From Phycisphaerae bacterium (GTDB taxonomy: Bacteria > Planctomycetota > Phycisphaerae > UBA1845), in NCBI GenBank assembly GCA_024102815.1, contig JAGFJJ010000048.1, positions 248,001-312,000 of the forward strand: DNA of 64,000 nucleotides. The letters run 5' to 3'. The notes beneath the pieces were generated by a model. That model worked only from the letters and a program-made list of their open reading frames with translations. It was not told the origin of the DNA and ran no database searches. Positions 1-64,000 of this stretch are shown piece by piece. Position 1 is the stretch's first letter. Every line of letters starts with the position of its first letter. The translations under genes and the position numbers were made by a program.

Positions 1-283
1 GACATGTTCCGATCCGAAAGGGCCCGGCAGTCGATCGGTTCGGAGACAGGATACCATGATGAACCTCGTCGGGGGAAGTAAAATCATCGTGTATTCAACA
101 GGATTGTCAGTGGGATTTGTAACGCCCGGTCTTTGACAGCGGCATCCGATGATCCCTCAAACCGGGCTCAGCGCATCTCCCGCGCTGCGCCGATATCGCT
201 GACGGACCCTTGGTGCCGACATACACTTTCTCAAAGCGGCAGCACAAGACTCCGCTTTCCACGTCCCGTGCCGGAGTATCGCC

Positions 284-2797
284 GTGACGGCGAGTCCGAC
301 TACCACCACGCCCTGTCCCGATCCGGACCTCATCGTCCGGCTGAGCGGGAACGATCTTGCCCCTGATCGAGCCGCGGCCGTGGAGGAGCACTTGGTCGTC
401 TGTCGGGCTTGCATGCAGCGGCTCATCGCCGCCGGTCAGCGGCCTTCATTCCCCAAGATCGAGCCCTATCACATTGTCGCGGAACTCGGGCGCGGACGTT
501 TCGGCGTGGTCTACAAAGCCTGGAGGCTAAATGAACGGCCGCACCTCGTCGCGCTCAAAATCCTGACGGGCGTCGGAGAAGCCGAGCAACGCCGCTTCGA
601 ACGCGAAGCCGCCGTTCTCGCAAGGCTCGACGCCCCGGGTATCATCAAGTGCCTGGACCATGGCATGCTCGACGGGCGCCCGTACTACGTCATGGACTTC
701 GTCGACGGCGAGCACCTGGATGAGCATCTCGTCTATCAGGCCCGAACGATCGATGAGCGCCTGGCCGTGTTCGCCCGCGTATGCCGAGTTGTCGCCGCCG
801 CTCATGCCGCGGGTGTCGTTCACCGCGATCTCAAGCCGCGCAATATTCTGATCGATGCTGCGGGACAGGCCCACGTCCTCGATTTCGGCATCTGCGCACT
901 CGGGCCCGCGGAATGGAGCAGTTCGCTCCGTCAGACGATCACGCAGGTGGGCGACCTGATCGGCACGCTCAAGTACATGTCGCCCGAGCAGGCCTGGGGC
1001 GGCGCCAGCGGGCCCGTCGATCACCGCAGCGACATTTGGGCCTTGGGTGTCATGCTCTACGAACTGGTCACCGACGGGCAGTACCCCTATGAACTCGGCG
1101 GGACGCCGGAGAAATCGGGCCACGAGGCGCTGCTCGAGCGCATCCGCCACGAAATGCCCCGTCGCGTCCGACTTCGACACCTTCCGCGCGGGCGCGACCT
1201 CGAGATCCTTCTGGAGCGCACCCTCGCCTGGGATCCGCGTTATCGACTTGATTCCGCACTCACCCTGGCCGAGGACATCGACCGCTACTTGCAGGGCGAG
1301 CGCATTCGCACGCGTGCGCCCTCGCCCGCTTCGCGCGTCCAGCGCCTCGCTGTGGGCGCGGCCGTTCGGGCCCGATGGGCGGTGCTCGCGGCGACCGTCA
1401 CGGTTGCGGTTGCCTTCGTATTTTTCTCCGCCCGGCTTCTGGACATCCGCTGGAAGGAACCGGCGATTGCCAATGATACGGGGGCGTCGGCCGCGGCACC
1501 CATGACCGATCCGCGCGAGCGTATCGCCCTGGTCGGCGTGTTCGACGAGAGCATACCGGCGGTACTGAGCTACGCCGAGCGGGAGCAGATTCCCGGCGTC
1601 ACGCAGGACGTGCGTACGTGGCGGGCGGTCCACGGGAAGCTGATGCAACGCCTCTCGCAAGCCCAGCCGCTCGCGCTCTTGTGGGACTACTACTTCGCCA
1701 CGCCGCGCGAGGGTGATGATGAGGTGCTCGCTGCGGGTGCCAATGCCCTGACCCGCGCCGGCGTTCCCGTAATTTTCGCCGCGGCGCAATACGACGGTGC
1801 GGGTCGACCGGTGCTGAGCCCGATCCTGCTGGCGCATCTCGAACAGCCACCCCGCAACGGGAGCATCGTCGCTCGCGACATGAAGGAGCGACAGTCTCAG
1901 TTCGTGCTGGCTTCGCGCCGCGCGGATGGAAGGGTCATCCCCCATGTCGCTCTGACCGCATACGCCGCGGTTCGCGAGCCGGCGTGTCGCCTGGAGATTG
2001 AGTGGTCGGAGGAACGTTCCCGGCAGTTGGAACTGCTCTACCGCGCCGAACCCAACCTCTACCTTCGCGAGCGGGACATTCTCGAGGCGGAGATTCCCGT
2101 CCAGACCTTCAAGGGCAAGCAGGCGGTTCAAGCGGGCGACATAATCGCCTACGCGTCATTTCCGCTGAGCCCGCCCCGATACTGGCAGGATCGCGTCATT
2201 CCCTATGAAATGCTGCTCGGCGTGGAAAGTGACGCGCTTGCGGCACTGGTCAATAATCGTGCCGTGCTGATCGCCGACTTTCGTGCGTCCAGGCCGGGTT
2301 TTCCTGCCGATCGGCACACGGTCTACGATGAAGGGGAATGGAAGGCCGAAGTGCCGGGCGGCACGCTCCTGGCCGACTTCCTGGCCGGACTGCTCGGCCG
2401 GCCGGCGCTTCGCACGGCATTTCCGCTGCCGTGGATGTCGCTGGCGCTGGTGATCCTTGCTGCTCTCGCGGGCTGCTTCTGTGCCGTAACGGTGGCACGG
2501 TCAACTCGTGGATCACGCATCGCCTTTCGGCGACTGACCGTCTCCGCCGCTCTCGTGGGCGCGGTGGCAGGACTACTGCTCGCCGGCGCTTCGCAAAGCA
2601 GCTTTACCGTCCAGCTCGCACTGGCGACGGCGTCACTCAGCCTGGCCATGCTGTTGGCGATGGGCGTCGAGTTCGCCCGCAACCGGCACCGGCTTCCCGT
2701 CGCGCCCGCCCTCGCGGACGGACACATGCTTGGCACGGCCGCGGATACGCTCTCGCTCAACCGGCCGCGAGCGACAGCCCCGCCATCAGGCCCATGA
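284..2797 (+). CDS. Membrane Ser/Thr protein kinase with N-terminal zinc-finger-like motif and extracytoplasmic CHASE2 sensor
   Basis: An 837-residue Hanks-type kinase with a GTG start. Residues 15-50 carry an HxxxCxxC motif (HLVVCRAC) like the zinc finger of anti-sigma factors. The kinase domain spans about 62-330, with a glycine loop GRGRFGVVY, the ALK lysine, catalytic HRDLKPRN near 179, DFG near 199 and an SPEQ activation segment. A transmembrane helix near 370-390 is followed by a CHASE2-like sensor (about 410-690, starting ALVGVFDESI) and then hydrophobic helices near the C-terminus. CHASE2 domains sense unknown extracytoplasmic signals. No adjacent phosphatase or obvious substrate gene is visible. 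Kinase assignment is firm; the zinc finger and CHASE2 calls are by motif. Confidence 0.93.
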   Translation: MTASPTTTTPCPDPDLIVRLSGNDLAPDRAAAVEEHLVVCRACMQRLIAAGQRPSFPKIEPYHIVAELGRGRFGVVYKAWRLNERPHLVALKILTGVGEAEQRRFEREAAVLARLDAPGIIKCLDHGMLDGRPYYVMDFVDGEHLDEHLVYQARTIDERLAVFARVCRVVAAAHAAGVVHRDLKPRNILIDAAGQAHVLDFGICALGPAEWSSSLRQTITQVGDLIGTLKYMSPEQAWGGASGPVDHRSDIWALGVMLYELVTDGQYPYELGGTPEKSGHEALLERIRHEMPRRVRLRHLPRGRDLEILLERTLAWDPRYRLDSALTLAEDIDRYLQGERIRTRAPSPASRVQRLAVGAAVRARWAVLAATVTVAVAFVFFSARLLDIRWKEPAIANDTGASAAAPMTDPRERIALVGVFDESIPAVLSYAEREQIPGVTQDVRTWRAVHGKLMQRLSQAQPLALLWDYYFATPREGDDEVLAAGANALTRAGVPVIFAAAQYDGAGRPVLSPILLAHLEQPPRNGSIVARDMKERQSQFVLASRRADGRVIPHVALTAYAAVREPACRLEIEWSEERSRQLELLYRAEPNLYLRERDILEAEIPVQTFKGKQAVQAGDIIAYASFPLSPPRYWQDRVIPYEMLLGVESDALAALVNNRAVLIADFRASRPGFPADRHTVYDEGEWKAEVPGGTLLADFLAGLLGRPALRTAFPLPWMSLALVILAALAGCFCAVTVARSTRGSRIAFRRLTVSAALVGAVAGLLLAGASQSSFTVQLALATASLSLAMLLAMGVEFARNRHRLPVAPALADGHMLGTAADTLSLNRPRATAPPSGP

Positions 2798-2879
2798 CCA
2801 CCGCCGCCACGACGGGCGCGAGCCGTCGCACCCACACGACGAACAGCGCTTCCACCGCATTGAGGGGATACTCGTACAC
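2757..2879 (-). CDS. Candidate 40-aa membrane micro-ORF
   Basis: A small open frame starting at GTG. An AGGGGA element lies five bases before the start. It encodes one long hydrophobic helix (LAPVVAAVVMGLMAGLSL). Its start lies just downstream of the stop of the 24-aa micro-ORF at 2891-2965, as expected for translational coupling. Its 3' end overlaps the end of the kinase gene on the other strand. No family recognised. The Shine-Dalgarno spacing and the hydrophobic character support it, but such short frames arise by chance. Confidence 0.35.
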   Translation of the reverse strand: MYEYPLNAVEALFVVWVRRLAPVVAAVVMGLMAGLSLAAG

Positions 2880-2890
2880 GACGTTCCCCT

Positions 2891-2965
2891 TCAACCTTCC
2901 ATGCCGATGGAGATCAGCGGCACGAATCCTTCCAGCAGGTCGAGGATCCAATAGAACATTGCCAT
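2891..2965 (-). CDS. Candidate 24-aa hydrophobic micro-ORF
   Basis: ATG start preceded by GGGGAG at a 7-base spacing, which is a good ribosome-binding site. The product begins MAMFYWILDLLEGFVPLI and is hydrophobic enough to insert in the membrane. It is followed 11 bases later by a second micro-ORF on the same strand (2757-2879). Function unknown; only sequence composition and translation signals support it. Confidence 0.35.
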   Translation of the reverse strand: MAMFYWILDLLEGFVPLISIGMEG

Positions 2966-3378
2966 GATCGCACTCCCCAGGAAAAATGCCCGACCGACCC
3001 GATATGTGACAGGCGTGCAAGCAGGCACCGGCCGAGGTGGCGAATGACGTGATCGGCCGGTAATGCACACCGCCGAAAACCCAGGGAAGACCAATATCGC
3101 CTATCGACATCTCTCGGACCTGCGAGAAGTAATTTTCCAGATTCCTCAGATATCCCAGTCAACGTCCGCCAACACCCGTCCGAGACGGATCCGTGACAAC
3201 CGTCGGCCGCTTTCCGGGACGGCGATGACCGATGCGGATATCCACCAATGGGGTCTCGATTCAGGACAAGGGACCGGACGCCGATAGTTCCGACGACAGC
3301 GGTCGGCCCCGCGGACACATTCATTTCCAGGTGCGGGTCGGTCTGGCGAATTCCAATAGACCTTTTGGAGAATCGATT
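2966..3378. other. Intergenic region between divergent transcription units
   Basis: About 410 bases between the micro-ORFs (minus strand) and the large lipoprotein gene (plus strand). It should hold both promoters, but I see no convincing -35/-10 pair or strong hairpin. A GGAG element at its right end serves the GTG start at 3379. Confidence 0.4.
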
Positions 3379-6300
3379 GTGCAAACGCGACAGACCAGGC
3401 AGAGATGCTATCGATTTGTGCTGGCCTTGCTGATCCCGGTGACTGTGTCGCTTTACGCCGGGTGCAACTCCGCTCCGCCCGTCGGGGGCAACAGCAGTCC
3501 CGCCGATGACAGCAACACCCTGATCAACGACCCGCTGGGCAACGACGGGGCTATTTCCGGCAAGCTGTTCGACAGCCAGAGTACCCGCGGCGCGGATACG
3601 TCCTCCGCCCAGACCATTCCACCCGAATTCGACACCACCGACACGATGGTCTCCTTCAAGGACCTCGAGGGGAACGATCTTCTCGACGAGAACGGCAACC
3701 CGATTCCTCCGGTTCCGCTCGGTCCCGACGGCTCCTTTGAAGCCCAAGGACTGCCCGTCGGAACCGACTTCACCGTCTGCGGCGACATCGGCGGCGACGG
3801 ATCCTGCGACATCGAGAGCTGTGTCCAGATTCCCGACGACGGCACCAACGGCGCCGGCCAACTCGGCGACGTCCGCGCCGATCCGCTGACTACCATTGTT
3901 CTCGCCAAACTCCGTGAGATCCTCGCCGAACTCGGCATTGATCCGCAGGATCTTCCGGTCAGCCCGGCCGTGGTCGTAACCCGTGTTGTCAACGCCTACA
4001 CCAACCTCTTTGACGAGGCCGGCATCGACGACGCCCTGCTGCTCCAGGAAATCGAGGGACTTGATGCCCAGGCCCTCGCCGACATCTTTGATGGCGACCT
4101 TCCCGCCCTCGCCCAGCAAGGCGTGGAAATCGTCGAAGGCAACATCAACGTCACCCGAGCACGAGACGCCGAATCGCTCGCCGCGGCCGTGGCCGAGGTG
4201 TTTCTCCGCGCCGGCTTCCCCGTGGCCGACATGCCCGGTGGCGCCGACCTCTCCGCACTCGCCAATCTCGACAACGTGGAAACGACCACGCCCTCGGAGC
4301 TGTACGGCGACAACAAGCCGTTCGACGACCTCGCCGAGCTTCCCGACAATCTGCCCCCAGACATCCTTGATCAACTTCCGCCGGAGTTTCTTGACCAGAT
4401 CGGCGAGGGCTTCCCAGACGGCCTTCCGCCGGAACTGCTCGACCAACTCCCGCCCGAATTCCTCGAGCTCTACCCCGACGGCGTTCCCGACGACCTCTTC
4501 GTTGCCCAGGTCAACGAAATCCGCGACGGGGACTTCGCCGAACCCACGATCTACATCAGCACCGTCGTCGAGCCGAATCGCAATTTCGTCTTCATCGATG
4601 GTGAAGGCGAGGAAGGCGGTGTCCCTCCGCTGCCGGTCATCAGCGACCACATCCTCGTGCGCATGGCGGGATTGCACCTGGAAGGACGCCGCATCTCCAT
4701 CGCCGACCTGTACGATCTGCTCACCAGCATCGAGGACGGACTGGGCGCGAGGCTCGTGTTCCACGCCGACGACCCCAACTTCTTCGGTCCGCCGCTGACC
4801 ATCTTTCAGACGGCCGACGGAAAGGGTCGGGCCATCAACATCAATCAGGTCATGCGCCGCATCTTCGAGAGCGGTCTGAGTGATGTAGGCGCTGATGATT
4901 TCGATGCCCGTGAATCGCAACTCAGAAATCTGATCCGTGAATTCCTCGGCGATACCCTTGCCCCGGAGTTCGATCGCCTCTTCGATGCCATCGTGACCGA
5001 CAGGCTCATGGCCGCCGAGGAACTCGCCCGACGCATTCGTGAAGCCCGCGCCCACCTGCCCTTCAATCCGACGGGTCCGAGCGCATTTTTCGTCGTGGCC
5101 GACGGCGACGCCTTTCGCTCGGACATGCCCGTCTCGCCCGTTACGGTTGACGCCGACATCGACCCCAACGGCATCGTGACATCGGTCCGGCACAACGCCT
5201 CGGGTGACGGAATGTTTTACCTCGGTTTCGGCCCGCGAACTGACGAGACTGGTCTAATTGAACTCATCCGTCGCGACAGCGGGCACCGCATTCAGGGCGC
5301 CCGCGGTCCCGTCCGCTTGAGCATCTACGACAACAGTCTCTTTCAGGCGATCAACGGCGCACCCTTCGCCGACTTCGTCTCCGAGTCCGGAAGCTTCTAC
5401 CCCGGCGTGAACATCACGGTGTTCCGTGATGAATTCGTGCCCGAACCCGCGCCGATCGGACCGGCCCCGGCATCGGTCGAGGGGCCGAATCAGCAGATCT
5501 TCGTCCTTGCCACGGGCATCGGCGAGCGCGGCGAACCCGTCCGCGTCGACTACGACCGCACCACGGGCCTAGCCACCTATAACCCCGGCGGACGCTACGT
5601 CCTCCAGTTCCTGCCGGACTCCGAAGCCACCGGCGCGTTCGGATTGTTCAACGAACAGACCGGACGACCCGCCGCTGTCGAGGATCCCGATAACTTCTTC
5701 CAGGCGCGGCCGGAACGCCCCGAGGGATTCGAGGACTTCTTCAACGAAGTGGACGACTTCAACGACTACGGAAACTTCGAAGACCCCAACGACTTCATCA
5801 ACGACGTCTTCGATCCGTTCCTGGGCGACGGCCAGCTTCCCCCTCCTCCTCCGGATGGAGACGCGCCCCCGCCGCCGGACGGAAATGTCCCCCCGCCCCC
5901 GGACGGTAACGTACCACCACCGCCAGATGGCGAGGTCCCTCCGCCGGACGGCGGCAATGAACCTGTCCCGCCCGCCCAGGTTGAGGAAGTTCCCGGCGAC
6001 GGCAGTGTTCCGAATGATGGCGCCGAACCGCCGATGGATGGCGGCGTCCCGATCGACCCCGGCATGATCCTCGTCCAAGCCGATCAGGTCGTCGGGCTGA
6101 CCATCCAGCCGATGGTCTTCACCCACGTCTTCGGAACCGACGCGCCCAATGCGCGATACAATCCCGAAGCCGACCCCTACTACGACGACATCAATGGCAA
6201 CGACGCCCAGGACGAAGGTGAACCCACCGTCGCCCATCGCCCCACGCTCTTTAATCCCGGCGATTGGCGCTCCACGGACATTCGCCTCTACTACCGCCGG

Positions 6301-6720
6301 GCGGACAACAATCTCGGTGTCGTCTTCGACAACATCGATTCTGAATCGCAAACCCCGGCCACACGCGACGGCGTGGCGCTCGTCCCGCGTAACTTCAAAC
6401 CGCGGCGCAACGCTTTCCGCTTCGGCCGACCCAACACGGCCATCAACCTCCTCACCGCCTTCGTGCCGCCCGATTTCTTCGACGGCACCCACGACCTCAC
6501 CCGCGAGACGCGCGTGGACATCTTCACCGCCATCGCCATGGTGAACTTCGTGATGGATCAGGTGTTCAATATTGAGGCCGAGATTGATCCCGATGGCCTG
6601 GGTCCGCTCGAGCGGCGCCGCGCCCTGGTCAACGCGGATATTTTTATCGTGCCCATCGGCGATCCGTTTGTGATGCTCGCCCGCGGGTTCCATGATCGGT
6701 CGGTGCCCGCCGGGGAGTAA
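3379..6720 (+). CDS. Large acidic, proline-rich lipoprotein of unknown function
   Basis: GTG start at 3379 chosen because GGAG lies nine bases upstream and the product then opens with a basic stretch, a hydrophobic core and a lipobox (LYAGC), giving about 1113 residues. An upstream in-frame ATG at 3232 would put 49 non-signal residues first. The mature protein is very rich in Asp, Glu and Pro. Residues about 320-373 repeat LPPE(F/L)LDQ units, and residues about 821-866 repeat PPPPDGxV units, likely an extended spacer. A segment near residue 100 resembles a carboxypeptidase-regulatory-like fold (DGSFEAQGLPVG), by inspection only. Function unknown; probably a surface or periplasmic structural lipoprotein. 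Confidence 0.8.
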   Translation: MQTRQTRQRCYRFVLALLIPVTVSLYAGCNSAPPVGGNSSPADDSNTLINDPLGNDGAISGKLFDSQSTRGADTSSAQTIPPEFDTTDTMVSFKDLEGNDLLDENGNPIPPVPLGPDGSFEAQGLPVGTDFTVCGDIGGDGSCDIESCVQIPDDGTNGAGQLGDVRADPLTTIVLAKLREILAELGIDPQDLPVSPAVVVTRVVNAYTNLFDEAGIDDALLLQEIEGLDAQALADIFDGDLPALAQQGVEIVEGNINVTRARDAESLAAAVAEVFLRAGFPVADMPGGADLSALANLDNVETTTPSELYGDNKPFDDLAELPDNLPPDILDQLPPEFLDQIGEGFPDGLPPELLDQLPPEFLELYPDGVPDDLFVAQVNEIRDGDFAEPTIYISTVVEPNRNFVFIDGEGEEGGVPPLPVISDHILVRMAGLHLEGRRISIADLYDLLTSIEDGLGARLVFHADDPNFFGPPLTIFQTADGKGRAININQVMRRIFESGLSDVGADDFDARESQLRNLIREFLGDTLAPEFDRLFDAIVTDRLMAAEELARRIREARAHLPFNPTGPSAFFVVADGDAFRSDMPVSPVTVDADIDPNGIVTSVRHNASGDGMFYLGFGPRTDETGLIELIRRDSGHRIQGARGPVRLSIYDNSLFQAINGAPFADFVSESGSFYPGVNITVFRDEFVPEPAPIGPAPASVEGPNQQIFVLATGIGERGEPVRVDYDRTTGLATYNPGGRYVLQFLPDSEATGAFGLFNEQTGRPAAVEDPDNFFQARPERPEGFEDFFNEVDDFNDYGNFEDPNDFINDVFDPFLGDGQLPPPPPDGDAPPPPDGNVPPPPDGNVPPPPDGEVPPPDGGNEPVPPAQVEEVPGDGSVPNDGAEPPMDGGVPIDPGMILVQADQVVGLTIQPMVFTHVFGTDAPNARYNPEADPYYDDINGNDAQDEGEPTVAHRPTLFNPGDWRSTDIRLYYRRADNNLGVVFDNIDSESQTPATRDGVALVPRNFKPRRNAFRFGRPNTAINLLTAFVPPDFFDGTHDLTRETRVDIFTAIAMVNFVMDQVFNIEAEIDPDGLGPLERRRALVNADIFIVPIGDPFVMLARGFHDRSVPAGE

Positions 6721-6732
6721 TCGCGCCGGTGC

Positions 6733-6750
6733 CACTGCTCTTGAGCAGTG
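6733..6750. repeat. Dispersed palindromic repeat, copy A
   Basis: Perfect palindrome CACTGCTC-TT-GAGCAGTG just after the lipoprotein stop. Related palindromes occur near 28873, 49232, 50491 and 60004, sharing the core GTGCCACTGCTC. No T-run follows it, so it is not an intrinsic terminator on its own. Confidence 0.7.
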
Positions 6751-6772
6751 CTCATCGACATAACTGAAAACA

Positions 6773-6809
6773 ACGGGCGGTGGCCGGTTATTCTCCGACC
6801 ACCGCCCGT
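6773..6809. terminator. Hairpin between convergent genes, probable bidirectional terminator
   Basis: Eleven-base arms ACGGGCGGTGG and CCACCGCCCGT are separated by 15 bases. On the plus strand the stem is followed by CCTATTT. It sits between the lipoprotein gene and the DUF6580 gene, whose 3' ends face each other. The T-tract is weak. Confidence 0.6.
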
Positions 6810-6846
6810 CCTATTTCTAGGGGCGAGATACGCCCGACCCGCCGCA

Positions 6847-7410
6847 CTACGCCAGCGTCGCTCGCGCCGCTGCTGCTCGGTTCACGGCACCAAGAGCCCG
6901 TCTGACCAAGGCATAGGTCCCGAACAGGCCGGCCGTCCAGACAAGATCACCCAGAACGGTATACCGGAAGAACGGCAGAGCTGCCGAGTAGCATTGCATC
7001 AGGCCGGCAATGGACTTCTCGTAAATCCCCGAGAACTGCCACACGGCGAGGTTCGTCATCACGAAGAACAAGCCGGACATCGTCAGCGACGCAGCGCCGA
7101 TCCGGATCCACGTCCATCGTGACCCGAGCAACCACCGGAACGCTACCGGCATCGCCAGGGCCGCATAGACCACGACCATGATGCGGGCATCGTAAAAGCC
7201 GGAATGCAGCAGATCCGTCACGAACAGGCTGCACAGGGGGACCAGCAGGGCCACGCGAAAGTCGCGCAGGAAGAAACCGGCGAACAAGGCCGTCGCCGCG
7301 ATCGGGGCGAAATTCGGCGCGTGCGGAATCAATCGGCCAATAATCCCGACCAGGATCAATACCAGCGCCCCGCCCAGGACGATCGGAAAGCTCTGTCCGC
7401 TCTGTCTCAT
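6847..7410 (-). CDS. DUF6580-family integral membrane protein, ECF-S-component-like
   Basis: 187 residues from the ATG at 7410, which overlaps the stop of the upstream DUF4430 gene (ATGA). It has five or six hydrophobic helices and the conserved N-terminal section IPHAPNFAPIAATALFAG, typical of the DUF6580 family. That family resembles the substrate-binding S components of energy-coupling-factor vitamin transporters, but no substrate is established. Tight coupling to a secreted DUF4430 protein suggests both handle the same small molecule. It is the last gene before the 6773-6809 hairpin. Confidence 0.75.
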   Translation of the reverse strand: MRQSGQSFPIVLGGALVLILVGIIGRLIPHAPNFAPIAATALFAGFFLRDFRVALLVPLCSLFVTDLLHSGFYDARIMVVVYAALAMPVAFRWLLGSRWTWIRIGAASLTMSGLFFVMTNLAVWQFSGIYEKSIAGLMQCYSAALPFFRYTVLGDLVWTAGLFGTYALVRRALGAVNRAAAARATLA

Positions 7411-7832
7411 TTCGCGTCCTCTCCCTTGCCTTTCCAGACATCGAACCGCCACGTAGCCACGTCTGATGGATTCAGCGTAAACTTGCCGCAGCTTTGGTCA
7501 CCGAACTGATCGTTCACCCAGTAGAGCCAGTTCTTTCCCGTTGTACCGGTACCTTCGTTCCGGAAGCCGTCAATCTCCTCCACGAACGCCGTGCCTCCGC
7601 TGCCCTTGTACTTCAGCACGATTCCCGGCTTGCTCAACTCCGCCGCTTTAAGCGCGTCCAGCACCGTCATGCCCGATGCCCACGGCAATTCATAGTGCTT
7701 CGACACGCCGTTGTTGTAATCAATGATCAGGCGGACCTTCTTCTCCTGATCAATGGCGGCCGGCGAGGCGCCCGTCGAGCAGAGCATGAATCCCGCCACT
7801 GCAAGAAGTCCAAAGAACGTACGTCTGGTCAC
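7407..7832 (-). CDS. Exported DUF4430 domain protein
   Basis: 141 residues with an N-terminal signal peptide (RRTFFGLLAVAGFMLC, ending near AxA). The mature part is a single DUF4430 domain: KVRLIIDYNNG, a TVLDAL segment, and GKNWLYWVND near the end. DUF4430 domains occur in vertebrate cobalamin carriers and many secreted bacterial proteins. The last codons overlap the start of the DUF6580 membrane gene by four bases. A soluble binder paired with a membrane component is a reasonable inference; the ligand is unknown. It follows ribD by about 90 bases on the same strand. Confidence 0.75.
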   Translation of the reverse strand: MTRRTFFGLLAVAGFMLCSTGASPAAIDQEKKVRLIIDYNNGVSKHYELPWASGMTVLDALKAAELSKPGIVLKYKGSGGTAFVEEIDGFRNEGTGTTGKNWLYWVNDQFGDQSCGKFTLNPSDVATWRFDVWKGKGEDAK

Positions 7833-7922
7833 AAGTACTCTCCTTGCCGGCGAGTTGCGCGGGAACCTCGGGTCACGGCGACTATATGCGCCCCGCGCCG
7901 CGTCGGCAAGCGTTCCGAGCCG

Positions 7923-9041
7923 TCACCGGCGCTGCGGCGAAGCGCTTCGCCGCGGCCCGGATTCGTGCGTCACCCGCAGCCGATGAAAGACATCGTCCCC
8001 CACCCGGCGGACTTCAATCACGCGCGGCACGATCGCCCCGTCCACCCGCACCGCACCACCGCCCAGAATCGCACTCGGCGCGTTCTCGCCGCCAATCAGC
8101 CGCGGCGCCGTGAACACCCACGCCTCGTCCACGCATCGCGCCGCGAAGAACGCCGTCAATATCGTCGGTCCGCCCTCCACAAGCACGTTCGTCGCCTTCC
8201 GGGCGTACAGCGCCTTGAGAAACCCGCGTATGAACGTGCCGGCCGCAGCCCCATCCAGCCCGACCACCTCAACACCGTGCCCTCGCAGGCGATCGGCCTT
8301 GGCCGATTGCGCCAGGCTTTTCGACGTGAACACCGACGTCGGTGCAATCGATGCAGTGTCAACGATCTGGCACTTTTCCTTGATTCGCAGCCGTCGATCG
8401 AGGACCGCCCGAAGTGCCTTGCGCCGCACCGGGACGTCGCGGGCCGTCAGGAGCGGATCGTCGCGCAACACCGTTCCCGAGCCCACCACCACGGCATCCA
8501 CGCGGGCGCGCAGTTTGTGCACCATTCTCCGCGACGCTTCGCTCGAGATCCATTTGGAATCTCCCCGCGACGTAGCCAGCTTCCCGTCCAGGCTCTGCGC
8601 CCACTTGGCGATCACGTAAGGACGCCGCGACCTCATTCGCGTCGCGAATGGAGCGATCAGCTCTGCCGCTTCGTCGCCCAGAACGCCCTCGGTTACCTCG
8701 ATCCCCGCTTCGCGAAGCCTTGCTACGCCCCGCCCGTCGACCGCCGGATTGGGATCCCGGGCGCCCACGACCACGCGCGACACGCCCGAGGCGATGACCG
8801 CATCCACGCAGGGCGGCGTTTTTCCGAAAACCGTGCACGGCTCCAGCGTGACAACGATCGTCGCCCCGCGCGAACTCCCCTCGCAGCGTCGAAAAGCCTC
8901 CACCTCCGCGTGCGGACCACCGAATCGCCGATGGTACCCCTCGCCCACGATCCGCTCGCGGCGCGCAATCACGCAACCGACCATGGGGTTGGGTTCCACC
9001 CGGCCCTGCCCGCGCCGGGCCAGTGCAAGGGCCCGCCGCAT
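7923..9041 (-). CDS. ribD: Bifunctional riboflavin biosynthesis protein RibD (deaminase/reductase)
   Basis: Catalyses deamination and then side-chain reduction of the GTP-cyclohydrolase II product in riboflavin synthesis. The N-terminal cytidine-deaminase-type domain shows zinc ligands H44 and the catalytic E46 (HAEVE), C69 and C78 (TLEPC...GKTPPC). The C-terminal RibD reductase domain follows from about 150, with PYVIAKWAQSLDGK, a substrate loop and VEGGPTI. At 372 residues it has the usual length. The ATG at 9041 is the only standard start after the upstream stop, although LEDEIL just before it looks family-like, so a non-standard earlier start is conceivable. Downstream of lspA on the same strand. 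Confidence 0.95.
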   Translation of the reverse strand: MRRALALARRGQGRVEPNPMVGCVIARRERIVGEGYHRRFGGPHAEVEAFRRCEGSSRGATIVVTLEPCTVFGKTPPCVDAVIASGVSRVVVGARDPNPAVDGRGVARLREAGIEVTEGVLGDEAAELIAPFATRMRSRRPYVIAKWAQSLDGKLATSRGDSKWISSEASRRMVHKLRARVDAVVVGSGTVLRDDPLLTARDVPVRRKALRAVLDRRLRIKEKCQIVDTASIAPTSVFTSKSLAQSAKADRLRGHGVEVVGLDGAAAGTFIRGFLKALYARKATNVLVEGGPTILTAFFAARCVDEAWVFTAPRLIGGENAPSAILGGGAVRVDGAIVPRVIEVRRVGDDVFHRLRVTHESGPRRSASPQRR

Positions 9042-9145
9042 CAGGATTTCATCTTCAAGCCGTCCGGAAGGATAGGAAGATGCTCGTAACGTGATCGCGG
9101 TTCCGTTTCACAAGAAGAAGAGTCAGGCAAAGCCCCGGTGGGAGA

Positions 9146-9886
9146 TCACCCGGCCTGGTGCCCGCGCCGATCAAAAAGCGACGTGCCCACCAGCAGAATC
9201 ACTCCGCAAACCAGCGCCGCGTCGGCCACGTTGAACACCCACGGCCAGACCTCGCGCCCACCGACCCGCGGGACCCACTGCGGAAACGACGGAACGAATT
9301 TCAGAAAATCCCGCACCACACCCTGGCGCGACAACACGACATCCTCTCGATCGAACGTCCGCGGGGGGAGCCGATCGCCCTCCGGCCAGTGACCCACCTG
9401 GACCCGCTCCGCGCCGGGCTCGCTCAGAACTTGGCCGATCATGACCGTCCGCAACTGGCCGCCCCGATTGACCCGAACGACGTCGGCCTGGACCGCCAGG
9501 CGATCGTAGAGATTCCCGCAGGCCCCGGCGAGGATCATTCCCAGGCAGATCTGCAACAACCGCTGGTTTCGCGCCGACGCCAGGAACAGGTAGACCACGA
9601 ACGCCAGCGCGAAAATTGACGCCACCACGAACACGCCCGTGTAACCGCTGAACGATCCGAAAACGGCCCCGTCGTTCAGCGATCGGCGCAGCTCCAGCGT
9701 CCCCGGTATCAGCGTTCGCACCTCGTCCGGCTTGAGCGTGCTGAATACCCACCATTTGGAAAAGAGATCGAGCGCGAGAAGACTTACCGCTGCGATCCAG
9801 AAACGCAGGTGTGCTCCGACGTCCGACCAGGCCGGCCGGACCTCAGCATTCCGTGTGGTTGCCTTCGATTGGGGTGATTCGGCCAT
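9146..9886 (-). CDS. lspA: Lipoprotein signal peptidase (signal peptidase II) with an extended loop
   Basis: Cleaves lipoprotein signal peptides in the inner membrane, which suits the several lipoproteins in this window. Four hydrophobic helices and both catalytic-aspartate motifs are present: GNLYDR near residue 125 and FNVADA near 224. At 246 residues it is longer than the usual 160-170. The extra 70-80 residues lie between the two catalytic motifs and are hydrophilic, so they should be extracytoplasmic. It starts 14 bases after the DksA-like gene ends, indicating co-transcription. Confidence 0.93.
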   Translation of the reverse strand: MAESPQSKATTRNAEVRPAWSDVGAHLRFWIAAVSLLALDLFSKWWVFSTLKPDEVRTLIPGTLELRRSLNDGAVFGSFSGYTGVFVVASIFALAFVVYLFLASARNQRLLQICLGMILAGACGNLYDRLAVQADVVRVNRGGQLRTVMIGQVLSEPGAERVQVGHWPEGDRLPPRTFDREDVVLSRQGVVRDFLKFVPSFPQWVPRVGGREVWPWVFNVADAALVCGVILLVGTSLFDRRGHQAG

Positions 9887-9900
9887 GGTCCGGGCCAGGG

Positions 9901-10734
9901 TTAGCGCATTCGCCCCTCTTCACGGGCGCGCGCATACTCTATGCAGTACTTCGCCCACGGCTTGGCTTGAAGTCGGGCCAGACCGATCGGCTTGTGTGTC
10001 GCCAGACAAATGCCAAAAGTCTTCTGGTCGATTCGTCGCAATGCCTCGTCAATTTCCCGAAGTCGCTCCTGCTCGTTGGCCAGCAGTCCCAGGTTGAATT
10101 CGTGCTCCCAGTTGTCGCTGCCCAGATCGGCCATGTGGACCGGCATGGAGGACTGCTCGCCGGAGCCGTTCTCCCCCCGGCGCTCGAACTGCGCATTGAC
10201 GTCCCCGACGATCTGGGTGCGAAGGTCGAGCAACTGCAGACGGAAATCGCGCAGCTGCTTGGCCGAAAGCGGCGATTTGGGCATCGGCTTGCGCTCTTCC
10301 GGAAACTGCACCGGATCAACCGCCGTGGCTGGCGGAAGATCGGACTTCTTGCGCGCTTCAGATTGGCGCGCTCCGGCCGATCCGCTTTTTTTCCGCTTCT
10401 TCTTCGACCCATCCGCTTCGGGTTGGGTGATCTCCCGGAGCTTCGAATCCGCCTCGTTTGCCGGGCCGCCTTTCGCGACCGACCGCTTGCCGCTCGCCTT
10501 TCGCTCGGGCGGCTTGGACGGCGACCGGCCCACGGTTCGAGCCACGGCTTTCTTCTTCACCGCTTTCTTTCCGGTGGTCTTGGCCGTCTTGCCGCTCGCC
10601 TTTTTTGAAGCCGAAGCCGTCGCCGGCTTGGCCACTTTCTTGCTGCTCTTCCCGGAGGATCGGGGCGTCTTCCCGGAATCCTTGGCGGTCGTCCCGCGGC
10701 CTTTTGAAGTGTTCTTTCGCTTCGCTTTTGCCAC
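9901..10734 (-). CDS. TraR/DksA-family protein with basic histone-like N-terminal tail
   Basis: 277 residues. The first 120 or so are dominated by Lys, Ala, Ser, Thr and Pro (KKAVKKKAVA and similar), resembling histone H1 tails. The C-terminal 120 form a DksA-like coiled coil (SAKQLRDFRLQLLDLRTQI) and finger. In place of the four zinc cysteines the finger reads FGICLATHKPI and KYCIEYA, so two Cys are replaced by Thr and Tyr. DksA proteins bind the RNA polymerase secondary channel. First gene after the promoter at 10814-10842 and upstream of lspA and ribD. Nucleic-acid binding by the tail is an inference. Confidence 0.85.
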   Translation of the reverse strand: MAKAKRKNTSKGRGTTAKDSGKTPRSSGKSSKKVAKPATASASKKASGKTAKTTGKKAVKKKAVARTVGRSPSKPPERKASGKRSVAKGGPANEADSKLREITQPEADGSKKKRKKSGSAGARQSEARKKSDLPPATAVDPVQFPEERKPMPKSPLSAKQLRDFRLQLLDLRTQIVGDVNAQFERRGENGSGEQSSMPVHMADLGSDNWEHEFNLGLLANEQERLREIDEALRRIDQKTFGICLATHKPIGLARLQAKPWAKYCIEYARAREEGRMR

Positions 10735-11137
10735 GCCAGGGATCCGTCAGGCCGAGGGCAGAATCAGTGTAACCTACTGAAATACAGGGAGAAACGAAAA
10801 ATCAAATCGTGCGAGTATAGGTTCGAGAAACGGGGCTGTCAAGGGATGTGAAACCTCCGGCGAGCCCCCAGTGTCGGCTGGTGCGTGCCCCCTGACGCAT
10901 GGCGGCTCCGCGGCTATGAAGCCGGAACAGGCGCCGACTGGGGCGTCGGACCGGGCATGCCGACCTCGTGTCCCATTACATGCCCCTTGCGTATGCCCGC
11001 GAACCGGCTACAATCCAAGATTCGCCATTGCACACACGGAGCTTCGAGGGGCCAATCGCTCAGGCGCGGAGCGCCGGACCCCCAGAGTACATACGCTGCG
11101 TTCAACCTCGGCGCGGCGGAGACGGAACAGCAAAACA
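10735..11137. other. Divergent intergenic region
   Basis: About 400 bases between the DksA-like gene and the TPR/alpha-CTD gene. It contains the minus-strand promoter at 10814-10842 and, near 10875-10900, a degenerate copy of the hairpin motif GGTGCGTC-CCCT-GACGCACC seen intact at 34999. An open frame runs through its right half into the TPR gene, but its translation looks non-coding. Confidence 0.5.
10814..10842 (-). promoter_or_regulatory. Consensus sigma70-type promoter
   Basis: Read on the minus strand: TTGACA (10842-10837), a 17-base spacer, then TATACT (10819-10814). This is a full -35 match and a near-consensus -10. It points into the DksA-like gene about 80 bases downstream and probably drives the lspA-ribD cluster too. 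It is the strongest promoter I can see in the window. Confidence 0.8.
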
Positions 11138-12106
11138 ATGACGGGAACGCTTGCGGCGATCGACCAGACAATTGACGCGGGACAACTCGACGAGGCGCGG
11201 AAGGCACTGAAGGGCGTGCCGGAAGACGAGGCCAACCGGGCCGACGTCCTTTTTCTCAAAGGGCGGCTACTCGAGGCCGACCACAACCGGGAAAGCGCCT
11301 GGCAGCAGTATCAGTTGGTGCTGGATCTGGATCCCGGCCACGTACCGGCCTGCTTTCGCGCTGGGCTTCTGGCGGACCAGGCCGGCGACGACGATACCGC
11401 CCTCGACCTCTTCGAGCGGTGCCTCGAAGAACAGCCCGCCCATGTCAACGCGCTGTTGAATCTCGCCATCATTTATGAGGAGCGTGGACAGCTTCGCAAT
11501 GCGGAGTCCTGCCTGCGCCGCGTGCTCGCCGAGTACCCCGAACACCATCGCGCCCGCCAGTTCCTCAAGTCGGTCGAGAGTTCGTACACCATGGTGTACG
11601 ACGAGCAGCGCCGTCGGGATTCCGAACAGCGCCATGCCATTCTCGACCAGCCCATCAGCGATTTCGAGCTCAGCGTCCGCAGCCGCAACTGCCTGCGGCA
11701 AATGAACATCCGCACACTGGGGGACTTGCTCAAGGTCAGCGAGTCGGAGCTGCTTTCCTACAAGAACTTCGGCGAAACCTCTCTCACCGAAATCAAGAGC
11801 CTCCTTACCCAGAAGGGCTTGTCCCTGGGGCAGACGCTCACCACCGTGCCCGCCAAGCCCGCCGTGCGCGCCACGGCACCCTTTACCGGCGACAACGCCG
11901 TCGTGCTCAACAAGCCCGTCACCGACCTGGAACTTTCCGTCCGTTCGCGAAAGTGTCTCCAGTGGCTCGGCGTCAATACCTTGGGCGAACTCGTCACCCA
12001 CAGCGAGGCCGAGCTCATGGCCATCAAGAACTTCGGGCAAACCTCGCTGAACGAAATCAGGAACCAGCTCGCCCAGCACGGGCTGAGCTTCAGACCGTCG
12101 CGATGA
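11138..12106 (+). CDS. TPR protein with two RNA polymerase alpha-CTD-like modules
   Basis: 322 residues from the ATG at 11138; an earlier in-frame start would add 89 residues of unlikely sequence. Residues about 1-145 form tetratricopeptide repeats (AGLLADQAGDDDTALDLFERC, NLAIIYEERGQ). Two copies of the RpoA C-terminal helix-hairpin module follow. Each has the signature (F/L)ELSVRS RxCL, a TLG(D/E)L turn and a KNFG(E/Q)TSL hairpin. Alpha-CTD binds UP elements and activators, so a DNA- or sigma-contacting adaptor is plausible. The gene overlaps the SpoIID-like gene by four bases (ATGA), so they are one operon. Confidence 0.88.
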   Translation: MTGTLAAIDQTIDAGQLDEARKALKGVPEDEANRADVLFLKGRLLEADHNRESAWQQYQLVLDLDPGHVPACFRAGLLADQAGDDDTALDLFERCLEEQPAHVNALLNLAIIYEERGQLRNAESCLRRVLAEYPEHHRARQFLKSVESSYTMVYDEQRRRDSEQRHAILDQPISDFELSVRSRNCLRQMNIRTLGDLLKVSESELLSYKNFGETSLTEIKSLLTQKGLSLGQTLTTVPAKPAVRATAPFTGDNAVVLNKPVTDLELSVRSRKCLQWLGVNTLGELVTHSEAELMAIKNFGQTSLNEIRNQLAQHGLSFRPSR

Positions 12107-13485
12107 GGTTGCCGTCCTCGAGGTCGCCGGCGCCTCGAACCGACCGTGGGCGAAGATTCCCTCTCGCCGGACTGATTCAGCACCGGGCGCTCGGGCCAGC
12201 CCGCACCCTCCTCGGCATCGTGATCTTGATGCTGGCCGTGGCCCTGACGGCTTCACCACTGCTTTGCGCTCGCGAGATCATCGACGCCGACCTGGAGGGC
12301 GCGACGGCCCTGGGACTCGTCCCCATCCGTCCCGTCCGCGTTCAACTCGCCCGGGATATTCAGGCCGTCCGCCTCGCCTGCAACACGCCTTGCGAAATCC
12401 GCTTCGACGGCGCGAAACTCGCTTCGCCGGAGTCCCTGCCCGACGGCCCCGTTGTCCTGCAAGTCGGCCAGCCCGGCTCGATTCGGATTAAAGCAGACAA
12501 CCCGCTATGCGACGGGCTGACCGCTTTCGAAACGACGTTCCAATCCCCTCCCGGCGGAAAGCTCCGCGTTGAGACGAGCGCCGACGGGATGGAGTGGTCT
12601 CCGCCCGCCTATTACGCCGGCTTGCTCCGCGTATCCGCTCAACAGGACCCGGCGGGACTTTCCGTCGTCAACGAGGTCGATGTCGAGCGTTATGTCGCCT
12701 CGGTGGTGGCCCACGAAGTCTGGCCGACTTTTCACGAACAGGCCCTGCAAGCCCAGGCCGTCATCGCCCGCAGCTTCGTTATCGATCAGATGCTCCGCCG
12801 CCGCGACGAGCCGTGGGATCTCGTCGCTTCGCAACAGGCACAGGTCTACGGCGGGTTACGCTCCGACCCCTTGGGCCGGCGAGCCCTCCGCGCCGCCCTT
12901 TCCACGCGCGGACTCGTGTGCACGTGGAACGACGGCCGGCGGGAACGTATCTTCCCCACGTACTACTCCTCGGCCTGCGGCGGACGAACCCAGTCGGCCG
13001 CCATCTTCGGACCCGAAAGTGACATTCCCCCCCTCGCGGGCGGGATTCCCTGTGACTACTGCCGCATCGCCCCGGAAGGCGTCTACCGCTGGGGACCCGT
13101 TCACATACCCCGTGACGAAGCCTATCGACGCCTCGCCGCCCGCCACCCCGAGCTCGCCTCCCTCGGCGGCATCGAGGGACTCGAAGTTGTTGAACGCGAA
13201 CCCGGCGGTCGCCCCACGCGCATCGCCATCACCGGCCCGTCCGGCGAAACGCGCGAGCTCTCCGCCGAGAACTTCCGCCTTGCCGTGGGCTCGCGCGCCA
13301 TGCCCAGCACGGCTTGTGACATCACGATGACACCAAAGGAAATCGTACTCGAGAACGGCAAGGGTACCGGCCACGGGCTCGGTCTGTGCCAATGGGGCAT
13401 GGAAGGCCAGGCTCGCCTCGGACGCGCCGCCGCCGACATCCTCCGCTACTATTACCCCGGCGTGCACCTGACGCGCGTTTATTGA
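12103..13485 (+). CDS. SpoIID/LytB-domain protein, probable peptidoglycan lytic enzyme
   Basis: 460 residues. The ATG overlaps the upstream stop codon. A basic N-terminus and hydrophobic stretch near residues 30-55 form a signal or membrane anchor. The SpoIID domain begins about residue 190 (DVERYVASVVAHEVW, containing the conserved Glu), continues with AVIARSF, YYSSACGG and a CxxC pair (CDYC), and ends with GHGLGLCQWGMEGQA and YYYPG. SpoIID proteins cleave denuded glycan strands. Here it implies cell-wall turnover. The coupling to the TPR/alpha-CTD gene is unusual. Confidence 0.9.
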   Translation: MRLPSSRSPAPRTDRGRRFPLAGLIQHRALGPARTLLGIVILMLAVALTASPLLCAREIIDADLEGATALGLVPIRPVRVQLARDIQAVRLACNTPCEIRFDGAKLASPESLPDGPVVLQVGQPGSIRIKADNPLCDGLTAFETTFQSPPGGKLRVETSADGMEWSPPAYYAGLLRVSAQQDPAGLSVVNEVDVERYVASVVAHEVWPTFHEQALQAQAVIARSFVIDQMLRRRDEPWDLVASQQAQVYGGLRSDPLGRRALRAALSTRGLVCTWNDGRRERIFPTYYSSACGGRTQSAAIFGPESDIPPLAGGIPCDYCRIAPEGVYRWGPVHIPRDEAYRRLAARHPELASLGGIEGLEVVEREPGGRPTRIAITGPSGETRELSAENFRLAVGSRAMPSTACDITMTPKEIVLENGKGTGHGLGLCQWGMEGQARLGRAAADILRYYYPGVHLTRVY

Positions 13486-13564
13486 ATGGAGCGCGTGCAG
13501 GCCGTTGTCGAGACCACCACGTCGCCGGCCCGTGTGCGGCTGTTCCATTCGCTCCCTGGCAGAA

Positions 13565-16063
13565 TCAAGCCTGGTCAACGCCTGCATGAAGCGGTTGGCG
13601 CGTCCGGTCCAGAAACCGCCGATGTCGCTTGCCCGTCAGACCCAGGTGCCGGTACACGTGCAGCTTCACCCAGTCGTTGATGAACACCCACAACAGGCAA
13701 TACACCACGACGCCGCCGATGTATATCCAGGGCAGGCGCGCCATGATCAGGCCGAACCCCGCAATCAGGATGGCGACGATTTTCGTGCCAAGAATCGCCA
13801 GCCAGAGCAGTGGCGCGGGGCGCGGCCGCGTGTAGAACGGACGCTCCGTACGTACGACGAAGAGCGTCAGATGTCCTGCAATGGCCAGCTTGAGAAACAC
13901 CAGCGATTGCAGCTGCGGCACATCGAGCTCCAGCCAAAGCTGGCCGAGCAGCACCAGCAGGAAACTCTGTATCACGCCGACCAGTCCGAGCACCGTCGAA
14001 AGTGTCAGCACCCGCCGCATGTTCCAGCGCACCGGACGGGGGTCGAGGCGCGTATTGTCGTACGCGATTGTCAGGATCGGCACGTCGTTGAGCAGCGCCA
14101 GGAGGATGATCATGACGGTCGTGATCGGATAGACGTTGAAGACCAGCATCGCGACCACGACGAAGAACATGATCCGAATCGTCTCGGTGATGCGGTAAAT
14201 GGCGTAGCTGTTCATCCGCTCGAATATGCGGCGAGCTTCCTCCACAGCCTGGATAATTACCGAAAGGCCCGGGGCGGTTAGAACCAGCGACGAAGCGGCT
14301 TGAGCCGCATTGGTGGCGCCGGAAACCGCTATTCCCACTTCGGCCTGCTTGAGTGCCGGCGCGTCATTGACGCCGTCGCCGGTCATGGCCACCAGGTGAC
14401 CGCGCTGTTGGAGCGCCTTCACGATGTAGAATTTGTGCTCGGGATAAACCTGGGCGAAGCCTTCGGCCTGCTCGATCTTCTCGGCCAGCTCCGGACTGAT
14501 CTGCTCGGCTTGGCCCCCGTCGGAGAACGCCTCATCCGCCCGCACGATCCTGGCTTTCATGCCCAGCGATCCGGCGATCTCCCGGGCGATAGCCAGGTTA
14601 TCGCCGGTGACCATCTTCACGTCGATCCCGTGTTCGCCCGCGCGTTTGATCATGTCGGCGGAGTCTTCGCGCGGCGGGTCGAAGAGGGGAAGAAGTCCCA
14701 GGAAGTGCCAGGGTCCATCGCCATCGGCGCGGGCGACGCCCAGCGTACGGTGCCCCTTGGCGGCGAACTCATCGACACGCTTCTCCGCATCGGACAATTC
14801 CGGCTCGCCAAGCCGGCAGAGTTGGAAGATCACCTGCGGTGCCCCCTTGCTCGCCCGGATGGTCTTTCCCGCCGGGTCTTGCACGGTGGCCTCCGTGCGT
14901 TTGGATTTCGGATCGAATGGGGTGAAATTTACGGGCTGAAACCCCCGCAGCGATTCCGGGTTCTCGAGACCGCCGAGAACCGCTTCGTCGATGGCGTCGC
15001 GGTTCTCTTCCTTGGAAGCGAGCGCCGCCGCCAGAATGAGGTCCTGCTTACCGGCGCCGGCGAACACCGCCGGCTCGCCCAGCGTGAGCTTGTTCTGCGT
15101 TAGCGTGCCGGTCTTGTCGGAGCAAAGTACATCGATTCCGGCAATTTCCTCAATTGACTGAAGCCGTGTGACGATCGCCTTCATGCGCGAAAGCGCCACC
15201 GCTCCCAGCGCCATGGTCACCGATAACACCGCAGGCATGGCAACCGGAATCGCCGCCACGACCAGGATCAACACGAACTGAAATACGGAAAGGAACGAAT
15301 CTCCTCGCAGGAGTTGCGCGAAGACGAGCACCGCTGCCAGCCCCAGGCTGATGTAGATGAGGTAGTCGCCGATGGTCAGCACGGCCTTCTGAAAGTGCGA
15401 GACCGCTCCTGCCTGCTCGACAAGCTTCGCCGCTCGGGCGAACTTCGTGTTCGCCCCGGTTCCGGTCACCACGGCAACCACTTCGCCCTGCTTGGCGATC
15501 GAGCCGGAGTACGCCGCGTCACCGACCTGCTTGTCGACCGGGAGCGACTCACCCGTGAGCGCGGACTGATCGACACTCAGGTAATCGCCTTCGACAAGTC
15601 TGACGTCGGCGGGAATGATGTCACCGGCCCGCACACGCACGACATCCCCGGGTACCAGGTCACGCGCCGGACATTGCTGCCAGCGACCATCCCGCAATAC
15701 GCGGGCCACCAGCGCCAACCCGGCCTTGAGCGCCTCCAGTGCGTTGGCCGCCTGGTATTCCTGCCAGAAACCGACCACGGCGTTGAACACCAGCATGGTC
15801 AGGATAATGATCAGATCCACCCAGTGCTGTACGATGCCCGAGAGCACCGCCGCCGCCTCGATCATCCACGGGATCGGTCCCCAGAAGTAGCCCAGGAATT
15901 TCAAGAGCAGACTCTGCCGTTCCTCCTCGATGGCGTTGGGCCCGTACTGGGCGAGCCGTGCTGCGGCCTCCTCTCCGCTCAGGCCGCCACGATCGAATTG
16001 CTCCGGAGATTCACCCGACAACGGCGGTGGGCTCGATCCTGAATCCGTGTGTGCCGCAGGCAT
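13565..16063 (-). CDS. P-type (P3A) plasma-membrane H+-transporting ATPase
   Basis: About 832 residues from the ATG at 16063, which has GTGGAG seven bases upstream; longer in-frame starts exist up to 16147. Motifs in order: N-terminal cytoplasmic cation-ATPase region (GLSGEEAAARLAQYGPN), TGES phosphatase loop, PVAMP in the ion-binding helix, DKTGTLTQ phosphorylation site, and the TGDGVNDAPALK hinge. The sequence order and length match proton pumps of the plant/fungal plasma-membrane type, which also occur in bacteria and archaea. It would export protons using ATP. Convergent with the SpoIID-like gene. Confidence 0.93.
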   Translation of the reverse strand: MPAAHTDSGSSPPPLSGESPEQFDRGGLSGEEAAARLAQYGPNAIEEERQSLLLKFLGYFWGPIPWMIEAAAVLSGIVQHWVDLIIILTMLVFNAVVGFWQEYQAANALEALKAGLALVARVLRDGRWQQCPARDLVPGDVVRVRAGDIIPADVRLVEGDYLSVDQSALTGESLPVDKQVGDAAYSGSIAKQGEVVAVVTGTGANTKFARAAKLVEQAGAVSHFQKAVLTIGDYLIYISLGLAAVLVFAQLLRGDSFLSVFQFVLILVVAAIPVAMPAVLSVTMALGAVALSRMKAIVTRLQSIEEIAGIDVLCSDKTGTLTQNKLTLGEPAVFAGAGKQDLILAAALASKEENRDAIDEAVLGGLENPESLRGFQPVNFTPFDPKSKRTEATVQDPAGKTIRASKGAPQVIFQLCRLGEPELSDAEKRVDEFAAKGHRTLGVARADGDGPWHFLGLLPLFDPPREDSADMIKRAGEHGIDVKMVTGDNLAIAREIAGSLGMKARIVRADEAFSDGGQAEQISPELAEKIEQAEGFAQVYPEHKFYIVKALQQRGHLVAMTGDGVNDAPALKQAEVGIAVSGATNAAQAASSLVLTAPGLSVIIQAVEEARRIFERMNSYAIYRITETIRIMFFVVVAMLVFNVYPITTVMIILLALLNDVPILTIAYDNTRLDPRPVRWNMRRVLTLSTVLGLVGVIQSFLLVLLGQLWLELDVPQLQSLVFLKLAIAGHLTLFVVRTERPFYTRPRPAPLLWLAILGTKIVAILIAGFGLIMARLPWIYIGGVVVYCLLWVFINDWVKLHVYRHLGLTGKRHRRFLDRTRQPLHAGVDQA

Positions 16064-16297
16064 TTGCATATCTCCACGAGACATCGTTTGCGCGCCGGTT
16101 TCCGAGGGCGTCGTTCCGACGATCGACCAGGGCCGATGCGGGTGCACACACGGCCGATCAATTCACGGCGGCCGGCGCAGCGCATGAAAACACGGCAGAG
16201 CGGCATGGACGCCGGCCTCCGTGCGAACGCGCGATGCCGAGTGCGCTCCGCCACCCGGCCGCCCTCACGCCCCGTTTTGCTGTAACTCGGTTATTCT

Positions 16298-18151
16298 TCA
16301 GCGCTTGCCGGTATCCTGCAACTCCGGATGATTAAGCAGTTGCGGCGCGGAGAGGTGATAGCACGCCCCCGCGATGCAGCGATCCAGCGTGTCGTCCCGG
16401 CCGTCGTCGGCACAAGGCGTGCCGTTTTCGACGACCTGCTCCACGCATTCGCACGTGTGCCCGTCCACCTTGGACCGCACCGTCTCCCTGCACTCCTCGC
16501 GCGAGGGCGTGCAGATCGTATCCAGGCAGGGATCGAAGATTTCGATGATGGCGGGAGAGAGTGTTATGGGCAATGGCACTGTATGCTCGTTTGCCAAGTA
16601 TGTGCTTAATTCGTCCGAACCAAGCTCAATCGTGTATGTACCATGTGCGTAAGGCGGGACGTACACCAACAGAGTGGCGAAGTACTCATTCTCTCCATGA
16701 AAAGCGATCCCCCCGCCGGCCGAGCCGTTTACGGCGAAGGCTTCACAGATACCCAGGATCGGCGAAAAGTAGACGCCGAATACAGGGGAACGGGGATCGG
16801 CCGTGAATAGAAATCGCGGATTCTCAACACAAGGACCGTCGCCAGGGTTGGCCGCTTCACAAGGCGCTTGCCCGCTGGCTGGCTGACCCGAAGCCGGGCA
16901 ACCAGGGCGCTGCGAATAAAGGCACACATCCGTTGCGAGATACAGGCTGGGCGGCAACCCGCCCGCAATATTGAATAGTGAAAGGGCCCCACCGGCCCCG
17001 TTCCCGCAGTTCCCGGGGCACTCGACATGTAGTTGCGCCAAACCCAGCAGTCCGGTCCACTGCGCTCGAACCTCGAGTTCAACCACGACGTCCGTTTCAT
17101 ACAGAACCAGTCGATCTCCATTGACGTCGAAGTCTCCCCCTCCAAGGACACCCACCGGAAATAGTCCCATGCGCCCTTCGCCAAGCGGGCCGTGGCAGAG
17201 CCCGGTCAGTGCATCGCACACCCTGCCTTCTCCACACTCCACGTCCGGATGCTCGCAAACGCCCGCGAGGCAAACGTCCTGTGTGCAAGGATCCATATCC
17301 GCCGGGCACGGCGCGTGGTCAGCCACCGGCGCGACAACGCAGGCGCAGCTTCCGTCGGCAAGGATCGTCGGCCGATTGGCCAGGCAAGGTTCTGTTGTCA
17401 GCGCACACTGGACGCCCGCGCATGGGTTGCTCAAAATCGAAATCTCCGCCGGTGTTACAGTAACGTCCAAGTATGACACACCGTTCCGTATCGCCGTCTC
17501 GCGGCTTGAGTTGAGCACGAACCCCACTTCGTAGTCGCCAAAGGCGCTCGCCGGGATGTTGAGCAAAACGGTTCCGGCGTAGTCTCCGAGCTGAGGAACG
17601 GGAGCACCTGCGACATTCTGGAGGACAAGATCCGTGGAACCCAAGCGATATTGAATATAGAAGTTCTGATAGCTGCCTGAATTGGAAAAAACGTAGTCTG
17701 TGTTAACGACGCAGGGCCCCTCCGTGCTGAGATCGCATGCCGGTTGTCCGTTCTTCTCGTCGCAACCCGCCCGGCCGTTGTTCAAGCACACGTTAACAGA
17801 CACATAAGCGCCCTCATAGGCGCCGCTAATTGGCCTGGCCTCGTAGTGATAGATGGACAGCGGCGCTCCCACGCCGTTGCGGCAGCCGGCCGTACAGTCA
17901 ACTCGCGCTGACTGGATATCGGCCAGCCCCGTCCACGTCGCCCGCACCTCGAACTCCACCACCGTCCCGCCGTGTTCCAGCGTGATCGACGACCCGTCGA
18001 TTACCGTCCCCGGCGGATTGCCGCCGACGACCCCCACCGGAACCAGGCTGATCGTCCCGCTCTGCTGCCCCAGGCAGGGACTGATGCACCAAAACGCACC
18101 CCATACCCCGGCCAACCCCACGACCCAAAAGTTCTGCGCTCTCTTGAACAT
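16298..18151 (-). CDS. Exported cysteine-rich protein with internal duplication
   Basis: 617 residues from the ATG at 18151, with GGAG eight bases upstream. An N-terminal signal peptide (VVGLAGVWGAFWCIS...) ends near LGQQ. Two copies of a module of about 250 residues follow. Each opens with (I/L)xPVGVxGG, has an EFEVRATWTGL or ELEVRAQWTGL strand, paired cysteines and an LS(I/L)(Y/F) segment. Each ends in a short Cys-rich stretch (ECGEGRVCDALTGLC type) like EGF or defensin-like knots. Disulphide-rich composition implies an extracellular location. Function unknown. Confidence 0.8.
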   Translation of the reverse strand: MFKRAQNFWVVGLAGVWGAFWCISPCLGQQSGTISLVPVGVVGGNPPGTVIDGSSITLEHGGTVVEFEVRATWTGLADIQSARVDCTAGCRNGVGAPLSIYHYEARPISGAYEGAYVSVNVCLNNGRAGCDEKNGQPACDLSTEGPCVVNTDYVFSNSGSYQNFYIQYRLGSTDLVLQNVAGAPVPQLGDYAGTVLLNIPASAFGDYEVGFVLNSSRETAIRNGVSYLDVTVTPAEISILSNPCAGVQCALTTEPCLANRPTILADGSCACVVAPVADHAPCPADMDPCTQDVCLAGVCEHPDVECGEGRVCDALTGLCHGPLGEGRMGLFPVGVLGGGDFDVNGDRLVLYETDVVVELEVRAQWTGLLGLAQLHVECPGNCGNGAGGALSLFNIAGGLPPSLYLATDVCLYSQRPGCPASGQPASGQAPCEAANPGDGPCVENPRFLFTADPRSPVFGVYFSPILGICEAFAVNGSAGGGIAFHGENEYFATLLVYVPPYAHGTYTIELGSDELSTYLANEHTVPLPITLSPAIIEIFDPCLDTICTPSREECRETVRSKVDGHTCECVEQVVENGTPCADDGRDDTLDRCIAGACYHLSAPQLLNHPELQDTGKR

Positions 18152-18347
18152 GGCACCCGCTCCCGGCTGGAAAGATGGACGAACCCCGCGCCGATTCTCG
18201 CAGCAAGGCGCGTACCGCCACCGGGCGGCACGCAACCCACTTCTGTCTAGTCGCCGCCGGCATCCGTTTTCTTACGAGCGTCTTGATTTTCTTTTATTAA
18301 GATTGTGTAGCAGTGGGAAGTGCAGCCCAACCCGGTTCCCGGTGGTC

Positions 18348-19535
18348 TCAATTGGCTTGCCCAGCCACGGCCGCAACCCCCTGGGCGGCCCCATTTACCC
18401 TGCTTTCCAGCGCCGGCCGAAGCCGCTCAAACTCCTCCCGCACCGGACGGTCCGGCAGAAGTTCCACGAATTGCTGTCCAAGAACCAGCGCCCTGGAGAA
18501 ATCCCGCCGCCGAATGCAATCCGCAAACGTCCGCCGCAAACGCGTCTCTGTCTGGTCGGCCAGCCGCTCCAGCATTTCCCGCAATGGCTCGGCCGCGCCC
18601 GGCTCGCTCAGGTCGACAATCGCCGAATAGACCCGCCGGCACGTCGCTAGATCACCTTCACGAATCGCGTGTTTCCACTCACCCAGCAGATTCCGCGTCG
18701 TCATTCGGGCATCGTCTTCGAAGTCATCCGAAGATTCCGGCCCCCATTGATCGGACGCGTCGCCCTTATCTTCCGAATTCCGCGAACCGGATGCCGGCGC
18801 CGTGGATCCGCCCGCCAGCGGCATAGGGGATTCGTCCACCGTCGCCGTCCCTGCCGGCCGCACATGCTCACCGCCCACGGTGCCGCCTTCCGCCAGACGA
18901 AGTTGCGCGACCGCCGTCTCCGCGGCCGACCGCGCCGGTGGTTCCTCTTCCAGCAATCGCACAAGCCGCGGGAAACGATCCCGGTTCAGCACCGCCGCCG
19001 CGAGCCCTGCCGGATCTCCGGAACCGATCTCCGCCAGGTTCAATAGCGCCGCCACTTCCGCGAGAGACGCCTCATGCGCTTCGTCTTCTCCATCCTCGGA
19101 TTCGACGTTCAACTCCGGCTCGGCGATCGCTTCCGGAGATTCGGCTCCCTCTTCTCCAGACCCGACTTCCTCGCCGGCAGCAAGCGCCGGCTGCCCTGTG
19201 CCCTCTGCGGGCACCGCCGGTACAATCTCCGCGGCTTTCGTGCGGCGCTCTTCCTCCCGCGCCAGCTCCAGCGCCCGCAGCCGGCGCTGAACATCGTCAA
19301 TCCCCGCCGAGATGGCCTTCGCCCGCACGCCGAGCCGCAACAACTGATTGAACACACCCAGTGCCGTAATCGCTCCGGTGATGATCAGAAACCCCAGGAA
19401 TGTGCTCAGCCGATCCCCCGCCACGGCCGCGCTGAGCGACAGCAGCAGACCAATGCTGATGTATGTCGCCGCGACTACATACAGGGCCTTGCGACTGCGA
19501 CGACTTCCATCCCCTAGATCATGAAACTCGAACAT
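18348..19535 (-). CDS. Membrane-anchored protein of unknown function
   Basis: 395 residues. Two transmembrane helices lie at about 18-40 and 45-65, with a short coiled segment (IDDVQRRLRALELAREEERR) after them. A long acidic low-complexity linker follows (about 100-290, rich in Glu, Ala, Gly). The C-terminal 110 residues form a helical, TPR-like domain (EWKHAIREGDLATCRRVYSAI, then RDFSRALVLGQQFVELLPDRP). The helical end looks like a protein-interaction module on the cytoplasmic face. No family recognised. Confidence 0.7.
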   Translation of the reverse strand: MFEFHDLGDGSRRSRKALYVVAATYISIGLLLSLSAAVAGDRLSTFLGFLIITGAITALGVFNQLLRLGVRAKAISAGIDDVQRRLRALELAREEERRTKAAEIVPAVPAEGTGQPALAAGEEVGSGEEGAESPEAIAEPELNVESEDGEDEAHEASLAEVAALLNLAEIGSGDPAGLAAAVLNRDRFPRLVRLLEEEPPARSAAETAVAQLRLAEGGTVGGEHVRPAGTATVDESPMPLAGGSTAPASGSRNSEDKGDASDQWGPESSDDFEDDARMTTRNLLGEWKHAIREGDLATCRRVYSAIVDLSEPGAAEPLREMLERLADQTETRLRRTFADCIRRRDFSRALVLGQQFVELLPDRPVREEFERLRPALESRVNGAAQGVAAVAGQAN

Positions 19536-19591
19536 TTATGGTTTCCCAGTCCAACTCACCCAATTCGAGCTGAGCCGGACGCTGATCGTAT

Positions 19592-20683
19592 TCACTGCTT
19601 CTTGGGCATTCGAAGTGGCACGAATGGGCCACCCTTGTTCGACGCGAGTTCCGCCGGATCAAGCCGATCGAGGCCCGCCAGCGTACTCGCCAGCGGTACG
19701 GAAACCTCCAGCCACATCGAAGGCGCCAGCGTCTCCACCCGGGCTTCCTTCAGGCCGGCCGGCAGCAGGACCGTATCGCCGACGTTGAACTCCACCGCAC
19801 TGGATCCGCCGCCATATCGAACTCGACATCGACCCTCCAGGATCATCCACACGACGAAACTGCGATCCAGCGGTACCGGTTGGTCCGCCCCCTCCACCAT
19901 CCGTACCCGGTCCACGCTGAACCACGGCGAACGTACCAGCGTCGTGACCGTCGTCCAGACGCTTGCGACGTGTTGCTGCCGTTCCTCCGGGTACGGTCCC
20001 GCGTCGAAGCGCGCGCAGCCCAGCCCCTGCTCCACGTGCAGTTCCCGCGGGCCGCCCACGCTCGGATCGATTCGATCCCAGTCGAACAGTCGATACGTCA
20101 CGTCCGACGGGGTCTGTACTTCTGCGACCACCACGCCGCCGCCAAGTGCATGGATCACCCCCGAAGGCAGATAGTAGCAATGGCCCGCGCGCACGGGGAT
20201 CCGGCACAGCAGATCTCCCACGCCTCGAGATTCCAGTGCGGCGCGGAACGCTTCCGCCGTCGTCCCATCCCGAGCGCCACGGAAAATGCAGGCGTCGTCG
20301 TTGGCGTGGACCACGTACCACGCTTCATTCTTCGGTCGAACCGCCCCGCCCAGGCGCTGCGCAGTCTCCTCGTCAGGATGCACCTGCACGCTCAGCGTTT
20401 CCCGGGCGTCGAGAAACTTCAGCAGCAGCGGGAATCGACCGTCGATCAGCTCAACATCACCCATCAGGGCCGGACCCCACTCCCTGACCAGATCGGGCAG
20501 CGCCGTCCCGCGCAGCGGCCCGTTGGCCACGACCGATACCTCCCCTTCCAGGTCGACGAGCTCCCAGGATTCTCCAATGGGCGCATCAGGAGGCAGCGTC
20601 TTTCCGAGCAGTCGCTCGAGATGGCGTCCTCCCCACACCTTGGACTTCAAGAGCGGTTCAAAGACGACGGGATAAACGTCCAT
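19592..20683 (-). CDS. manA: Type I mannose-6-phosphate isomerase
   Basis: 363 residues from the ATG at 20683. It interconverts fructose-6-phosphate and mannose-6-phosphate, feeding GDP-mannose and glycan synthesis. The cupin-type zinc site is visible as QVHPDEE, EAWYV and the downstream VIHALGGG. The N-terminal PLLKSKVWGG and GESWEL are family signatures. A second cupin-like half ends the protein. It is divergent from the tRNA-binding protein gene, with about 180 bases between starts. Confidence 0.92.
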   Translation of the reverse strand: MDVYPVVFEPLLKSKVWGGRHLERLLGKTLPPDAPIGESWELVDLEGEVSVVANGPLRGTALPDLVREWGPALMGDVELIDGRFPLLLKFLDARETLSVQVHPDEETAQRLGGAVRPKNEAWYVVHANDDACIFRGARDGTTAEAFRAALESRGVGDLLCRIPVRAGHCYYLPSGVIHALGGGVVVAEVQTPSDVTYRLFDWDRIDPSVGGPRELHVEQGLGCARFDAGPYPEERQQHVASVWTTVTTLVRSPWFSVDRVRMVEGADQPVPLDRSFVVWMILEGRCRVRYGGGSSAVEFNVGDTVLLPAGLKEARVETLAPSMWLEVSVPLASTLAGLDRLDPAELASNKGGPFVPLRMPKKQ

Positions 20684-20861
20684 GTCGCAGTACTTCCAGG
20701 GACGGGCGATTGTAGAGCCGAAGACCTCCCTGACAAGCCGCGACTGAAGTACGCCTGAATCAGGCCTTTGCGTTGCCGCGATCCTCGCCCGTTTGTACAC
20801 TCCAAGCCGGCTTGTTCGATCGCAGGCGCCACGAGACGCCGACTACCGGAGACTGCTCATC

Positions 20862-21215
20862 ATGACCGATTCTGCGGCACCCCAGGGAACGATTACCTTC
20901 GACGACTTCGTCAAGGTTCAGCTTCGCGTGGGCAAAGTCATTGAAGCCAAGGCCCACCCCAACGCCGACAAACTACTTATCCTGCGTGTCGATCTGGGAA
21001 CGGAACAACGCCAGATCTGCGCGGGCCTGCGGGCCTACTACGCGCCCGAACAGCTCATGGGCAAGAACCTGATCATCGTGACCAATCTTGCCCCGCGCAT
21101 GATGCGCGGCGAGGAAAGCAACGGCATGCTGCTGGCCGCCTCCAGCCCCGATAAATCGCGCGTGATCGTCCTGACCACGGACGAACCCATCGAGCCCGGC
21201 AGCACGATCAGTTAG
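20862..21215 (+). CDS. tRNA-binding domain protein (MetRS C-terminal/CsaA type)
   Basis: 117 residues: a single OB-fold tRNA-binding domain, starting FDDFVKVQLRVGKVIEAKAHPNADKL and ending with the conserved SNGMLLAAS. Such domains occur at the C-terminus of methionyl-tRNA synthetase as a dimerisation and tRNA-affinity module, or alone as Trbp111 or CsaA-like proteins. FVKVQLRVGKV and the conserved (N)ADKL match the MetRS-type. No metG gene lies nearby, so it is a free-standing module. Confidence 0.9.
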   Translation: MTDSAAPQGTITFDDFVKVQLRVGKVIEAKAHPNADKLLILRVDLGTEQRQICAGLRAYYAPEQLMGKNLIIVTNLAPRMMRGEESNGMLLAASSPDKSRVIVLTTDEPIEPGSTIS

Positions 21216-21329
21216 CCCCATTGGGCCGCACCGCGCCCGAGGCGCTCAGGATCCGGCGGAATGCAACCGCCTGCGGTGGCGGACGTATCAGGAATAGCGA
21301 GCCTGTTTCCTTTGCGGCAGTCGTGCATA

Positions 21330-21719
21330 ATGAAAAGGGCCATCCATCCCAACGCAGTCATGGGCCTTACCGGATCACTGCTCTGCGCGGGTGCGCTGCT
21401 CGCAACCGGCTGCGCCGACCCCCACTATCGAGTCGCCCGCGAGCGCCGCGACGCTAGCATTCAGTTCGTCTTGGACTCTTCCGCAAGGGTCGAGGGCGAC
21501 TTCGGCGAGAATCTGGCGGAAATCCAGAGGGTGGACCGGCGCCTGACCGCCAATCGCAAAATCCTCGCCGAAGACATGGCGACGACGATCCGACACCTCG
21601 AAAACGACCGCGCCCGGCGCTGGCAGGAGGGCGAACTCGTCCCGCCGAACTTCAGCAATCGCCTCTTCTCTCGAGAGATAACCCAACGGGCCGAGGACTT
21701 CGCCCGCCTGGTCTATTGA
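21330..21719 (+). CDS. Small lipoprotein of unknown function
   Basis: 129 residues from the ATG at 21330. A signal peptide with a lipobox (LLATGC) gives a lipidated protein of about 105 residues. The rest is helical and charged (DFGENLAEIQRVDRRLTANRKILAEDMATTIRHLENDRARR), possibly a coiled coil. Its 3' end is close to that of the opposite-strand gene at 21727. No family recognised. Confidence 0.75.
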   Translation: MKRAIHPNAVMGLTGSLLCAGALLATGCADPHYRVARERRDASIQFVLDSSARVEGDFGENLAEIQRVDRRLTANRKILAEDMATTIRHLENDRARRWQEGELVPPNFSNRLFSREITQRAEDFARLVY

Positions 21720-21726
21720 CTTGGGT

Positions 21727-22209
21727 TCATATCCGCGAACCGAAGGAATGCGGTGTCCGGCGGAAGAGCACCTCGCGCAACTGCGTTCCGAGCAGCAGCG
21801 TCGAGCGCCTCAGCTCCTCGTCGAACTCCTTTTTCCCTTTCTTTTCGGGAAGCTGCTGGGCGAATTCCTGCACCCGCCGCTCGAAAACCGATTGCGACAG
21901 CAGCAGAACATTGGGATTGTCCATCCGCGGATGCTCCGCCAGTTCCCGCAGGAACCGGCGCTGACCGGCCGACAACTTCAGATTCTCCAACGCCTCCCCA
22001 AAAACCTGCCACGCCTTCCCCTCTTTGCGCTGCCGGGCGCGACGAGCCATCAGTACGCCGGCGATCATGGTGAACGCCACGAATGCCGCGATGGTCAGCA
22101 GCACCAACAGGGCTTCCCGCAGCGAGCCTCCCCGCTCGAAACGCTCATGGGCTCCGCGAACCAGCGGCGGAAGGCCTCCTACGAACCTTGCAAGAGCCCA
22201 GGTGCTCAT
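21727..22209 (-). CDS. Single-pass membrane protein coupled to the HEAT gene
   Basis: 160 residues. The ATG overlaps the stop of the HEAT-repeat gene (ATGA). A transmembrane helix (ALLVLLTIAAFVAFTMIAGVL) is followed by a basic stretch and a helical cytoplasmic domain (WQVFGEALENLKLSAGQRRFLRELAEHP). That helical region recalls the segment that precedes PilZ domains in some flagellar regulators, but no PilZ domain is present, so this resemblance is weak. It most likely works with the HEAT protein. Confidence 0.7.
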   Translation of the reverse strand: MSTWALARFVGGLPPLVRGAHERFERGGSLREALLVLLTIAAFVAFTMIAGVLMARRARQRKEGKAWQVFGEALENLKLSAGQRRFLRELAEHPRMDNPNVLLLSQSVFERRVQEFAQQLPEKKGKKEFDEELRRSTLLLGTQLREVLFRRTPHSFGSRI

Positions 22210-24095
22210 GATCGCGCCTTCTCCATCGTCACCATCGACGCGCTCGCCGCTTCCCCGCTCTTTGAAAATTCGCCCTGCGATGTCCCCATCGCCTGCCACC
22301 GCTCCAGAATGTCGCCCGCCGACCGGCGTACCGCCGGATCCTCGTCCGACTGCGCAAGTTGCCCCAATCGGCCCCGCTGCGACTGCAGGCCCAGGCGACC
22401 CACGACCCACAACCCGCTTCGCCGCCAGCCCGGCGACGGGTGCAAGAGCATGTCGATCAGTTCCGCGGCCGCGCGCGCCGACGCTCCCGGCAAGAGCGCC
22501 TTGATGGCATTGGCTCGCACGCGCCGGCTCTCGTCCCCCAGACGATCCGCAACCAGCCCCCGTGCCTCGCTGCGATCGGATCGCTCCGCTGCCTCGACCG
22601 CTGCCGCCCGAACCCGTGCGTCGGGATCGGTCAGCGCCGAACGCACGATCCGAGTCGCTGTCGGATCGGAAAGGTCCGCGAGCATTCCCACGGCGGCCGC
22701 GCGGACCGCGGTGTCACCGTCGTGGCACATCCGGTATACGACATCCCGCAGCGCCTCGGCCGCGCCCATCTCGCGGGCCACGATCAGCGCTCGCCGGCGC
22801 ACCTCCGGGTCGAGCCCGGCCAGCCTCGCCCGCAGCAGGCGGAGAGAATCCGACCAGCGCACGCGGAGCACGTCCCGCTCTTCCCGGGTGGGATTCGGCG
22901 ATGCGCCCACGTCGTGAATCAGCCGCCTGATCGCCGCGCCCAGCGGATCACTTCCGTCCGGCGACGGACTCTCCGTCGCATGCGTACCCACCGTCCGTCG
23001 CCGCCATTCCCGAATCGCCTCCGCGCCGACCGCGCCGCGATCACGCAGCGAAATGCGCCGCAGCAGCGCCTCCGCTTCCGGTCCGCGCTCGCACCGCAAC
23101 GCGTTCAGCAACGAATCACGCAGCGCGGGATCGCCCTCGTCGAGAACCGTCGAGTAGATCGTCAACCGTTCGGACTGCGACAGGCCCATCAGCCGCGCCA
23201 GCGTCAGACCGGCCGCCACCTCGTCCTCCGCCCATCGCGCCCAACGTTCGACGCGCTGCGTCAGAAACGGTAGGCGCCGGAGCCGGCGCACCCCCTTGCG
23301 CACCGCCTCATCGCCGAGCACGTCGATCTCCCCCAGCAAACCGCGAAATGATACCTCATCGTCGATACGCGAAAGCCCGCGAATGGCGTGGCTCGACAGC
23401 GTATCGATGCCTACGGCCGACAACCGGAAGCGAATGAATCGCCCGTCGTCGCTTCTTTCCAGATACTTCTGGAGCACAATGGTTATGGGAGCCCGGCGAC
23501 GATGGACGAGGTCGCGGATGGTGTCCATCGTTTCGACGGGGATGCCGAGTGCCATGAATATGACACCGCTCTGTCGATGAATCGACCAGCGCCGCAGAGC
23601 CAGCCGAAGGGCGTCCAGCACCGCGCAGCGACGTGCCGAAACCCGCTCGGTCGAATGGTCGTGCCCGCGAGCCGTCGAGGTGTCGTCCAGCAGCCTGCCG
23701 AGTGTCTGAATCGCTTCCCCCCGGGTCTTCGGGCAGGAATGCTCCAGCGCTCGTACCGCCAACTCGGCGAGATCCGCGGCCCGTGCTTCGGCGATCAGCT
23801 TCAGCGCCGTCACCCGTGCTTCACTCTCCCCCGATGCCAGCCGCGCCGCCAGCTCGGACCGCCAGGCCGACAGCTCCCGAAGAACCGCCTCCCGACCATC
23901 CCGCGACAACCGCGGCAAGGCTTCAAACGCCCTGGAAAGAGCCTCACGGTTCCCCCGTCGGACCAGCGCTTCAATCGCCGCCGCTTGCTCCATGCCCTCC
24001 AGTGTGGGCAGAACCTCTGCAATGGCCGCGTCGACGGCCTTGCTTGGCTGGGCAAGAAGTACCCCCCAGGTGTCCGGAAGAGCGGATAGGCTCAT
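22206..24095 (-). CDS. HEAT-repeat protein
   Basis: About 629 residues from the ATG at 24095; an alternative non-ATG start lies upstream at 24200. The whole length is helical repeats. They are most regular at the C-terminal half (DPDARVRAAAVEAAERS, DESRRVRANAIKALLPG, DPAVRRSAGDILERW). HEAT solenoids are scaffolds for protein contacts. No signal peptide is visible, so it should be cytoplasmic. It overlaps the downstream single-pass membrane gene by four bases, suggesting a membrane-linked complex. Confidence 0.82.
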   Translation of the reverse strand: MSLSALPDTWGVLLAQPSKAVDAAIAEVLPTLEGMEQAAAIEALVRRGNREALSRAFEALPRLSRDGREAVLRELSAWRSELAARLASGESEARVTALKLIAEARAADLAELAVRALEHSCPKTRGEAIQTLGRLLDDTSTARGHDHSTERVSARRCAVLDALRLALRRWSIHRQSGVIFMALGIPVETMDTIRDLVHRRRAPITIVLQKYLERSDDGRFIRFRLSAVGIDTLSSHAIRGLSRIDDEVSFRGLLGEIDVLGDEAVRKGVRRLRRLPFLTQRVERWARWAEDEVAAGLTLARLMGLSQSERLTIYSTVLDEGDPALRDSLLNALRCERGPEAEALLRRISLRDRGAVGAEAIREWRRRTVGTHATESPSPDGSDPLGAAIRRLIHDVGASPNPTREERDVLRVRWSDSLRLLRARLAGLDPEVRRRALIVAREMGAAEALRDVVYRMCHDGDTAVRAAAVGMLADLSDPTATRIVRSALTDPDARVRAAAVEAAERSDRSEARGLVADRLGDESRRVRANAIKALLPGASARAAAELIDMLLHPSPGWRRSGLWVVGRLGLQSQRGRLGQLAQSDEDPAVRRSAGDILERWQAMGTSQGEFSKSGEAASASMVTMEKARS

Positions 24096-24212
24096 CAAGG
24101 AGATATCGGCCTGACGCGACGGCCGACTTTGCGGCAATCGTGGCCCAGACTGCTGAAAAGGGCAATTACCCCTCGGAAGCGGCGCCCACTCCCGTGCCAA
24201 TCCGGATTCAGG

Positions 24213-24659
24213 TTAACGAAGGTCTTTCTCGAAGATGACCACGTTGTTGCCCGTGGCCGTGTCCCAGCGGATTCCGATAATGTCGAACCCCTCGGAGATC
24301 GCTAGGTGCAGCATGGGTCGATGCTGGTTCAGACACTCAAACCGCAGAATGCCGTACTGGTGTTCGCGGGCCCAGGCTGACTGCGCCTGGCTGAGCTGCG
24401 TCCCGATTCCCGCCCGGCGGAAATCCGGCAACACGCCCACCAGCCAGGTGAAATAGGTCGAGGGCATGAGCTCGAATCCGACAATGAAGCCAGCATGACG
24501 TTTTTCAACCATCGCCACCATCAGGTTGACGTTGTACCGCCCCTGGAACCGTCGCTTGAAGAATGATTCATCTCGCGCTGGACTCATCACCTGATTGTAA
24601 AGATCGGCAATCAGGGTCAGCTCACCCATTCCCACAGGCACGATGGTCGCGTCCGCCAT
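24213..24659 (-). CDS. GNAT-family N-acetyltransferase
   Basis: 148 residues from the ATG at 24659. The acetyl-CoA binding motif A is visible as VLPDFRRAGIGTQLSQA, preceded by the beta strand WLVGV. The C-terminal part (FECLNQHRPMLHLAISEGFDIIGI) fits motif B. GNAT enzymes transfer acetyl groups to amines on proteins or small molecules, and the substrate cannot be told from sequence. It lies upstream of the HEAT gene on the same strand. Confidence 0.85.
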   Translation of the reverse strand: MADATIVPVGMGELTLIADLYNQVMSPARDESFFKRRFQGRYNVNLMVAMVEKRHAGFIVGFELMPSTYFTWLVGVLPDFRRAGIGTQLSQAQSAWAREHQYGILRFECLNQHRPMLHLAISEGFDIIGIRWDTATGNNVVIFEKDLR

Positions 24660-24788
24660 GTTCTTCGAACTCCTGCCAGACCCCCGCAACTTCTCTATCG
24701 TACCGCGCGGACTGGCGCTGCAATAGCCTCGCTGACCCCGGATCACCGGCGTTGCCAATCCGCGTCGCTGGCGCTACGGTGACGCGCC

Positions 24789-26582
24789 ATGAGAACCGAC
24801 CCATCCGCTCGTCGCTACCTGGAGACCGGTTGCCTCGCCGCCGCCGCGGCGCTGTGCGCCATCGTCCTCGGATGCCAGACCGGTGACACCGGGAACGCGG
24901 CGTCGACCCCGGCCTTGACCCTGACCGATCGCCTGGTCCGCACCTACCCGGAACTCGAGAGTGGCCGCTTCGCTGTTATCGCCGATTTCGAGGATCCCGT
25001 GCACATGGAATTGGTTCAGGTCGTCAGTGTCTCCCCATCAGGACGATGCACGCTCGACCCCAACGGCGGGCGACCCCAAACCGGCGGCAGCGCTCTGGCC
25101 TTCACTTCCGGCTCGCCCAACGACGTCATGGTTCTGAGCAACGCCCACGCCGATCGCTGGTACCTCAAGCGCGACTGGCGCGCCTACGACCTTCTTCTCA
25201 TGAGCATTCAAGCGCCACGACCGGGACTGACCGCCGATCTGGCGATCGGCACCGGCGCGAGTCTCAACCGGCGGTACAGCGAGACGGCCGTGCCCCTCGA
25301 CGCCGGCTGGAACGTTCTCCGCCTTGACCTCGCCGAACTCGGCGAAAATCTCCCCCTCGATGATATTCAGGAAATCCGGCTCTCCCTTCGCGACTCCGGG
25401 CCATCCCCCGTGGTGCTGCACATCGATGACATTCTGCTGGTCAGCAGCCGCGAGACTCTCTGGGGTGATCCCGACGGTCCGGAAGATCAACTGTACGCCC
25501 AGCGCGTCGGACGTCGCTTCCGCATCGGCGCCAACGGCCGATTCGACCTCGGATTCTCCGGGGGACTCATCGTCGAAGCCTACAACCTCGCCTCCGACCC
25601 GTCCCGACTTCTGAATCTCGTTCGTCGAGGATCGCTTTCCCCCGTGCCGATCCGTCTCAACGCCTCCGGCCTTCCTGTGCCTGGATCAAACGCCCGCGAC
25701 CGCGCCTTCGTCGAGGCGACACAGCGCATCGTGGAAGCCAACCGTTTGCGCATCGTCGTGGACAGCGAGTGGCGAATCCCGGCGCCGGGAGATTCCAGTG
25801 CCCTCCCTGCTCGCTGGCGAACCGTGATCTACCGCTCCGGCCGCGTCTTCGTGACCACGGAACTCTCTCCCCAGGCAACAGGCCGCGCGGGACTCATCTG
25901 GACACTGGCGGAATCCGCCGCCGCCCGGACCCGACTTTCAACGTCATCGCCCTCCGCCGGCGAGGCGCTTCCGCTGCTCGCCCTGATGAACGGCGACGCA
26001 ACCTCAGCCGGGCTGCTCCGCGTCTACAACCCCGGCGATATCCGCCTGATCGAGCAGCGCGACCCTCTGGAAAAAACAGTTTCGATTCTCGCACTGCCCG
26101 AGCCCGGCGAGTCGCGCCCCACGCCGCGGGTCTGGTACACCTTGTGGTCGGCACCGGGTGCGCCGCCTCTCGATTGGACCGACGCACGCGACCAGGCGCG
26201 CTCGTTCCAGAATCCGCCCAAGCCCGTACTCCAGGCCGGTGCCTGGGCGCCTTCGCAGCCGCGCGACGAATCCGTCGCGGGCGCCTCCGACGCCGGATTC
26301 AATCGCATCATGGGCCAGTACGAAGTAACTCCCATGGCCGGAACCGCCCGTTTTCTCCTCAAGAGCGGGGATCGTCCGCTGCCCAACCCCGTCTTCGCGA
26401 TTCCGCTACAACCACAGCAGCGCGTCTGGGTCTATGTCGATTACCTCATTCACCAGCCGGTCGAACGCGGCGACGGCTACGCCCTCTTCGAGGTCGAAAC
26501 CAAACCGCAAAGCGACACGCTTGTCGAAGTGCTAACCGACGACGGCCGGACCTCCGGCAACGGCAATCCGGCGCGCAATTGA
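24789..26582 (+). CDS. Lipoprotein with CIA30/carbohydrate-binding-like N-terminal domain
   Basis: 597 residues. A signal peptide with lipobox (AIVLGC) opens it. Residues about 55-220 (FAVIADFEDP ... RDWRAYDLLLMSIQAP ... LHIDDILLV) resemble beta-sandwich domains of the CBM/CIA30 type. The middle is a larger beta-rich region (FDLGFSGGLIVEAYNL onward), and the end (VWVYVDYLIHQPVERGDGYALFEVET) is also beta-rich. Probably extracytoplasmic and carbohydrate- or surface-associated. No catalytic motif seen. Confidence 0.72.
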   Translation: MRTDPSARRYLETGCLAAAAALCAIVLGCQTGDTGNAASTPALTLTDRLVRTYPELESGRFAVIADFEDPVHMELVQVVSVSPSGRCTLDPNGGRPQTGGSALAFTSGSPNDVMVLSNAHADRWYLKRDWRAYDLLLMSIQAPRPGLTADLAIGTGASLNRRYSETAVPLDAGWNVLRLDLAELGENLPLDDIQEIRLSLRDSGPSPVVLHIDDILLVSSRETLWGDPDGPEDQLYAQRVGRRFRIGANGRFDLGFSGGLIVEAYNLASDPSRLLNLVRRGSLSPVPIRLNASGLPVPGSNARDRAFVEATQRIVEANRLRIVVDSEWRIPAPGDSSALPARWRTVIYRSGRVFVTTELSPQATGRAGLIWTLAESAAARTRLSTSSPSAGEALPLLALMNGDATSAGLLRVYNPGDIRLIEQRDPLEKTVSILALPEPGESRPTPRVWYTLWSAPGAPPLDWTDARDQARSFQNPPKPVLQAGAWAPSQPRDESVAGASDAGFNRIMGQYEVTPMAGTARFLLKSGDRPLPNPVFAIPLQPQQRVWVYVDYLIHQPVERGDGYALFEVETKPQSDTLVEVLTDDGRTSGNGNPARN

Positions 26583-26588
26583 CTTGTT

Positions 26589-26957
26589 CTATTCTAGCGA
26601 CCGCAAGTAGCGGAAATCGAAAATCCCCGTGTCGTGCCCGTCGGACCATTCAAACTGAATGGCGTATTGCCCCACGAGCTTCGCATTGACCACGCGCACG
26701 TCGGTCGGATCGGATCGCAGCACCTTGAGCGGATTGTCATCCCGCTGTTCGCGCTCCGTCCGGCACGTCGCACACGGGCAGTTCTTCCGCAACACGGCAA
26801 GATCGAATCGGCTGGTCGTGCCATCCTTCCACTGCACGAGTAGTTCCTGCTCGCGCAGGCGCAGCTTGAGATCCGCGGGCGAAACGGACGCGTCATGCGG
26901 ACCCCGTCCTTCACCACGCGGCGAATCGGAGGATGATTTCGTTTCGTCGCCCGCCAT
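26589..26957 (-). CDS. DUF971 domain protein
   Basis: 122 residues from the ATG at 26957. The C-terminal 90 form a DUF971 (gamma-BBH-like N-terminal) domain: DLKLREQELLVQWKDG-type strands, a CPCATC cysteine cluster, VVNAKLVGQYAIQFEWSDGHDTGIF and YLRSL. DUF971 proteins often sit near Fe-S scaffolds or cofactor genes. Here it follows the hydroxyacid dehydrogenase by seven bases, so it is probably co-transcribed. Precise role unknown. Confidence 0.85.
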   Translation of the reverse strand: MAGDETKSSSDSPRGEGRGPHDASVSPADLKLRLREQELLVQWKDGTTSRFDLAVLRKNCPCATCRTEREQRDDNPLKVLRSDPTDVRVVNAKLVGQYAIQFEWSDGHDTGIFDFRYLRSLE

Positions 26958-26964
26958 CGGCAAT

Positions 26965-27918
26965 CTATCCTTCCTGCGCCGCGTGCCTTGGCGTCTCGCC
27001 ACGCAGCACGCGGATCACGTCATCCACAACGTCGTTCATGCGCACCTGGCTCGATCGCGTCTGCGCCCCGGCATGAGGGGTCAGCACCGTTCGCGGCGCC
27101 GACAGCAGTGGATGCTCCTCCGGCAGCGGCTCCGGATCGACGACGTCCAGCCCCGCGCCGCCCAACAATCCCCCATGCAGACGCTCCGCCAACGCCATCG
27201 AGTCCACCAGAAGACCGCGCGCCGTGTTGATCAGCAGCCCCTCCGGACGGAACCGCTCCAGCGCGGCCGCGCCGATCATCCCCCGCGTCTGTTCCGTCAG
27301 CGGTACGTGCAGCGATACCACGGCCGCCCCTGCATAGAGCTCTTCCTTGGACAACGCCTGCGCCGGAAACTCCAGCGCCCCCACATCGACAATATCGTTG
27401 TACAGAATCGCCATGCCGAAACCAAGATGCGCCCGTCGCGCCACCGCCCGCCCGATCCGCCCCATTCCCACGATGCCCAGCGATAGCTCGGATAATTCGC
27501 GCCCCAACGGCAAGGATCGCCCGTCGGAGAATCGTCCCGCGCGGACCAGCCGATCCACCTCGGGAATCCTCCGCACCAGGCTGAGTATCAGCCCCATCGT
27601 CAGATCGGCCACCGCATCCGTTGACGCGGCCGGCGTGTACACCACCGCAATCCCGCGCCGACGTGCCGCGGTCAGATCGATGTTGTCCAGTCCCACACCC
27701 CCGCGCCCGACCACCTTCAACTTTGGCGCCGCCGCGATCAAGTCCTCCGTTACGCGCGTGTACGTTCGCACAAGAAGCGCATCCGCCTCCGCGACCCTTG
27801 CGCTCAGTTCACTCGGATCGGGACGATTGAGCTCCACAACCTCGCCCACGGCGCGCAGCCGGTTCACCGCGGCGGGATCGTAACGCTCGGCAACGACGAT
27901 TCGTACAGAGGAGCTCAC
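26965..27918 (-). CDS. D-isomer 2-hydroxyacid dehydrogenase (phosphoglycerate dehydrogenase-like)
   Basis: 317 residues from the GTG at 27918; an in-frame start at 28002 would nearly collide with the divergent inositol monophosphatase gene. Rossmann motif GMGRIGRAV, catalytic Arg in NTARG, Glu in DPEPLPEE and His in TPHAG are all present. It lacks the C-terminal ACT or intervening domain of full-length SerA, so it may act as phosphoglycerate dehydrogenase or on another 2-hydroxyacid. NAD-dependent oxidation is expected. Confidence 0.88.
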   Translation of the reverse strand: MSSSVRIVVAERYDPAAVNRLRAVGEVVELNRPDPSELSARVAEADALLVRTYTRVTEDLIAAAPKLKVVGRGGVGLDNIDLTAARRRGIAVVYTPAASTDAVADLTMGLILSLVRRIPEVDRLVRAGRFSDGRSLPLGRELSELSLGIVGMGRIGRAVARRAHLGFGMAILYNDIVDVGALEFPAQALSKEELYAGAAVVSLHVPLTEQTRGMIGAAALERFRPEGLLINTARGLLVDSMALAERLHGGLLGGAGLDVVDPEPLPEEHPLLSAPRTVLTPHAGAQTRSSQVRMNDVVDDVIRVLRGETPRHAAQEG

Positions 27919-28020
27919 GCCCTCGATGTTCGCGCCGCCGCCCCCACCCGTCAACGCAACGCCATCCTCCTCCGCGCGCCTTCTTTGCCTCGCCCACCAC
28001 AAAGGCCTATCATCGCACCG

Positions 28021-28842
28021 ATGTCACAGCCCCCCATCGCCACCATGCTGGACCTAGCCTGCGAGCTCGCCGTCGGCGCCGGCAAAACCATCCGCAAGCA
28101 CGTCGGACAGCGCCCCAGCCACTACAAGGCCGACAAGAGCGTCGTCACCGAAACCGACCACCTCGTGCAGGAACAACTCGTCCGCGCCATCCACGAAATG
28201 TTCCCCGAGCACGCCGTGCTCGGCGAGGAAAACCTGCCCGGCGGTGTTCGCGGCCCCTCCCCCTCCGACGCCCGCTTCTGCTGGGTGCTCGACCCCATCG
28301 ACGGAACGCGCAACTTCGTGACCGGCTTCCCCTGCTACGGAACCTGCATCGCCGTGCTCGACCGCGCCGAACCCATTATCGGTGTCGTTGCCGAGCACGC
28401 CCTCGGCGACCTCTACCGCGCCACGCGCGGCGGCGGTGCCTGGTGCAACGACCGCCCCATGCAGGTCCGCGCACCCCATCCCGGCGAGGACATGCTCGTG
28501 GGCACCCCGTCCACCAAGGAGCCCCTCACGCTCCAGGTCCTCGACGTATGGTTGAAAACAAAAGGGATCGTATTCCGCAACACCGGATCGACGGCCGCTC
28601 ACCTGGCGCTCGTCGCCCGGGGCTCCATGGCCGCTGCGTTCTCAAAGCGATGCAAGATCTGGGATATCGCGGCCGGGATGCTTCTGGTGACTGAAGCCGG
28701 GGGCGTCGTCACGAGTGCCTTCGGCGAGCCCCTGCTCCCCTTCAACCTTGCCGCCGATCACCCCCGAAATGACATTCCCTTCCTTTGCGGCGAGCCGGCG
28801 ATCCACGCCCACCTGCTCCCCACCATCCCCCGCCCGACGTAG
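28021..28842 (+). CDS. Inositol monophosphatase family phosphatase
   Basis: 273 residues from the ATG at 28021. The Mg2+-binding motifs are complete: VLGEEN near residue 70, DPIDGTRNF near 90 and WDIAAG near 213. This family hydrolyses inositol phosphates, histidinol phosphate, PAP or fructose bisphosphate. The substrate cannot be decided here. It is transcribed divergently from the hydroxyacid dehydrogenase. Confidence 0.92.
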   Translation: MSQPPIATMLDLACELAVGAGKTIRKHVGQRPSHYKADKSVVTETDHLVQEQLVRAIHEMFPEHAVLGEENLPGGVRGPSPSDARFCWVLDPIDGTRNFVTGFPCYGTCIAVLDRAEPIIGVVAEHALGDLYRATRGGGAWCNDRPMQVRAPHPGEDMLVGTPSTKEPLTLQVLDVWLKTKGIVFRNTGSTAAHLALVARGSMAAAFSKRCKIWDIAAGMLLVTEAGGVVTSAFGEPLLPFNLAADHPRNDIPFLCGEPAIHAHLLPTIPRPT

Positions 28843-28872
28843 GATCCGCCGCGCGAACCACTTCCGCTGTGC

Positions 28873-28890
28873 CACTGCGCTTGGGCAGTG
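28873..28890. repeat. Dispersed palindromic repeat, copy B
   Basis: CACTGCGC-TT-GGGCAGTG, an imperfect form of the palindrome at 6733, lying between the convergent inositol monophosphatase and pntB genes. It could also stop transcription, but no T-run is visible. Confidence 0.6.
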
Positions 28891-28922
28891 CAGCACAGCG
28901 TGAAACGCCCCTGGGTTTCGTC

Positions 28923-30398
28923 CTACGCGTTTTCCTTCAGGGCGCTGATGATCTCCATGAACGCTTTCTTGCCGTCGTTGAAGAACATCGACGTGTTGGG
29001 ATTGGCAAACAGCGGGTTGGGAATACCCGCGAACCCCGGCGACAGCGACCGCTTGATGACGATGACCGACCGGCACTTGTCGATGTCGATGATGGGCATG
29101 CCCGCGATCGGCGAGTTCGGGTCCGTCCGCGCCACCGGATTCACCACGTCGTTCGCCCCCACCACGATGCCCACGTCCACCGTCTCCAGCGTGGGGTTGA
29201 TCGCATCCATCTCCAGGAGCTTCTCGTACGGCACATCGGCCTCGGCCAGCAACACGTTCATGTGGCCCGGCATGCGCCCCGCCACGGGATGAATCGCGTA
29301 TTCCACCGTCGTCCCGCGCGACTCCAGCAGGTTCGCGAAGTCCCGCACCGCGTGCTGCGCCTGCGACACCGCCAGACCATACCCCGGCACGATGACCACC
29401 CGCTGGGCCCCGTCCAGCATCATGGCGATCTCGTCCGCGCTCACCGACTTGATCTTGCCCGCGTAAACATCGTCCGCGCTCGGCGCACCGGCCTGCGGAC
29501 CCATCGTCGCGAACATGACGTTCGCCAGCGAACGGTTCATCGCCTTGCACATGATCGCCGTCAGGATCAGACCCGAAGCGCCCACCAGCGATCCGGCGAT
29601 GATCAGCACGTTGTTGTTGATGACGAATCCCGTCGCCGCCGCCGCCAGACCCGAGTACGAGTTGAGCAGCGCGATCACCACGGGCATGTCCGCCCCGCCG
29701 ATTGGAATCGTGATCAGCACGCCCAGCACGGCCGCCACGATCACCAGCAGCACGTACCAGACCATCGTCCCCGGATTCCCGACCACCGCCACGCACAACG
29801 CCAGGCATGCCAGGAACACGAGCGCGTTGATCCCGTTACGCCCCGGCAGCAGGATCGAATTGCTCAGCCAGTACTTCTTCCCGCCGATGGTGATGTGCAG
29901 TTCCTGCAGCTTCCCCGCGGCAACGAAACTGCCAAACAGCGTAACCGATCCGATGAGCCCCGATAGCGCCGTGGCGATCAGGAATTGCAGCGAACTGGCG
30001 TGGCTTCCCTCGGCGACGTGTGCCGCGGCCTCTCCCGTCGCCGGCGCACTTCGCGCAATGACCATCGCCAGCTCCGCTCCCGCCACCAGGAACGAAGCGC
30101 CGCCGCCGAAGCCGTTCAGTACGCCCACCATCTGCGGCATGCCCGTCATGGGCACCGTTACCGCCAGGAACACGCCGAACCCCGAGCCCACCACCAGCCC
30201 CGCCAGCACCCATCCCCATGAGAGAATGTGCTCGCCGACGAGCGTGGCGAGGATAGCCAGCAGCATGCCGATCGATCCCAGCATGTTGCCGCGCACGGCC
30301 TTGCGCGGATGCGAAAGCCCCTTCAGGCCGAAAATGAACAGCGCCGAAGCAACCAGGTACGTAAGATTCTGAAGAATCTTCAGAGTCGATGGATCCAC
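28923..30398 (-). CDS. pntB: NAD(P) transhydrogenase subunit beta
   Basis: 491 residues. The N-terminal 280 are membrane helices of domain II, and the C-terminal 190 are the NADP-binding domain III with GYGLAVSQAQ, GRMPGHMNVLLAEA and VGANDVVNP. With the two alpha subunits it couples proton entry to hydride transfer from NADH to NADP+, making NADPH. It follows the small alpha membrane subunit by three bases. Last gene of the pnt operon. Confidence 0.96.
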   Translation of the reverse strand: MDPSTLKILQNLTYLVASALFIFGLKGLSHPRKAVRGNMLGSIGMLLAILATLVGEHILSWGWVLAGLVVGSGFGVFLAVTVPMTGMPQMVGVLNGFGGGASFLVAGAELAMVIARSAPATGEAAAHVAEGSHASSLQFLIATALSGLIGSVTLFGSFVAAGKLQELHITIGGKKYWLSNSILLPGRNGINALVFLACLALCVAVVGNPGTMVWYVLLVIVAAVLGVLITIPIGGADMPVVIALLNSYSGLAAAATGFVINNNVLIIAGSLVGASGLILTAIMCKAMNRSLANVMFATMGPQAGAPSADDVYAGKIKSVSADEIAMMLDGAQRVVIVPGYGLAVSQAQHAVRDFANLLESRGTTVEYAIHPVAGRMPGHMNVLLAEADVPYEKLLEMDAINPTLETVDVGIVVGANDVVNPVARTDPNSPIAGMPIIDIDKCRSVIVIKRSLSPGFAGIPNPLFANPNTSMFFNDGKKAFMEIISALKENA

Positions 30399-30401
30399 GG
30401 C

Positions 30402-30680
30402 TTAGCCTTTCCTGCGGAACATCATAAGCATGCGGTGCGACACCAGAAAACCGCCCACGACGTTGGTCATGGCCAGAACGATGGCAACAAAACCGATCAG
30501 CTTCACCCAGAAGCCTTCGCCCGTCCCGGCCGCCACCAGCGCTCCCACCACCGTAATTCCCGATATGGCATTCGATCCTGACATCAGCGGCGTGTGCAAC
30601 GTCGGCGGAACCTTGGTGATAATCTCGAACCCGAGAAACACCGCAAGCACGAACACGGTCAGAAGCAGCATGAAGTCCAC
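30402..30680 (-). CDS. pntAB: NAD(P) transhydrogenase subunit alpha, membrane part
   Basis: 92 residues, three hydrophobic helices. LGFEIITKVPPTLHTPLMSGSNAISGI is the hallmark of transhydrogenase alpha domain II. In this organism the alpha chain is split from the NAD-binding part, as in Rhodospirillum. It lies between the soluble alpha gene and pntB. Confidence 0.94.
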   Translation of the reverse strand: MDFMLLLTVFVLAVFLGFEIITKVPPTLHTPLMSGSNAISGITVVGALVAAGTGEGFWVKLIGFVAIVLAMTNVVGGFLVSHRMLMMFRRKG

Positions 30681-30766
30681 GGCAATGTCCTCTCCACTAC
30701 GCGCGGCCCGCTCCGCGCGGATTCAGTTATTCGTGTTGGGCATGCGGTTCGCACGCCTTCACCATC

Positions 30767-31945
30767 TCAGCCCCCTGCCGCCGGGCTCGCCGGCATGCCC
30801 AGCAATTCCCGTATACGCGGATGCACGACCTCTCCATCCCGCGTCAGCATCGTCTCCTTGTGAACCTCGTTCTCCATGTTGAGCACCAGCGCACCTTCCT
30901 TGTTGGTGAGCTCCTTGCAGAACGTCACCAGGTTGCGGGCGAACATCTGGCTCGCATGGAATGGAATCGTGCTCGAGAGGTTCGACGGACCGAAGATCGT
31001 CACGCCGTTCACCTCCACCCGCTCATCGAGCTTGGTCAACTCGCAGTTGCCCCCGCGCTCCGCCGCCAGATCGACGATCACCGATCCGGACTGCATGCCC
31101 TTGACCATGTCGGCCGTGACAATCACCGGAGACTTCTTCCCCGGGATCGCCGCCGTCGTAATCACGACGTGGCTCTCGCCCACCACGCGCGACAGCAGCT
31201 CCCGCTGTTTCCGCAGGAACTCCTCGCCCATGTCCTTGGCGTACCCGCCCTTGTCCTCCGCCCCGCCCGTCTCCAGCGGGAGCTCCACGAACTTCGCCCC
31301 CAGGCTCTCGATCTGCTCCTTCACCGCCGGACGAACGTCGTAGGCATGGACCACCGCGCCCAGGCGCCGCGCCGTCGAAATCGCCTGCAGGCCCGCCACG
31401 CCCGCACCGACAATCAGCACCTTCGCCGGCGTGATCGTCCCCGCCGCGGTCATGAACATCGGGAACATCCGCGGAGCGTTGTCCGCCGCCATCAGCACGG
31501 CCTTGTACCCCGCGATCGTCGCCATCGACGACAACACGTCCATGCTCTGCGCCCGCGTGATGCGCGGCATCAGCTCCAGCGAGAAGGCCATCACCTTGCG
31601 CTCGGCAAGCTCCTTCACCTTCTGCGGCTCGCCCAGCGGGTCGAACATCGCCGCGACGAGCTGACCGGCCTTCATCAGGTCCAGATCCGCCCGACCCTGC
31701 TCGATGTTCGAGCCGTAGCCGCGCACCTGCAGAATCATGTCCGCTTGGGCAAAGACCTCGCCGCGGCCGGAGAGAACCTTGGCGCCCTTGTCGCTGTACG
31801 CGGTGTCGGCGTACCCCGCCGACACCCCCGCTCCGGACTCGATCAACACCTCGTGCTTGGCCTTGCCCAGCATCCCCACGGCATCGGGCGTCAGCGCCAC
31901 CCGCCGCTCGCCGGGAAAAGACTCCTTCACCACACCAATCTTCAT
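30767..31945 (-). CDS. pntAA: NAD(P) transhydrogenase subunit alpha, NAD-binding part
   Basis: 392 residues from the ATG at 31945. Domain I of transhydrogenase, related to alanine dehydrogenase: MKIGVVKESFPGERRVALTP at the start, an NAD-binding VGAGVAGLQAISTARRLGA, and a mobile-loop region near KDMGEEF. It binds NADH and passes hydride to NADP+ on PntB. First gene of the three-gene pnt operon; the intergenic gap to the small alpha gene is 86 bases. Confidence 0.95.
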   Translation of the reverse strand: MKIGVVKESFPGERRVALTPDAVGMLGKAKHEVLIESGAGVSAGYADTAYSDKGAKVLSGRGEVFAQADMILQVRGYGSNIEQGRADLDLMKAGQLVAAMFDPLGEPQKVKELAERKVMAFSLELMPRITRAQSMDVLSSMATIAGYKAVLMAADNAPRMFPMFMTAAGTITPAKVLIVGAGVAGLQAISTARRLGAVVHAYDVRPAVKEQIESLGAKFVELPLETGGAEDKGGYAKDMGEEFLRKQRELLSRVVGESHVVITTAAIPGKKSPVIVTADMVKGMQSGSVIVDLAAERGGNCELTKLDERVEVNGVTIFGPSNLSSTIPFHASQMFARNLVTFCKELTNKEGALVLNMENEVHKETMLTRDGEVVHPRIRELLGMPASPAAGG

Positions 31946-32429
31946 GGTCACCGTTCCCGATTGATTTTCCCGGCCGGCGTCGATGGACCGCCCCGGTTTC
32001 AACGTCCCGTGCCGCCGGACAGGCGACCGCGCTCGCACCGCCTACGGGCGAGAACAGCATGCACGCGCCGTTCCATTCCCACCCGGGAATGCCGTCAGCC
32101 GCTCAGATTTGATCGATTTCGGGCGCCCGTGCCCGCTTTCTCTCTGACCGCGCACTGCCGGTACTCTATCAGGATCGCCATCGAGGTCCACGAAACGGCT
32201 CGACAGCGCGGCCGGGACGCAAAAAACGAAAGAACCCGTGGGCCGAAGCCCGCGGGTTCTTCCGCTGGGGGGGAGGTAAGGTTCGTTGTCGTCGCCTCGC
32301 GGACGCGTCGGAGCGTATCGTCGCTTCTCAGCCCGATGGTTCCGCCCGCAGAGGCTCCGTTAGTCTTCTACACTTCTTCTACTCTTTAGACGCCAAACAA
32401 GGTCAAGTGTATCGCGCATTTACAGATTT
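31946..32429. other. Intergenic region upstream of pntAA
   Basis: About 480 bases between pntAA (its 5' side) and the end of the DUF4097 gene. It contains the hairpin at 32231-32260. A T-rich stretch at 32368-32395 is the only other marked composition change. No clear promoter seen. Confidence 0.4.
32221..32260 (-). terminator. Rho-independent terminator of the DUF4097 gene
   Basis: Thirteen-base arms AGAACCCGTGGGC and GCCCGCGGGTTCT (one G-T pair) around a CGAA loop. Read on the minus strand the stem is followed by TTCGTTTTTT. It lies about 170 bases beyond the DUF4097 stop codon. Confidence 0.8.
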
Positions 32430-33293
32430 TTACTCCGTAAGCGCCTCGACCCGTATCGAACCATTGTGCGTTCGCAGCAGCAGCATGCCCTCGCCGTCGC
32501 CAAACTGCCCCTGCACGCGACTCTCTCGAGCCTCCAGCTTCGAAAGCGGTACGCCCACTGTGACACCGCCGTTATCCGTCGACGCCGACAGCCGGAACGT
32601 CCGCTCCAGAGCGGTCTCGACCCGCACTCGTCCGTTGTGCGAGACCACTTTGCCGTCAACCGGACCCGCGCCGGTCAGCTCCACGCCCACGCGCCCGTTA
32701 TGCGTCTCCAGGTCAACGTCCCGTGCCGAAGTCCGGACTTCCACGGAGCCGTTGTGCGTCCGGGCTGAAACCCGCCCGCCACCATGGTCCGCAATCGCGA
32801 CGCCTCCATTGTGCGTCAAGACAGCCACGTCCCCTCCAACGCCACGCAACAACACGGACCCATTATGCGTTTCGCCCTTGAACGGCAGCTCGGGAGGCAT
32901 CTCAACTTCATAATCGACCCGGGCGTGTCGGTACGAATTCCGCATATCCCGCCACCGCCAGGCCACCCGAACAACGCCCTCCGCCGTCCGTTTGCTGACG
33001 ATCTCCATCGCCGCCAGATTCGACTCGGCCTCCTCCTGGGACGCGCCGCCCGCGCGTCTGTTAACGCGCACCCTCAACATTGGCTCACTATCGGCCAATG
33101 CATCCGCATGAATCGAGCCATTATGCGTTTGTACGTCGACGCCCGAAACCCCCTCCCTGGGAAACGTCAGCACTTCACTTCCCTCGGCCCATACCCGGGG
33201 GCTCGCACCGTGCCTGCCGGGAAAAACAATACATCCCGTCGCTGGCAAGAGAAGTGCCAACATCATGACATTAGTCGTTAATTTCCTCAACAT
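32430..33293 (-). CDS. DUF4097 beta-repeat lipoprotein
   Basis: 287 residues with a lipobox (LLPATGC). The mature protein carries the THNGS/THNGG motif about eight times at 15-25 residue spacing (GETHNGSV, VLTHNGGV, ARTHNGSV, LETHNGRV, VSHNGRV, RTHNGSI). This is typical of DUF4097 proteins, which fold as a beta-helix-like solenoid. The role of the family is poorly defined; some members are linked to envelope sensing. Divergent from the phage-like module. Confidence 0.88.
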   Translation of the reverse strand: MLRKLTTNVMMLALLLPATGCIVFPGRHGASPRVWAEGSEVLTFPREGVSGVDVQTHNGSIHADALADSEPMLRVRVNRRAGGASQEEAESNLAAMEIVSKRTAEGVVRVAWRWRDMRNSYRHARVDYEVEMPPELPFKGETHNGSVLLRGVGGDVAVLTHNGGVAIADHGGGRVSARTHNGSVEVRTSARDVDLETHNGRVGVELTGAGPVDGKVVSHNGRVRVETALERTFRLSASTDNGGVTVGVPLSKLEARESRVQGQFGDGEGMLLLRTHNGSIRVEALTE

Positions 33294-33626
33294 TCGGGGT
33301 TCTCCCTCAGAAAGACGCTCGCCCTTGCCACCGCCTCCACCTTCTCCAATACCAATCCAATCCTGGACAATCGCTTCATATCGCCGTTAGCCAAATTCCC
33401 CAAAGCTCCATCCAGTAGCCTTTTTCCCATGATCTGCGCGAAAACAGGGAGGATTTTTCCCCAAAAATCGGGGGCGCTCACTTTGCGCGCACATTCGACT
33501 GAGCGCCCATGCGCGTTATTACCTATGACAGGACCCACCGGCCGGGGACGAGTGGAACGCCCCAGACCATCGGCCGGTGCCCGCGACCGACGCGCCCGGT
33601 CGCCCACCACTACCCCTCGTGTGCCG
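33294..33626. other. Region upstream of the phage-like module
   Basis: About 330 bases. It holds an inverted repeat (GGGCGCTCA at 33472-33480, TGAGCGCCC at 33500-33508) that could form a hairpin or operator. An open frame runs through it into the terminase; ATG codons at 33525 and 33627 compete as starts. No small-terminase gene or repressor is visible. Confidence 0.4.
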
Positions 33627-34991
33627 ATGGCTCATCCCACACCACCTCCCGAACCCGCTCGTCCCCGGCCTATCATTCCTCTCCTGGACTACCAGCGCGC
33701 CGACATCGAATCCCATGCCCGCTTCCGCTGGAACTGCTGGGCGCGCCAGACTGGCAAAAGTTTTACCAAATCCCTGCGACGCATCTTGCGCGGACTGACG
33801 CGCCGCCGGAATCAGATCTTCCTCTCCGCCGGTGAGCGCCAGAGCCGCGAACTCATGCTCAAAGCCCGACAACACTGCCAGGCGCTCAAAATCGTCGCTG
33901 ACTTCCACGACCGCGCCTGGTTCCGCGATCTGCGGATCCGGCAGATGGAAATCACGCTTCCCGGTGGCGTACGCGTCATCGGCCTGCCCGCCAACCCCCA
34001 CACCGCCCGCGGCTACACCGGCGACGTCCTCCTCGACGAGTTCGCCATGCACGCCCACGATCGCGAAATCTGGGCCTCCATCTTCCCCTCGCTCCTCCGC
34101 GGCGGCGGCGAACTGGACATCGCCTCCACGCCCAAGGGGCGCGGCAATCTCTTCTACCGCCTCCGCGAGAATCCCCGCTTCTCCACCAGCACCGTCACCC
34201 TCCCGCAGGCCGTCGCCGCCGGACTCGACGCCGATCCCGAACAGATGCGCCAGGCCATGGACGACGACCTTCTCTTCCGCCAGGAGTTCCTCTGCGAATT
34301 CGTTGACGAAGCCACGGCCTTCCTCACCTACGACCAGATCGCCGCCTGTGTCGACGACCATCTCTCGCTCGCCGATTCCCCTTCCTCGCTATTCGACGAT
34401 CCCCGCGAACTATTCGTCGGCGTGGACGTCGGCCGCAAGCGCGACCTGACCGTTCTGTGGGTCCTGGCCCGATCACCGCAGCCACGAATCGCACGGAGCG
34501 AAAGCGACCTCCACGATACGCTCGCCACCGTCGCCCTCTTTGAACTTTCTGCCGCACCCTTCCGCGCCCAGTCGGCCTTGCTCTCCGAAATTCTCTCCAT
34601 CCGTCGCGTGCGCCGCTGCGCCATCGACGCCGGCGGACTGGGCATGCAGCTCGCCGAAGACGCCGCCGATCGCTTCGGCCGCCACCGCGTGGAAACCGTA
34701 ACGTTCACTCCCGGATTGAAGTCGCAGATCGCCGCCGGACTGCGCATCGCCGTGGAAAACGCCCGCATCCGCATTCCCGCCGACGAACGCATCCGCAATG
34801 ACTGGCACTCCGTCGAGCGGACCGTTACCGCCGGCGGGCACTTTCGACTCGACGCCAAACGAAGCGAAGGAAGTCACGCCGACCGCTTCTGGGCGGCCGC
34901 GTTGGCCGTCCACGCCGCGGCACTCTCCACCGGACCCCCGGAAGGCGCCGTCAGCGCCACAACCCCCTTCGCCCGCGATGGAGCATGGTGA
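33627..34991 (+). CDS. Phage terminase large subunit, Mu gp28-like
   Basis: 454 residues from the ATG at 33627 (or 488 from 33525). The ATPase part has a Walker A-like RQTGKSF motif near residue 45 and a Walker B VLLDEFAMH near 140. The nuclease part begins VGVDVGRKRD with conserved acidic residues, then CAIDAGGLG and HADRFWAAALA. It should pump and cut DNA into proheads at the portal. First gene of the structural module. The low-complexity N-terminal stretch upstream of IPLLDYQRADI makes the start uncertain. No partner small terminase is seen. Confidence 0.88.
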   Translation: MAHPTPPPEPARPRPIIPLLDYQRADIESHARFRWNCWARQTGKSFTKSLRRILRGLTRRRNQIFLSAGERQSRELMLKARQHCQALKIVADFHDRAWFRDLRIRQMEITLPGGVRVIGLPANPHTARGYTGDVLLDEFAMHAHDREIWASIFPSLLRGGGELDIASTPKGRGNLFYRLRENPRFSTSTVTLPQAVAAGLDADPEQMRQAMDDDLLFRQEFLCEFVDEATAFLTYDQIAACVDDHLSLADSPSSLFDDPRELFVGVDVGRKRDLTVLWVLARSPQPRIARSESDLHDTLATVALFELSAAPFRAQSALLSEILSIRRVRRCAIDAGGLGMQLAEDAADRFGRHRVETVTFTPGLKSQIAAGLRIAVENARIRIPADERIRNDWHSVERTVTAGGHFRLDAKRSEGSHADRFWAAALAVHAAALSTGPPEGAVSATTPFARDGAW

Positions 34992-34998
34992 TCTGTAG

Positions 34999-35018
34999 GG
35001 TGCGTCCCCTGACGCACC
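34999..35018. repeat. Short perfect hairpin
   Basis: GGTGCGTC-CCCT-GACGCACC directly after the terminase stop. A degenerate copy lies near 10875-10900. It resembles dispersed intergenic hairpins rather than a terminator, as no T-run follows. Confidence 0.6.
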
Positions 35019-35079
35019 TCTTCTTCGACGTTGGCCAATGCAACCGACAACCGGCAAAGCAAATCCTCGGAGACCATCC

Positions 35080-36399
35080 ATGTCCGTCACATCCTGGTTG
35101 ATGCGTGCAATGAAGAGCCTCACCGCTCCACGACCCAAATCCGGCCGGCTCCTCCTCCCCCGTCCCGAGGACGCACAGCGCGATTACATCTCCGCCGGAC
35201 TGACCCCCGCGCGACTCCTGGCCGTCCTCGCCGAGGCCGACGACGGCTCCCTCGCCGGTCCCATGCAGCTCTTCGAGGAAATGGAGGAAAAAGACGCCCA
35301 CCTCTACTGCGTGGCCAACACGCGGCGTCTGGCGCTGACGGGACTCGAATGGCGCGTGGTCAGCGCCGCCGAGTTCGACGACTCCGTCGATCGCGCCGCG
35401 GCCGACGAAGCCGCCGATTACTGTCGCTCCGTTCTCCGCGCCGTCGACGCGTTCGACGAGATCCTCCAGCACCTTTCCCTGGCCATGGGACGCAACCTCG
35501 CCGTCGCCGAGATCATCTGGGACACCGCCGGCGGCGAATTCCGCCCCGTGGATTTCGTCCCCGTCGACTTCACCCGCCTCGCCTTCGACCACCTCAATCG
35601 CCTTCGCATCCTCACCGAAGACGAACCGCGCGACGGCATCGAACCGCCGCCGCTCAAGTTCATCGTCCACAGCCCCCACTGCGTCTGCGGACACCCCCAG
35701 CGCGGCGGACTGCTCCGCGTCACGGCCATGCTCTACCTCGCCAAGAACCTGGCACTGAAGGACTGGCTCACCTTCGCCGAGCTCTTCGGCATGCCCGTGC
35801 GCATCGCCCGCTACGACCCCGGCACCACCGCCGAGGAGAAACGCGACTTGCTCAACATGCTCGAATCGCTGGGCAGCGCGGCCGCGGGCATCTTCAGCCG
35901 CGCCGTCGAACTCCAGTTCGTCGAGACCGCTCGCGGCAGCGCCGGCGCCCCCTACCAGCGCCTCATCGAGTTCATCAACCGCGAAATGAGCAAGGCCTGG
36001 CTGGGCCAGACGCTCACCACGGACATCTCCGGCCAAAGCGGCTCGATCGCCGCCAGCCAGGTTCACGACGACGTGCGCCGCGATCTGCTCTTTGACGACA
36101 TCCGCCGCGAGGGCCGCACCATCCGCCGCGACATCCTCCGCCCCATGACGCTCTTCCGCTTCGGACCCGACGCCCCCGTCCCCCACTTCCGCCGCCGCAC
36201 GCGCACCGTCGGCAGCGCCGCCGAACTCGTGCAGATTCTCGACACGGCCGTCAACCGCCTGGGTGTCCGCGTCCCCGAGGACTGGGCCCAGGACGTCCTC
36301 GGTCTGCCCCTCACAAGTGACAAGAACATGGCACTTCGCGGTGCCGGAGCCCCGAAAACCGCGATGACCGCCCCGCAAACCGCGTCCGCGACCTCATGA
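35080..36399 (+). CDS. Phage portal protein, DUF935 (Mu gp29-like)
   Basis: 439 residues from the ATG at 35080, with GGAG eight bases upstream. DUF935 features include QLFEEMEEKDAHLYCVANTRRLALTGLEW, AEIIWDT, FVPVDFTRLAFDH and LAKNLALKDWLTFAELFGMPVRIARY. The last links the conserved stem region. The portal forms the head vertex for DNA entry. Its stop overlaps an ATG of the protease frame, but the protease probably starts later. Confidence 0.92.
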   Translation: MSVTSWLMRAMKSLTAPRPKSGRLLLPRPEDAQRDYISAGLTPARLLAVLAEADDGSLAGPMQLFEEMEEKDAHLYCVANTRRLALTGLEWRVVSAAEFDDSVDRAAADEAADYCRSVLRAVDAFDEILQHLSLAMGRNLAVAEIIWDTAGGEFRPVDFVPVDFTRLAFDHLNRLRILTEDEPRDGIEPPPLKFIVHSPHCVCGHPQRGGLLRVTAMLYLAKNLALKDWLTFAELFGMPVRIARYDPGTTAEEKRDLLNMLESLGSAAAGIFSRAVELQFVETARGSAGAPYQRLIEFINREMSKAWLGQTLTTDISGQSGSIAASQVHDDVRRDLLFDDIRREGRTIRRDILRPMTLFRFGPDAPVPHFRRRTRTVGSAAELVQILDTAVNRLGVRVPEDWAQDVLGLPLTSDKNMALRGAGAPKTAMTAPQTASATS

Positions 36400-36464
36400 T
36401 CGCGCCGAAGCACCCGTCCGAGCGCGCGCCCTGGCGCGTTCTTACTTGTGGAGGAACCAAGCCG

Positions 36465-37610
36465 ATGACCCCGACGCCAACAAACTCCTGGACCAACCTG
36501 ACGGAGTCTCTACCGATGACCCAGTCCGCCTGCCTCTGCGATGCAACGCTCCTTCGCGGCGTGATGCGCTCCGCCGACATCGGCGGCGACACGCTTCCCC
36601 GCCGCGTCCTGCTCGCCCCCTGGGGCGAAGTCGAAAGCACCAACGGCAACTTCCTCGTCGACGACCAGGCGGCCGACCTCACCGTGACCGCCTTCCGCGA
36701 TCACGGCACCGACCTGCCCATCGACTACGAGCACCAGACGCTCGGCGGCGCGTACGCCTCGCCCTCCGGACAGGCCCCGGCCGCGGGCTGGATCAAGAAC
36801 CTCGATGCTGAACCCGCGCTGGGCATCTTCGCCGAGATCGAATGGACCGAGGCCGCCCGGCGCCTCATCGCCGACCGCCAGTACCGTTACCTCTCGCCCG
36901 TGGCCATCATCCGCCGCGCGGATCGACGCCTCGTCGCCCTGCACTCCGCGGCGCTCACCAACAAGCCGGCCATCATCGGCATGCAGCCCATCGTCAACCG
37001 GGATGGCGACGCCGGAAACAGTGACAACGCATTGGCACAAGTCTGCGCCATGGAGGAGCCCCCCGGCAGGATCATTCCGCGCGATGACGCGCTCGACCCC
37101 GATCGCACGGAAACACCCGACGACGAAGAGACTGATACCAACAGCCCCGACGAACTCGACGGCGATGAATCCGGCACCGACTCTCGGACATCATTCGCCC
37201 GTCTTTGCGCCATGCTCCAACTGCCCGAGTCCACGCCCGCCCATGACGTGCTCGCTGCGGCCGGCCGGCGACTGGCCTTCCTCGACGAGCGCACCCGCCG
37301 CGAGCACGTCCGCCGCCGCGTCGGTGAGGCCATCTGCGCCGGAAAGCTGGTCGAAGCCCAGCGCGCCTGGGCGGAGGCACTGGTCGCCAAGGAAGAGGGA
37401 CTCTTCGACGAGTGGCTGCGTACCGCCCCGGTCGTCGTTGTGCCGGGACGAATTCGGCCCCCGGCCAACGAGGACGCGCACACATCGCGCCGCCATGCCG
37501 TCGCCCGACGGGCAACCTCGGAGTTTCGCGCCTGCCCGGCGCTCGCCCGGATCACCTGCGAGGAAGCCTTCGTCGCCGACGCCCTGCGCGAAACCCTGCC
37601 GTCTCGTTAG
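36465..37610 (+). CDS. Mu I-like prohead protease with scaffold-like C-terminus
   Basis: 381 residues from the ATG at 36465, chosen because GTGGAGG lies ten bases upstream; the frame is open back to 36396. The N-terminal 190 residues match Mu I-type proteases (LAPWGEVESTNGNFLVD, DLPIDYEHQ, AGWIKNL, RYLSPVA and a conserved ALTNKPAI). The C-terminal part is acidic, then helical (HDVLAAAGRRLAFLDERTRREHVRR), as expected for an internal scaffold that Mu encodes within the same gene. It would mature the head shell. Confidence 0.88.
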   Translation: MTPTPTNSWTNLTESLPMTQSACLCDATLLRGVMRSADIGGDTLPRRVLLAPWGEVESTNGNFLVDDQAADLTVTAFRDHGTDLPIDYEHQTLGGAYASPSGQAPAAGWIKNLDAEPALGIFAEIEWTEAARRLIADRQYRYLSPVAIIRRADRRLVALHSAALTNKPAIIGMQPIVNRDGDAGNSDNALAQVCAMEEPPGRIIPRDDALDPDRTETPDDEETDTNSPDELDGDESGTDSRTSFARLCAMLQLPESTPAHDVLAAAGRRLAFLDERTRREHVRRRVGEAICAGKLVEAQRAWAEALVAKEEGLFDEWLRTAPVVVVPGRIRPPANEDAHTSRRHAVARRATSEFRACPALARITCEEAFVADALRETLPSR

Positions 37611-37869
37611 TGGTCGGGTGGCATGGCCAAGCGCGTCCGGCGAAGCCGGACGTAGCGCCGCCATGCCCTTGCGAGAACACCATGCCGAGCGATGAATGAC
37701 ATTGGCGGAAACAGGAGTTGGTTGGTGATCCAATATCTTTTTGAGCATGGTCGTTCAACGGGCGTTTCGCATGGCGGCGCCCGCCAGCGGCGGGCTTGGC
37801 CATGCCACCCGGTCGGACTCCGCTCGTTCAAGACTTTGACAATCCAGTTCTATTCGAGGTGACACGAAA
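37611..37869. repeat. Pair of inverted palindromic repeats (BIME-like) inside the phage module
   Basis: CGGGTGGCATGGCCAAGC at 37615-37632 is repeated exactly in inverted form at 37794-37811. The inner arms GCCGCCATGC (37657-37666) and GCATGGCGGC (37769-37778) are also inverted copies. Each half carries its own small hairpin (GTCCGGC-GAA-GCCGGAC at 37635-37651 on the left). Together they make a structured element of about 200 bases. The rest of the spacer holds the Shine-Dalgarno GAGGTGAC for the next gene. Confidence 0.85.
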
Positions 37870-38634
37870 ATGGCACTCACTGCAAACCGCAACGTCGATC
37901 ATTACGTGGATCAGGAACTCCGCACGCTGGCCCTGGCCGACAACGTCTACGTGTTCCGCGGCGCCCTGCTGGGACTCTCGCCGACCGGATACGCCCGCCC
38001 GCTCGTCGCCGGCGACCGCTTCGTCGGCCTGGCCTACGAGGAAACGGACAACATCGGCGGCGCCGCCGGAGACCTCTCCGTCCGCGTGTACACCAGGGGT
38101 GATTTCGAACTGCCGCTCCCCGGCGCGACCTTCCCCGACATCGGCCGGCCCGTCTTCGCCTCCGCCGACGACACACTCACCTTCGCCGCTGCGGGCAACT
38201 CCTGCGTCGGCATCGTCCAGGACGTGCTCGACGCCGGAGAGATCATCCTCCGCCTCGACACCACCCAGCGGCCGGTCAAGACGATCACCTACGAGGTGGC
38301 CGATCTCTCCGCCGGACAGGACGTCGCCGCCCGGGCCATCCACAGCTTCGGCGTCGAAGGCTGGATCGTCGCGGCACGAGTCGTGAACGAGTCCACCGCG
38401 GCCGCGGGCATCGACGCTTCGAATACGTGTGTCGTGCAGCTCGCCACCGGCGCCGGCGTCGTGGCCACCAAGACTTTTGACAACACGACGCCCTTCCCCG
38501 CCGCGAACGCGTCCACGTCAATGGGAACCATCAGCAACGCCCACGCCCCGGCCGGCACCGTGCTGACCCTCGCCGTGACCAACGGCTCGACCGCCAACCC
38601 CGGCCCCTTCCACGTCTGCGTCGATTACGTTTGA
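37870..38634 (+). CDS. DUF2190-family capsid decoration/cement-like protein
   Basis: 254 residues, ATG preceded by GAGGTGAC. The N-terminal 140 residues match DUF2190 (NVYVFRGALLGLSP, RPLVAGDRFVGLAYEETDN, SVRVYTRGDFELPLPG). In related phages this protein coats or stabilises the shell. The C-terminal 110 residues are an extra Ala/Thr/Val-rich beta region not found in short DUF2190 proteins. It precedes the capsid gene by 63 bases. Confidence 0.82.
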   Translation: MALTANRNVDHYVDQELRTLALADNVYVFRGALLGLSPTGYARPLVAGDRFVGLAYEETDNIGGAAGDLSVRVYTRGDFELPLPGATFPDIGRPVFASADDTLTFAAAGNSCVGIVQDVLDAGEIILRLDTTQRPVKTITYEVADLSAGQDVAARAIHSFGVEGWIVAARVVNESTAAAGIDASNTCVVQLATGAGVVATKTFDNTTPFPAANASTSMGTISNAHAPAGTVLTLAVTNGSTANPGPFHVCVDYV

Positions 38635-38640
38635 CCGCGT

Positions 38641-38676
38641 CTATTCGCGTTCTTCCTATTGCCTATTGCCTGTTGC
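38641..38676. repeat. Tandem TTGCC-type repeat before the capsid gene
   Basis: Short tandem units (CCTATTGCCTATTGCCTGTTGCC) just upstream of the capsid ribosome-binding site. A related block lies at 40333-40362 before another gene of the module. They resemble dispersed host repeats. Confidence 0.6.
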
Positions 38677-38697
38677 CTTTCTTCAAGGAGCCTCATC

Positions 38698-39621
38698 GTG
38701 GCCATTATCAATACCGGACTGCTCACCAAGGGCCTGCGCAGCGAGTTCTTCAACCGCTTCGAGGCCGCAAAGACGTACTACCAGGATCTGAGCACGCGCA
38801 TCCAGTCGAACAGCGATCAGGAGACTTATCGCTGGCTGGGATCCGTGCCGCGCATGCGCGAGTGGGGAACCGGCCGCGTCGCCCGCGGCATCGGCACCGA
38901 GTCCTACTCCGTGGAGAACCTCAAGTACGAAGCCACGCTGGAGGTCGACCGTGATGAAATCTCCGACGACAAGACCGGCCAGATCCGCATCCGCGTCGGC
39001 GAGCTCGCCGCCCGCGCCGCGACGCACAAGGACTATCTGCTCGCCCAATTGCTCGTGAGCGGCCACGCCTCCGGTTTCCACGGCTACGACGGCGTGCCCT
39101 TCTTCGGCACCACCCACGTTTCGGGAGCATCGGGCGCACAGTCGAACCTGATCGGCGCCGACGCGGTGGAGCCGGACAACGTCACCCCGGCCGAGTTCAA
39201 GCTGGCGATAAAGAGCGCCATCGGCGCCATGCTCGGCTTCAAAGACGACCAGGGCGACCCCATGTCCATCTCGGCCACGGGCCTGGTCTGCGTCGTGCCG
39301 CCGCTGTTGCACATGACCGCCCTCGAAGCGGTCAGCGCCACGATCCTCAATAACACGTCCAACGTGCTCGAGGGCATCGCCCGAGTTGTTCCCTGCGCCT
39401 GGCTGACCGACGTGACCGAGTGGTACCTGCTGAAGACCGACGGCGTGGTCCGCCCCTTCATTTTCCAGGACCGCGAGCCCGTCGAATTCACCGCCCTTAC
39501 CGAGAGCAGCGACGAGGGCTTCCGCCGCGAGAAATTCCTCTACGGCGTCCGCGCCCGATACCGCATGGCCTACGGCTACTGGCAGTTCGCCGTGCGCGTG
39601 AAATTCAGCACGCCAACGTAG
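38698..39621 (+). CDS. Major capsid protein, Mu gpT-like
   Basis: 307 residues from the GTG at 38698, which has AAGGAG seven bases upstream; the product begins MAIINTGLLTKGLRSEFFNRF. Mu T-family signatures follow: YRWLGSVPRMREW, ATLEVDRDEISDDKTGQIRIR, DGVPFFGTTH and VVPPLLHMTALEAV. It forms the icosahedral shell with the HK97 fold. It is intact and of normal length, which argues that the module is still maintained. Confidence 0.93.
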   Translation: MAIINTGLLTKGLRSEFFNRFEAAKTYYQDLSTRIQSNSDQETYRWLGSVPRMREWGTGRVARGIGTESYSVENLKYEATLEVDRDEISDDKTGQIRIRVGELAARAATHKDYLLAQLLVSGHASGFHGYDGVPFFGTTHVSGASGAQSNLIGADAVEPDNVTPAEFKLAIKSAIGAMLGFKDDQGDPMSISATGLVCVVPPLLHMTALEAVSATILNNTSNVLEGIARVVPCAWLTDVTEWYLLKTDGVVRPFIFQDREPVEFTALTESSDEGFRREKFLYGVRARYRMAYGYWQFAVRVKFSTPT

Positions 39622-39826
39622 GGAAATTGCGGAATGCGGAACTGAGAGTTGGGAATGCGGAAAGTGGCCTCCGAATCTATGCCGGAACGTTGGTTGATCC
39701 GCGAGTCACAAACGCATTTCACGAGGAATCGCTCTCATCTTCCTGCTCAACATTCTTAATTCCGCATTCTGGGCAAACCACTCTCGTTGCGTTGTTGCAG
39801 ACCGACCCCCTGAAGGATGTTCCACC
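39622..39826. repeat. Intergenic repeat block between capsid and DUF1320 genes
   Basis: Contains GCGGAATGCGGAACT and GGGAATGCGGAAAGT near 39630-39665 and an inverted partner (CAACATTCTTAATTCCGCAT) near 39750. These match the GAATG/CATTC family flanking the element at 41811-42049. No gene seen. Confidence 0.6.
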
Positions 39827-40267
39827 ATGTCTTACATCACCAACGCCATGATCGAGCAGCGCCTGGGTCACGCAGCCTATGTGCAGCTCGGCGACGACGA
39901 CGGCGACGGCGTCGCCGATACGCCCGTGGTCGACGAGGTCCGCCTGGCGGCCGAGGGCGAGGTCAACAGCCGACTCGCCCTCCGCTACGCGGTGCCCATC
40001 GACACGACGGGGCGGCCGGAGCTCGCCGGGCTCCTCGCCTCCATCACCCTGGACATTGCGGAATACCGCCTGCGGGTCCGCCGCCCGCCGGTGCCCGAAG
40101 CCGCGGAACGCCTCTATGCCCAAGCCGTCGCCTGGCTGACGGACGTCGCGAAGGGAGCCTTCAGCCTTCCCGTCGGCGGACTTCCCGGCCCGAACGCCAC
40201 AGGTGACATCTCCGCGTCACTCGGTGAGGAGCGCATCTTCACCCGCGAGGAGCTGGACGGTTTCTGA
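39827..40267 (+). CDS. DUF1320 protein, Mu gp36-like head-tail connector
   Basis: 146 residues. DUF1320 signatures: SYITNAMIEQRLGHAAYVQLGDDDGDGVAD, a VVDEVRLAAEGEVNSRLALRYAVPID and LDIAEYRLRVRRPP. In Mu-like phages this protein follows the capsid gene and probably closes the head. Complete and in the expected position. Confidence 0.88.
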   Translation: MSYITNAMIEQRLGHAAYVQLGDDDGDGVADTPVVDEVRLAAEGEVNSRLALRYAVPIDTTGRPELAGLLASITLDIAEYRLRVRRPPVPEAAERLYAQAVAWLTDVAKGAFSLPVGGLPGPNATGDISASLGEERIFTREELDGF

Positions 40268-40332
40268 CGTGAACCTGCCGTTCGTGGAGTTCCTTTCGAC
40301 GTTCGCTCTTTCTTGGGATTTGTGATTTCACT

Positions 40333-40362
40333 ATCGCCTGTTGCCCGTTGCCTATTGCCTTC
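40333..40362. repeat. Tandem TTGCC-type repeat
   Basis: CGCCTGTTGCCCGTTGCCTATTGCC precedes the next gene of the phage module, similar to the block at 38641-38676. Confidence 0.55.
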
Positions 40363-40370
40363 TTCCAACC

Positions 40371-40853
40371 ATGTCCACACCCGACCGAACCACGATCAAA
40401 GCCGCCGTCGATGCCCTGGCGGCCGGACTGCGCAGCGGACTCATCGCCGATCCCCCCACCGCGGCCAAGCCCTTCCGCCGCGTGGAGGTCGGCCTGTCCG
40501 GCGTGCAGGAGTATCCCCGCCCGTTTCTGACGCTCACGCTCACCCGCGTTCGACCCATCGGCTCGGTCGACGGCGACCGGCTCATGCGCGTCTCGCTGAG
40601 CCTCCGTGTGGTCAGTGACGTCAACAACGGCGGCGTGCACGACGCCCTGCTCGATCGCATCGCCGCCGTGGATGACCATCTCGATGGCCTGGTGCAAGCG
40701 GGCTTGATCGAAGGCGCGGACGGACTCGACGACCGCGAGTGGCAACTGGACTACCCCAAGACGACGGCCGCGGCACGCGTCGCGTCGGCCACGTCGACGA
40801 TGTCCTTCGTCGTCCGCGTCGAACGGTTCTTCAATCGCGCGGGCGCTTCGTGA
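40371..40853 (+). CDS. Mu gp37-like head/tail-joining candidate
   Basis: 160 residues from the ATG at 40371. The position directly after the DUF1320 gene and the pattern (N-terminal helix TTIKAAVDALAAGLR, then beta strands PFLTLTLTRVRPI and MRVSLSLRVVSD, then a helix DALLDRIAAVDDHL) fit the DUF1834/gp37 or tail-terminator class. No decisive motif, so the assignment rests on position and fold-like pattern. Confidence 0.5.
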   Translation: MSTPDRTTIKAAVDALAAGLRSGLIADPPTAAKPFRRVEVGLSGVQEYPRPFLTLTLTRVRPIGSVDGDRLMRVSLSLRVVSDVNNGGVHDALLDRIAAVDDHLDGLVQAGLIEGADGLDDREWQLDYPKTTAAARVASATSTMSFVVRVERFFNRAGAS

Positions 40854-40872
40854 ACGAAGAGGAAATCGACCC

Positions 40873-41319
40873 ATGATCTGGATACTCGCCACGCGCGGAG
40901 CATCGACCAGGCTGCGGCAGTCGCCGTTCGCGGAGACGGCGATCGCCGGCGTGCAGGGCGTGGTCTACCGGCCGGGCATCGCGCCGGTGGTCAACTCCGG
41001 CGAGGACGGATCCGCCGGACCGGCCGGAACGTTTGTTCGCGGCGTGCATCGCATTTCCGGCGTACTGTTCTCCTACGACGGAAACGTCGCGGAAACACTC
41101 TTCGCCATCACGGAGCCGATCGATCTCATCGTCCGCTACACGGCCAGCGGTGAGTCGCGCAAACGCGTGCTCAAGGACGTGCTGTTCATCGGTGACGCCG
41201 TGGTAACCGTTCCGCCGCTCAACCGCGGCGAGGCCGAGCTTATCGGCGTCCCTTTCCGCGTGCAGATTCCCGACACGGAAACACTCGCTCAACACGTGGA
41301 AGATCTTCCGGAGAGTTGA
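40873..41319 (+). CDS. Phage module protein of unknown function
   Basis: 148 residues, beta-rich (GVQGVVYRPGIAPVV, FVRGVHRISGVLFSYDG). It begins 20 bases after the previous gene, and its stop lies within a few bases of the next start (GTG at 41322). A structural role is likely from context. It does not look like a tail sheath or tube that I recognise. Confidence 0.65.
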   Translation: MIWILATRGASTRLRQSPFAETAIAGVQGVVYRPGIAPVVNSGEDGSAGPAGTFVRGVHRISGVLFSYDGNVAETLFAITEPIDLIVRYTASGESRKRVLKDVLFIGDAVVTVPPLNRGEAELIGVPFRVQIPDTETLAQHVEDLPES

Positions 41320-41321
41320 TC

Positions 41322-41768
41322 GTGCCGATTGATTCCAACACGCTCATCGCGGCCGCAGCCAGCGCCTTCGCTCAGCAGAGCGCCGACCTGCTCGCCCAGC
41401 AGGCCCGTCAGCCGATGATCGTCTACGTCCGCCGGGCGACGGGAAGCGGCGACATCGACCACACGTTCGCACTCGATCGGCCGTTCCGGTTGGTGTTCAT
41501 TCGGTGCCACTTTGTTGGCACGACACAGCGGGCGGCCATGACCATCGAACTGGATGCACAGGCCGGCGCGGCCTACGACGCCGAGCTTTACGTGATTCGA
41601 ACCGCCGGCCCGGGACGGGACGTGTACCTTCGCGTGACGGCGGACGAGGCGGCCGAGCCGTCGCCGTGGACGTTTCAGACCGGTGACGCCCTGCGCCTGC
41701 GCTGGACCAATCCCGACCCCGGCTCCATTACCTGGGGCGTGGAGGTAGGCATGGCGCTGACGGGATAA
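41322..41768 (+). CDS. Phage module protein of unknown function
   Basis: 148 residues from the GTG at 41322, with GGAG nine bases upstream. A short N-terminal helix (TLIAAAASAFAQQSADLLAQQ) is followed by a beta-sandwich-like region (FRLVFIRCHFVGTTQRAAMTIELDA, VYLRVTADEA). Probably a structural or accessory particle protein. Confidence 0.6.
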   Translation: MPIDSNTLIAAAASAFAQQSADLLAQQARQPMIVYVRRATGSGDIDHTFALDRPFRLVFIRCHFVGTTQRAAMTIELDAQAGAAYDAELYVIRTAGPGRDVYLRVTADEAAEPSPWTFQTGDALRLRWTNPDPGSITWGVEVGMALTG

Positions 41769-42094
41769 GCAGCTCAAAGGCGTCACGGAAACGCACGACC
41801 GTGAATGACAAGAATGCGGAATGTTGAATGGTGAATGCGGAATGAAGACAAGAAAGCCAGACCCTGGGGGTGGCCCACGGCTTCAGCCGTGGGGAAGCGA
41901 TCATGTCCTCGCGGCGTCGGACGCCGTGCGCTATCGCGCCCCCACCCCTGAAGGGGTGGGCCACCCGGCACATGTTGAGTGAGGGGCTTCGCTATTCGTG
42001 CTCCGCCACTCCGAATTCCGCATTCTGCATTCACCATTCAACATTCTTGCTTGACTGAGACCCAGCGAAATCATCTGACTCCGGATGCCCTGCT
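41769..42094. repeat. Nested inverted-repeat element in the phage module
   Basis: ATGTTGAATGGTGAATGC (41821-41838) recurs inverted at 42027-42044. Inside it GGGTGGCCCAC (41868-41878) recurs inverted at 41956-41966, each with a local hairpin (CCACGGCTTCAGCCGTGG and CACCCCTGAAGGGGTG types). This is a MITE- or BIME-like insert of about 240 bases with no gene in it. Confidence 0.8.
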
Positions 42095-42688
42095 ATGCCC
42101 CTGACCGATCACAGTGACAGCATCGTGACACGCAATCTCCTCGTCGAGGATCTGCTGACGCTGGGCGACAACACGCCCCTGCACGTGCCGGAGCTATCGG
42201 CCGCCGCCCCCACGCCCCCCGCCGGTACGGTCGCGGTCTATGCCAAATCCGACGGACATCTTTACGCCCGGGATGATTCCGGCACGGAGCGGGATCTTTC
42301 GGGCGCCGTTCCCTCGGCCTTGCGCACCGTGGGCAAGATGCTTTACATCGAATGGCCCGCCACCGGCGACGCTTTTCCGCTCGCGTTTCTGCCCGCGGAC
42401 GTGACCTTCGTGCGCGTTCGCGGCGTGACCGATACGGGCACGGTGGACTTTCAGATCGAGCGTCGGGCGACGAACACGCCGGGTTCGGGCGGGACGAACG
42501 TGTTGTCTTCTGCGTTGCAGGCCACGTCGGCCGGGGCGTCCACGACGTCCTTCGCCGACGGCGGAGCGGTCGCCGCGGGACAGTGGCTTTACTTCGTGGC
42601 TTCGGCGACGAGCGGTTCACCGACCAGGCTCTGGGTTGCCCTGGAGTACACGGTCGACGAGGCCCAGGACATCCTTTCTCGTTCTTGA
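42095..42688 (+). CDS. Fibre-like phage module protein
   Basis: 197 residues. The N-terminal part (IVTRNLLVEDLLTLGDNTPLHVPEL, then GTVAVYAKSDGHLYARDDSGTERDL) matches the collar segment common in phage tail-fibre and receptor-binding proteins. The rest is a beta sandwich rich in Thr, Ser and Gly. It suggests an exposed appendage, although no tail genes are seen. Confidence 0.6.
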   Translation: MPLTDHSDSIVTRNLLVEDLLTLGDNTPLHVPELSAAAPTPPAGTVAVYAKSDGHLYARDDSGTERDLSGAVPSALRTVGKMLYIEWPATGDAFPLAFLPADVTFVRVRGVTDTGTVDFQIERRATNTPGSGGTNVLSSALQATSAGASTTSFADGGAVAAGQWLYFVASATSGSPTRLWVALEYTVDEAQDILSRS

Positions 42689-42726
42689 TTCATCCATGTC
42701 CATCGATCGAATCTTGGGAGTTGAAC

Positions 42727-43209
42727 ATGCCTGGCGGACCGTTGTTTCCTTCGAGTGCCGTGCCCGACACATCGGGCGAAGTCTTTCCGGTGGTTCACGC
42801 CGCGGGCGGCGGCTATCGCGAGGGTCTGGGCGTCATCGGCGGTCCCACGGCCGACCGAATCTGGCACCTGGAATTCGACCTGCCGCCGGCACTTCCATCC
42901 GGCGTTTGCCGGCTCGTACTTGTGGTCGTGGCCGATGCCGCATCGGGCGCGGCCAAGGTTAATCCCAAGTGGACGGCGATCGATCCCTCCGCGGGTGACA
43001 ACGCCTTCACGGCATCGCGCCTGCCCGAGGGCACGACCACGCTCACCTGGTCCGCGGGCCACGAAAACGACGACAAGCTCGCATCAGTCGTGCTTGATGC
43101 CACGAGCTTGACACCCGGCGGAACGGTGGTGATGGACCTAGTCTTCGAAGCGTCCGGCTGGACGCTGGCCGTCGAATCCACCTGGAAAGCATATCTGATC
43201 TGGTCGTAG
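42727..43209 (+). CDS. Beta-rich phage module protein
   Basis: 160 residues from the ATG at 42727, GGGAG six bases upstream. Beta strands dominate (WHLEFDLPPALPSGVCRLVLVVVADA, GGTVVMDLVFEASGWTLAVES), compatible with a jelly-roll fibre-head or decoration domain. No family recognised. It lies between two other surface-type genes. Confidence 0.6.
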   Translation: MPGGPLFPSSAVPDTSGEVFPVVHAAGGGYREGLGVIGGPTADRIWHLEFDLPPALPSGVCRLVLVVVADAASGAAKVNPKWTAIDPSAGDNAFTASRLPEGTTTLTWSAGHENDDKLASVVLDATSLTPGGTVVMDLVFEASGWTLAVESTWKAYLIWS

Positions 43210-43267
43210 CCGGGCGAAGCCGCAGCACGTGCCGCTCGCTCTCCATTCGCGCTGCCGGGAGGCCCCC

Positions 43268-44047
43268 ATGTCCCTGCTCTTCGATCACGACGCGGAGCAC
43301 GTCTCCATTAATCATGCGTCGCTCGATCGGCTCGACGCCCTGACCCTCATGCTCTGGTACCGGGTCGACAGCGTCGCCGCGTCCGCGAGCTACGCCGCAC
43401 TATCCAAGCTGCTTTCGCCCGGAACCGATCAGCTCTATCTCACTCGGCCGATCTACTTCCCCTACCCTGACGACTGGGTGTTCTATCACCGCCGGACGGT
43501 GACCAGTACGTTTGTGCGAACGAGCGGAAACCTCGTGCAGGCGGGGCGCTGGGAGTGGCTCTGCGTGCTCGACTCGGACGGCGAGGAGCCGGAGATGCTG
43601 CACGCGACACTCACCACGCCGCCGGTCGAGCCCCCCTACCTGGCGCGCACGACCGGCGTCGGCGCGGTACCGGATGATTCCGGACAACCGATGCACATTG
43701 GACGATTGGCGAGCCTGGGTTCGCAGTCGTTCATGGGACGGATCGGGTTTCTCGCGATCTACAACCGGCGAATGGGCCTGTCGGAGGCGAAGGCACACTG
43801 GCGCCGCCCGAGACCCGCTGCCGGATGTGTACACTTCTGCCACGCCGGGTTGCACGGACTGAGTTGGGTCGACCTCTGCGGAGCGGGAAGCCACGGCACG
43901 CCGGCCGGTGGGCCGACGCTCGCGCCACGCGTTCCCCTGGCGATGCCGTTGATGCGGCCCGCGTGGACCGTGCCGTCGACGACGTCCCGCCGCGTGACGC
44001 TCGGAGGATTGGCCACCGCGTCGCCACGGGTCGTGCTCGTGGATTAG
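43268..44047 (+). CDS. LamG/concanavalin-like domain protein ending the phage module
   Basis: 259 residues from the ATG at 43268, preceded by GGGAGG. LamG-type features: LDALTLMLWYRVDS, a WEWLCVLDSDG strand pair, MHIGRLASLGSQSFMGRIGFLAIYNRRM. Such domains bind glycans and occur in phage adhesins. The last 80 residues are Pro/Gly-rich and basic. It is the final gene before the convergent parB. Confidence 0.68.
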   Translation: MSLLFDHDAEHVSINHASLDRLDALTLMLWYRVDSVAASASYAALSKLLSPGTDQLYLTRPIYFPYPDDWVFYHRRTVTSTFVRTSGNLVQAGRWEWLCVLDSDGEEPEMLHATLTTPPVEPPYLARTTGVGAVPDDSGQPMHIGRLASLGSQSFMGRIGFLAIYNRRMGLSEAKAHWRRPRPAAGCVHFCHAGLHGLSWVDLCGAGSHGTPAGGPTLAPRVPLAMPLMRPAWTVPSTTSRRVTLGGLATASPRVVLVD

Positions 44048-44084
44048 TTAAGAGGACGTACTTTGTACCGTTCGCGGCCGAACC

Positions 44085-45086
44085 CTACGACCGGTCGAGG
44101 TCGATCCCGAGGCGCTCGGCGATGCGGTCGAAATCATCCAGGCTGAAGTAGTCGATGACGATCCGGCCGGTCCCCTTCCGCTTTCCCTCCTGGATACGCA
44201 CCTTCGTGCGAAGCGACTGTTCGAATTGGCGTTCGAGTTCTTCGACATGGCGGGAGCGGAATCGTGGCTGCGCGGCCGGTTGCGTCGTACCGGGTTCGGG
44301 ACGGGCGCGCTCGCGGCGGACGATTTCCTCCAAGGCGCGGACGGAGAGTTCGTTGGCGACGGTCGCCTTGGCCAATTCGAGCCGGCGGGCATCCTCGGGG
44401 ATGCCGAGCAGACACCGGGCATGGCCCATGGAGATGGCGCCGCGGGCAACGAGCTGCTGCAAGTCTGGCGATAAATCCAGTATTCTCAGATAGTTAGAAA
44501 CAGTCGAGCGATCTTCGCCCAGGCGGGCGGCCACGTCATCGGGGCGCAGTCCGAAGCGGTCGCAGTACTCGCGGTAGGCGCGGGCGCGGTCGATGGGGTT
44601 GAGATCTTCGCGCTGGATGTTTTCAACAAGCGCTAGTTCGAGCATTTCCTGGTCGGTGGCGTTGCGGATGAGGACGGGAATTTCGGCCAGGCCGGCCTGG
44701 CGGGCGGCGGCGAAGCGGCGCTCGCCGGCGATGATCTGGTAGCGTTCGCCGGACTTGCGGACGGTGACGGGCTGAAGGATGCCGCTTTTTCTTATCGAAT
44801 CAGCCAAAGATGTTATGTCAGAAGCAGCGACGTTCGTCCGTGGTTGGAACGGATTCGGTGAGATGAGCGTAGCGGGCAACATGGCGACGGAAGATGAGGC
44901 CGCAGATCCCTGGCTGGCCGGGATCGGCCTTGGGCTTTCACTGCCCTTGGCCGGCGTTGCGTCCACCGGCGGAGGCGGCGCTGGGTTGGGGACTATGGCT
45001 TCGCGCTGCCCGGGGCTTTCGAGGGTCGTTGAGGAGCCAACCAGGGAGCTGAGCCCCCTGCCGAGCCTTCTTCCTGTTTTGGACAT
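44085..45086 (-). CDS. parB: Chromosome partitioning protein ParB
   Basis: 333 residues from the ATG at 45086. The N-terminal GRGLSSL motif is followed by a Pro/Ser linker. The CTPase/N-engagement motifs are intact: [18 protein letters not shown] near residue 122 and [20 protein letters not shown] near 152. The HTH ([23 protein letters not shown]) and C-terminal dimer domain are present. ParB loads on parS and slides as a CTP clamp. Three parS-like sites lie upstream. No parA gene is adjacent, unlike the usual parAB order. Confidence 0.95.
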
Positions 45087-45179
45087 GGATCGCCTCCGTG
45101 CATGGTTGGATGGACGGTTTACCTGCTGTCGGCGACTTATACGGGCGAAATCCGCGATCTGCAACCCGGAGAGGATTCC

Positions 45180-45195
45180 TGTTTCACGTGGAACG
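45180..45195. promoter_or_regulatory. parS-like site 1
   Basis: TGTTTCACGTGGAACG: 16 bases matching the parS consensus TGTTYCACGTGRAACA at all but the last position. ParB is encoded about 100 bases away. Confidence 0.85.
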
Positions 45196-45257
45196 AGACG
45201 CGCAGGAGACCAATCGGTGGGCACTCCCGAGCAGGAATCAGTCGGGGCGGCCCGTCG

Positions 45258-45273
45258 CGTTTCAAGTGAAACA
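45258..45273. promoter_or_regulatory. parS-like site 2 (imperfect)
   Basis: CGTTTCAAGTGAAACA: two mismatches from consensus (first base and central C to A). Weaker than its two neighbours but in the same cluster. Confidence 0.65.
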
Positions 45274-45334
45274 GGGCTGCAGGAGGATCGAGGCTCTGGC
45301 GTAATTGGAGAGGGCCGGGAATCATGGACCGTCT

Positions 45335-45350
45335 TGTTCCACGTGAAACA
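45335..45350. promoter_or_regulatory. parS-like site 3
   Basis: TGTTCCACGTGAAACA is a full match to the degenerate parS consensus TGTTYCACGTGRAACA. The best of the three sites. Confidence 0.9.
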
Positions 45351-45883
45351 GCGAATATTGGGTGTGCGGAGGGTTGGAGCAGGGCCGTCCCACGGTGAGC
45401 GAGGTTCGCGACACAATCGAATCAGGGCGGGAGGCGAGAGCGATCCGGAGCAGCATGCCGGGCACGACCAACTTCGCCCGATTTGCCGTGAAGCAGCTTG
45501 CGTTGGGTTCGGGTATCCGGCGCAGCGTGACAATCTCTCTGTTGTGGATACTGTTCGCCGGCAGGGACGGTAGGCGGAACGTGAGACTTGGTCTGCGAGC
45601 GAAATTCCGGGACGCTTTGCCGACGTCAAACCGCTGATAAGATAATACGATTTGTTGTTATGGACATACCGGTAGGGCGGAGGGTTCTGGATTCCGGCCT
45701 GCGCGGAATGACCGCATTCCTCGGTTCGCCCGAAGCTGCGACGGTTCTCGAATTCCTGCGGCGCGGTCCGAGGTTTCGGGGAGGCCTCGACGCTTGCAGG
45801 TCCGCGCGAGGCGAAGCTCGCGGCTCGCTGCGAACGAAACAGGGCGGCCAGTAGTAAAGGAATTTAACTGTCTGCCGCGCGGG

Positions 45884-47008
45884 TTACTTGCGCCGTTCGA
45901 TCGGCGTCACCTTGCGCAGTGCTGGGCCCACATAGGCGCTGAGTGGACGATAGATGCGGTTGTTGGATCGCTGCTCGATATAGTGCGCGCACCAGCCGGT
46001 CACACGGCTGCACACGAACAGGGGGGTGTAAAGATCGAGCGGCAGATCCAGCAAATAGTAAGTGAGTCCACAGGGATAATCGACGTTGGGGTAGATGGGT
46101 TTCTCTTTGTTGACAATGGGGTTCTTGATGGCGTCGTAGATGGCGACAAGTTCCATGCGGCCTTTCTGTTCGGCCAATTTGCGCATTTCGCGTTCGAGGA
46201 TGTGTGCTCTGTGGTCGCCGTTCTTGTAGACGCGGTGGCCGAAGCCCATGACCTTTTCTTTGCGGGCGAGGGCGTCATTCACCCAGGCGGAGGCCTCTTC
46301 CGCGGATTTGAAGCGGGAGAGGAGTTCCATCGCGGCCTCGTTGGCGCCGCCGTGCAGCGGACCCTTCAGGGCGCCGATGGCGCCGACGATCGCGGAGATC
46401 ATATCGGAGGTGGTCGAGCCGATGACGCGGGCGGTGAACGTGCTGGCGTTGAATTCGTGCTCGGCGTAGAGGGTGAGCGTCAGATCGAGAATCTCGGAGG
46501 ATGTCTTGTCGGGATCCCGGCCGTGGCACATGTAGAGAATCTGTTCGGCGTGGTTGAGTCCCGGCTTGGGAGCGACGGGCTCCTTGCCATTGAGCAGACG
46601 GAAGCGGGCGGCGAGCACGTCGGACGATGCGGCGATGAGCCAGATGGCCTGCTCGCGCCAGGCATCGAGATCGTTGCCGCGGACGGGGCAGAAGTGGCCT
46701 GCATAGGAGACGCCGGTGCGGAGGACGTCCATCATGGGGACGTCGCGCGGTATGCCGCGGAGGGCTTCGATCACGGGCTTGGGCAGACCGTGGTATTCGG
46801 CGAGCCGTTTCCTGTATGACTCAAGCTGTTGGGTAGTCGGAAGCTCTCCATACAACAAGAGGTACGCGACTTCACCGAATACCACATTCTCGGCAAGGTC
46901 GGCAATGGCATATCCCCGATAGAGAAGCTGGCCCTGGTCTACACATCCAATGGCGGTGTCGCCGGCGATGCAGCCTTCCAGGCCGGGATTGGCTCGCATG
47001 GTCGTCAT
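45884..47008 (-). CDS. prpC: 2-methylcitrate/citrate synthase
   Basis: 374 residues from the ATG at 47008, which has GGAG nine bases upstream. Citrate-synthase-family motifs: GCIAGDTAIGCVDQGQLLYRGYAI, GPLHGGANEAAM with a catalytic His, MGFGHRVYKNGDHRA, and Arg at CSRVTGWCAHYIEQ. It condenses acetyl- or propionyl-CoA with oxaloacetate. Its position 46 bases after prpB points to propionyl-CoA and the methylcitrate cycle. Confidence 0.85.
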   Translation of the reverse strand: MTTMRANPGLEGCIAGDTAIGCVDQGQLLYRGYAIADLAENVVFGEVAYLLLYGELPTTQQLESYRKRLAEYHGLPKPVIEALRGIPRDVPMMDVLRTGVSYAGHFCPVRGNDLDAWREQAIWLIAASSDVLAARFRLLNGKEPVAPKPGLNHAEQILYMCHGRDPDKTSSEILDLTLTLYAEHEFNASTFTARVIGSTTSDMISAIVGAIGALKGPLHGGANEAAMELLSRFKSAEEASAWVNDALARKEKVMGFGHRVYKNGDHRAHILEREMRKLAEQKGRMELVAIYDAIKNPIVNKEKPIYPNVDYPCGLTYYLLDLPLDLYTPLFVCSRVTGWCAHYIEQRSNNRIYRPLSAYVGPALRKVTPIERRK

Positions 47009-47053
47009 GGTGAGATTCTCCAAACTTCGGGGCGGCGACCGGCCGCCATGTCC

Positions 47054-47908
47054 TTACTTGGGGGCTTTCATCTGGTATTCGATCAGGTCGTAGAGGTCCT
47101 GGCGCGTTTGCATGCGGTCGACCAGTGATTTCTGGGTCCGCTCTTTCTTGATCGTCTGGAGCGCCTCCTGTGCGGCTTTCGTGGCGATCCGCTGGAGCGT
47201 GACCGGGAAGATCACGATTTTGTAGCCCAAGTCGGCGAATTCGTCGACGGTGAGGTAGGGGGTCCGGCCGAACTCGGTCATGTTGGCCAGCAGAATCGTG
47301 GGCACATCCTTGGCGAAGCGTTCAAACTCCTCCGTATTGGTCAAGGCCTCGGGGAAGATGCCGTCGGCGCCGGCGTCGAGGTAGAGGCGGGCGCGCTTGA
47401 CGGCTTCATCATATCCGGTGACGCCGCGGGCATCGGTGCGGGCGATGATGAGGAAGTCCTTCGAGGTTCGGGCCTTGGAGGCGGCGGCGATTTTCTCGCA
47501 CATTTCCTCGACGGGGACGAGTTTCTTGCCCTCGAGGTGGCCGCAGCGTTTGGGGAACTCCTGGTCCTCGAGGTGGATGCCGCTGATGCCGACGGCTTCG
47601 AGGGTTCGAACGGTTCGGGCGGCGTTGTCGGAGCCGCCGTAGCCGGTGTCGGCGTCCATGATGATGGGGATGGTGGTCGAACGGGCGATGTGGTGGGCGT
47701 GATCGCGGGCTTCGGTCAGGGTCATCAGGCCGATGTCGGGCACGCCGCCGACGGAGTTGGCCAGGACGGCGCCGGAGAGATACATGGCATCGAAGCCCTC
47801 GCGCTCGATGAGGCGGGCGCTGAGAGCGTTGAAGGCTCCGGGCATCGCGACCGTGCCCTGGGCAAGTAGGTCTCTGAGTTTCTTGGATCGGGCCGCGGAT
47901 GAGGTCAT
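47054..47908 (-). CDS. prpB: 2-methylisocitrate lyase
   Basis: 284 residues from the ATG at 47908; a longer in-frame start exists at 47953. PEP-mutase/isocitrate-lyase superfamily: PGAFNALSARLIEREGFDAMYLSGA, DADTGYGG metal-binding motif, HLEDQEFPKRCGHLEGKKL with a catalytic-loop Cys, and ARTDARG. It splits methylisocitrate to pyruvate and succinate. It is the first gene of a prpBC operon; prpD or acnD is not in the window. Confidence 0.9.
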   Translation of the reverse strand: MTSSAARSKKLRDLLAQGTVAMPGAFNALSARLIEREGFDAMYLSGAVLANSVGGVPDIGLMTLTEARDHAHHIARSTTIPIIMDADTGYGGSDNAARTVRTLEAVGISGIHLEDQEFPKRCGHLEGKKLVPVEEMCEKIAAASKARTSKDFLIIARTDARGVTGYDEAVKRARLYLDAGADGIFPEALTNTEEFERFAKDVPTILLANMTEFGRTPYLTVDEFADLGYKIVIFPVTLQRIATKAAQEALQTIKKERTQKSLVDRMQTRQDLYDLIEYQMKAPK

Positions 47909-48041
47909 GGGGTTCGGTTCCTCCGGCGTTTTTCGAGACGCGCCATTGTGCATACGCGTGAAAGCGGGGCAAGTGAGACGTTTCGGTCGGCGTTTGCGGA
48001 AGGGTCAGTCCGGCCACGAATGACGGTGAAGTCACCCGGGA

Positions 48042-48740
48042 TCAGCCCTCAGGACGGGAGACGTCGAAGTCGGGCGGTGGGGTGACATCGTGGGAATAGG
48101 GGGAGGAGAGGAACGGACGGGCGGTGCGGGATTCGCCGAGAAGGATCACGAGCACACTGCGACCGATGACGGTTAAGTCAAGCCATAGGCGGCACTTACG
48201 GACGTAGGCGATGTCGTAGAGGATGCGCTCGTCCCAGGAATGGGCGGCGCTGCTGTTGACCTGGGCGAGGCCGGTGACACCGGGACGGACGAGGAGGCGC
48301 TGGCGGCGGAAGTCGTCGTAGGCCTCGACCTGGTCGGGGAGTGTGGGGCGGGGGCCGACAAGGGACATATCGCCTTTGATCACGTTGAAGAGCTGGGGGA
48401 GCTCGTCAATCTTCGAGCGGCGGAGGAACCGGCCGAGGGGTGTGATTTCGGGGTGGTGGAGAGGGACGAGCTCCTTGGGGTCGGGTTTGCGATCGCCGCG
48501 CATGGTGCGGAATTTGATGACCTTGAAGGGGCGGGCGTCTTTGCCGCCGCGCGTTTGGGTAAAGAACACAGGGCCATGGCTGGTGGTTTTGATAAGAATG
48601 GCGGTCAGGATAAGGATAGGGGAGATGATGAGGATCGCCAGGGTTGCCACGAGCATATCGGCTGGGCGCTTGAAGCAACGAAGCCAGATCGAGCGCGAGG
48701 CGTGCACCGGGAGCGATGGGGGGTTGTCGGCCATTACCAT
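48042..48740 (-). CDS. Bacterial sugar transferase (undecaprenyl-phosphate sugar phosphotransferase type)
   Basis: 232 residues, a PglC-like size without the extra N-terminal membrane helices of WbaP. One membrane helix (MLVATLAILIISPILILTAIL) precedes the catalytic region KFRTMR, LPQLFNVIKGDMSLVGPRP, and RPGVTGLAQVNSS. These transfer sugar-1-phosphate to a polyprenyl carrier to begin a glycan. It would initiate surface-polysaccharide synthesis; no other glycan genes are in the window. Confidence 0.88.
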   Translation of the reverse strand: MVMADNPPSLPVHASRSIWLRCFKRPADMLVATLAILIISPILILTAILIKTTSHGPVFFTQTRGGKDARPFKVIKFRTMRGDRKPDPKELVPLHHPEITPLGRFLRRSKIDELPQLFNVIKGDMSLVGPRPTLPDQVEAYDDFRRQRLLVRPGVTGLAQVNSSAAHSWDERILYDIAYVRKCRLWLDLTVIGRSVLVILLGESRTARPFLSSPYSHDVTPPPDFDVSRPEG

Positions 48741-49291
48741 TCATCATACCCATCGGCGGGGAGGGGGAAGAGGCTGGAATCGACGAAGCCACGGAGCCGC
48801 GAAAGTGAGGAAGTTACGTCGCGCAGGCTGAAGCCACGCGGCTCAGAAGAGATGAGGGTCGCCGTGGACTTCATCGGCGGGCTGGTGCAACTGGACGTGG
48901 AGCAGGAGGGGGGCGGGGGACGATGATAATCTTCATCATCGGGTCGGAGCCGGATGGTTGATCCAGACGCGGCCACGGTCGCCATGGCAAGGAAGGCGGG
49001 TAGAGCATGGATGCTGTTGCCGGAACAGTTTTATCACCTGCGCGGAGCGCGGGGGCGGAGGCGATTGCGTGTCCGCTGAAGGACGTCGCGGTGTCACTCG
49101 TAGGACAGGGCGGGGCATGGTTCTCGATTGAGAAGCAGGATGAGGCGGTGGTGGTCCGGCCTCGGGCGCCGTTGTCCCGTCGCTGCACCATTCGCGTGGC
49201 GGCGCTGTTCGAGCACGAAGGGGATGCGAAAGGCACAGCTAGAGAGCAGTGGCACACGGGCGGCGCGGGGCATTGCAGCGTATCGACGGTG
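48741..49291. other. Intergenic region upstream of the methyltransferase
   Basis: About 550 bases. It includes a hairpin GATGAT-AATCTTC-ATCATC (48924-48942) and, at 49232-49263, a copy of the dispersed palindromic repeat. A frame is open from an ATG at 49007, but the repeat runs through it, so this stretch may not be coding. Confidence 0.45.
49232..49263. repeat. Dispersed palindromic repeat, copy C
   Basis: GGCACAGCTAGAGAGCAG followed by TGGCACACGGGCGG. It shares the core GAGAGCAGTGGCACAC with the copy at 50491 and, less exactly, with 60004. If the upstream start at 49007 is used it would be translated. Confidence 0.65.
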
Positions 49292-50092
49292 ATGGGGCGG
49301 GTGGCGTTCGCGCGGGGTGCACATGAGCCGCAGGTGTATCGCCCGTACACGCTCGATCCGCGGCGGAAGCTGCGCGAGCTCTATTTCCCGGTGGAGGCGA
49401 TGCCGGACGATGAGTGGCAGGCGTCGATTCCGCGGTGGCAGAATTACCAGGCGGTGGCGAAGCGGTTGCTGATACAGGCGGGGATTCAGTGGAGGGGTCT
49501 GGATCGGCAGGAGCTGGAAGAACTGACGCTGCACGTGCCTTACCCGGAGCCGGTGGAAGGGTGTGTGCTGCATGCGCTGACGCAGTGGTCGGCGGAGGCG
49601 GGGGAGTGCGTCGTTGAAATCGGCTCGTTTCACGGGCGGTCGCTGACGATGCTGGCGATGGCGCTGCGGGGGTTGGAGAGCGAGTCCCCGCTGATCAGCG
49701 TCGATCCGCACATGGAGCATCCGTGGAACCGGGATCACGTACGGTTATCGATGCGGCAATTGGGGGAAGAGAACCGGCTGGTGCAGTTCGTGTGCGGGGC
49801 GGATCAGGCGGCGAGGCTGTTGCGGCCGGGGACGGCGTCGATGGTTTTCATCGACGGGGACCATGCCTATGAGCAGGTGCTTGCGGATTACGAGAACTAC
49901 CGGGAGCTGGTCGCACCGGGCGGGGTAATGGCGTTTCATGATTTCGATTTCAGCGACCACAACGGGTTGCCGGCGTTGCATCCCGGGGTGCGACGGACGA
50001 TCGAGGGCCATGTCATGCGGGACGGGTCGTTCCGTCCGCTGCTGCTGGCGCACACGCTGTTTGCGTTCGTGAAGCAGGGGTGTAGGGTTTGA
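49292..50092 (+). CDS. Class I SAM-dependent methyltransferase (Methyltransf_24-like)
   Basis: 266 residues from the ATG at 49292; an ATG at 49007 would add 95 residues that include a dispersed repeat. The Rossmann SAM motif reads CVVEIGSFHGRSLTMLA; the acidic motif follows in LISVDPHME and MVFIDGDHAYEQVLADYENYRELVAPGGVMAFHDF. The substrate cannot be told. It lies downstream of an opposite-strand sugar transferase, so glycan modification is possible. Start uncertain. Confidence 0.75.
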   Translation: MGRVAFARGAHEPQVYRPYTLDPRRKLRELYFPVEAMPDDEWQASIPRWQNYQAVAKRLLIQAGIQWRGLDRQELEELTLHVPYPEPVEGCVLHALTQWSAEAGECVVEIGSFHGRSLTMLAMALRGLESESPLISVDPHMEHPWNRDHVRLSMRQLGEENRLVQFVCGADQAARLLRPGTASMVFIDGDHAYEQVLADYENYRELVAPGGVMAFHDFDFSDHNGLPALHPGVRRTIEGHVMRDGSFRPLLLAHTLFAFVKQGCRV

Positions 50093-50201
50093 CTTTGACG
50101 GACCTGTGGGCGCGGTTAGACTTCGGGGCTTTGAATCGGTTCCCGGCGGCGGCGCGGCGGCGGTCCGAGGCGCGGCCCAGGTTTGTAGGGAGTGGCGGTC
50201 G

Positions 50202-50363
50202 ATGTGGACGAAACGAATCTGGCAGGCGTCGCGTTTTCTGGCCTGCGGCGTGATTCTGCTGCAAGCGGGCGGTTGTGACGTGGCGGGCTTTTTGAACTTC
50301 ACGCAGACGGTGTTCCTGGGAATTACCGCGGCCGGGGCGATCGCCATCATTCAGAACATCTAG
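50202..50363 (+). CDS. 53-aa lipoprotein-like small protein
   Basis: ATG with GGGAG nine bases upstream. A short basic start, a hydrophobic core (FLACGVILLQAGGC) with a lipobox, then a second hydrophobic stretch (FLGITAAGAIAIIQNI). Small lipoproteins of this build recur in planctomycetes. Function unknown. Confidence 0.6.
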   Translation: MWTKRIWQASRFLACGVILLQAGGCDVAGFLNFTQTVFLGITAAGAIAIIQNI

Positions 50364-50774
50364 GAGCGGAAGCTCGTCCACCCGCTGACCGAGAGGGCCG
50401 ATCGAAGGCTCGCCGCGGGGTTGGAATCGAGTTCCGCGCGACCCCTGCCTCCGCGTGGCCGCGCGGTCTGAAGCCCGCGTCTCGCAGACAGGCACCGCTC
50501 GAGAGCAGTGGCACACCCGTGATGGCACACCAGCCGGAACGGCGAGGCCGGTCGGGGTCAACCTGAAGCCGCGGAGGCCCGCCCGGCATTCCGGATCGAG
50601 GGGTAATCGACCACTTCAAGCTGTCGGCTCCATGGGGCGGCGTTGACGCTCTGCGGGGCGCACCTATACTGGCCGGACCATCGGCGGGCGTGGACGCTGT
50701 CTGCCCTGCCGGAACCAGCGAGATGGGTGCGCAACCACCTGCCTGCGAAGTATCCACCAGCGGGAGACATTCCA
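50364..50774. other. Intergenic region with a dispersed repeat
   Basis: About 410 bases upstream of the HEAT/receiver gene. It contains the palindromic repeat at 50491-50517 and a GGGAG ribosome-binding site at the right end. No promoter could be called. Confidence 0.45.
50491..50517. repeat. Dispersed palindromic repeat, copy D
   Basis: GGCACCGCTCGAGAGCAG followed by TGGCACACC; same family as the copies at 6733, 28873, 49232 and 60004. Here clearly intergenic. Confidence 0.7.
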
Positions 50775-53072
50775 ATGCGGAAGGCGCGTTTGATGGAGTG
50801 CGGGAATCGGCGTTGTCTTTTCGGGGCGCGTCGGGCGGCCTTGCTCCAGGCTGTGATATTGGGCTTGTTGCTCGCGCCAGCGGCGACATGGGGTCAGGCT
50901 CCGGCGGGCGGGGCATCCCAGACCGGGGCGGACATTCCCGCGGACGCGTCGGCCGAGTCGCTGTTCACCGACTTCCTGCACTATGCGCGCATGGGGCGTT
51001 TTCAACTCGCGGAGGCGTACGCGGATGCGCTGCTCCAACGGCCGGACATTGACCCGCTGGCGGTGCATGCGGCGGCACAAAAGGACAAGCGCAGTCTGGA
51101 CACGCTGATGATCCTGATCCGCAACTCGTCGCTGGGTCCGCAGGCGGAGAAGGTGCTGGACCTGATCAACAAAGGCGAGGAACTGAAGCGGAAGGACCCG
51201 GAGCAGATCCGGGCGAACATCGAGCGGCTGGCGGGCAACCCGCAGCAGGAATACTTCGCGATCGAGAAGCTGGCGGCGTCGGGGGAGTACGCGATTCCGG
51301 CGATGGTGCAGGCATTGCTCGATCCGCAGAAGCAATACCTCCGTGCCCGGCTGGTCAATGCGCTGGGGCTAATGGAACGACCGGCCGTGCGTCCGCTGGT
51401 TCAGGCACTCGACGTGGATGACGACGACGTCCGCCTGCACATCATCCAGGCACTGGGGAAGATCGGTTATCCGCAGGCGGCACCCTATTTGAGCAAACTG
51501 ATTGATAGTGACACGGCGCCGGCACAGACCAAGGAGGCGGCGCGGGCGGCGCTTGAGAACATCGTGGCCAAGTCCGGGCGGCCGATCTCGGGCTCGGCGG
51601 CGGAGCAGTTCTTCAATCTCGGCGAGCGCTATTACTACGAGGACGACGCGGTTCGCGCGGACGGGCGCCTGCCGACGGCCAACGTATGGTACTGGAACGA
51701 CGCGGAGCAGTTGCTGAAGGCGATCGAGGTACCGGAGCCGATCTTCGGATCGGTGATGGCCATGCGCACGAGCGAGGAAGCGTTGCTGCTTCAGAACGAT
51801 CATGCGCCGTCGCTGGCGTTGTGGCTGGCGTCGGACATTCGCCGCGAGCACCGGCTGGGTCTGGACGTGGAGAGCGGCGATCCGGCGGAGCAGCCCGATG
51901 CGGTCGATGCGACCCGTCCGGACGATTTTCCGCGGGCGCTGTACTTCACGCAGGCGGCGGGTCCGCGCTACGCGCACATGGTGCTGGATCGCGCGGTCCA
52001 TGACGGTGACTCGGCAGTGGCACTCGGTGCGATTCGGGCGCTGCGCATCACGGCGGGGGAGAGTTCGCTGATCGGCACGGAGGACTACAAGCAGCCGCTG
52101 GTGCAGGCGCTGCGGTTTCCCGACCTGCTGGTCCGCGTGCGGGCGGCGCTGGCGCTGGGCGGGGCCTTGCCCAAATCGCCGTTTGCGGACGCGCAGCATG
52201 TCATTCCGCTGTTGAGCACGGCGGTGACGCTCACGGGGGCGGAGCATATTGTCGTGGTCGACGGGGACCAGGCCGAGCGCAACCGAGTCATGGGTATCTT
52301 CCGCACGGGCGATCGCGAGGTGATCGGCGAGGCCAGCTTCTACACGGCGATGGACCGGGCAAGAGAGTCCTTCCCGGCGATCTCGGCCGTGGTCGTCGGC
52401 ACGGACATCACCGAGCCTGATCCGGCGTCGGCGCTGGCCCAGCTTCGCGGCGAGTTTCTCTATGCGAAGACGCCGGTGGTGATCCTGGCCGAGCCCGAAG
52501 GGATGCTGATGGCGGAAGATCTGGCGGCGTCGGATGCATATGCGACGGCGGTGCCGGCGGCAGCGGACGACGCGGCAATTCTGGCGGCGCTGGATCGAGC
52601 GCGGGAGAAGGCGGGTCTTGCGGCGGTGGATCATGACTTGGCCATGTCGTTGGCACTCGAGTCGGTGGGGGTGCTGCGGAACATCGCCTTGGATGGACGG
52701 ACGGTGTATGACGTGGGGGCGGCGCAGGGTTCGCTGATCGCGGCGCTGGCGTCGGAGAACGAGATGCTGCGGGTTCGCGCGGCCGAGGTGCTGGCGCTGC
52801 TGGGCAGCGCGGCGGCGCAGCAGGCGATTGCCGACGTGGCGCTGGACGACGGCCAGACGAGTGCGCTGCGGATCGCGGCGTTCGGATCGCTGGCGGAGTC
52901 GGCGAAGCGGTTCGGCAATATGCTGGCAGAGGCGCAGGTGCAGCAACTGGTGGACATTGCGAAGGATGAGCCGGACCTGACGATGCGTACGGCGGCAAGC
53001 GAGGCGCTGGGGGCGGTGAACCTGGCGACGAACGAAGCGAGCGCAATCGTGCGGGGGTATTATCGGGGTTAA
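50775..53072 (+). CDS. Exported HEAT-repeat protein with embedded receiver-like domain
   Basis: 765 residues from the ATG at 50775, with GGGAG eight bases upstream. A signal peptide (ALLQAVILGLLLAPAATWGQA) opens it. HEAT repeats flank on both sides (VRPLVQALDVDDDDVRLHIIQALGKIG; ENEMLRVRAAEVLALLG; LRIAAFGSLAESAKRFG). Between them, residues about 488-613 read like a CheY-type receiver: HIVVVDGDQAERNRVMGIF, ISAVVVGTDITEPDPASALAQLR, TPVVILAEPEG. The phospho-accepting Asp equivalent is not obvious. Exported location and a receiver fold are an odd pairing. Function unknown. Confidence 0.78.
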   Translation: MRKARLMECGNRRCLFGARRAALLQAVILGLLLAPAATWGQAPAGGASQTGADIPADASAESLFTDFLHYARMGRFQLAEAYADALLQRPDIDPLAVHAAAQKDKRSLDTLMILIRNSSLGPQAEKVLDLINKGEELKRKDPEQIRANIERLAGNPQQEYFAIEKLAASGEYAIPAMVQALLDPQKQYLRARLVNALGLMERPAVRPLVQALDVDDDDVRLHIIQALGKIGYPQAAPYLSKLIDSDTAPAQTKEAARAALENIVAKSGRPISGSAAEQFFNLGERYYYEDDAVRADGRLPTANVWYWNDAEQLLKAIEVPEPIFGSVMAMRTSEEALLLQNDHAPSLALWLASDIRREHRLGLDVESGDPAEQPDAVDATRPDDFPRALYFTQAAGPRYAHMVLDRAVHDGDSAVALGAIRALRITAGESSLIGTEDYKQPLVQALRFPDLLVRVRAALALGGALPKSPFADAQHVIPLLSTAVTLTGAEHIVVVDGDQAERNRVMGIFRTGDREVIGEASFYTAMDRARESFPAISAVVVGTDITEPDPASALAQLRGEFLYAKTPVVILAEPEGMLMAEDLAASDAYATAVPAAADDAAILAALDRAREKAGLAAVDHDLAMSLALESVGVLRNIALDGRTVYDVGAAQGSLIAALASENEMLRVRAAEVLALLGSAAAQQAIADVALDDGQTSALRIAAFGSLAESAKRFGNMLAEAQVQQLVDIAKDEPDLTMRTAASEALGAVNLATNEASAIVRGYYRG

Positions 53073-53089
53073 TCAAACTCGTAGCGCGG

Positions 53090-53854
53090 ATGCCTAACAA
53101 GAAGGGCAGCAACGTGCAAGCAAGGCGACGCTATCCAAACGCCCCGATCACGGAAGCGATTATCGACATTCGCGTTGAATTGCCCCCCGGGACCGACGTC
53201 AAGGCTCTTGAGCAAGTCCAAGAAGGGCTCGAAACCTCCTACCCGACAAAGGTGAATCGCCACATCGCGTCAATTCAAGGCCAAATTGGGGGAATTTCGG
53301 CCGCTGCAACCGCGAGTTCGGCGCACATCGGGTATTTGTACACAAGCACAGACGAAAAGCGCGTATTTCAAGCACGGCTTGATGGGTTCACAATGAGTCG
53401 TTTGGCCCCGTACGATCGATGGGAGCCATTTCGAAATGAGGCCCGTCGGTTATGGGATAGGTATCGTTCGATTCTCAAGGTTCGGCGTGTCTTGAGGTTG
53501 GCGGTCCGCTATGTCAATCGGATTGACATCCCGTTACCAATCGACGACCTAAAATCTTACTTGCGGACGGCGCCAGAGGTATCGTCCGACTTGCCGCAGA
53601 ATTTGGCTGGATACTTTATGCAGCTACGAATCCCGCTCAGTGATATTCATTCCACGTTGGTGGTCAATCAAGCTGTTGTTGACTCTGCGAAGCCGGAGTC
53701 GGTCTCCATCATTCTGGACAACGATCTTTACCGAACGGACGAAGTGCCCTCGACCGAGGAAGACATGTGGGATTTTTTTGAGGTGCTTCGCGTCCGAAAG
53801 AACGCGGTTTTTGAAGCGTGCATCACGGATTCATCAAGGGAGTTGTTTCGATAA
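53090..53854 (+). CDS. TIGR04255-family protein
   Basis: 254 residues beginning MPNKKG. Family features: YPNAPITEAIIDIRVELP near the N-terminus, FQARLDGFTMSRLAPYDRWEPF, RRVLRLAVRYVNRIDIPLP and a C-terminal FEVLRVRKNAVFEACITDSSRELF. The family has no established function and is often found in accessory regions. By eye its base composition is less GC-rich than all flanking genes. Its stop overlaps the next start (TAATG), so it is the first gene of a three-gene operon. Confidence 0.82.
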   Translation: MPNKKGSNVQARRRYPNAPITEAIIDIRVELPPGTDVKALEQVQEGLETSYPTKVNRHIASIQGQIGGISAAATASSAHIGYLYTSTDEKRVFQARLDGFTMSRLAPYDRWEPFRNEARRLWDRYRSILKVRRVLRLAVRYVNRIDIPLPIDDLKSYLRTAPEVSSDLPQNLAGYFMQLRIPLSDIHSTLVVNQAVVDSAKPESVSIILDNDLYRTDEVPSTEEDMWDFFEVLRVRKNAVFEACITDSSRELFR

Positions 53855-54138
53855 TGCCCGGACTTGCCGATCGTCCGAAGAGCGTGTCAATTTCACCCTC
53901 GTGGTTCTTAGCGCCAGCTATGTATTGGCCTCAAAGCGAGGCTGGGCAGCAGCTCGGGCGCGCATCCGAACTGGCTTTCACTCATTGGATGGAGCGAGCC
54001 CAGGCGATCATGGAACTGGATCAGGCCGAAACTGCGCCTGCCATGATACCGCGCCCGGTACGCAATTATAGTGTCAAGACGCGATATGTCTTCGCAGGCC
54101 GCGGTCGCCCGCAAAGCCGTAATTGGGATGAATCGTGA
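53854..54138 (+). CDS. Small protein of the TIGR04255 operon
   Basis: 94 residues from the ATG at 53854, overlapping the previous stop by one base. Helical centre (GQQLGRASELAFTHWMERAQAIMELD). No family recognised. Its stop overlaps the next GTG start (GTGA), giving strict stoichiometric coupling. Lower GC like its neighbours. Confidence 0.75.
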   Translation: MPGLADRPKSVSISPSWFLAPAMYWPQSEAGQQLGRASELAFTHWMERAQAIMELDQAETAPAMIPRPVRNYSVKTRYVFAGRGRPQSRNWDES

Positions 54139-54668
54139 TCCGCAAGTCGGTCGAGCCGTGGTGGGAACAGATGGTAGGCGAGTCGCTCGCTCAAGGCGAC
54201 TTCCTTCCGTCATGCTTGATTCCATCGTTTGCGCCGGATTTTGGGACCGGCGCCGCAACGCACGACGTTCCGGTTAGAGAATACGACTGTATTGTCGTAA
54301 CGCAAAGCTGCGACCTTGAAAACGAGAGGGCGGAACTCGCTGCCCTGTGCCCGATTTTCTCGATAATTGAATACGCAGAATTCAATGCACCATTCCAGAA
54401 AAAGGGCGCTTGGGAAGAAGTCCGAAAGGGCCGGCGAGAGGGACTGCACCTGCTCGCCTCCTGGGATGACCCAGCGGATAATCAGCGTTGTGTCGTAGTT
54501 GACTTTCGTGAGATCTATAGCCTACCAATAGGGTATCTCCGAAGCCACGCAACGAACATGGGACCGAGGTGGCGATTAAGGCCTCCCTACCTCGAACACT
54601 TCTCGCAATCTTTCGCAAGATTCTTCATGCGCGTCGGGCTGCCGTCGAGTATTCCGTCGTTTCGATAG
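54135..54668 (+). CDS. Unknown protein of the TIGR04255 operon
   Basis: 177 residues from the GTG at 54135, overlapping the previous stop. A central strand DCIVVTQSCDLENERAE with a conserved-looking Cys-Asp, a VVDFREIYSLPIGYL strand, and an amphipathic C-terminal RPPYLEHFSQSFARFFMRVGLP. The QSCDL segment could be a metal or catalytic site, but I know no defined function. Last gene of the low-GC operon. Confidence 0.75.
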   Translation: MIRKSVEPWWEQMVGESLAQGDFLPSCLIPSFAPDFGTGAATHDVPVREYDCIVVTQSCDLENERAELAALCPIFSIIEYAEFNAPFQKKGAWEEVRKGRREGLHLLASWDDPADNQRCVVVDFREIYSLPIGYLRSHATNMGPRWRLRPPYLEHFSQSFARFFMRVGLPSSIPSFR

Positions 54669-54762
54669 AGACGCGCCTGGTGAGGCTCCAACGCGATCTT
54701 CGCTGCCAATGTGGTGCCCACGAGGAAACTGGACATAAGAATGACTGGCCAACCAGTGGAAC

Positions 54763-55202
54763 TCAAAAATCCGATACAACGACGGGCGGAGCCTTGGCGA
54801 TCGGCGGGGCGGGCTTGATGACGTGCCTCGCGCCAAGGCAAAGGAGGCCGAGGGCGATGCCGACGCCGATTCCAACAACCGGGCCGAAGAGGAGGAACAT
54901 GAGGGGCGCGGGCAGGCCCCGGGTTCCGGATTGTTCGATCGAACGCACACCTCGGGGTTGTGGCGAGCGTAGCTGGAAAACAGGGTGAATTGAACCAGGC
55001 CGTTGAGGATTCCCCAGGCCAATCCCACGCAAAGGCCGTGGAGGAAGTAGCGCGAGCCGGCCGTGCGGGCGATGACCAGCGTGGCGAAGACGGCGAGAAC
55101 GATCCAGAGGAAGGGTTCGATGCCGCGGGTGTGTCCGCGTGAGGACAGCAGGCCCATGACCAGGCCGGGGACGGAGAGGATGGCGATGAGGGGCCAGTTC
55201 AT
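54763..55202 (-). pseudogene. Frameshifted membrane protein gene
   Basis: From the ATG at 55202 one frame encodes membrane helices (LIAILSVPGLVMGLLSS, FLWIVLAVFATLVIA, LVGLAWGILNGLVQ) up to about HNPEV near 54950. From there that frame turns into Ser/Pro-rich nonsense, while the -1 frame carries on as GTRGLPAPLMFLLFGPVVGIGVGIALGLLCLGARHV, ending at 54763. The joined product would be about 146 residues with four helices. A frameshift mutation, programmed slip or assembly error would all explain it. Confidence 0.65.
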
Positions 55203-55316
55203 GGACGTTCAACCAGGGGTTGTGTCGGTGTCCGAACGGTTGCCGGGAGCATGGTATTCTGGATTCGAGTTTGCTCCACCTGTCTGATCGCCGAATGAAA
55301 TGCGGAATCGCCGTAA

Positions 55317-56333
55317 TCAGGGCCGCAGCAGCGTCTTGATGGCGCGGCGTTCGTCCATGGCGCGGTAGCCTTCCGCCACCTTTTCGAGGGGCAGCGTCAG
55401 GTCGAAGATCTTGCCGGGGTTGATCGTTCCATTGAGCACGAGGTCGATCAGCTTGGGCAGGTAGCGACGTACAGGGGCCGGGCCGCCGTGAAGGTGAACG
55501 TGCGTGTAGAACAATTCCTCGCCTTTGAGTTCTACGCCGTGCGGCATGCCGACGAATGACGTGTAGCCGCCCCTGCGCGTGGAGTTGATCGCCTGCATCA
55601 TGGACTGCTGCGTGCCGACGCATTCAAGCACCGAGTCCGCGCCGATGCCCTTGGTCATGTCCATGATGCGTTTCACGCCCTCGTCGCCGCGTTCGGTCAC
55701 GATGTCGGTGGCGCCGAACTCGCGAGCGAGCTTCTGACGGTTTTCGTGGCCGCTCATGGCGATGATCCGCTCGGCGCCCATTTGTCTGGCTGACAGCACG
55801 CCGCACAGGCCGACGGCGCCGTCGCCCACGACGACCACGGTCGATCCCGGTTTCACGTTTGCGGCGTCTGCGGCGAACCAACCCGTTCCCAGCACGTCCG
55901 AGGTTGCGAGCAGGCTCGGCACAAGGTCGTCGGACGGAACACCTGGCGTCGGCACGAGCGTGCCATCCGCCAGGGGGACGCGGAGGATAGGGGCCTGGGC
56001 GCGTGAGATAAACTCGCGATGCATGCAGGAAGACTGGTAGCCATACTGGCAATTGGGGCAGGTATTGTCTGACGTTGCGAACGACCCAATGACGAACTGG
56101 CCGGGTCTTGCGGACTTGACCTCGCGGCCGACCTCCTCGACGACGCCGCAATACTCATGACCCATGGGTGTGGGCTCATTGACCGGCTTAATGCCGCGAT
56201 AGGGCCACAAGTCCGATCCGCAGACGCATGTTGCTGCAATTCGAATCACGGCGTCCGTCGGCCGTTCGATCGTCGGCGTTTCGCGTTCCTCGAAGCGCAC
56301 GTCGCGAGGTCCGTACAGGACTGTGCTTCGCAT
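55317..56333 (-). CDS. Zinc-dependent alcohol dehydrogenase family protein
   Basis: 338 residues from the ATG at 56333. MDR-family features: CGSDLWPYRG, catalytic zinc GHEYCG, NAD(P)-binding VVVGDGAVGLCGV. The structural zinc lobe reads DNTCPNCQYGYQSSC, with Asp in place of the first Cys of the usual four. It would oxidise or reduce an alcohol or aldehyde. Last gene of an operon with a tautomerase 16 bases upstream and a cupin. Confidence 0.9.
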   Translation of the reverse strand: MRSTVLYGPRDVRFEERETPTIERPTDAVIRIAATCVCGSDLWPYRGIKPVNEPTPMGHEYCGVVEEVGREVKSARPGQFVIGSFATSDNTCPNCQYGYQSSCMHREFISRAQAPILRVPLADGTLVPTPGVPSDDLVPSLLATSDVLGTGWFAADAANVKPGSTVVVVGDGAVGLCGVLSARQMGAERIIAMSGHENRQKLAREFGATDIVTERGDEGVKRIMDMTKGIGADSVLECVGTQQSMMQAINSTRRGGYTSFVGMPHGVELKGEELFYTHVHLHGGPAPVRRYLPKLIDLVLNGTINPGKIFDLTLPLEKVAEGYRAMDERRAIKTLLRP

Positions 56334-56349
56334 GGTTGGTCTCCATTCC

Positions 56350-56577
56350 TTACATGGTGTATCCGGGCTTCTTGTACAGCTTGTCGGGCTGATTAACGAT
56401 GTCCGGTTCGTAGACGTTTTTCTTCCAGTCGTCGTCGCTGATTTCCTCAAAGGCCACCGAAACCGATTTCTCACCGCAGGTCAGAACGTCCATGACGTCG
56501 CGGGTAATGCGCTGGGCGAGTTCCGATTTCTGCTGCGGCGAATTTCCGGGCCAGAGCTTGACGATGATATGGGGCAC
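56350..56577 (-). CDS. 4-oxalocrotonate tautomerase-like enzyme
   Basis: 75 residues. Pro follows the initiator Met ([11 protein letters not shown]), which after Met removal gives the catalytic N-terminal proline of the tautomerase superfamily. [16 protein letters not shown] and VSVAFEEI fit the beta-alpha-beta fold. It converts enol and keto forms of small acids. It sits between the cupin and the alcohol dehydrogenase. Confidence 0.88.
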
Positions 56578-56619
56578 GCTTTGCTCCTGAACTTGTGGAA
56601 GGAATTCGAAGGGTTCTTG

Positions 56620-57015
56620 TCACCGGCGGTATTGCTCGTCCGTCACTTTTTCCATCCATTCCACGGCCTTGCCGTCGAGCTTCTCCTGGATGGCGATGTG
56701 GGTCATCGCGGTTTGGGGCGTGGCGCCGTGCCAGTGCTTCTCGCGGGGCGGAAACCAGACGATGTCGCCGGGCCGGACTTCCTCGACGGGACCGCCGTCG
56801 CGCTGCACCCAGCCGAAGCCGGAGGTGATGAGCAGGGTTTGGCCCAGCGGGTGCGTGTGCCAGGCGGTTCGGGCGCCCGGTTCGAAAGTGACGCTGGCCC
56901 CGCTGACCCTGGCCGGCTCGGCGCGGTCGAAGAGGGGATCGAGTCGGACCGTGCCCGTGAACCAGTCCTCCGGTCCTTTCGCTGATGCCTGCGAGCCCAC
57001 ACGCTTGATTTCCAT
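56620..57015 (-). CDS. Small cupin, hydroxynitrile-lyase-like
   Basis: 131 residues from the ATG at 57015, with AGGAGG close upstream. The whole sequence closely resembles, from memory, the manganese cupin hydroxynitrile lyase of Granulicella: [11 protein letters not shown] at the start, [25 protein letters not shown] and VTDEQYRR at the end. The metal ligands fall at H53, H55, Q59 and H94. That family cleaves or forms cyanohydrins in vitro, while the natural role of most members is unknown. First gene of the operon with the tautomerase and alcohol dehydrogenase. Confidence 0.85.
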
Positions 57016-57283
57016 TTCGAACCTCCTCAAACCCGGATTGTATTCGGGTCCGGACAGATCGTTCAAGAACATGGCGTTCGTGCGTCAACGTCACCGGAAG
57101 GTCGGCGCACGTTGCATCAAGCGGCTGTGTGTCCTGCCATATTCTTACTATCCTGCAAGGTGTGTGGAACTCGACAGTATTGGCCGGGCGATGTGTGTCC
57201 GGTGCCCGATTGTTGGGAAGGGCGTGAAGGGATGACCACATTGACAGGTGACCGCTTCGAACCCGCCGACTTGATGTGGTGAT

Positions 57284-57814
57284 TCATCCCGGCAGGTCGG
57301 CGCGGCGGTCGAGGGCGTCGGCGACGAGTTCGTTGAGGGTGTAATGGGTGCCGCATTCGGGGCAGCGGGCTTCGTGCAGGCCGGTGAGATCGTAGCCGCA
57401 GTTGAGACAGGGGAGTTTCCCGAGCGTAACGGATCGCAGTCGGGAGTGACGCTCTTCGGGAGTTTCACACCAGGTCAGGCCGGTGCCCATAAGCCAGGCG
57501 GCGAGCAGGGTCAGGCCGCCGATGACGACGCCGTCGTCAATGCCTCCATATCTCCATCGCAGGTGGCTGATCACGGCTACGAGCGTCCCGAGTGTTGCAC
57601 CGGCGAAGATGGACAACAACAGAATCAGCAATGTGCGCGAGATACGCCGACGGCTCCAGATGATGTGCCGTGCCCAGATTCGAATCCAGCCGAGAATGAT
57701 CACTGGTGCACAGACGGCAATTCCCAAGACGATAGCCCATTCGATCTGTACGTCGTGCAGTATCCGGGCGACCATGAACGTGACACAGAAAAGGACCGGC
57801 AGGGCGACGAGCAA
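57284..57814 (-). CDS. Membrane protein with C-terminal zinc ribbon
   Basis: 176 residues with about four membrane helices, then a C-terminal zinc ribbon CLNCGYDLTGL...CPECG. This CxxCGYDLxGL ribbon is frequent in planctomycete membrane proteins of unknown role. The start is the first ATG of the frame. Nothing upstream or downstream indicates a partner. Confidence 0.78.
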   Translation of the reverse strand: MLVALPVLFCVTFMVARILHDVQIEWAIVLGIAVCAPVIILGWIRIWARHIIWSRRRISRTLLILLLSIFAGATLGTLVAVISHLRWRYGGIDDGVVIGGLTLLAAWLMGTGLTWCETPEERHSRLRSVTLGKLPCLNCGYDLTGLHEARCPECGTHYTLNELVADALDRRADLPG

Positions 57815-58023
57815 TCCGAGTGACGTAATTAACGCGGAGACAATGGCGGGGATGGGGGAGCACTCCTATCGCGCGGATGGAGCCGCGACGCAGAAAGAGG
57901 CCGGCCGCATGAAGAAGTGTATTCCCGCCGGAGATGCAGATTCCAGCGCCCTTTTCACATATTGTGAGATGGCGGTTCATGCCTGCGCCGACAAGTTGGG
58001 CTGCGCCGGCGCGAATGGGAGAG

Positions 58024-59001
58024 TCAGGGTTTTTCCGCGTCTTCCTTCTTTTTCTTCCCGGGGAGGAGGCCGCCGAGGCCTTTCTCGAGCTTCTTGCCGG
58101 CGTCGTTCAGCCCTTCGCCGACCTTGTCACCGATCTGCTTGGAGCCTTCGCCGAGTTGCCCGCCGCTCTTGCCGAGTTCCTCCACCAGGCCGGCGCCGAC
58201 CTCGGTGATGTTGCGAACCGTGCCATCGACCATGGTGGTCACGTCGCCGACGACCTTGACCGTGGCATCGCCCAGGCCGCCCAATCCCTGAAGGCCCTTA
58301 CCCAATTCGTTGACGATGTCCGCGGGCAGGAGGTTTCCGCCTTTGTCGACGACGGACGTGAGAATGGCGCGCATGAGGATGCCGGTAAGCTGGGCGAGCT
58401 CCACGCCATTGGCCGAATCGGAGCCGATGTCGGTCAGCTCGATCCGATCGATGTGGAGGGGGACGCGCGTCAGGCTCCCACCGAGGGGCAGCAGGTCCAC
58501 CTGAACGTCCACGTTGTTGATGGCCGCGCGGCGGACGATGAACTTCTTGCCCTCCTTGGTCTCAGCCGGCTGCTTGGGCTTGGTCTCGCCGCCGCTGAGC
58601 TGGGCGAGATGATCGAGGATCACCTGGTAGTTGGACTTTCCGCCCTTGCGCTCGAGGTTCATGCTCAGGTCGGAGAGGATGAGTTCGGGCACGACGACGG
58701 TGTCTTCCATCAGCGAGCCGAGTGAAACGGCCACGTTGCCTTCGCCGAGCTTGACGAAGTGGGGGGCGTCGAAGCCTTCGGGGTTGGCGACGTCGAGTCC
58801 GGACATCCCGGCCTGGCCGGAGAGGATGCCGAGGTTCATGCTCTGGAGCGTGGTGTTGACGCCGAGGGCGTAGGTCGCTCCTTTCTCCACGCCGATGCGG
58901 GCGATGCTGTCGATCCAGAATACCACGCCGACGAGCAGGAGGATGAAGGCCAGCACGGCCGCGCCGACGATCTTGAGTGCGAGATGTTTGGTTTTGGGCA
59001 T
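58024..59001 (-). CDS. AsmA/DUF748-like membrane-anchored protein
   Basis: 325 residues with one N-terminal membrane helix (IVGAAVLAFILLLVGVVFWI). The next 170 are beta-rich and AsmA-like (TTLQSMNLGILSGQAGMSGLDVANPEGF, VVVPELILSDLSMNLERKGGKSNYQVIL). The C-terminal part is a Gly/Lys helical tail (GDKVGEGLNDAGKKLEKGLGGLL). AsmA-type proteins are linked to lipid traffic between membranes, which fits an envelope with two membranes. Exact role unknown. Confidence 0.72.
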   Translation of the reverse strand: MPKTKHLALKIVGAAVLAFILLLVGVVFWIDSIARIGVEKGATYALGVNTTLQSMNLGILSGQAGMSGLDVANPEGFDAPHFVKLGEGNVAVSLGSLMEDTVVVPELILSDLSMNLERKGGKSNYQVILDHLAQLSGGETKPKQPAETKEGKKFIVRRAAINNVDVQVDLLPLGGSLTRVPLHIDRIELTDIGSDSANGVELAQLTGILMRAILTSVVDKGGNLLPADIVNELGKGLQGLGGLGDATVKVVGDVTTMVDGTVRNITEVGAGLVEELGKSGGQLGEGSKQIGDKVGEGLNDAGKKLEKGLGGLLPGKKKKEDAEKP

Positions 59002-59061
59002 GGAGACAAATCCTCGATAAATTCTTCGGTTTCAAGAGTCGACGAACAAGCCGCTAGCATT

Positions 59062-62000
59062 CTACCGCACATTGAAGTATTTCGCCTGCCGGTGGTGGAC
59101 GATGAGGGCCGTGGTGGTCTGCTCGGGTTCGAGCTGGAACTCCTCGCTGAGGGTGACGTCGATGCGCTGGGGCTCGAGGAGCGGCCAGAGCTTGACCTGG
59201 TCCTCGAGGCGGGGGCAGGCGGGGTAGCCGAAGCTGTATCGCGAGCCCTGGTAGCGCTGTTTGAAGAGTTCCTGCTTGTCTCGGGCGTCGCCGGCGGCGA
59301 TTCCCCACTCCATGCGGATCTGCTTGTGGATGTATTCGGCGAGGGCCTCGGCCAGTTCCACGCCCAGGCCGTGGAGGTGGAGGTAGTCCTGGTAGCGGTC
59401 GGCGGCGAACCACTGACGGGCTACCTCGCTGACCTTGCGGCCGACGGTGACGACCATAAAGGCGGCGACGTCCATTTCGTCGCTGGAAACGGGTTTGAAG
59501 AAGTCGCTCAGGCACCAGTAGGGGGGTTTGCCCATGCGCGGGAAGTCGAAGGTGGCGAGTTTGCGCGACGGGTCGCCGGGGTCGTAGACGAAGAGGAGAT
59601 CGCCGTCGGACTGGGCGGGCCAGAAGCCGTACGCGGCGCGGGGGTGGAGGATGTCCTCCTGCTCGCAGACGTCGAGGAGGTCGCGGAGCTTGGGGCGGAC
59701 TTCGCTCTGGAGATAACGGTCCCAGTCGCCCGGTGAGCGGCGGTTCTTGCGATAGCCCCACTGCACCTGGAAGAGCATGTTCTCGTTGAGGTAGGGGACG
59801 ACGGCGCGAGGTTCGACGCGCTCGATGATGCGCCGGCCCCAGAAGGGGGCGGACGGTACGGACTCGTCGCGGGAGATGTCGGAGACGGGGGGGATGTAGC
59901 CGTGGCGCTGGGACGCTTCCTCGTGAAGGAGGGCGTCGGCACGAGTCGGCGGTAGCGGCTCCGTCGGAGCGTTGGCGCGGGCTGAAGTCGGCGAGGCGGA
60001 AGAGGCACTGCCCGAGAGCAGGGGCACACCGGCCGAGGCCGTGCCCTGCGGTTCGGAAGTCCTGGCCTCCGCACGCGCTGAGGCTCGCGGTTCAACGGAC
60101 TTGCCGGTAACGATTTCGTCCATGAGGCGCAGGCCGGCGAAGGCATCCTTGGCGTAGAAGACCGACCCTCGGTATTCCGGGCGGAGATCCTCTTCGACGT
60201 ACTTGCGGGTGAGTGCCGCGCCGCCGAGGACGACGGGGGCGTCGATGCCGCGCTCGTTCAGGACCTGAAGATTCTCGCGCATGATCACGGTGGATTTGAC
60301 GAGCAGCCCGGACATGCCGATGGCGTCGGCGTTGTTTTTCTCGTAGGCGTCGATGATGGCGCTGATGGGCTGCTTGATGCCCAGGTTGTACACGGTGTAG
60401 CCGTTGTTCGTGAGAATGATGTCCACGAGGTTCTTGCCGATGTCGTGGACATCGCCGCGGACGGTGGCGAGGACCATCGAGCCCTTGCCGCCGCCTTCGA
60501 TCTTGTCCATGTGGGGCTCGAGGAAGCGCACGGCTGCTTTCATGGTCTCGGCCGACTGGAGCACGAAGGGAAGTTGCATCTGCCCGGCGCCAAAGAGGTC
60601 GCCGACGGTCTTCATGCCGTCGAGGAGCAGGTCGTTGATAATGTCCAGGGGGCGGTACTTGAGCATGGCCTCGTCGAGGTCGGCTTCGAGGTCGGTTCGA
60701 TCGCCGTTGATGATGCGGAACTTGAGGCGCTCTTCGATGGACTTGGGCTGCTTCGATTCTTTGGCTTCGTCCGCGGTGACGTTCTCGAAGGCCTGGAGGA
60801 GGGCGGTGAGCGGATCGTAGCCTTCGCGGCGGCGATCGAAGACGAGATCTTCGGCGATATGGCGGTGGGCGTCATCGATCTTGTACAGCGGAAGAATGCC
60901 GTTCACGTGGACGATGGCGGCGTCGAGACCGGCATCGCGGCAGAGGTGCAGGAAAACGCTGTTGAGCACGCGGCGGGCGGGCGGCTTGATGCCGAAGCTG
61001 ACGTTGCTGACGCCCAGCAGGGTGTGGACTTCGGGGAGTTCCGTCTTGATGCGGCGGAGGGCTTCAATGGTCTCGACGGCGAGCTTGCGGTCATCCTCAT
61101 TGCCGGTGCAGACGGTGAAGGTGAGGGGATCGAAGATGAGATCGGAGGGGCGGATGCCGTGGCGGTTCACGACGATATCGTGGATACGCCTGGCGACCTC
61201 GATCTTGCGGTCGGCGGTTTTGGCCATGCCCTGCTCGTCGATGGTCAGGGCGATGAGTGCGGCGCCGTGCCGGCGGGCGAGCGTGCAGATGACGTCGGCT
61301 TTTTCCTCGCCGTCTTCCAGATTGATGGAGTTGATGACGCACTTACCACCGCAGAGCTTGAGTGCCGCCTCGATGACATTGACCTCCGTGCTGTCGATCA
61401 CCAGCGGCGCGGTGACGTCGGTGGCAAAGCGCTTGAGAACGGACGAGGCGTCGGCGACTTCATCGCGGCCGACGTACGCGACGCAGACGTCGAGCAGGTG
61501 GCTGCCGTGGCGGACCTGCTCGCGGGCCATCTGCACCATGCCGTCGACGTCGCTCTCGGCGAGCAGCTCGCGGAACTTTTTGGAGCCGTTGGCGTTGGTC
61601 CGCTCGCCGACGGCGAGGAAGGCGTTTTCCTGGCGGAGGGTCACGGCCTGGTAGACGCTGCTGACGGAGGGTTCGAGGTGCGGGGTGCGTTTGCGGGGGA
61701 CGCGCCCCTCCAGGGCATCGACCACGGCGGCGAGATGCTCCGGCGTGGTTCCGCAGCAGCCGCCGACGATGTTGACGCCGTCGACTTCGACGAATTCGAG
61801 GAGCCAGCGGGCGAGTTCATCGGGGGTGAGGGCGTAGTGCGGTTTGCCGCCCACGAGCTGGGGTAGTCCGGCATTGGGCTGAACGATGAGCAGGCGGTCG
61901 CTGGCGGAGCTGAGGTAGCGGACGTGCTCGCTCATTTCCTGCGGGCCGGTGGCGCAGTTGAGGCCGAAGGCGGTCACTTCGGGATAGGCGTCGATGGCGG

Positions 62001-62628
62001 TGAGCGCCGCGGCGATCTCCGTGCCGACGAGCATGGCTCCGGTGGTCTCGATGGTCACGGTGCAGAAGATGGGGACGCGCCGGCCTTTTTCCTTCATCGC
62101 ATCGATGGCGGCGACGATGGCGGCCTTGGCCTGGAGGATGTCCTGGCAGGTCTCGATGAGGATGGCGTCGGCGCCGCCGTCGAGCAGGCCACGGTGCTGC
62201 TCGGTGTAGCTGTCGACGAGCGCGTCCCAGGTCGTCTGCAGCAGCGAGGGCAGTCGGGTTCCGGGTCCGGCGGACGCGACGACGAAGCGAGGTCGATTTG
62301 GGCGGGTGAATTCATCGCAGGCGCCGCGAGCGATCTCGGCGGCGCGGCGGTTGACCTCGTAGGTCTTGTCGGCGATGCCGAACTCGCCCAAGACGTGCTT
62401 GCTCGCGCCGAAGGTGTTGGTCATCACCGCATCGCATCCGACGGCGAGGAACGAGCGGTGGATCTCGCGGAGGACATCGGGACGGGTGAGCGTGATGATA
62501 TCCGTGCAGTTCTCGTGGCCGTCGTAGTCGGCAAGCTTGAGGTCGTGACGGTGGACGGTGGTGCCCATCGCTCCGTCGAGGACGAGGACGCGCTGTTGAG
62601 CGAGACGAATAATCGGGGCATCGGTCAT
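59062..62628 (-). CDS. metH: Cobalamin-dependent methionine synthase
   Basis: 1188 residues with the full MetH domain order: homocysteine-binding (Cys pair in GGCCGTTPEHL near 288), pterin-binding (GERTNANGSKKF near 343), cobalamin-binding (GDVHDIGKN near 729, the His that ligates cobalt) and an activation domain (about 916-1188). It makes methionine and regenerates tetrahydrofolate. The linker at about 830-910 is low in complexity and contains a copy of the dispersed palindromic repeat (SAGVPLLSGSASSASPTS). No cobalamin riboswitch is obvious upstream. Confidence 0.96.
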   Translation of the reverse strand: MTDAPIIRLAQQRVLVLDGAMGTTVHRHDLKLADYDGHENCTDIITLTRPDVLREIHRSFLAVGCDAVMTNTFGASKHVLGEFGIADKTYEVNRRAAEIARGACDEFTRPNRPRFVVASAGPGTRLPSLLQTTWDALVDSYTEQHRGLLDGGADAILIETCQDILQAKAAIVAAIDAMKEKGRRVPIFCTVTIETTGAMLVGTEIAAALTAIDAYPEVTAFGLNCATGPQEMSEHVRYLSSASDRLLIVQPNAGLPQLVGGKPHYALTPDELARWLLEFVEVDGVNIVGGCCGTTPEHLAAVVDALEGRVPRKRTPHLEPSVSSVYQAVTLRQENAFLAVGERTNANGSKKFRELLAESDVDGMVQMAREQVRHGSHLLDVCVAYVGRDEVADASSVLKRFATDVTAPLVIDSTEVNVIEAALKLCGGKCVINSINLEDGEEKADVICTLARRHGAALIALTIDEQGMAKTADRKIEVARRIHDIVVNRHGIRPSDLIFDPLTFTVCTGNEDDRKLAVETIEALRRIKTELPEVHTLLGVSNVSFGIKPPARRVLNSVFLHLCRDAGLDAAIVHVNGILPLYKIDDAHRHIAEDLVFDRRREGYDPLTALLQAFENVTADEAKESKQPKSIEERLKFRIINGDRTDLEADLDEAMLKYRPLDIINDLLLDGMKTVGDLFGAGQMQLPFVLQSAETMKAAVRFLEPHMDKIEGGGKGSMVLATVRGDVHDIGKNLVDIILTNNGYTVYNLGIKQPISAIIDAYEKNNADAIGMSGLLVKSTVIMRENLQVLNERGIDAPVVLGGAALTRKYVEEDLRPEYRGSVFYAKDAFAGLRLMDEIVTGKSVEPRASARAEARTSEPQGTASAGVPLLSGSASSASPTSARANAPTEPLPPTRADALLHEEASQRHGYIPPVSDISRDESVPSAPFWGRRIIERVEPRAVVPYLNENMLFQVQWGYRKNRRSPGDWDRYLQSEVRPKLRDLLDVCEQEDILHPRAAYGFWPAQSDGDLLFVYDPGDPSRKLATFDFPRMGKPPYWCLSDFFKPVSSDEMDVAAFMVVTVGRKVSEVARQWFAADRYQDYLHLHGLGVELAEALAEYIHKQIRMEWGIAAGDARDKQELFKQRYQGSRYSFGYPACPRLEDQVKLWPLLEPQRIDVTLSEEFQLEPEQTTTALIVHHRQAKYFNVR
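60004..60030. repeat. Dispersed palindromic repeat, copy E, inside metH
   Basis: GGCACTGCCCGAGAGCAG followed by GGGCACACC, within the linker between the cobalamin and activation domains of MetH. The same family as the copies at 6733 and 50491. Its translation contributes to the low-complexity linker without breaking the frame. Confidence 0.7.
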
Positions 62629-62821
62629 GGGTTCAATCCAATGGCAGTATCGACATTCTGCGGATCGACACGCAGGGCGTTGGGTTACGGCTTCATCTCA
62701 TATCGCGGGGCTGCCCGCAAGGGGCCGCGCGGCGAGGCACTTCCGGAAGGTATGGTCAGTCGGCAATACGGGCAACGTTGAAAGCTTCAAGACCGCGCGG
62801 ATGCGGTATTTATCGGCGGAA

Positions 62822-63022
62822 CTACGTTCGTTTCGACCAGTCGTCGGGGTCATAGACGCCGCGTTCGGGCAGATACTCACGAAAGAACAAGTAGGTCTCG
62901 ACGAGCCATTTGAAACGCTCTTCGGGCGTAAGATTCGCGAAGGCGAAGAGATTCGCCAAGGCGGCGTCTTCGTAGCCGTCCACGGCGTCGGTAAGGCGGA
63001 GGGTCTCGCCGGGGTCGTTCAT
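62822..63022 (-). CDS. Small protein paired with a nucleotidyltransferase
   Basis: 66 residues from the ATG at 63022, which overlaps the stop of the upstream nucleotidyltransferase (ATGA). The core LTPEERFKWLVETYLFF matches the short helical partner that often accompanies such transferases. Possibly the second member of a toxin-antitoxin-like or regulatory pair. Confidence 0.7.
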   Translation of the reverse strand: MNDPGETLRLTDAVDGYEDAALANLFAFANLTPEERFKWLVETYLFFREYLPERGVYDPDDWSKRT

Positions 63023-63531
63023 GGATTCCTGTTCGATCGCTGCGTTCGAATGGCCCGTAAGCGCTGCACGTCGGACTGATCCTGCTGCCTTCCGGTCGCC
63101 TCCTTCATGGCGATCAAATCGTCGAGACCGCACACGAGGACGTCGAGCCCGGCCATGCTGCGAGACTCGGCAGAGGCAAGCAGCCGATCAAACGACATCG
63201 GCGGATCGGCGAATAGATCGACGGCGAAGCCGGGATGGTCCGGGTGATGGAATGATAAGACCCGCAGTCCCTTGGTATTGACCCACTGGTTGCGAATGCC
63301 GGCGATGGCAAAGTCGCATGGATCGACCGGCAGTCGAGAAACGAATCCCGCGGCAAGCAACGCTTCAACGACTTTACGCGCTTCCGATTCCGCGAGATCG
63401 ATGACGAGGTCGATGTCGGCCGTCAGCCGATTCAGCCCGTGGAGCATCGCCGCAACGCCGCCGACGATCAGGAACCGCGCCCCGGCATCGTGGAGGACTG
63501 TAAGCGTCAGCGTGTAAGGATCTCGGTGCAT
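63019..63531 (-). CDS. Nucleotidyltransferase (AbiEii/MNT-like)
   Basis: 170 residues. The catalytic motif GGVAAMLHGLNRLTADIDLVID shows the paired Asp of the nucleotidyltransferase fold, and a third acidic residue lies in FAVDLF. Similar proteins include AbiEii-type toxins and MNT antitoxins that adenylylate partners. It overlaps a 66-residue partner gene by four bases. Substrate unknown. Confidence 0.85.
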   Translation of the reverse strand: MHRDPYTLTLTVLHDAGARFLIVGGVAAMLHGLNRLTADIDLVIDLAESEARKVVEALLAAGFVSRLPVDPCDFAIAGIRNQWVNTKGLRVLSFHHPDHPGFAVDLFADPPMSFDRLLASAESRSMAGLDVLVCGLDDLIAMKEATGRQQDQSDVQRLRAIRTQRSNRNP

Positions 63532-63583
63532 GAGAACGTCACCGCGCGAAGCAAGGACCGCAGGTCATCGCCAGTGTCAGCGA

Positions 63584-63589
63584 ATTATA
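63584..63589 (-). promoter_or_regulatory. Possible -10 element upstream of the nucleotidyltransferase
   Basis: TATAAT on the minus strand, about 50 bases before the nucleotidyltransferase start. No good -35 lies at the right spacing, so this is tentative. Confidence 0.35.
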
Positions 63590-63706
63590 GAACCGTCGCC
63601 AAAATGTGGGAAATCGCCTTATTCGGGTTCGCTGTTTCCGATTGCATTTCTGCGTACGGTTTGCGTTCATGCCGCGGGCTGAGCGGGGCCCTGCTTCGAC
63701 GAGCCG

Positions 63707-64000
63707 TTACAGCGGCTCTTCCACTTCCGCGCGGCGGTTGATCTTGACGGCGAGGTTTTCTTTGTGCCGCCCGAGCCGGCCGGCGAACTTGTTCCTCGAT
63801 TCCACCTGGAGAATGATCTCGCTTTCGTGGGGCTTGCCGGTCTGGATGAGGTCGCCGGGGGCGAGGCTGAGAAGCTCGTTCACGGTGATGGTGGTCTCGG
63901 CGAGGTACGCTTCGACATCGACGTAGGTGGCGCCCAGTGCGCGGGCGATTTCCTCGGAGCGATCGGTGGCGGTGGAGCGGCGCTGGTAGGCAAGCCAGCC
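63707..64000 (-). CDS. fliM: Flagellar motor switch protein FliM, C-terminal part (cut by window edge)
   Basis: 98 residues visible, running off the right edge. The segment GWLAYQRRST leads into a SpoA domain: VDVEAYLAETTITVNELLSLAPGDLIQ, SEIILQVESRNKFAGRLGRHKENLAVKI. This is the FliM/FliN C-terminal fold that builds the C ring. Preceding FliM-type residues favour FliM over the shorter FliN. It shows the organism carries flagellar genes. Confidence 0.82.
   Translation of the reverse strand, partial: GWLAYQRRSTATDRSEEIARALGATYVDVEAYLAETTITVNELLSLAPGDLIQTGKPHESEIILQVESRNKFAGRLGRHKENLAVKINRRAEVEEPL

Follow-up and report, generated by a model that had tools for sequence, protein, structure and literature searches.

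A domesticated Mu-type phage head module, probably gene-transfer-agent-like, in one order of Phycisphaerae

Bacteria of one Phycisphaerae order carry, almost without exception, a module of phage head genes that on balance probably encodes a domesticated, gene transfer agent (GTA)-like particle, one that packages DNA, ends in a stub tail and carries adhesins, and whose ancestor was a phage combining a Mu-type head with a non-contractile tail. That the module is domesticated is strongly supported, and the results suggest that bacteria of the order make their own phage-like particles, probably carrying DNA. The initial annotation had proposed a domesticated GTA-like or capsid-based particle bearing adhesins, and this is well supported by the occurrence of the module, its congruence with host phylogeny, the selection acting on it, the dispersal of its parts and the terminase motifs. 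A search of the literature turned up no description of a GTA from Phycisphaerae or from this order.

Gene content and genomic setting

The window, the whole stretch of 64,000 nt that was analysed, is positions 248,001-312,000 of the forward strand of contig JAGFJJ010000048.1 (GCA_024102815.1), from a Phycisphaerae bacterium of UBA1845. Six head genes, from the terminase TerL to the Gp36 connector, are followed by six small ORFs; these and the adjoining ParB gene are as follows.

33633..34991 (+), terminase TerL; PF03237 6e-13, PF17289 2e-12, phrog_5909/phrog_2
35038..36399 (+), Mu-type (DUF935) portal; PF06074 8e-89, phrog_113 6e-92
36396..37610 (+), Mu I-type head maturation protease with scaffold region; PF10123 1e-50, phrog_328
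37870..38634 (+), DUF2190-type capsid-associated virion protein; phrog_1731 2e-19
38698..39621 (+), gpT-type major capsid protein; PF10124 7e-57
39827..40267 (+), Gp36/DUF1320 head-tail adaptor; PF07030 3e-19, phrog_195 'head-tail adaptor' 9e-25
40371..40853 (+), x1, tail terminator (gpU/p142/Mu type) by predicted fold; AlphaFold2 pLDDT 84, pTM 0.79
40873..41319 (+), x2, predicted tail-tube/Dit superfold protein (stub ring); AlphaFold2 pLDDT 71
41316..41768 (+), x3, 150-aa conserved protein; weak match to phrog_31218, 0.0016
42095..42688 (+), x4, variable protein, fibre-like by position; form A family, length 91-401 aa
42727..43209 (+), x5, paralogue or neighbour family of x4, with which it clusters; fibre-like by position
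43268..44047 (+), concanavalin/LamG-type domain protein; PF13385 5e-8
44085..45629 (-), ParB, PF17762/PF02195; host gene adjoining the module, synteny anchor, outside the particle

The Pfam and PHROG matches confirm the six intact head genes in Mu-like order that had been read from the sequence. The TerL ORF opens at 33429, with the conserved part starting at about 33666. Wherever the sequence covers them, Walker A, Walker B, motif III and the three nuclease aspartates are conserved throughout 54 TerLs of the order, and outside one family, f5, discussed below, the ATPase and nuclease residues do not vary. DNA packaging by the module is likely. The gpT protein is 67-77% identical to that of ten other genomes in the family, and its profile matches a phage gpT capsid (PDB 8rkc, 2e-36). 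The DUF2190-type protein has no Pfam match, and its gene is syntenic across the order.

Host genes border the module on both sides, with DUF4097, alanine dehydrogenase/PNT and pntB to the left and ParB and citrate synthase to the right. Among the module genes and the nearest flanks, nothing matched an integrase, repressor, lysis, sheath or tape-measure family, in keeping with the initial annotation, and no transposase or other transposition gene was seen there. A likeness to the chromosome in GC and codon use, first judged by eye, also held: GC is 0.660 in the module and 0.636 in the remaining window, and the codon usage falls inside the range of host gene samples of the same size (RSCU correlation 0.894; host 95% range 0.850-0.985). 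A tRNA-Ala call at 33539-33614 was dropped, as Rfam shows no tRNA at that site. A small terminase, a regulator and a lysis gene were not identified for the module, which is known from its genes alone; these points weigh against a GTA-like particle.

Distribution and inheritance

Counts refer to a sample of near-complete genomes (at least 90% completeness) from this one order. A portal homologue is present in 70 of the 73 genomes (96%), usually as one orthologous copy, gpT is present in 68 of 73, and TerL, with family f5 set aside, in 57 of 58. The module occurs over more than 50 genera, mostly in single copy. Distances for the portal follow those for RpoB across 23 genomes (Mantel r 0.716, p 2e-4), and the two trees have 10 of 20 splits in common, where 0.25 are expected and at most 3 were obtained in 1,000 label shuffles. 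Neighbouring genes are also conserved, namely ParB in form A, the form present here (downstream of the module also in L061, L062, L064, L078 and L113), and a PTPS-family gene in family f2. This congruence, together with the conserved ParB and PTPS-family neighbours, argues for mostly vertical inheritance and co-diversification with the hosts; the same neighbours and the host-like codon usage point in the direction of domestication. The module is under purifying selection, with dN/dS of its genes mostly 0.05-0.27. Absence of the locus from close relatives, or a flanking integrase, had been named as signs of an ordinary recent prophage; comparison with relatives instead revealed a near-universal locus with conserved neighbours, and no integrase family was found among the module genes or directly beside them.

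In family f3, TerL and portal stand together as a pair surrounded by host genes, apart from the protease and capsid genes (20 kb away in G320, otherwise on a separate contig), and both parts are kept. Split module loci are also present in G225 and G012. Families with such dispersed pieces show that maintenance is by the host and not by a virus.

A probable stub in place of a tail

The small genes had been described as lacking a recognisable tail, with adhesin or tail folds to be sought among them. By its predicted fold x1 is a tail terminator: the model matches a DT57C neck chain (Z 13.5), T5 p142 (13.4), the Mu terminator (12.8), lambda gpU (12.3) and RcGTA chain 6tba_4A (11.6). For x2, tail-tube, Dit and Hcp proteins make up nearly all of the best rows (Z 9.7 to a TTP polymer), with a Foldseek E of only 7e-3. 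Assignment of x2 to tube rather than Dit was dropped, the fold being common to both, the model moderate (pLDDT 71) and the Foldseek E weak. Searches of x1, x2 and c5 (below) against PDB with sequence profiles gave nothing significant. A tail-tube homologue among the small genes had been named as evidence against the domesticated reading; x2 goes halfway to one, as part of a stub. The original description stands for the tape measure, sheath and full tube, and gives way for the terminator and a single tube/Dit-fold protein that would form a stub. A stub without a tube is no obvious DNA injector, a point that counts against the GTA-like reading.

Of the remaining small genes, x2 itself being present in 17 of 73 genomes in single copy each, x3 is 43-59% identical in 16 relatives, is probably beta-rich and may have a role in a fibre or collar. 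The variable x4, also probably beta-rich, has no Pfam or PHROG match, and x5 no family match. The LamG-type protein, with relatives in L053, L056, L083 and L086, is a probable adhesin.

Tail-proximal genes differ strongly between form A and form B, the latter present in sister lineages. In form B, a gene designated c5 occupies the place that neck, terminator, tube, tape measure and Dit take in related phages. Its C-terminal half is the protein found at the Dit position of phages (hhalign 99.0%); the N-terminal half lies in the terminator position and, with a profile match that is weak (33%, E 5e-4), is a putative terminator. Homology of x1 and x2 to the halves of c5 was rejected, as profile comparison gave no match above 30%, and none above 15% with refined alignments. 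Searches of viral contigs with single hub or terminator queries returned only the queries themselves or nothing. The loss of tube and tape measure, with a Dit-position domain gene in their place in form B, is a natural test of the minimum tail that a DNA-delivering particle needs.

Related prophages and family f5

A phage-type tape measure is present in 7 of 73 genomes, at loci separate from the module, and a clear phage-type tube in 4 of 73. These genomes carry extra, prophage-like copies, and such prophages are sporadic in the order. The genome studied here (G000) also has a real Mu-like prophage (L003, G000:C16:26000-45900) with related TerL, portal, protease and Gp36; unlike the module, it has a minor head protein, neck, tube and tape measure, and a major head protein of another family (phrog_1005). 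Related real phages are also present in IMG/VR (L116-L122).

Family f5, of the same order, has a module of portal, GNAT, protease, capsid and adaptor, and in the gpT tree it looks like a separate origin. In 14 of 15 f5 genomes capsid and portal are kept with no recognisable terminase, an observation that runs against the DNA-packaging reading; packaging by such a motor is therefore unlikely to be the use of the module in f5. This terminase-free form provides a built-in comparison for the uses of phage heads after domestication.

Interpretation

The events we infer are assembly of the particle, packaging of host DNA, release and delivery. The module would derive from a phage whose head was of Mu type and whose tail was non-contractile; the derivative became fixed in one Phycisphaerae order and was inherited vertically. 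The encoded set comprises a full packaging head (terminase, portal, protease/scaffold, decoration-type protein and capsid), head adaptor, terminator, one tube/Dit-fold ring protein and several probable beta-rich adhesins. With tape measure and stackable tube lost, a capsid with a stub in place of a tail would remain. Terminase would load the capsid with DNA, probably that of the host because the module encodes neither a small terminase nor a phage genome. Adaptor, terminator and stub could then close the filled capsid, and the adhesins attach it to a neighbouring cell, into which DNA might be passed. We give somewhat less than even weight to a broader proposal, that this is a new order-wide GTA-like lineage of Planctomycetota with adhesive-stub delivery, and that Mu-type heads were domesticated at least twice, f5 ending as a terminase-free system of capsid, portal and acetyltransferase. 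If true, f5 would be a phage head serving a use other than DNA packaging.

A domesticated capsid with no part in gene transfer, such as a surface-attached or exported shell (nanocompartment, matrix component, DNA store or antagonistic particle), is unlikely but the strongest of the alternatives. It would account for the missing delivery tail, lysis genes and cheap-amino-acid signature, for the apparently independent f5 and for the variability of tail-proximal genes between forms A and B, but not readily for terminase residues that are invariant outside f5, for a portal and TerL that stay together even when dispersed, or for a main module in which no constant enzyme cargo gene is seen. There is only a slim chance that the module is a cf-PICI-like, capsid-forming satellite, building heads of its own but relying on helper siphophages for tails. 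Head, adaptor and terminator are present with phage-type tube and tape measure missing, and the same genome houses a prophage that has a tail and related head genes, but candidate helpers exist in no more than about 7 of the 73 genomes, neither an integrase nor a replication gene was found, descent is vertical rather than mobile, and the dedicated stub and adhesin genes, and c5 with its Dit-type half, point to a finished short particle. Least probable, and already contradicted, is an ordinary Mu-like prophage or decaying remnant, with which the Mu-like gene order and families, the IMG/VR phages and the prophage in the same genome would agree, but not the near-universal, mostly single-copy, RpoB-congruent presence in more than 50 genera, the lack of any transposase, integrase, repressor, lysis or tape-measure gene seen, a dN/dS well below 1, the retention of dispersed parts, or the restriction of ordinary prophages of this type to about 7 of 73 genomes.

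Comparison with known systems

As viriforms, GTAs are defined by caudoviricete-derived proteins forming caudovirion-like particles, by mostly vertical inheritance and co-diversification with the host, and by encapsidation of mostly random host DNA in a head smaller than the GTA's own gene set, with delivery of that DNA to other cells (PMC9662315). By protein similarity, read from the genes, the particle proteins here are caudoviricete-derived, and the portal-RpoB congruence and the ParB and PTPS-family neighbours fit vertical inheritance. The bias to low-carbon amino acids known from alphaproteobacterial GTAs is not seen relative to phage homologues, which counts against the GTA-like reading: carbon per residue is equal within about 1.5% for TerL/portal, protease, DUF2190-type protein, gpT and Gp36, compared with few phage sequences of the same GC range.

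The integrase and replication genes of cf-PICIs were not found among the module genes or nearest flanks, nor is the distribution mobile as theirs is, and, unlike an encapsulin nanocompartment, the module conserves portal and terminase and has no constant cargo gene. Mu-like prophages have the same head families in the same order; their full tail, transposition and lysis genes were not found among the module genes or nearest flanks, and the distribution of the module is vertical and near-universal, not mobile. The phages D3112/JBD93/DMS3-like and FP_Mushu are complete transposable phages with tails. They have the same head families (identity over most of the length is 34-37% for the portal and about 31-33% for gpT); unlike them, the module has no phage-type tube or tape measure, and no transposition genes were seen.

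FpGTA of Faecalibacterium prausnitzii is near-ubiquitous in its host group. Its TerL, portal and capsid genes lie in a structural operon of 10.5 kb, and it has a second operon elsewhere and known candidates for small terminase, baseplate and lysis genes; its particles have been shown, and hold about 9 kb of DNA with no identifiable tails (PMC12946183). The likeness is one of description, FpGTA belonging to Firmicutes and the module, known from genes alone, being order-wide in Planctomycetota, Mu/gpT-headed and equipped with a terminator/tube-fold stub.

RcGTA has a full tail. The module differs from it in its Mu gpT-type head and in bearing no amino-acid-cost signature; the terminator fold of x1 matches an RcGTA chain (6tba_4A). 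RcGTA and RcGTA-like elements of Alphaproteobacteria share with the module vertically inherited caudoviricete-derived genes, host-congruent phylogeny, a terminase and distribution over several loci (PMC6821227, PMC9662315). RcGTA-like clusters are found in 66% of host-clade taxa (PMC6821227), compared with the portal in 96% of the near-complete genomes of the order in this sample.

Gene content and chromosomal setting

Gene calling and family scans bore out the Mu-like head genes of the initial annotation, TerL, DUF935 portal, I-type protease, DUF2190-type protein, gpT capsid and Gp36, and downstream of Gp36 there follow x1, x2, x3, x4, x5 and a LamG-type protein, in that order.

33539-33614 (-), tRNA-Ala called by ARAGORN within the 5' region of the TerL ORF, probably spurious because the Rfam scan has no tRNA there
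33633-44047, module of Mu-like head genes and six small genes
37615-37811, 39632-39769 and 41809-42049, MITE-like inverted-repeat elements between module genes, which are unbroken
40371-40853, x1, predicted tail terminator
40873-41319, x2, predicted tail-tube/Dit fold
41316-41768, x3, conserved
42095-42688, x4, variable
42727-43209, x5, variable
43268-44047, LamG-like gene, the last of the module

In this 5.09 Mb genome, the module is flanked by DUF4097, alanine dehydrogenase/PNT and pntB genes on the left and by ParB, citrate synthase and sugar transferase genes on the right, and its GC of 0.660 and host-like codon usage confirm the chromosome-like composition first judged by eye. The inverted-repeat elements of the window have arms of 16-35 nt and some are nested. 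Short phrases, for example TGCCTATTGCC, are repeated ahead of two genes (38660, 40349).

Predicted tail-related genes

Structures of x1 and x2 were modelled with AlphaFold2 on alignments of relatives. The x1 model (pLDDT 84) resembles proteins of DT57C (Z 13.5), T5 (p142, 13.4), Mu (12.8), lambda (gpU, 12.3) and RcGTA (11.6), and x1 is predicted to be a tail terminator. For x2 (pLDDT 71, best Z 9.7), nearly all top rows are tube, Dit or Hcp proteins and the predicted fold is tail-tube/Dit, an assignment that rests on these concordant rows because the best Foldseek E-value is only 7e-3. By position, x3, x4, x5 and the LamG-like gene are probably collar or adhesin parts. The earlier statement that there is no recognisable tail therefore fails for x1 and x2 but holds for tape measure and sheath, as family scans of the small genes gave no match to either.

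Occurrence, module forms and phage relatives

Of the 51 genomes of the window's family, 43 have the portal (29 of the 30 good ones), and gpT has a mean column identity of 80% across eleven of these. Among the 73 genomes of the order, which we infer to be GTDB order UBA1845, that are at least 90% complete, 70 have the portal, 68 gpT and 58 TerL, some matches being prophage-type or partial (G034 and G011, for example); with family f5 set aside, TerL is in 57 of 58. In the same class beyond the order, matches are mostly weak and sporadic. The genomes are mostly MAGs, and genes beyond the window were called by codon-model prediction, which shortened some TerL starts. At L210 (G009), L211 (G011) and G104:C7 the portal is fragmented or partial and gpT was not detected, and in these few genomes the module appears to have decayed. 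A contig labelled Alphaproteobacteria (L108) has a Phycisphaerae-type module with neighbours as in L103, and is probably a mislabelled MAG.

The x1 and x2 pair (form A) is found in 17 of the 73 genomes, all in the window's family. About 31 have c5 (form B), many with a hub-like protein of ~700 aa and further genes, and no genome has both x1 and x2 together with c5 at the module. In two related phage contigs (L121, L117), the order past the adaptor is neck, terminator, tube, tape measure, Dit-position protein and hub, names assigned from order, size and weak similarity. In c5, the C-terminal half corresponds to the Dit-position protein of the phages (hhalign 99.0%); the N-terminal half is at the terminator position and, with a weak match (33%), may be a terminator. 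Form B has neither tube nor tape measure. A terminator and Dit on one polypeptide would leave scant space for a tube.

Real prophages provide a control: phage tape measure and tube profiles match in 7 and 5 (4 clearly) of the 73 genomes, and these bear extra prophage-like copies. In the window's own genome, L003 (G000:C16:26000-45900) is an ordinary prophage having a Mu-like head, with minor head protein, neck, tube and tape measure, and a major head protein of another family (phrog_1005). Extra loci L110, L112, L212 and L213 (G035, G014, G023) have D2190 (DUF2190-type) and gpT genes on one strand, some with the protease, and in L213 a tape-measure-like gene, on the opposite strand; their gpT is near or within the module clade and they are either prophages that have undergone rearrangement or elements of a different kind.

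Descent and selection

Across 23 genomes, portal distances correlate with those of RpoB (r 0.716, p 2e-4), and 10 of 20 splits are common to both, versus 0.25 expected, with two well-supported conflicts. ParB is downstream in six form-A loci and a PTPS-family gene in six loci of family f2. In close pairs, dN/dS is mostly 0.05-0.27 and peaks in form B, in its variable distal genes. TerL Walker A is intact in all 47 sequences covering it, as are Walker B, motif III and the nuclease aspartates across 54 sequences, save for one internal deletion. Family f3 has TerL and portal as a pair amid host genes, 20 kb from protease-D2190-gpT or on a separate contig; methionine synthase adjoins the pair in G318, and HisF and other genes separate the halves in G320. 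The f3 halves are still orthologous (E about 1e-195 for portal, 1e-200 for TerL), and the module is also split in G225 and G012. Such splitting of head genes would break a virus.

In 14 of 15 genomes of family f5, the module consists of portal, GNAT acetyltransferase, protease, D2190, gpT and Gp36 genes plus four or five small ones, with no recognisable terminase; gene content was read in five loci (L194-L198; G235, G143, G137, G203, G148). The small genes include a holin-like membrane protein. Because phage sequences fall between f5 and the main module in the gpT tree, f5 is probably a second, independent domestication.

Proposed particle and known systems

The module most likely serves to package DNA, since its motor, portal, protease and capsid genes are all complete and under selection. 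It lacks genes for a small terminase, replication or integration, which makes host DNA the likely cargo. The tail would be cut down to a stub, with the distal genes probably acting as adhesins, and release and delivery are putative steps. Membership tests rejected prophage, cf-PICI and encapsulin identities. The RcGTA amino-acid signature was not seen in the module. Six features define a GTA (PMC9662315); three are readable from genomes and all three were found. The module fits a GTA-like particle whose tail is short or missing, and the Faecalibacterium prausnitzii GTA, FpGTA (PMC12946183), is a precedent for such a particle.
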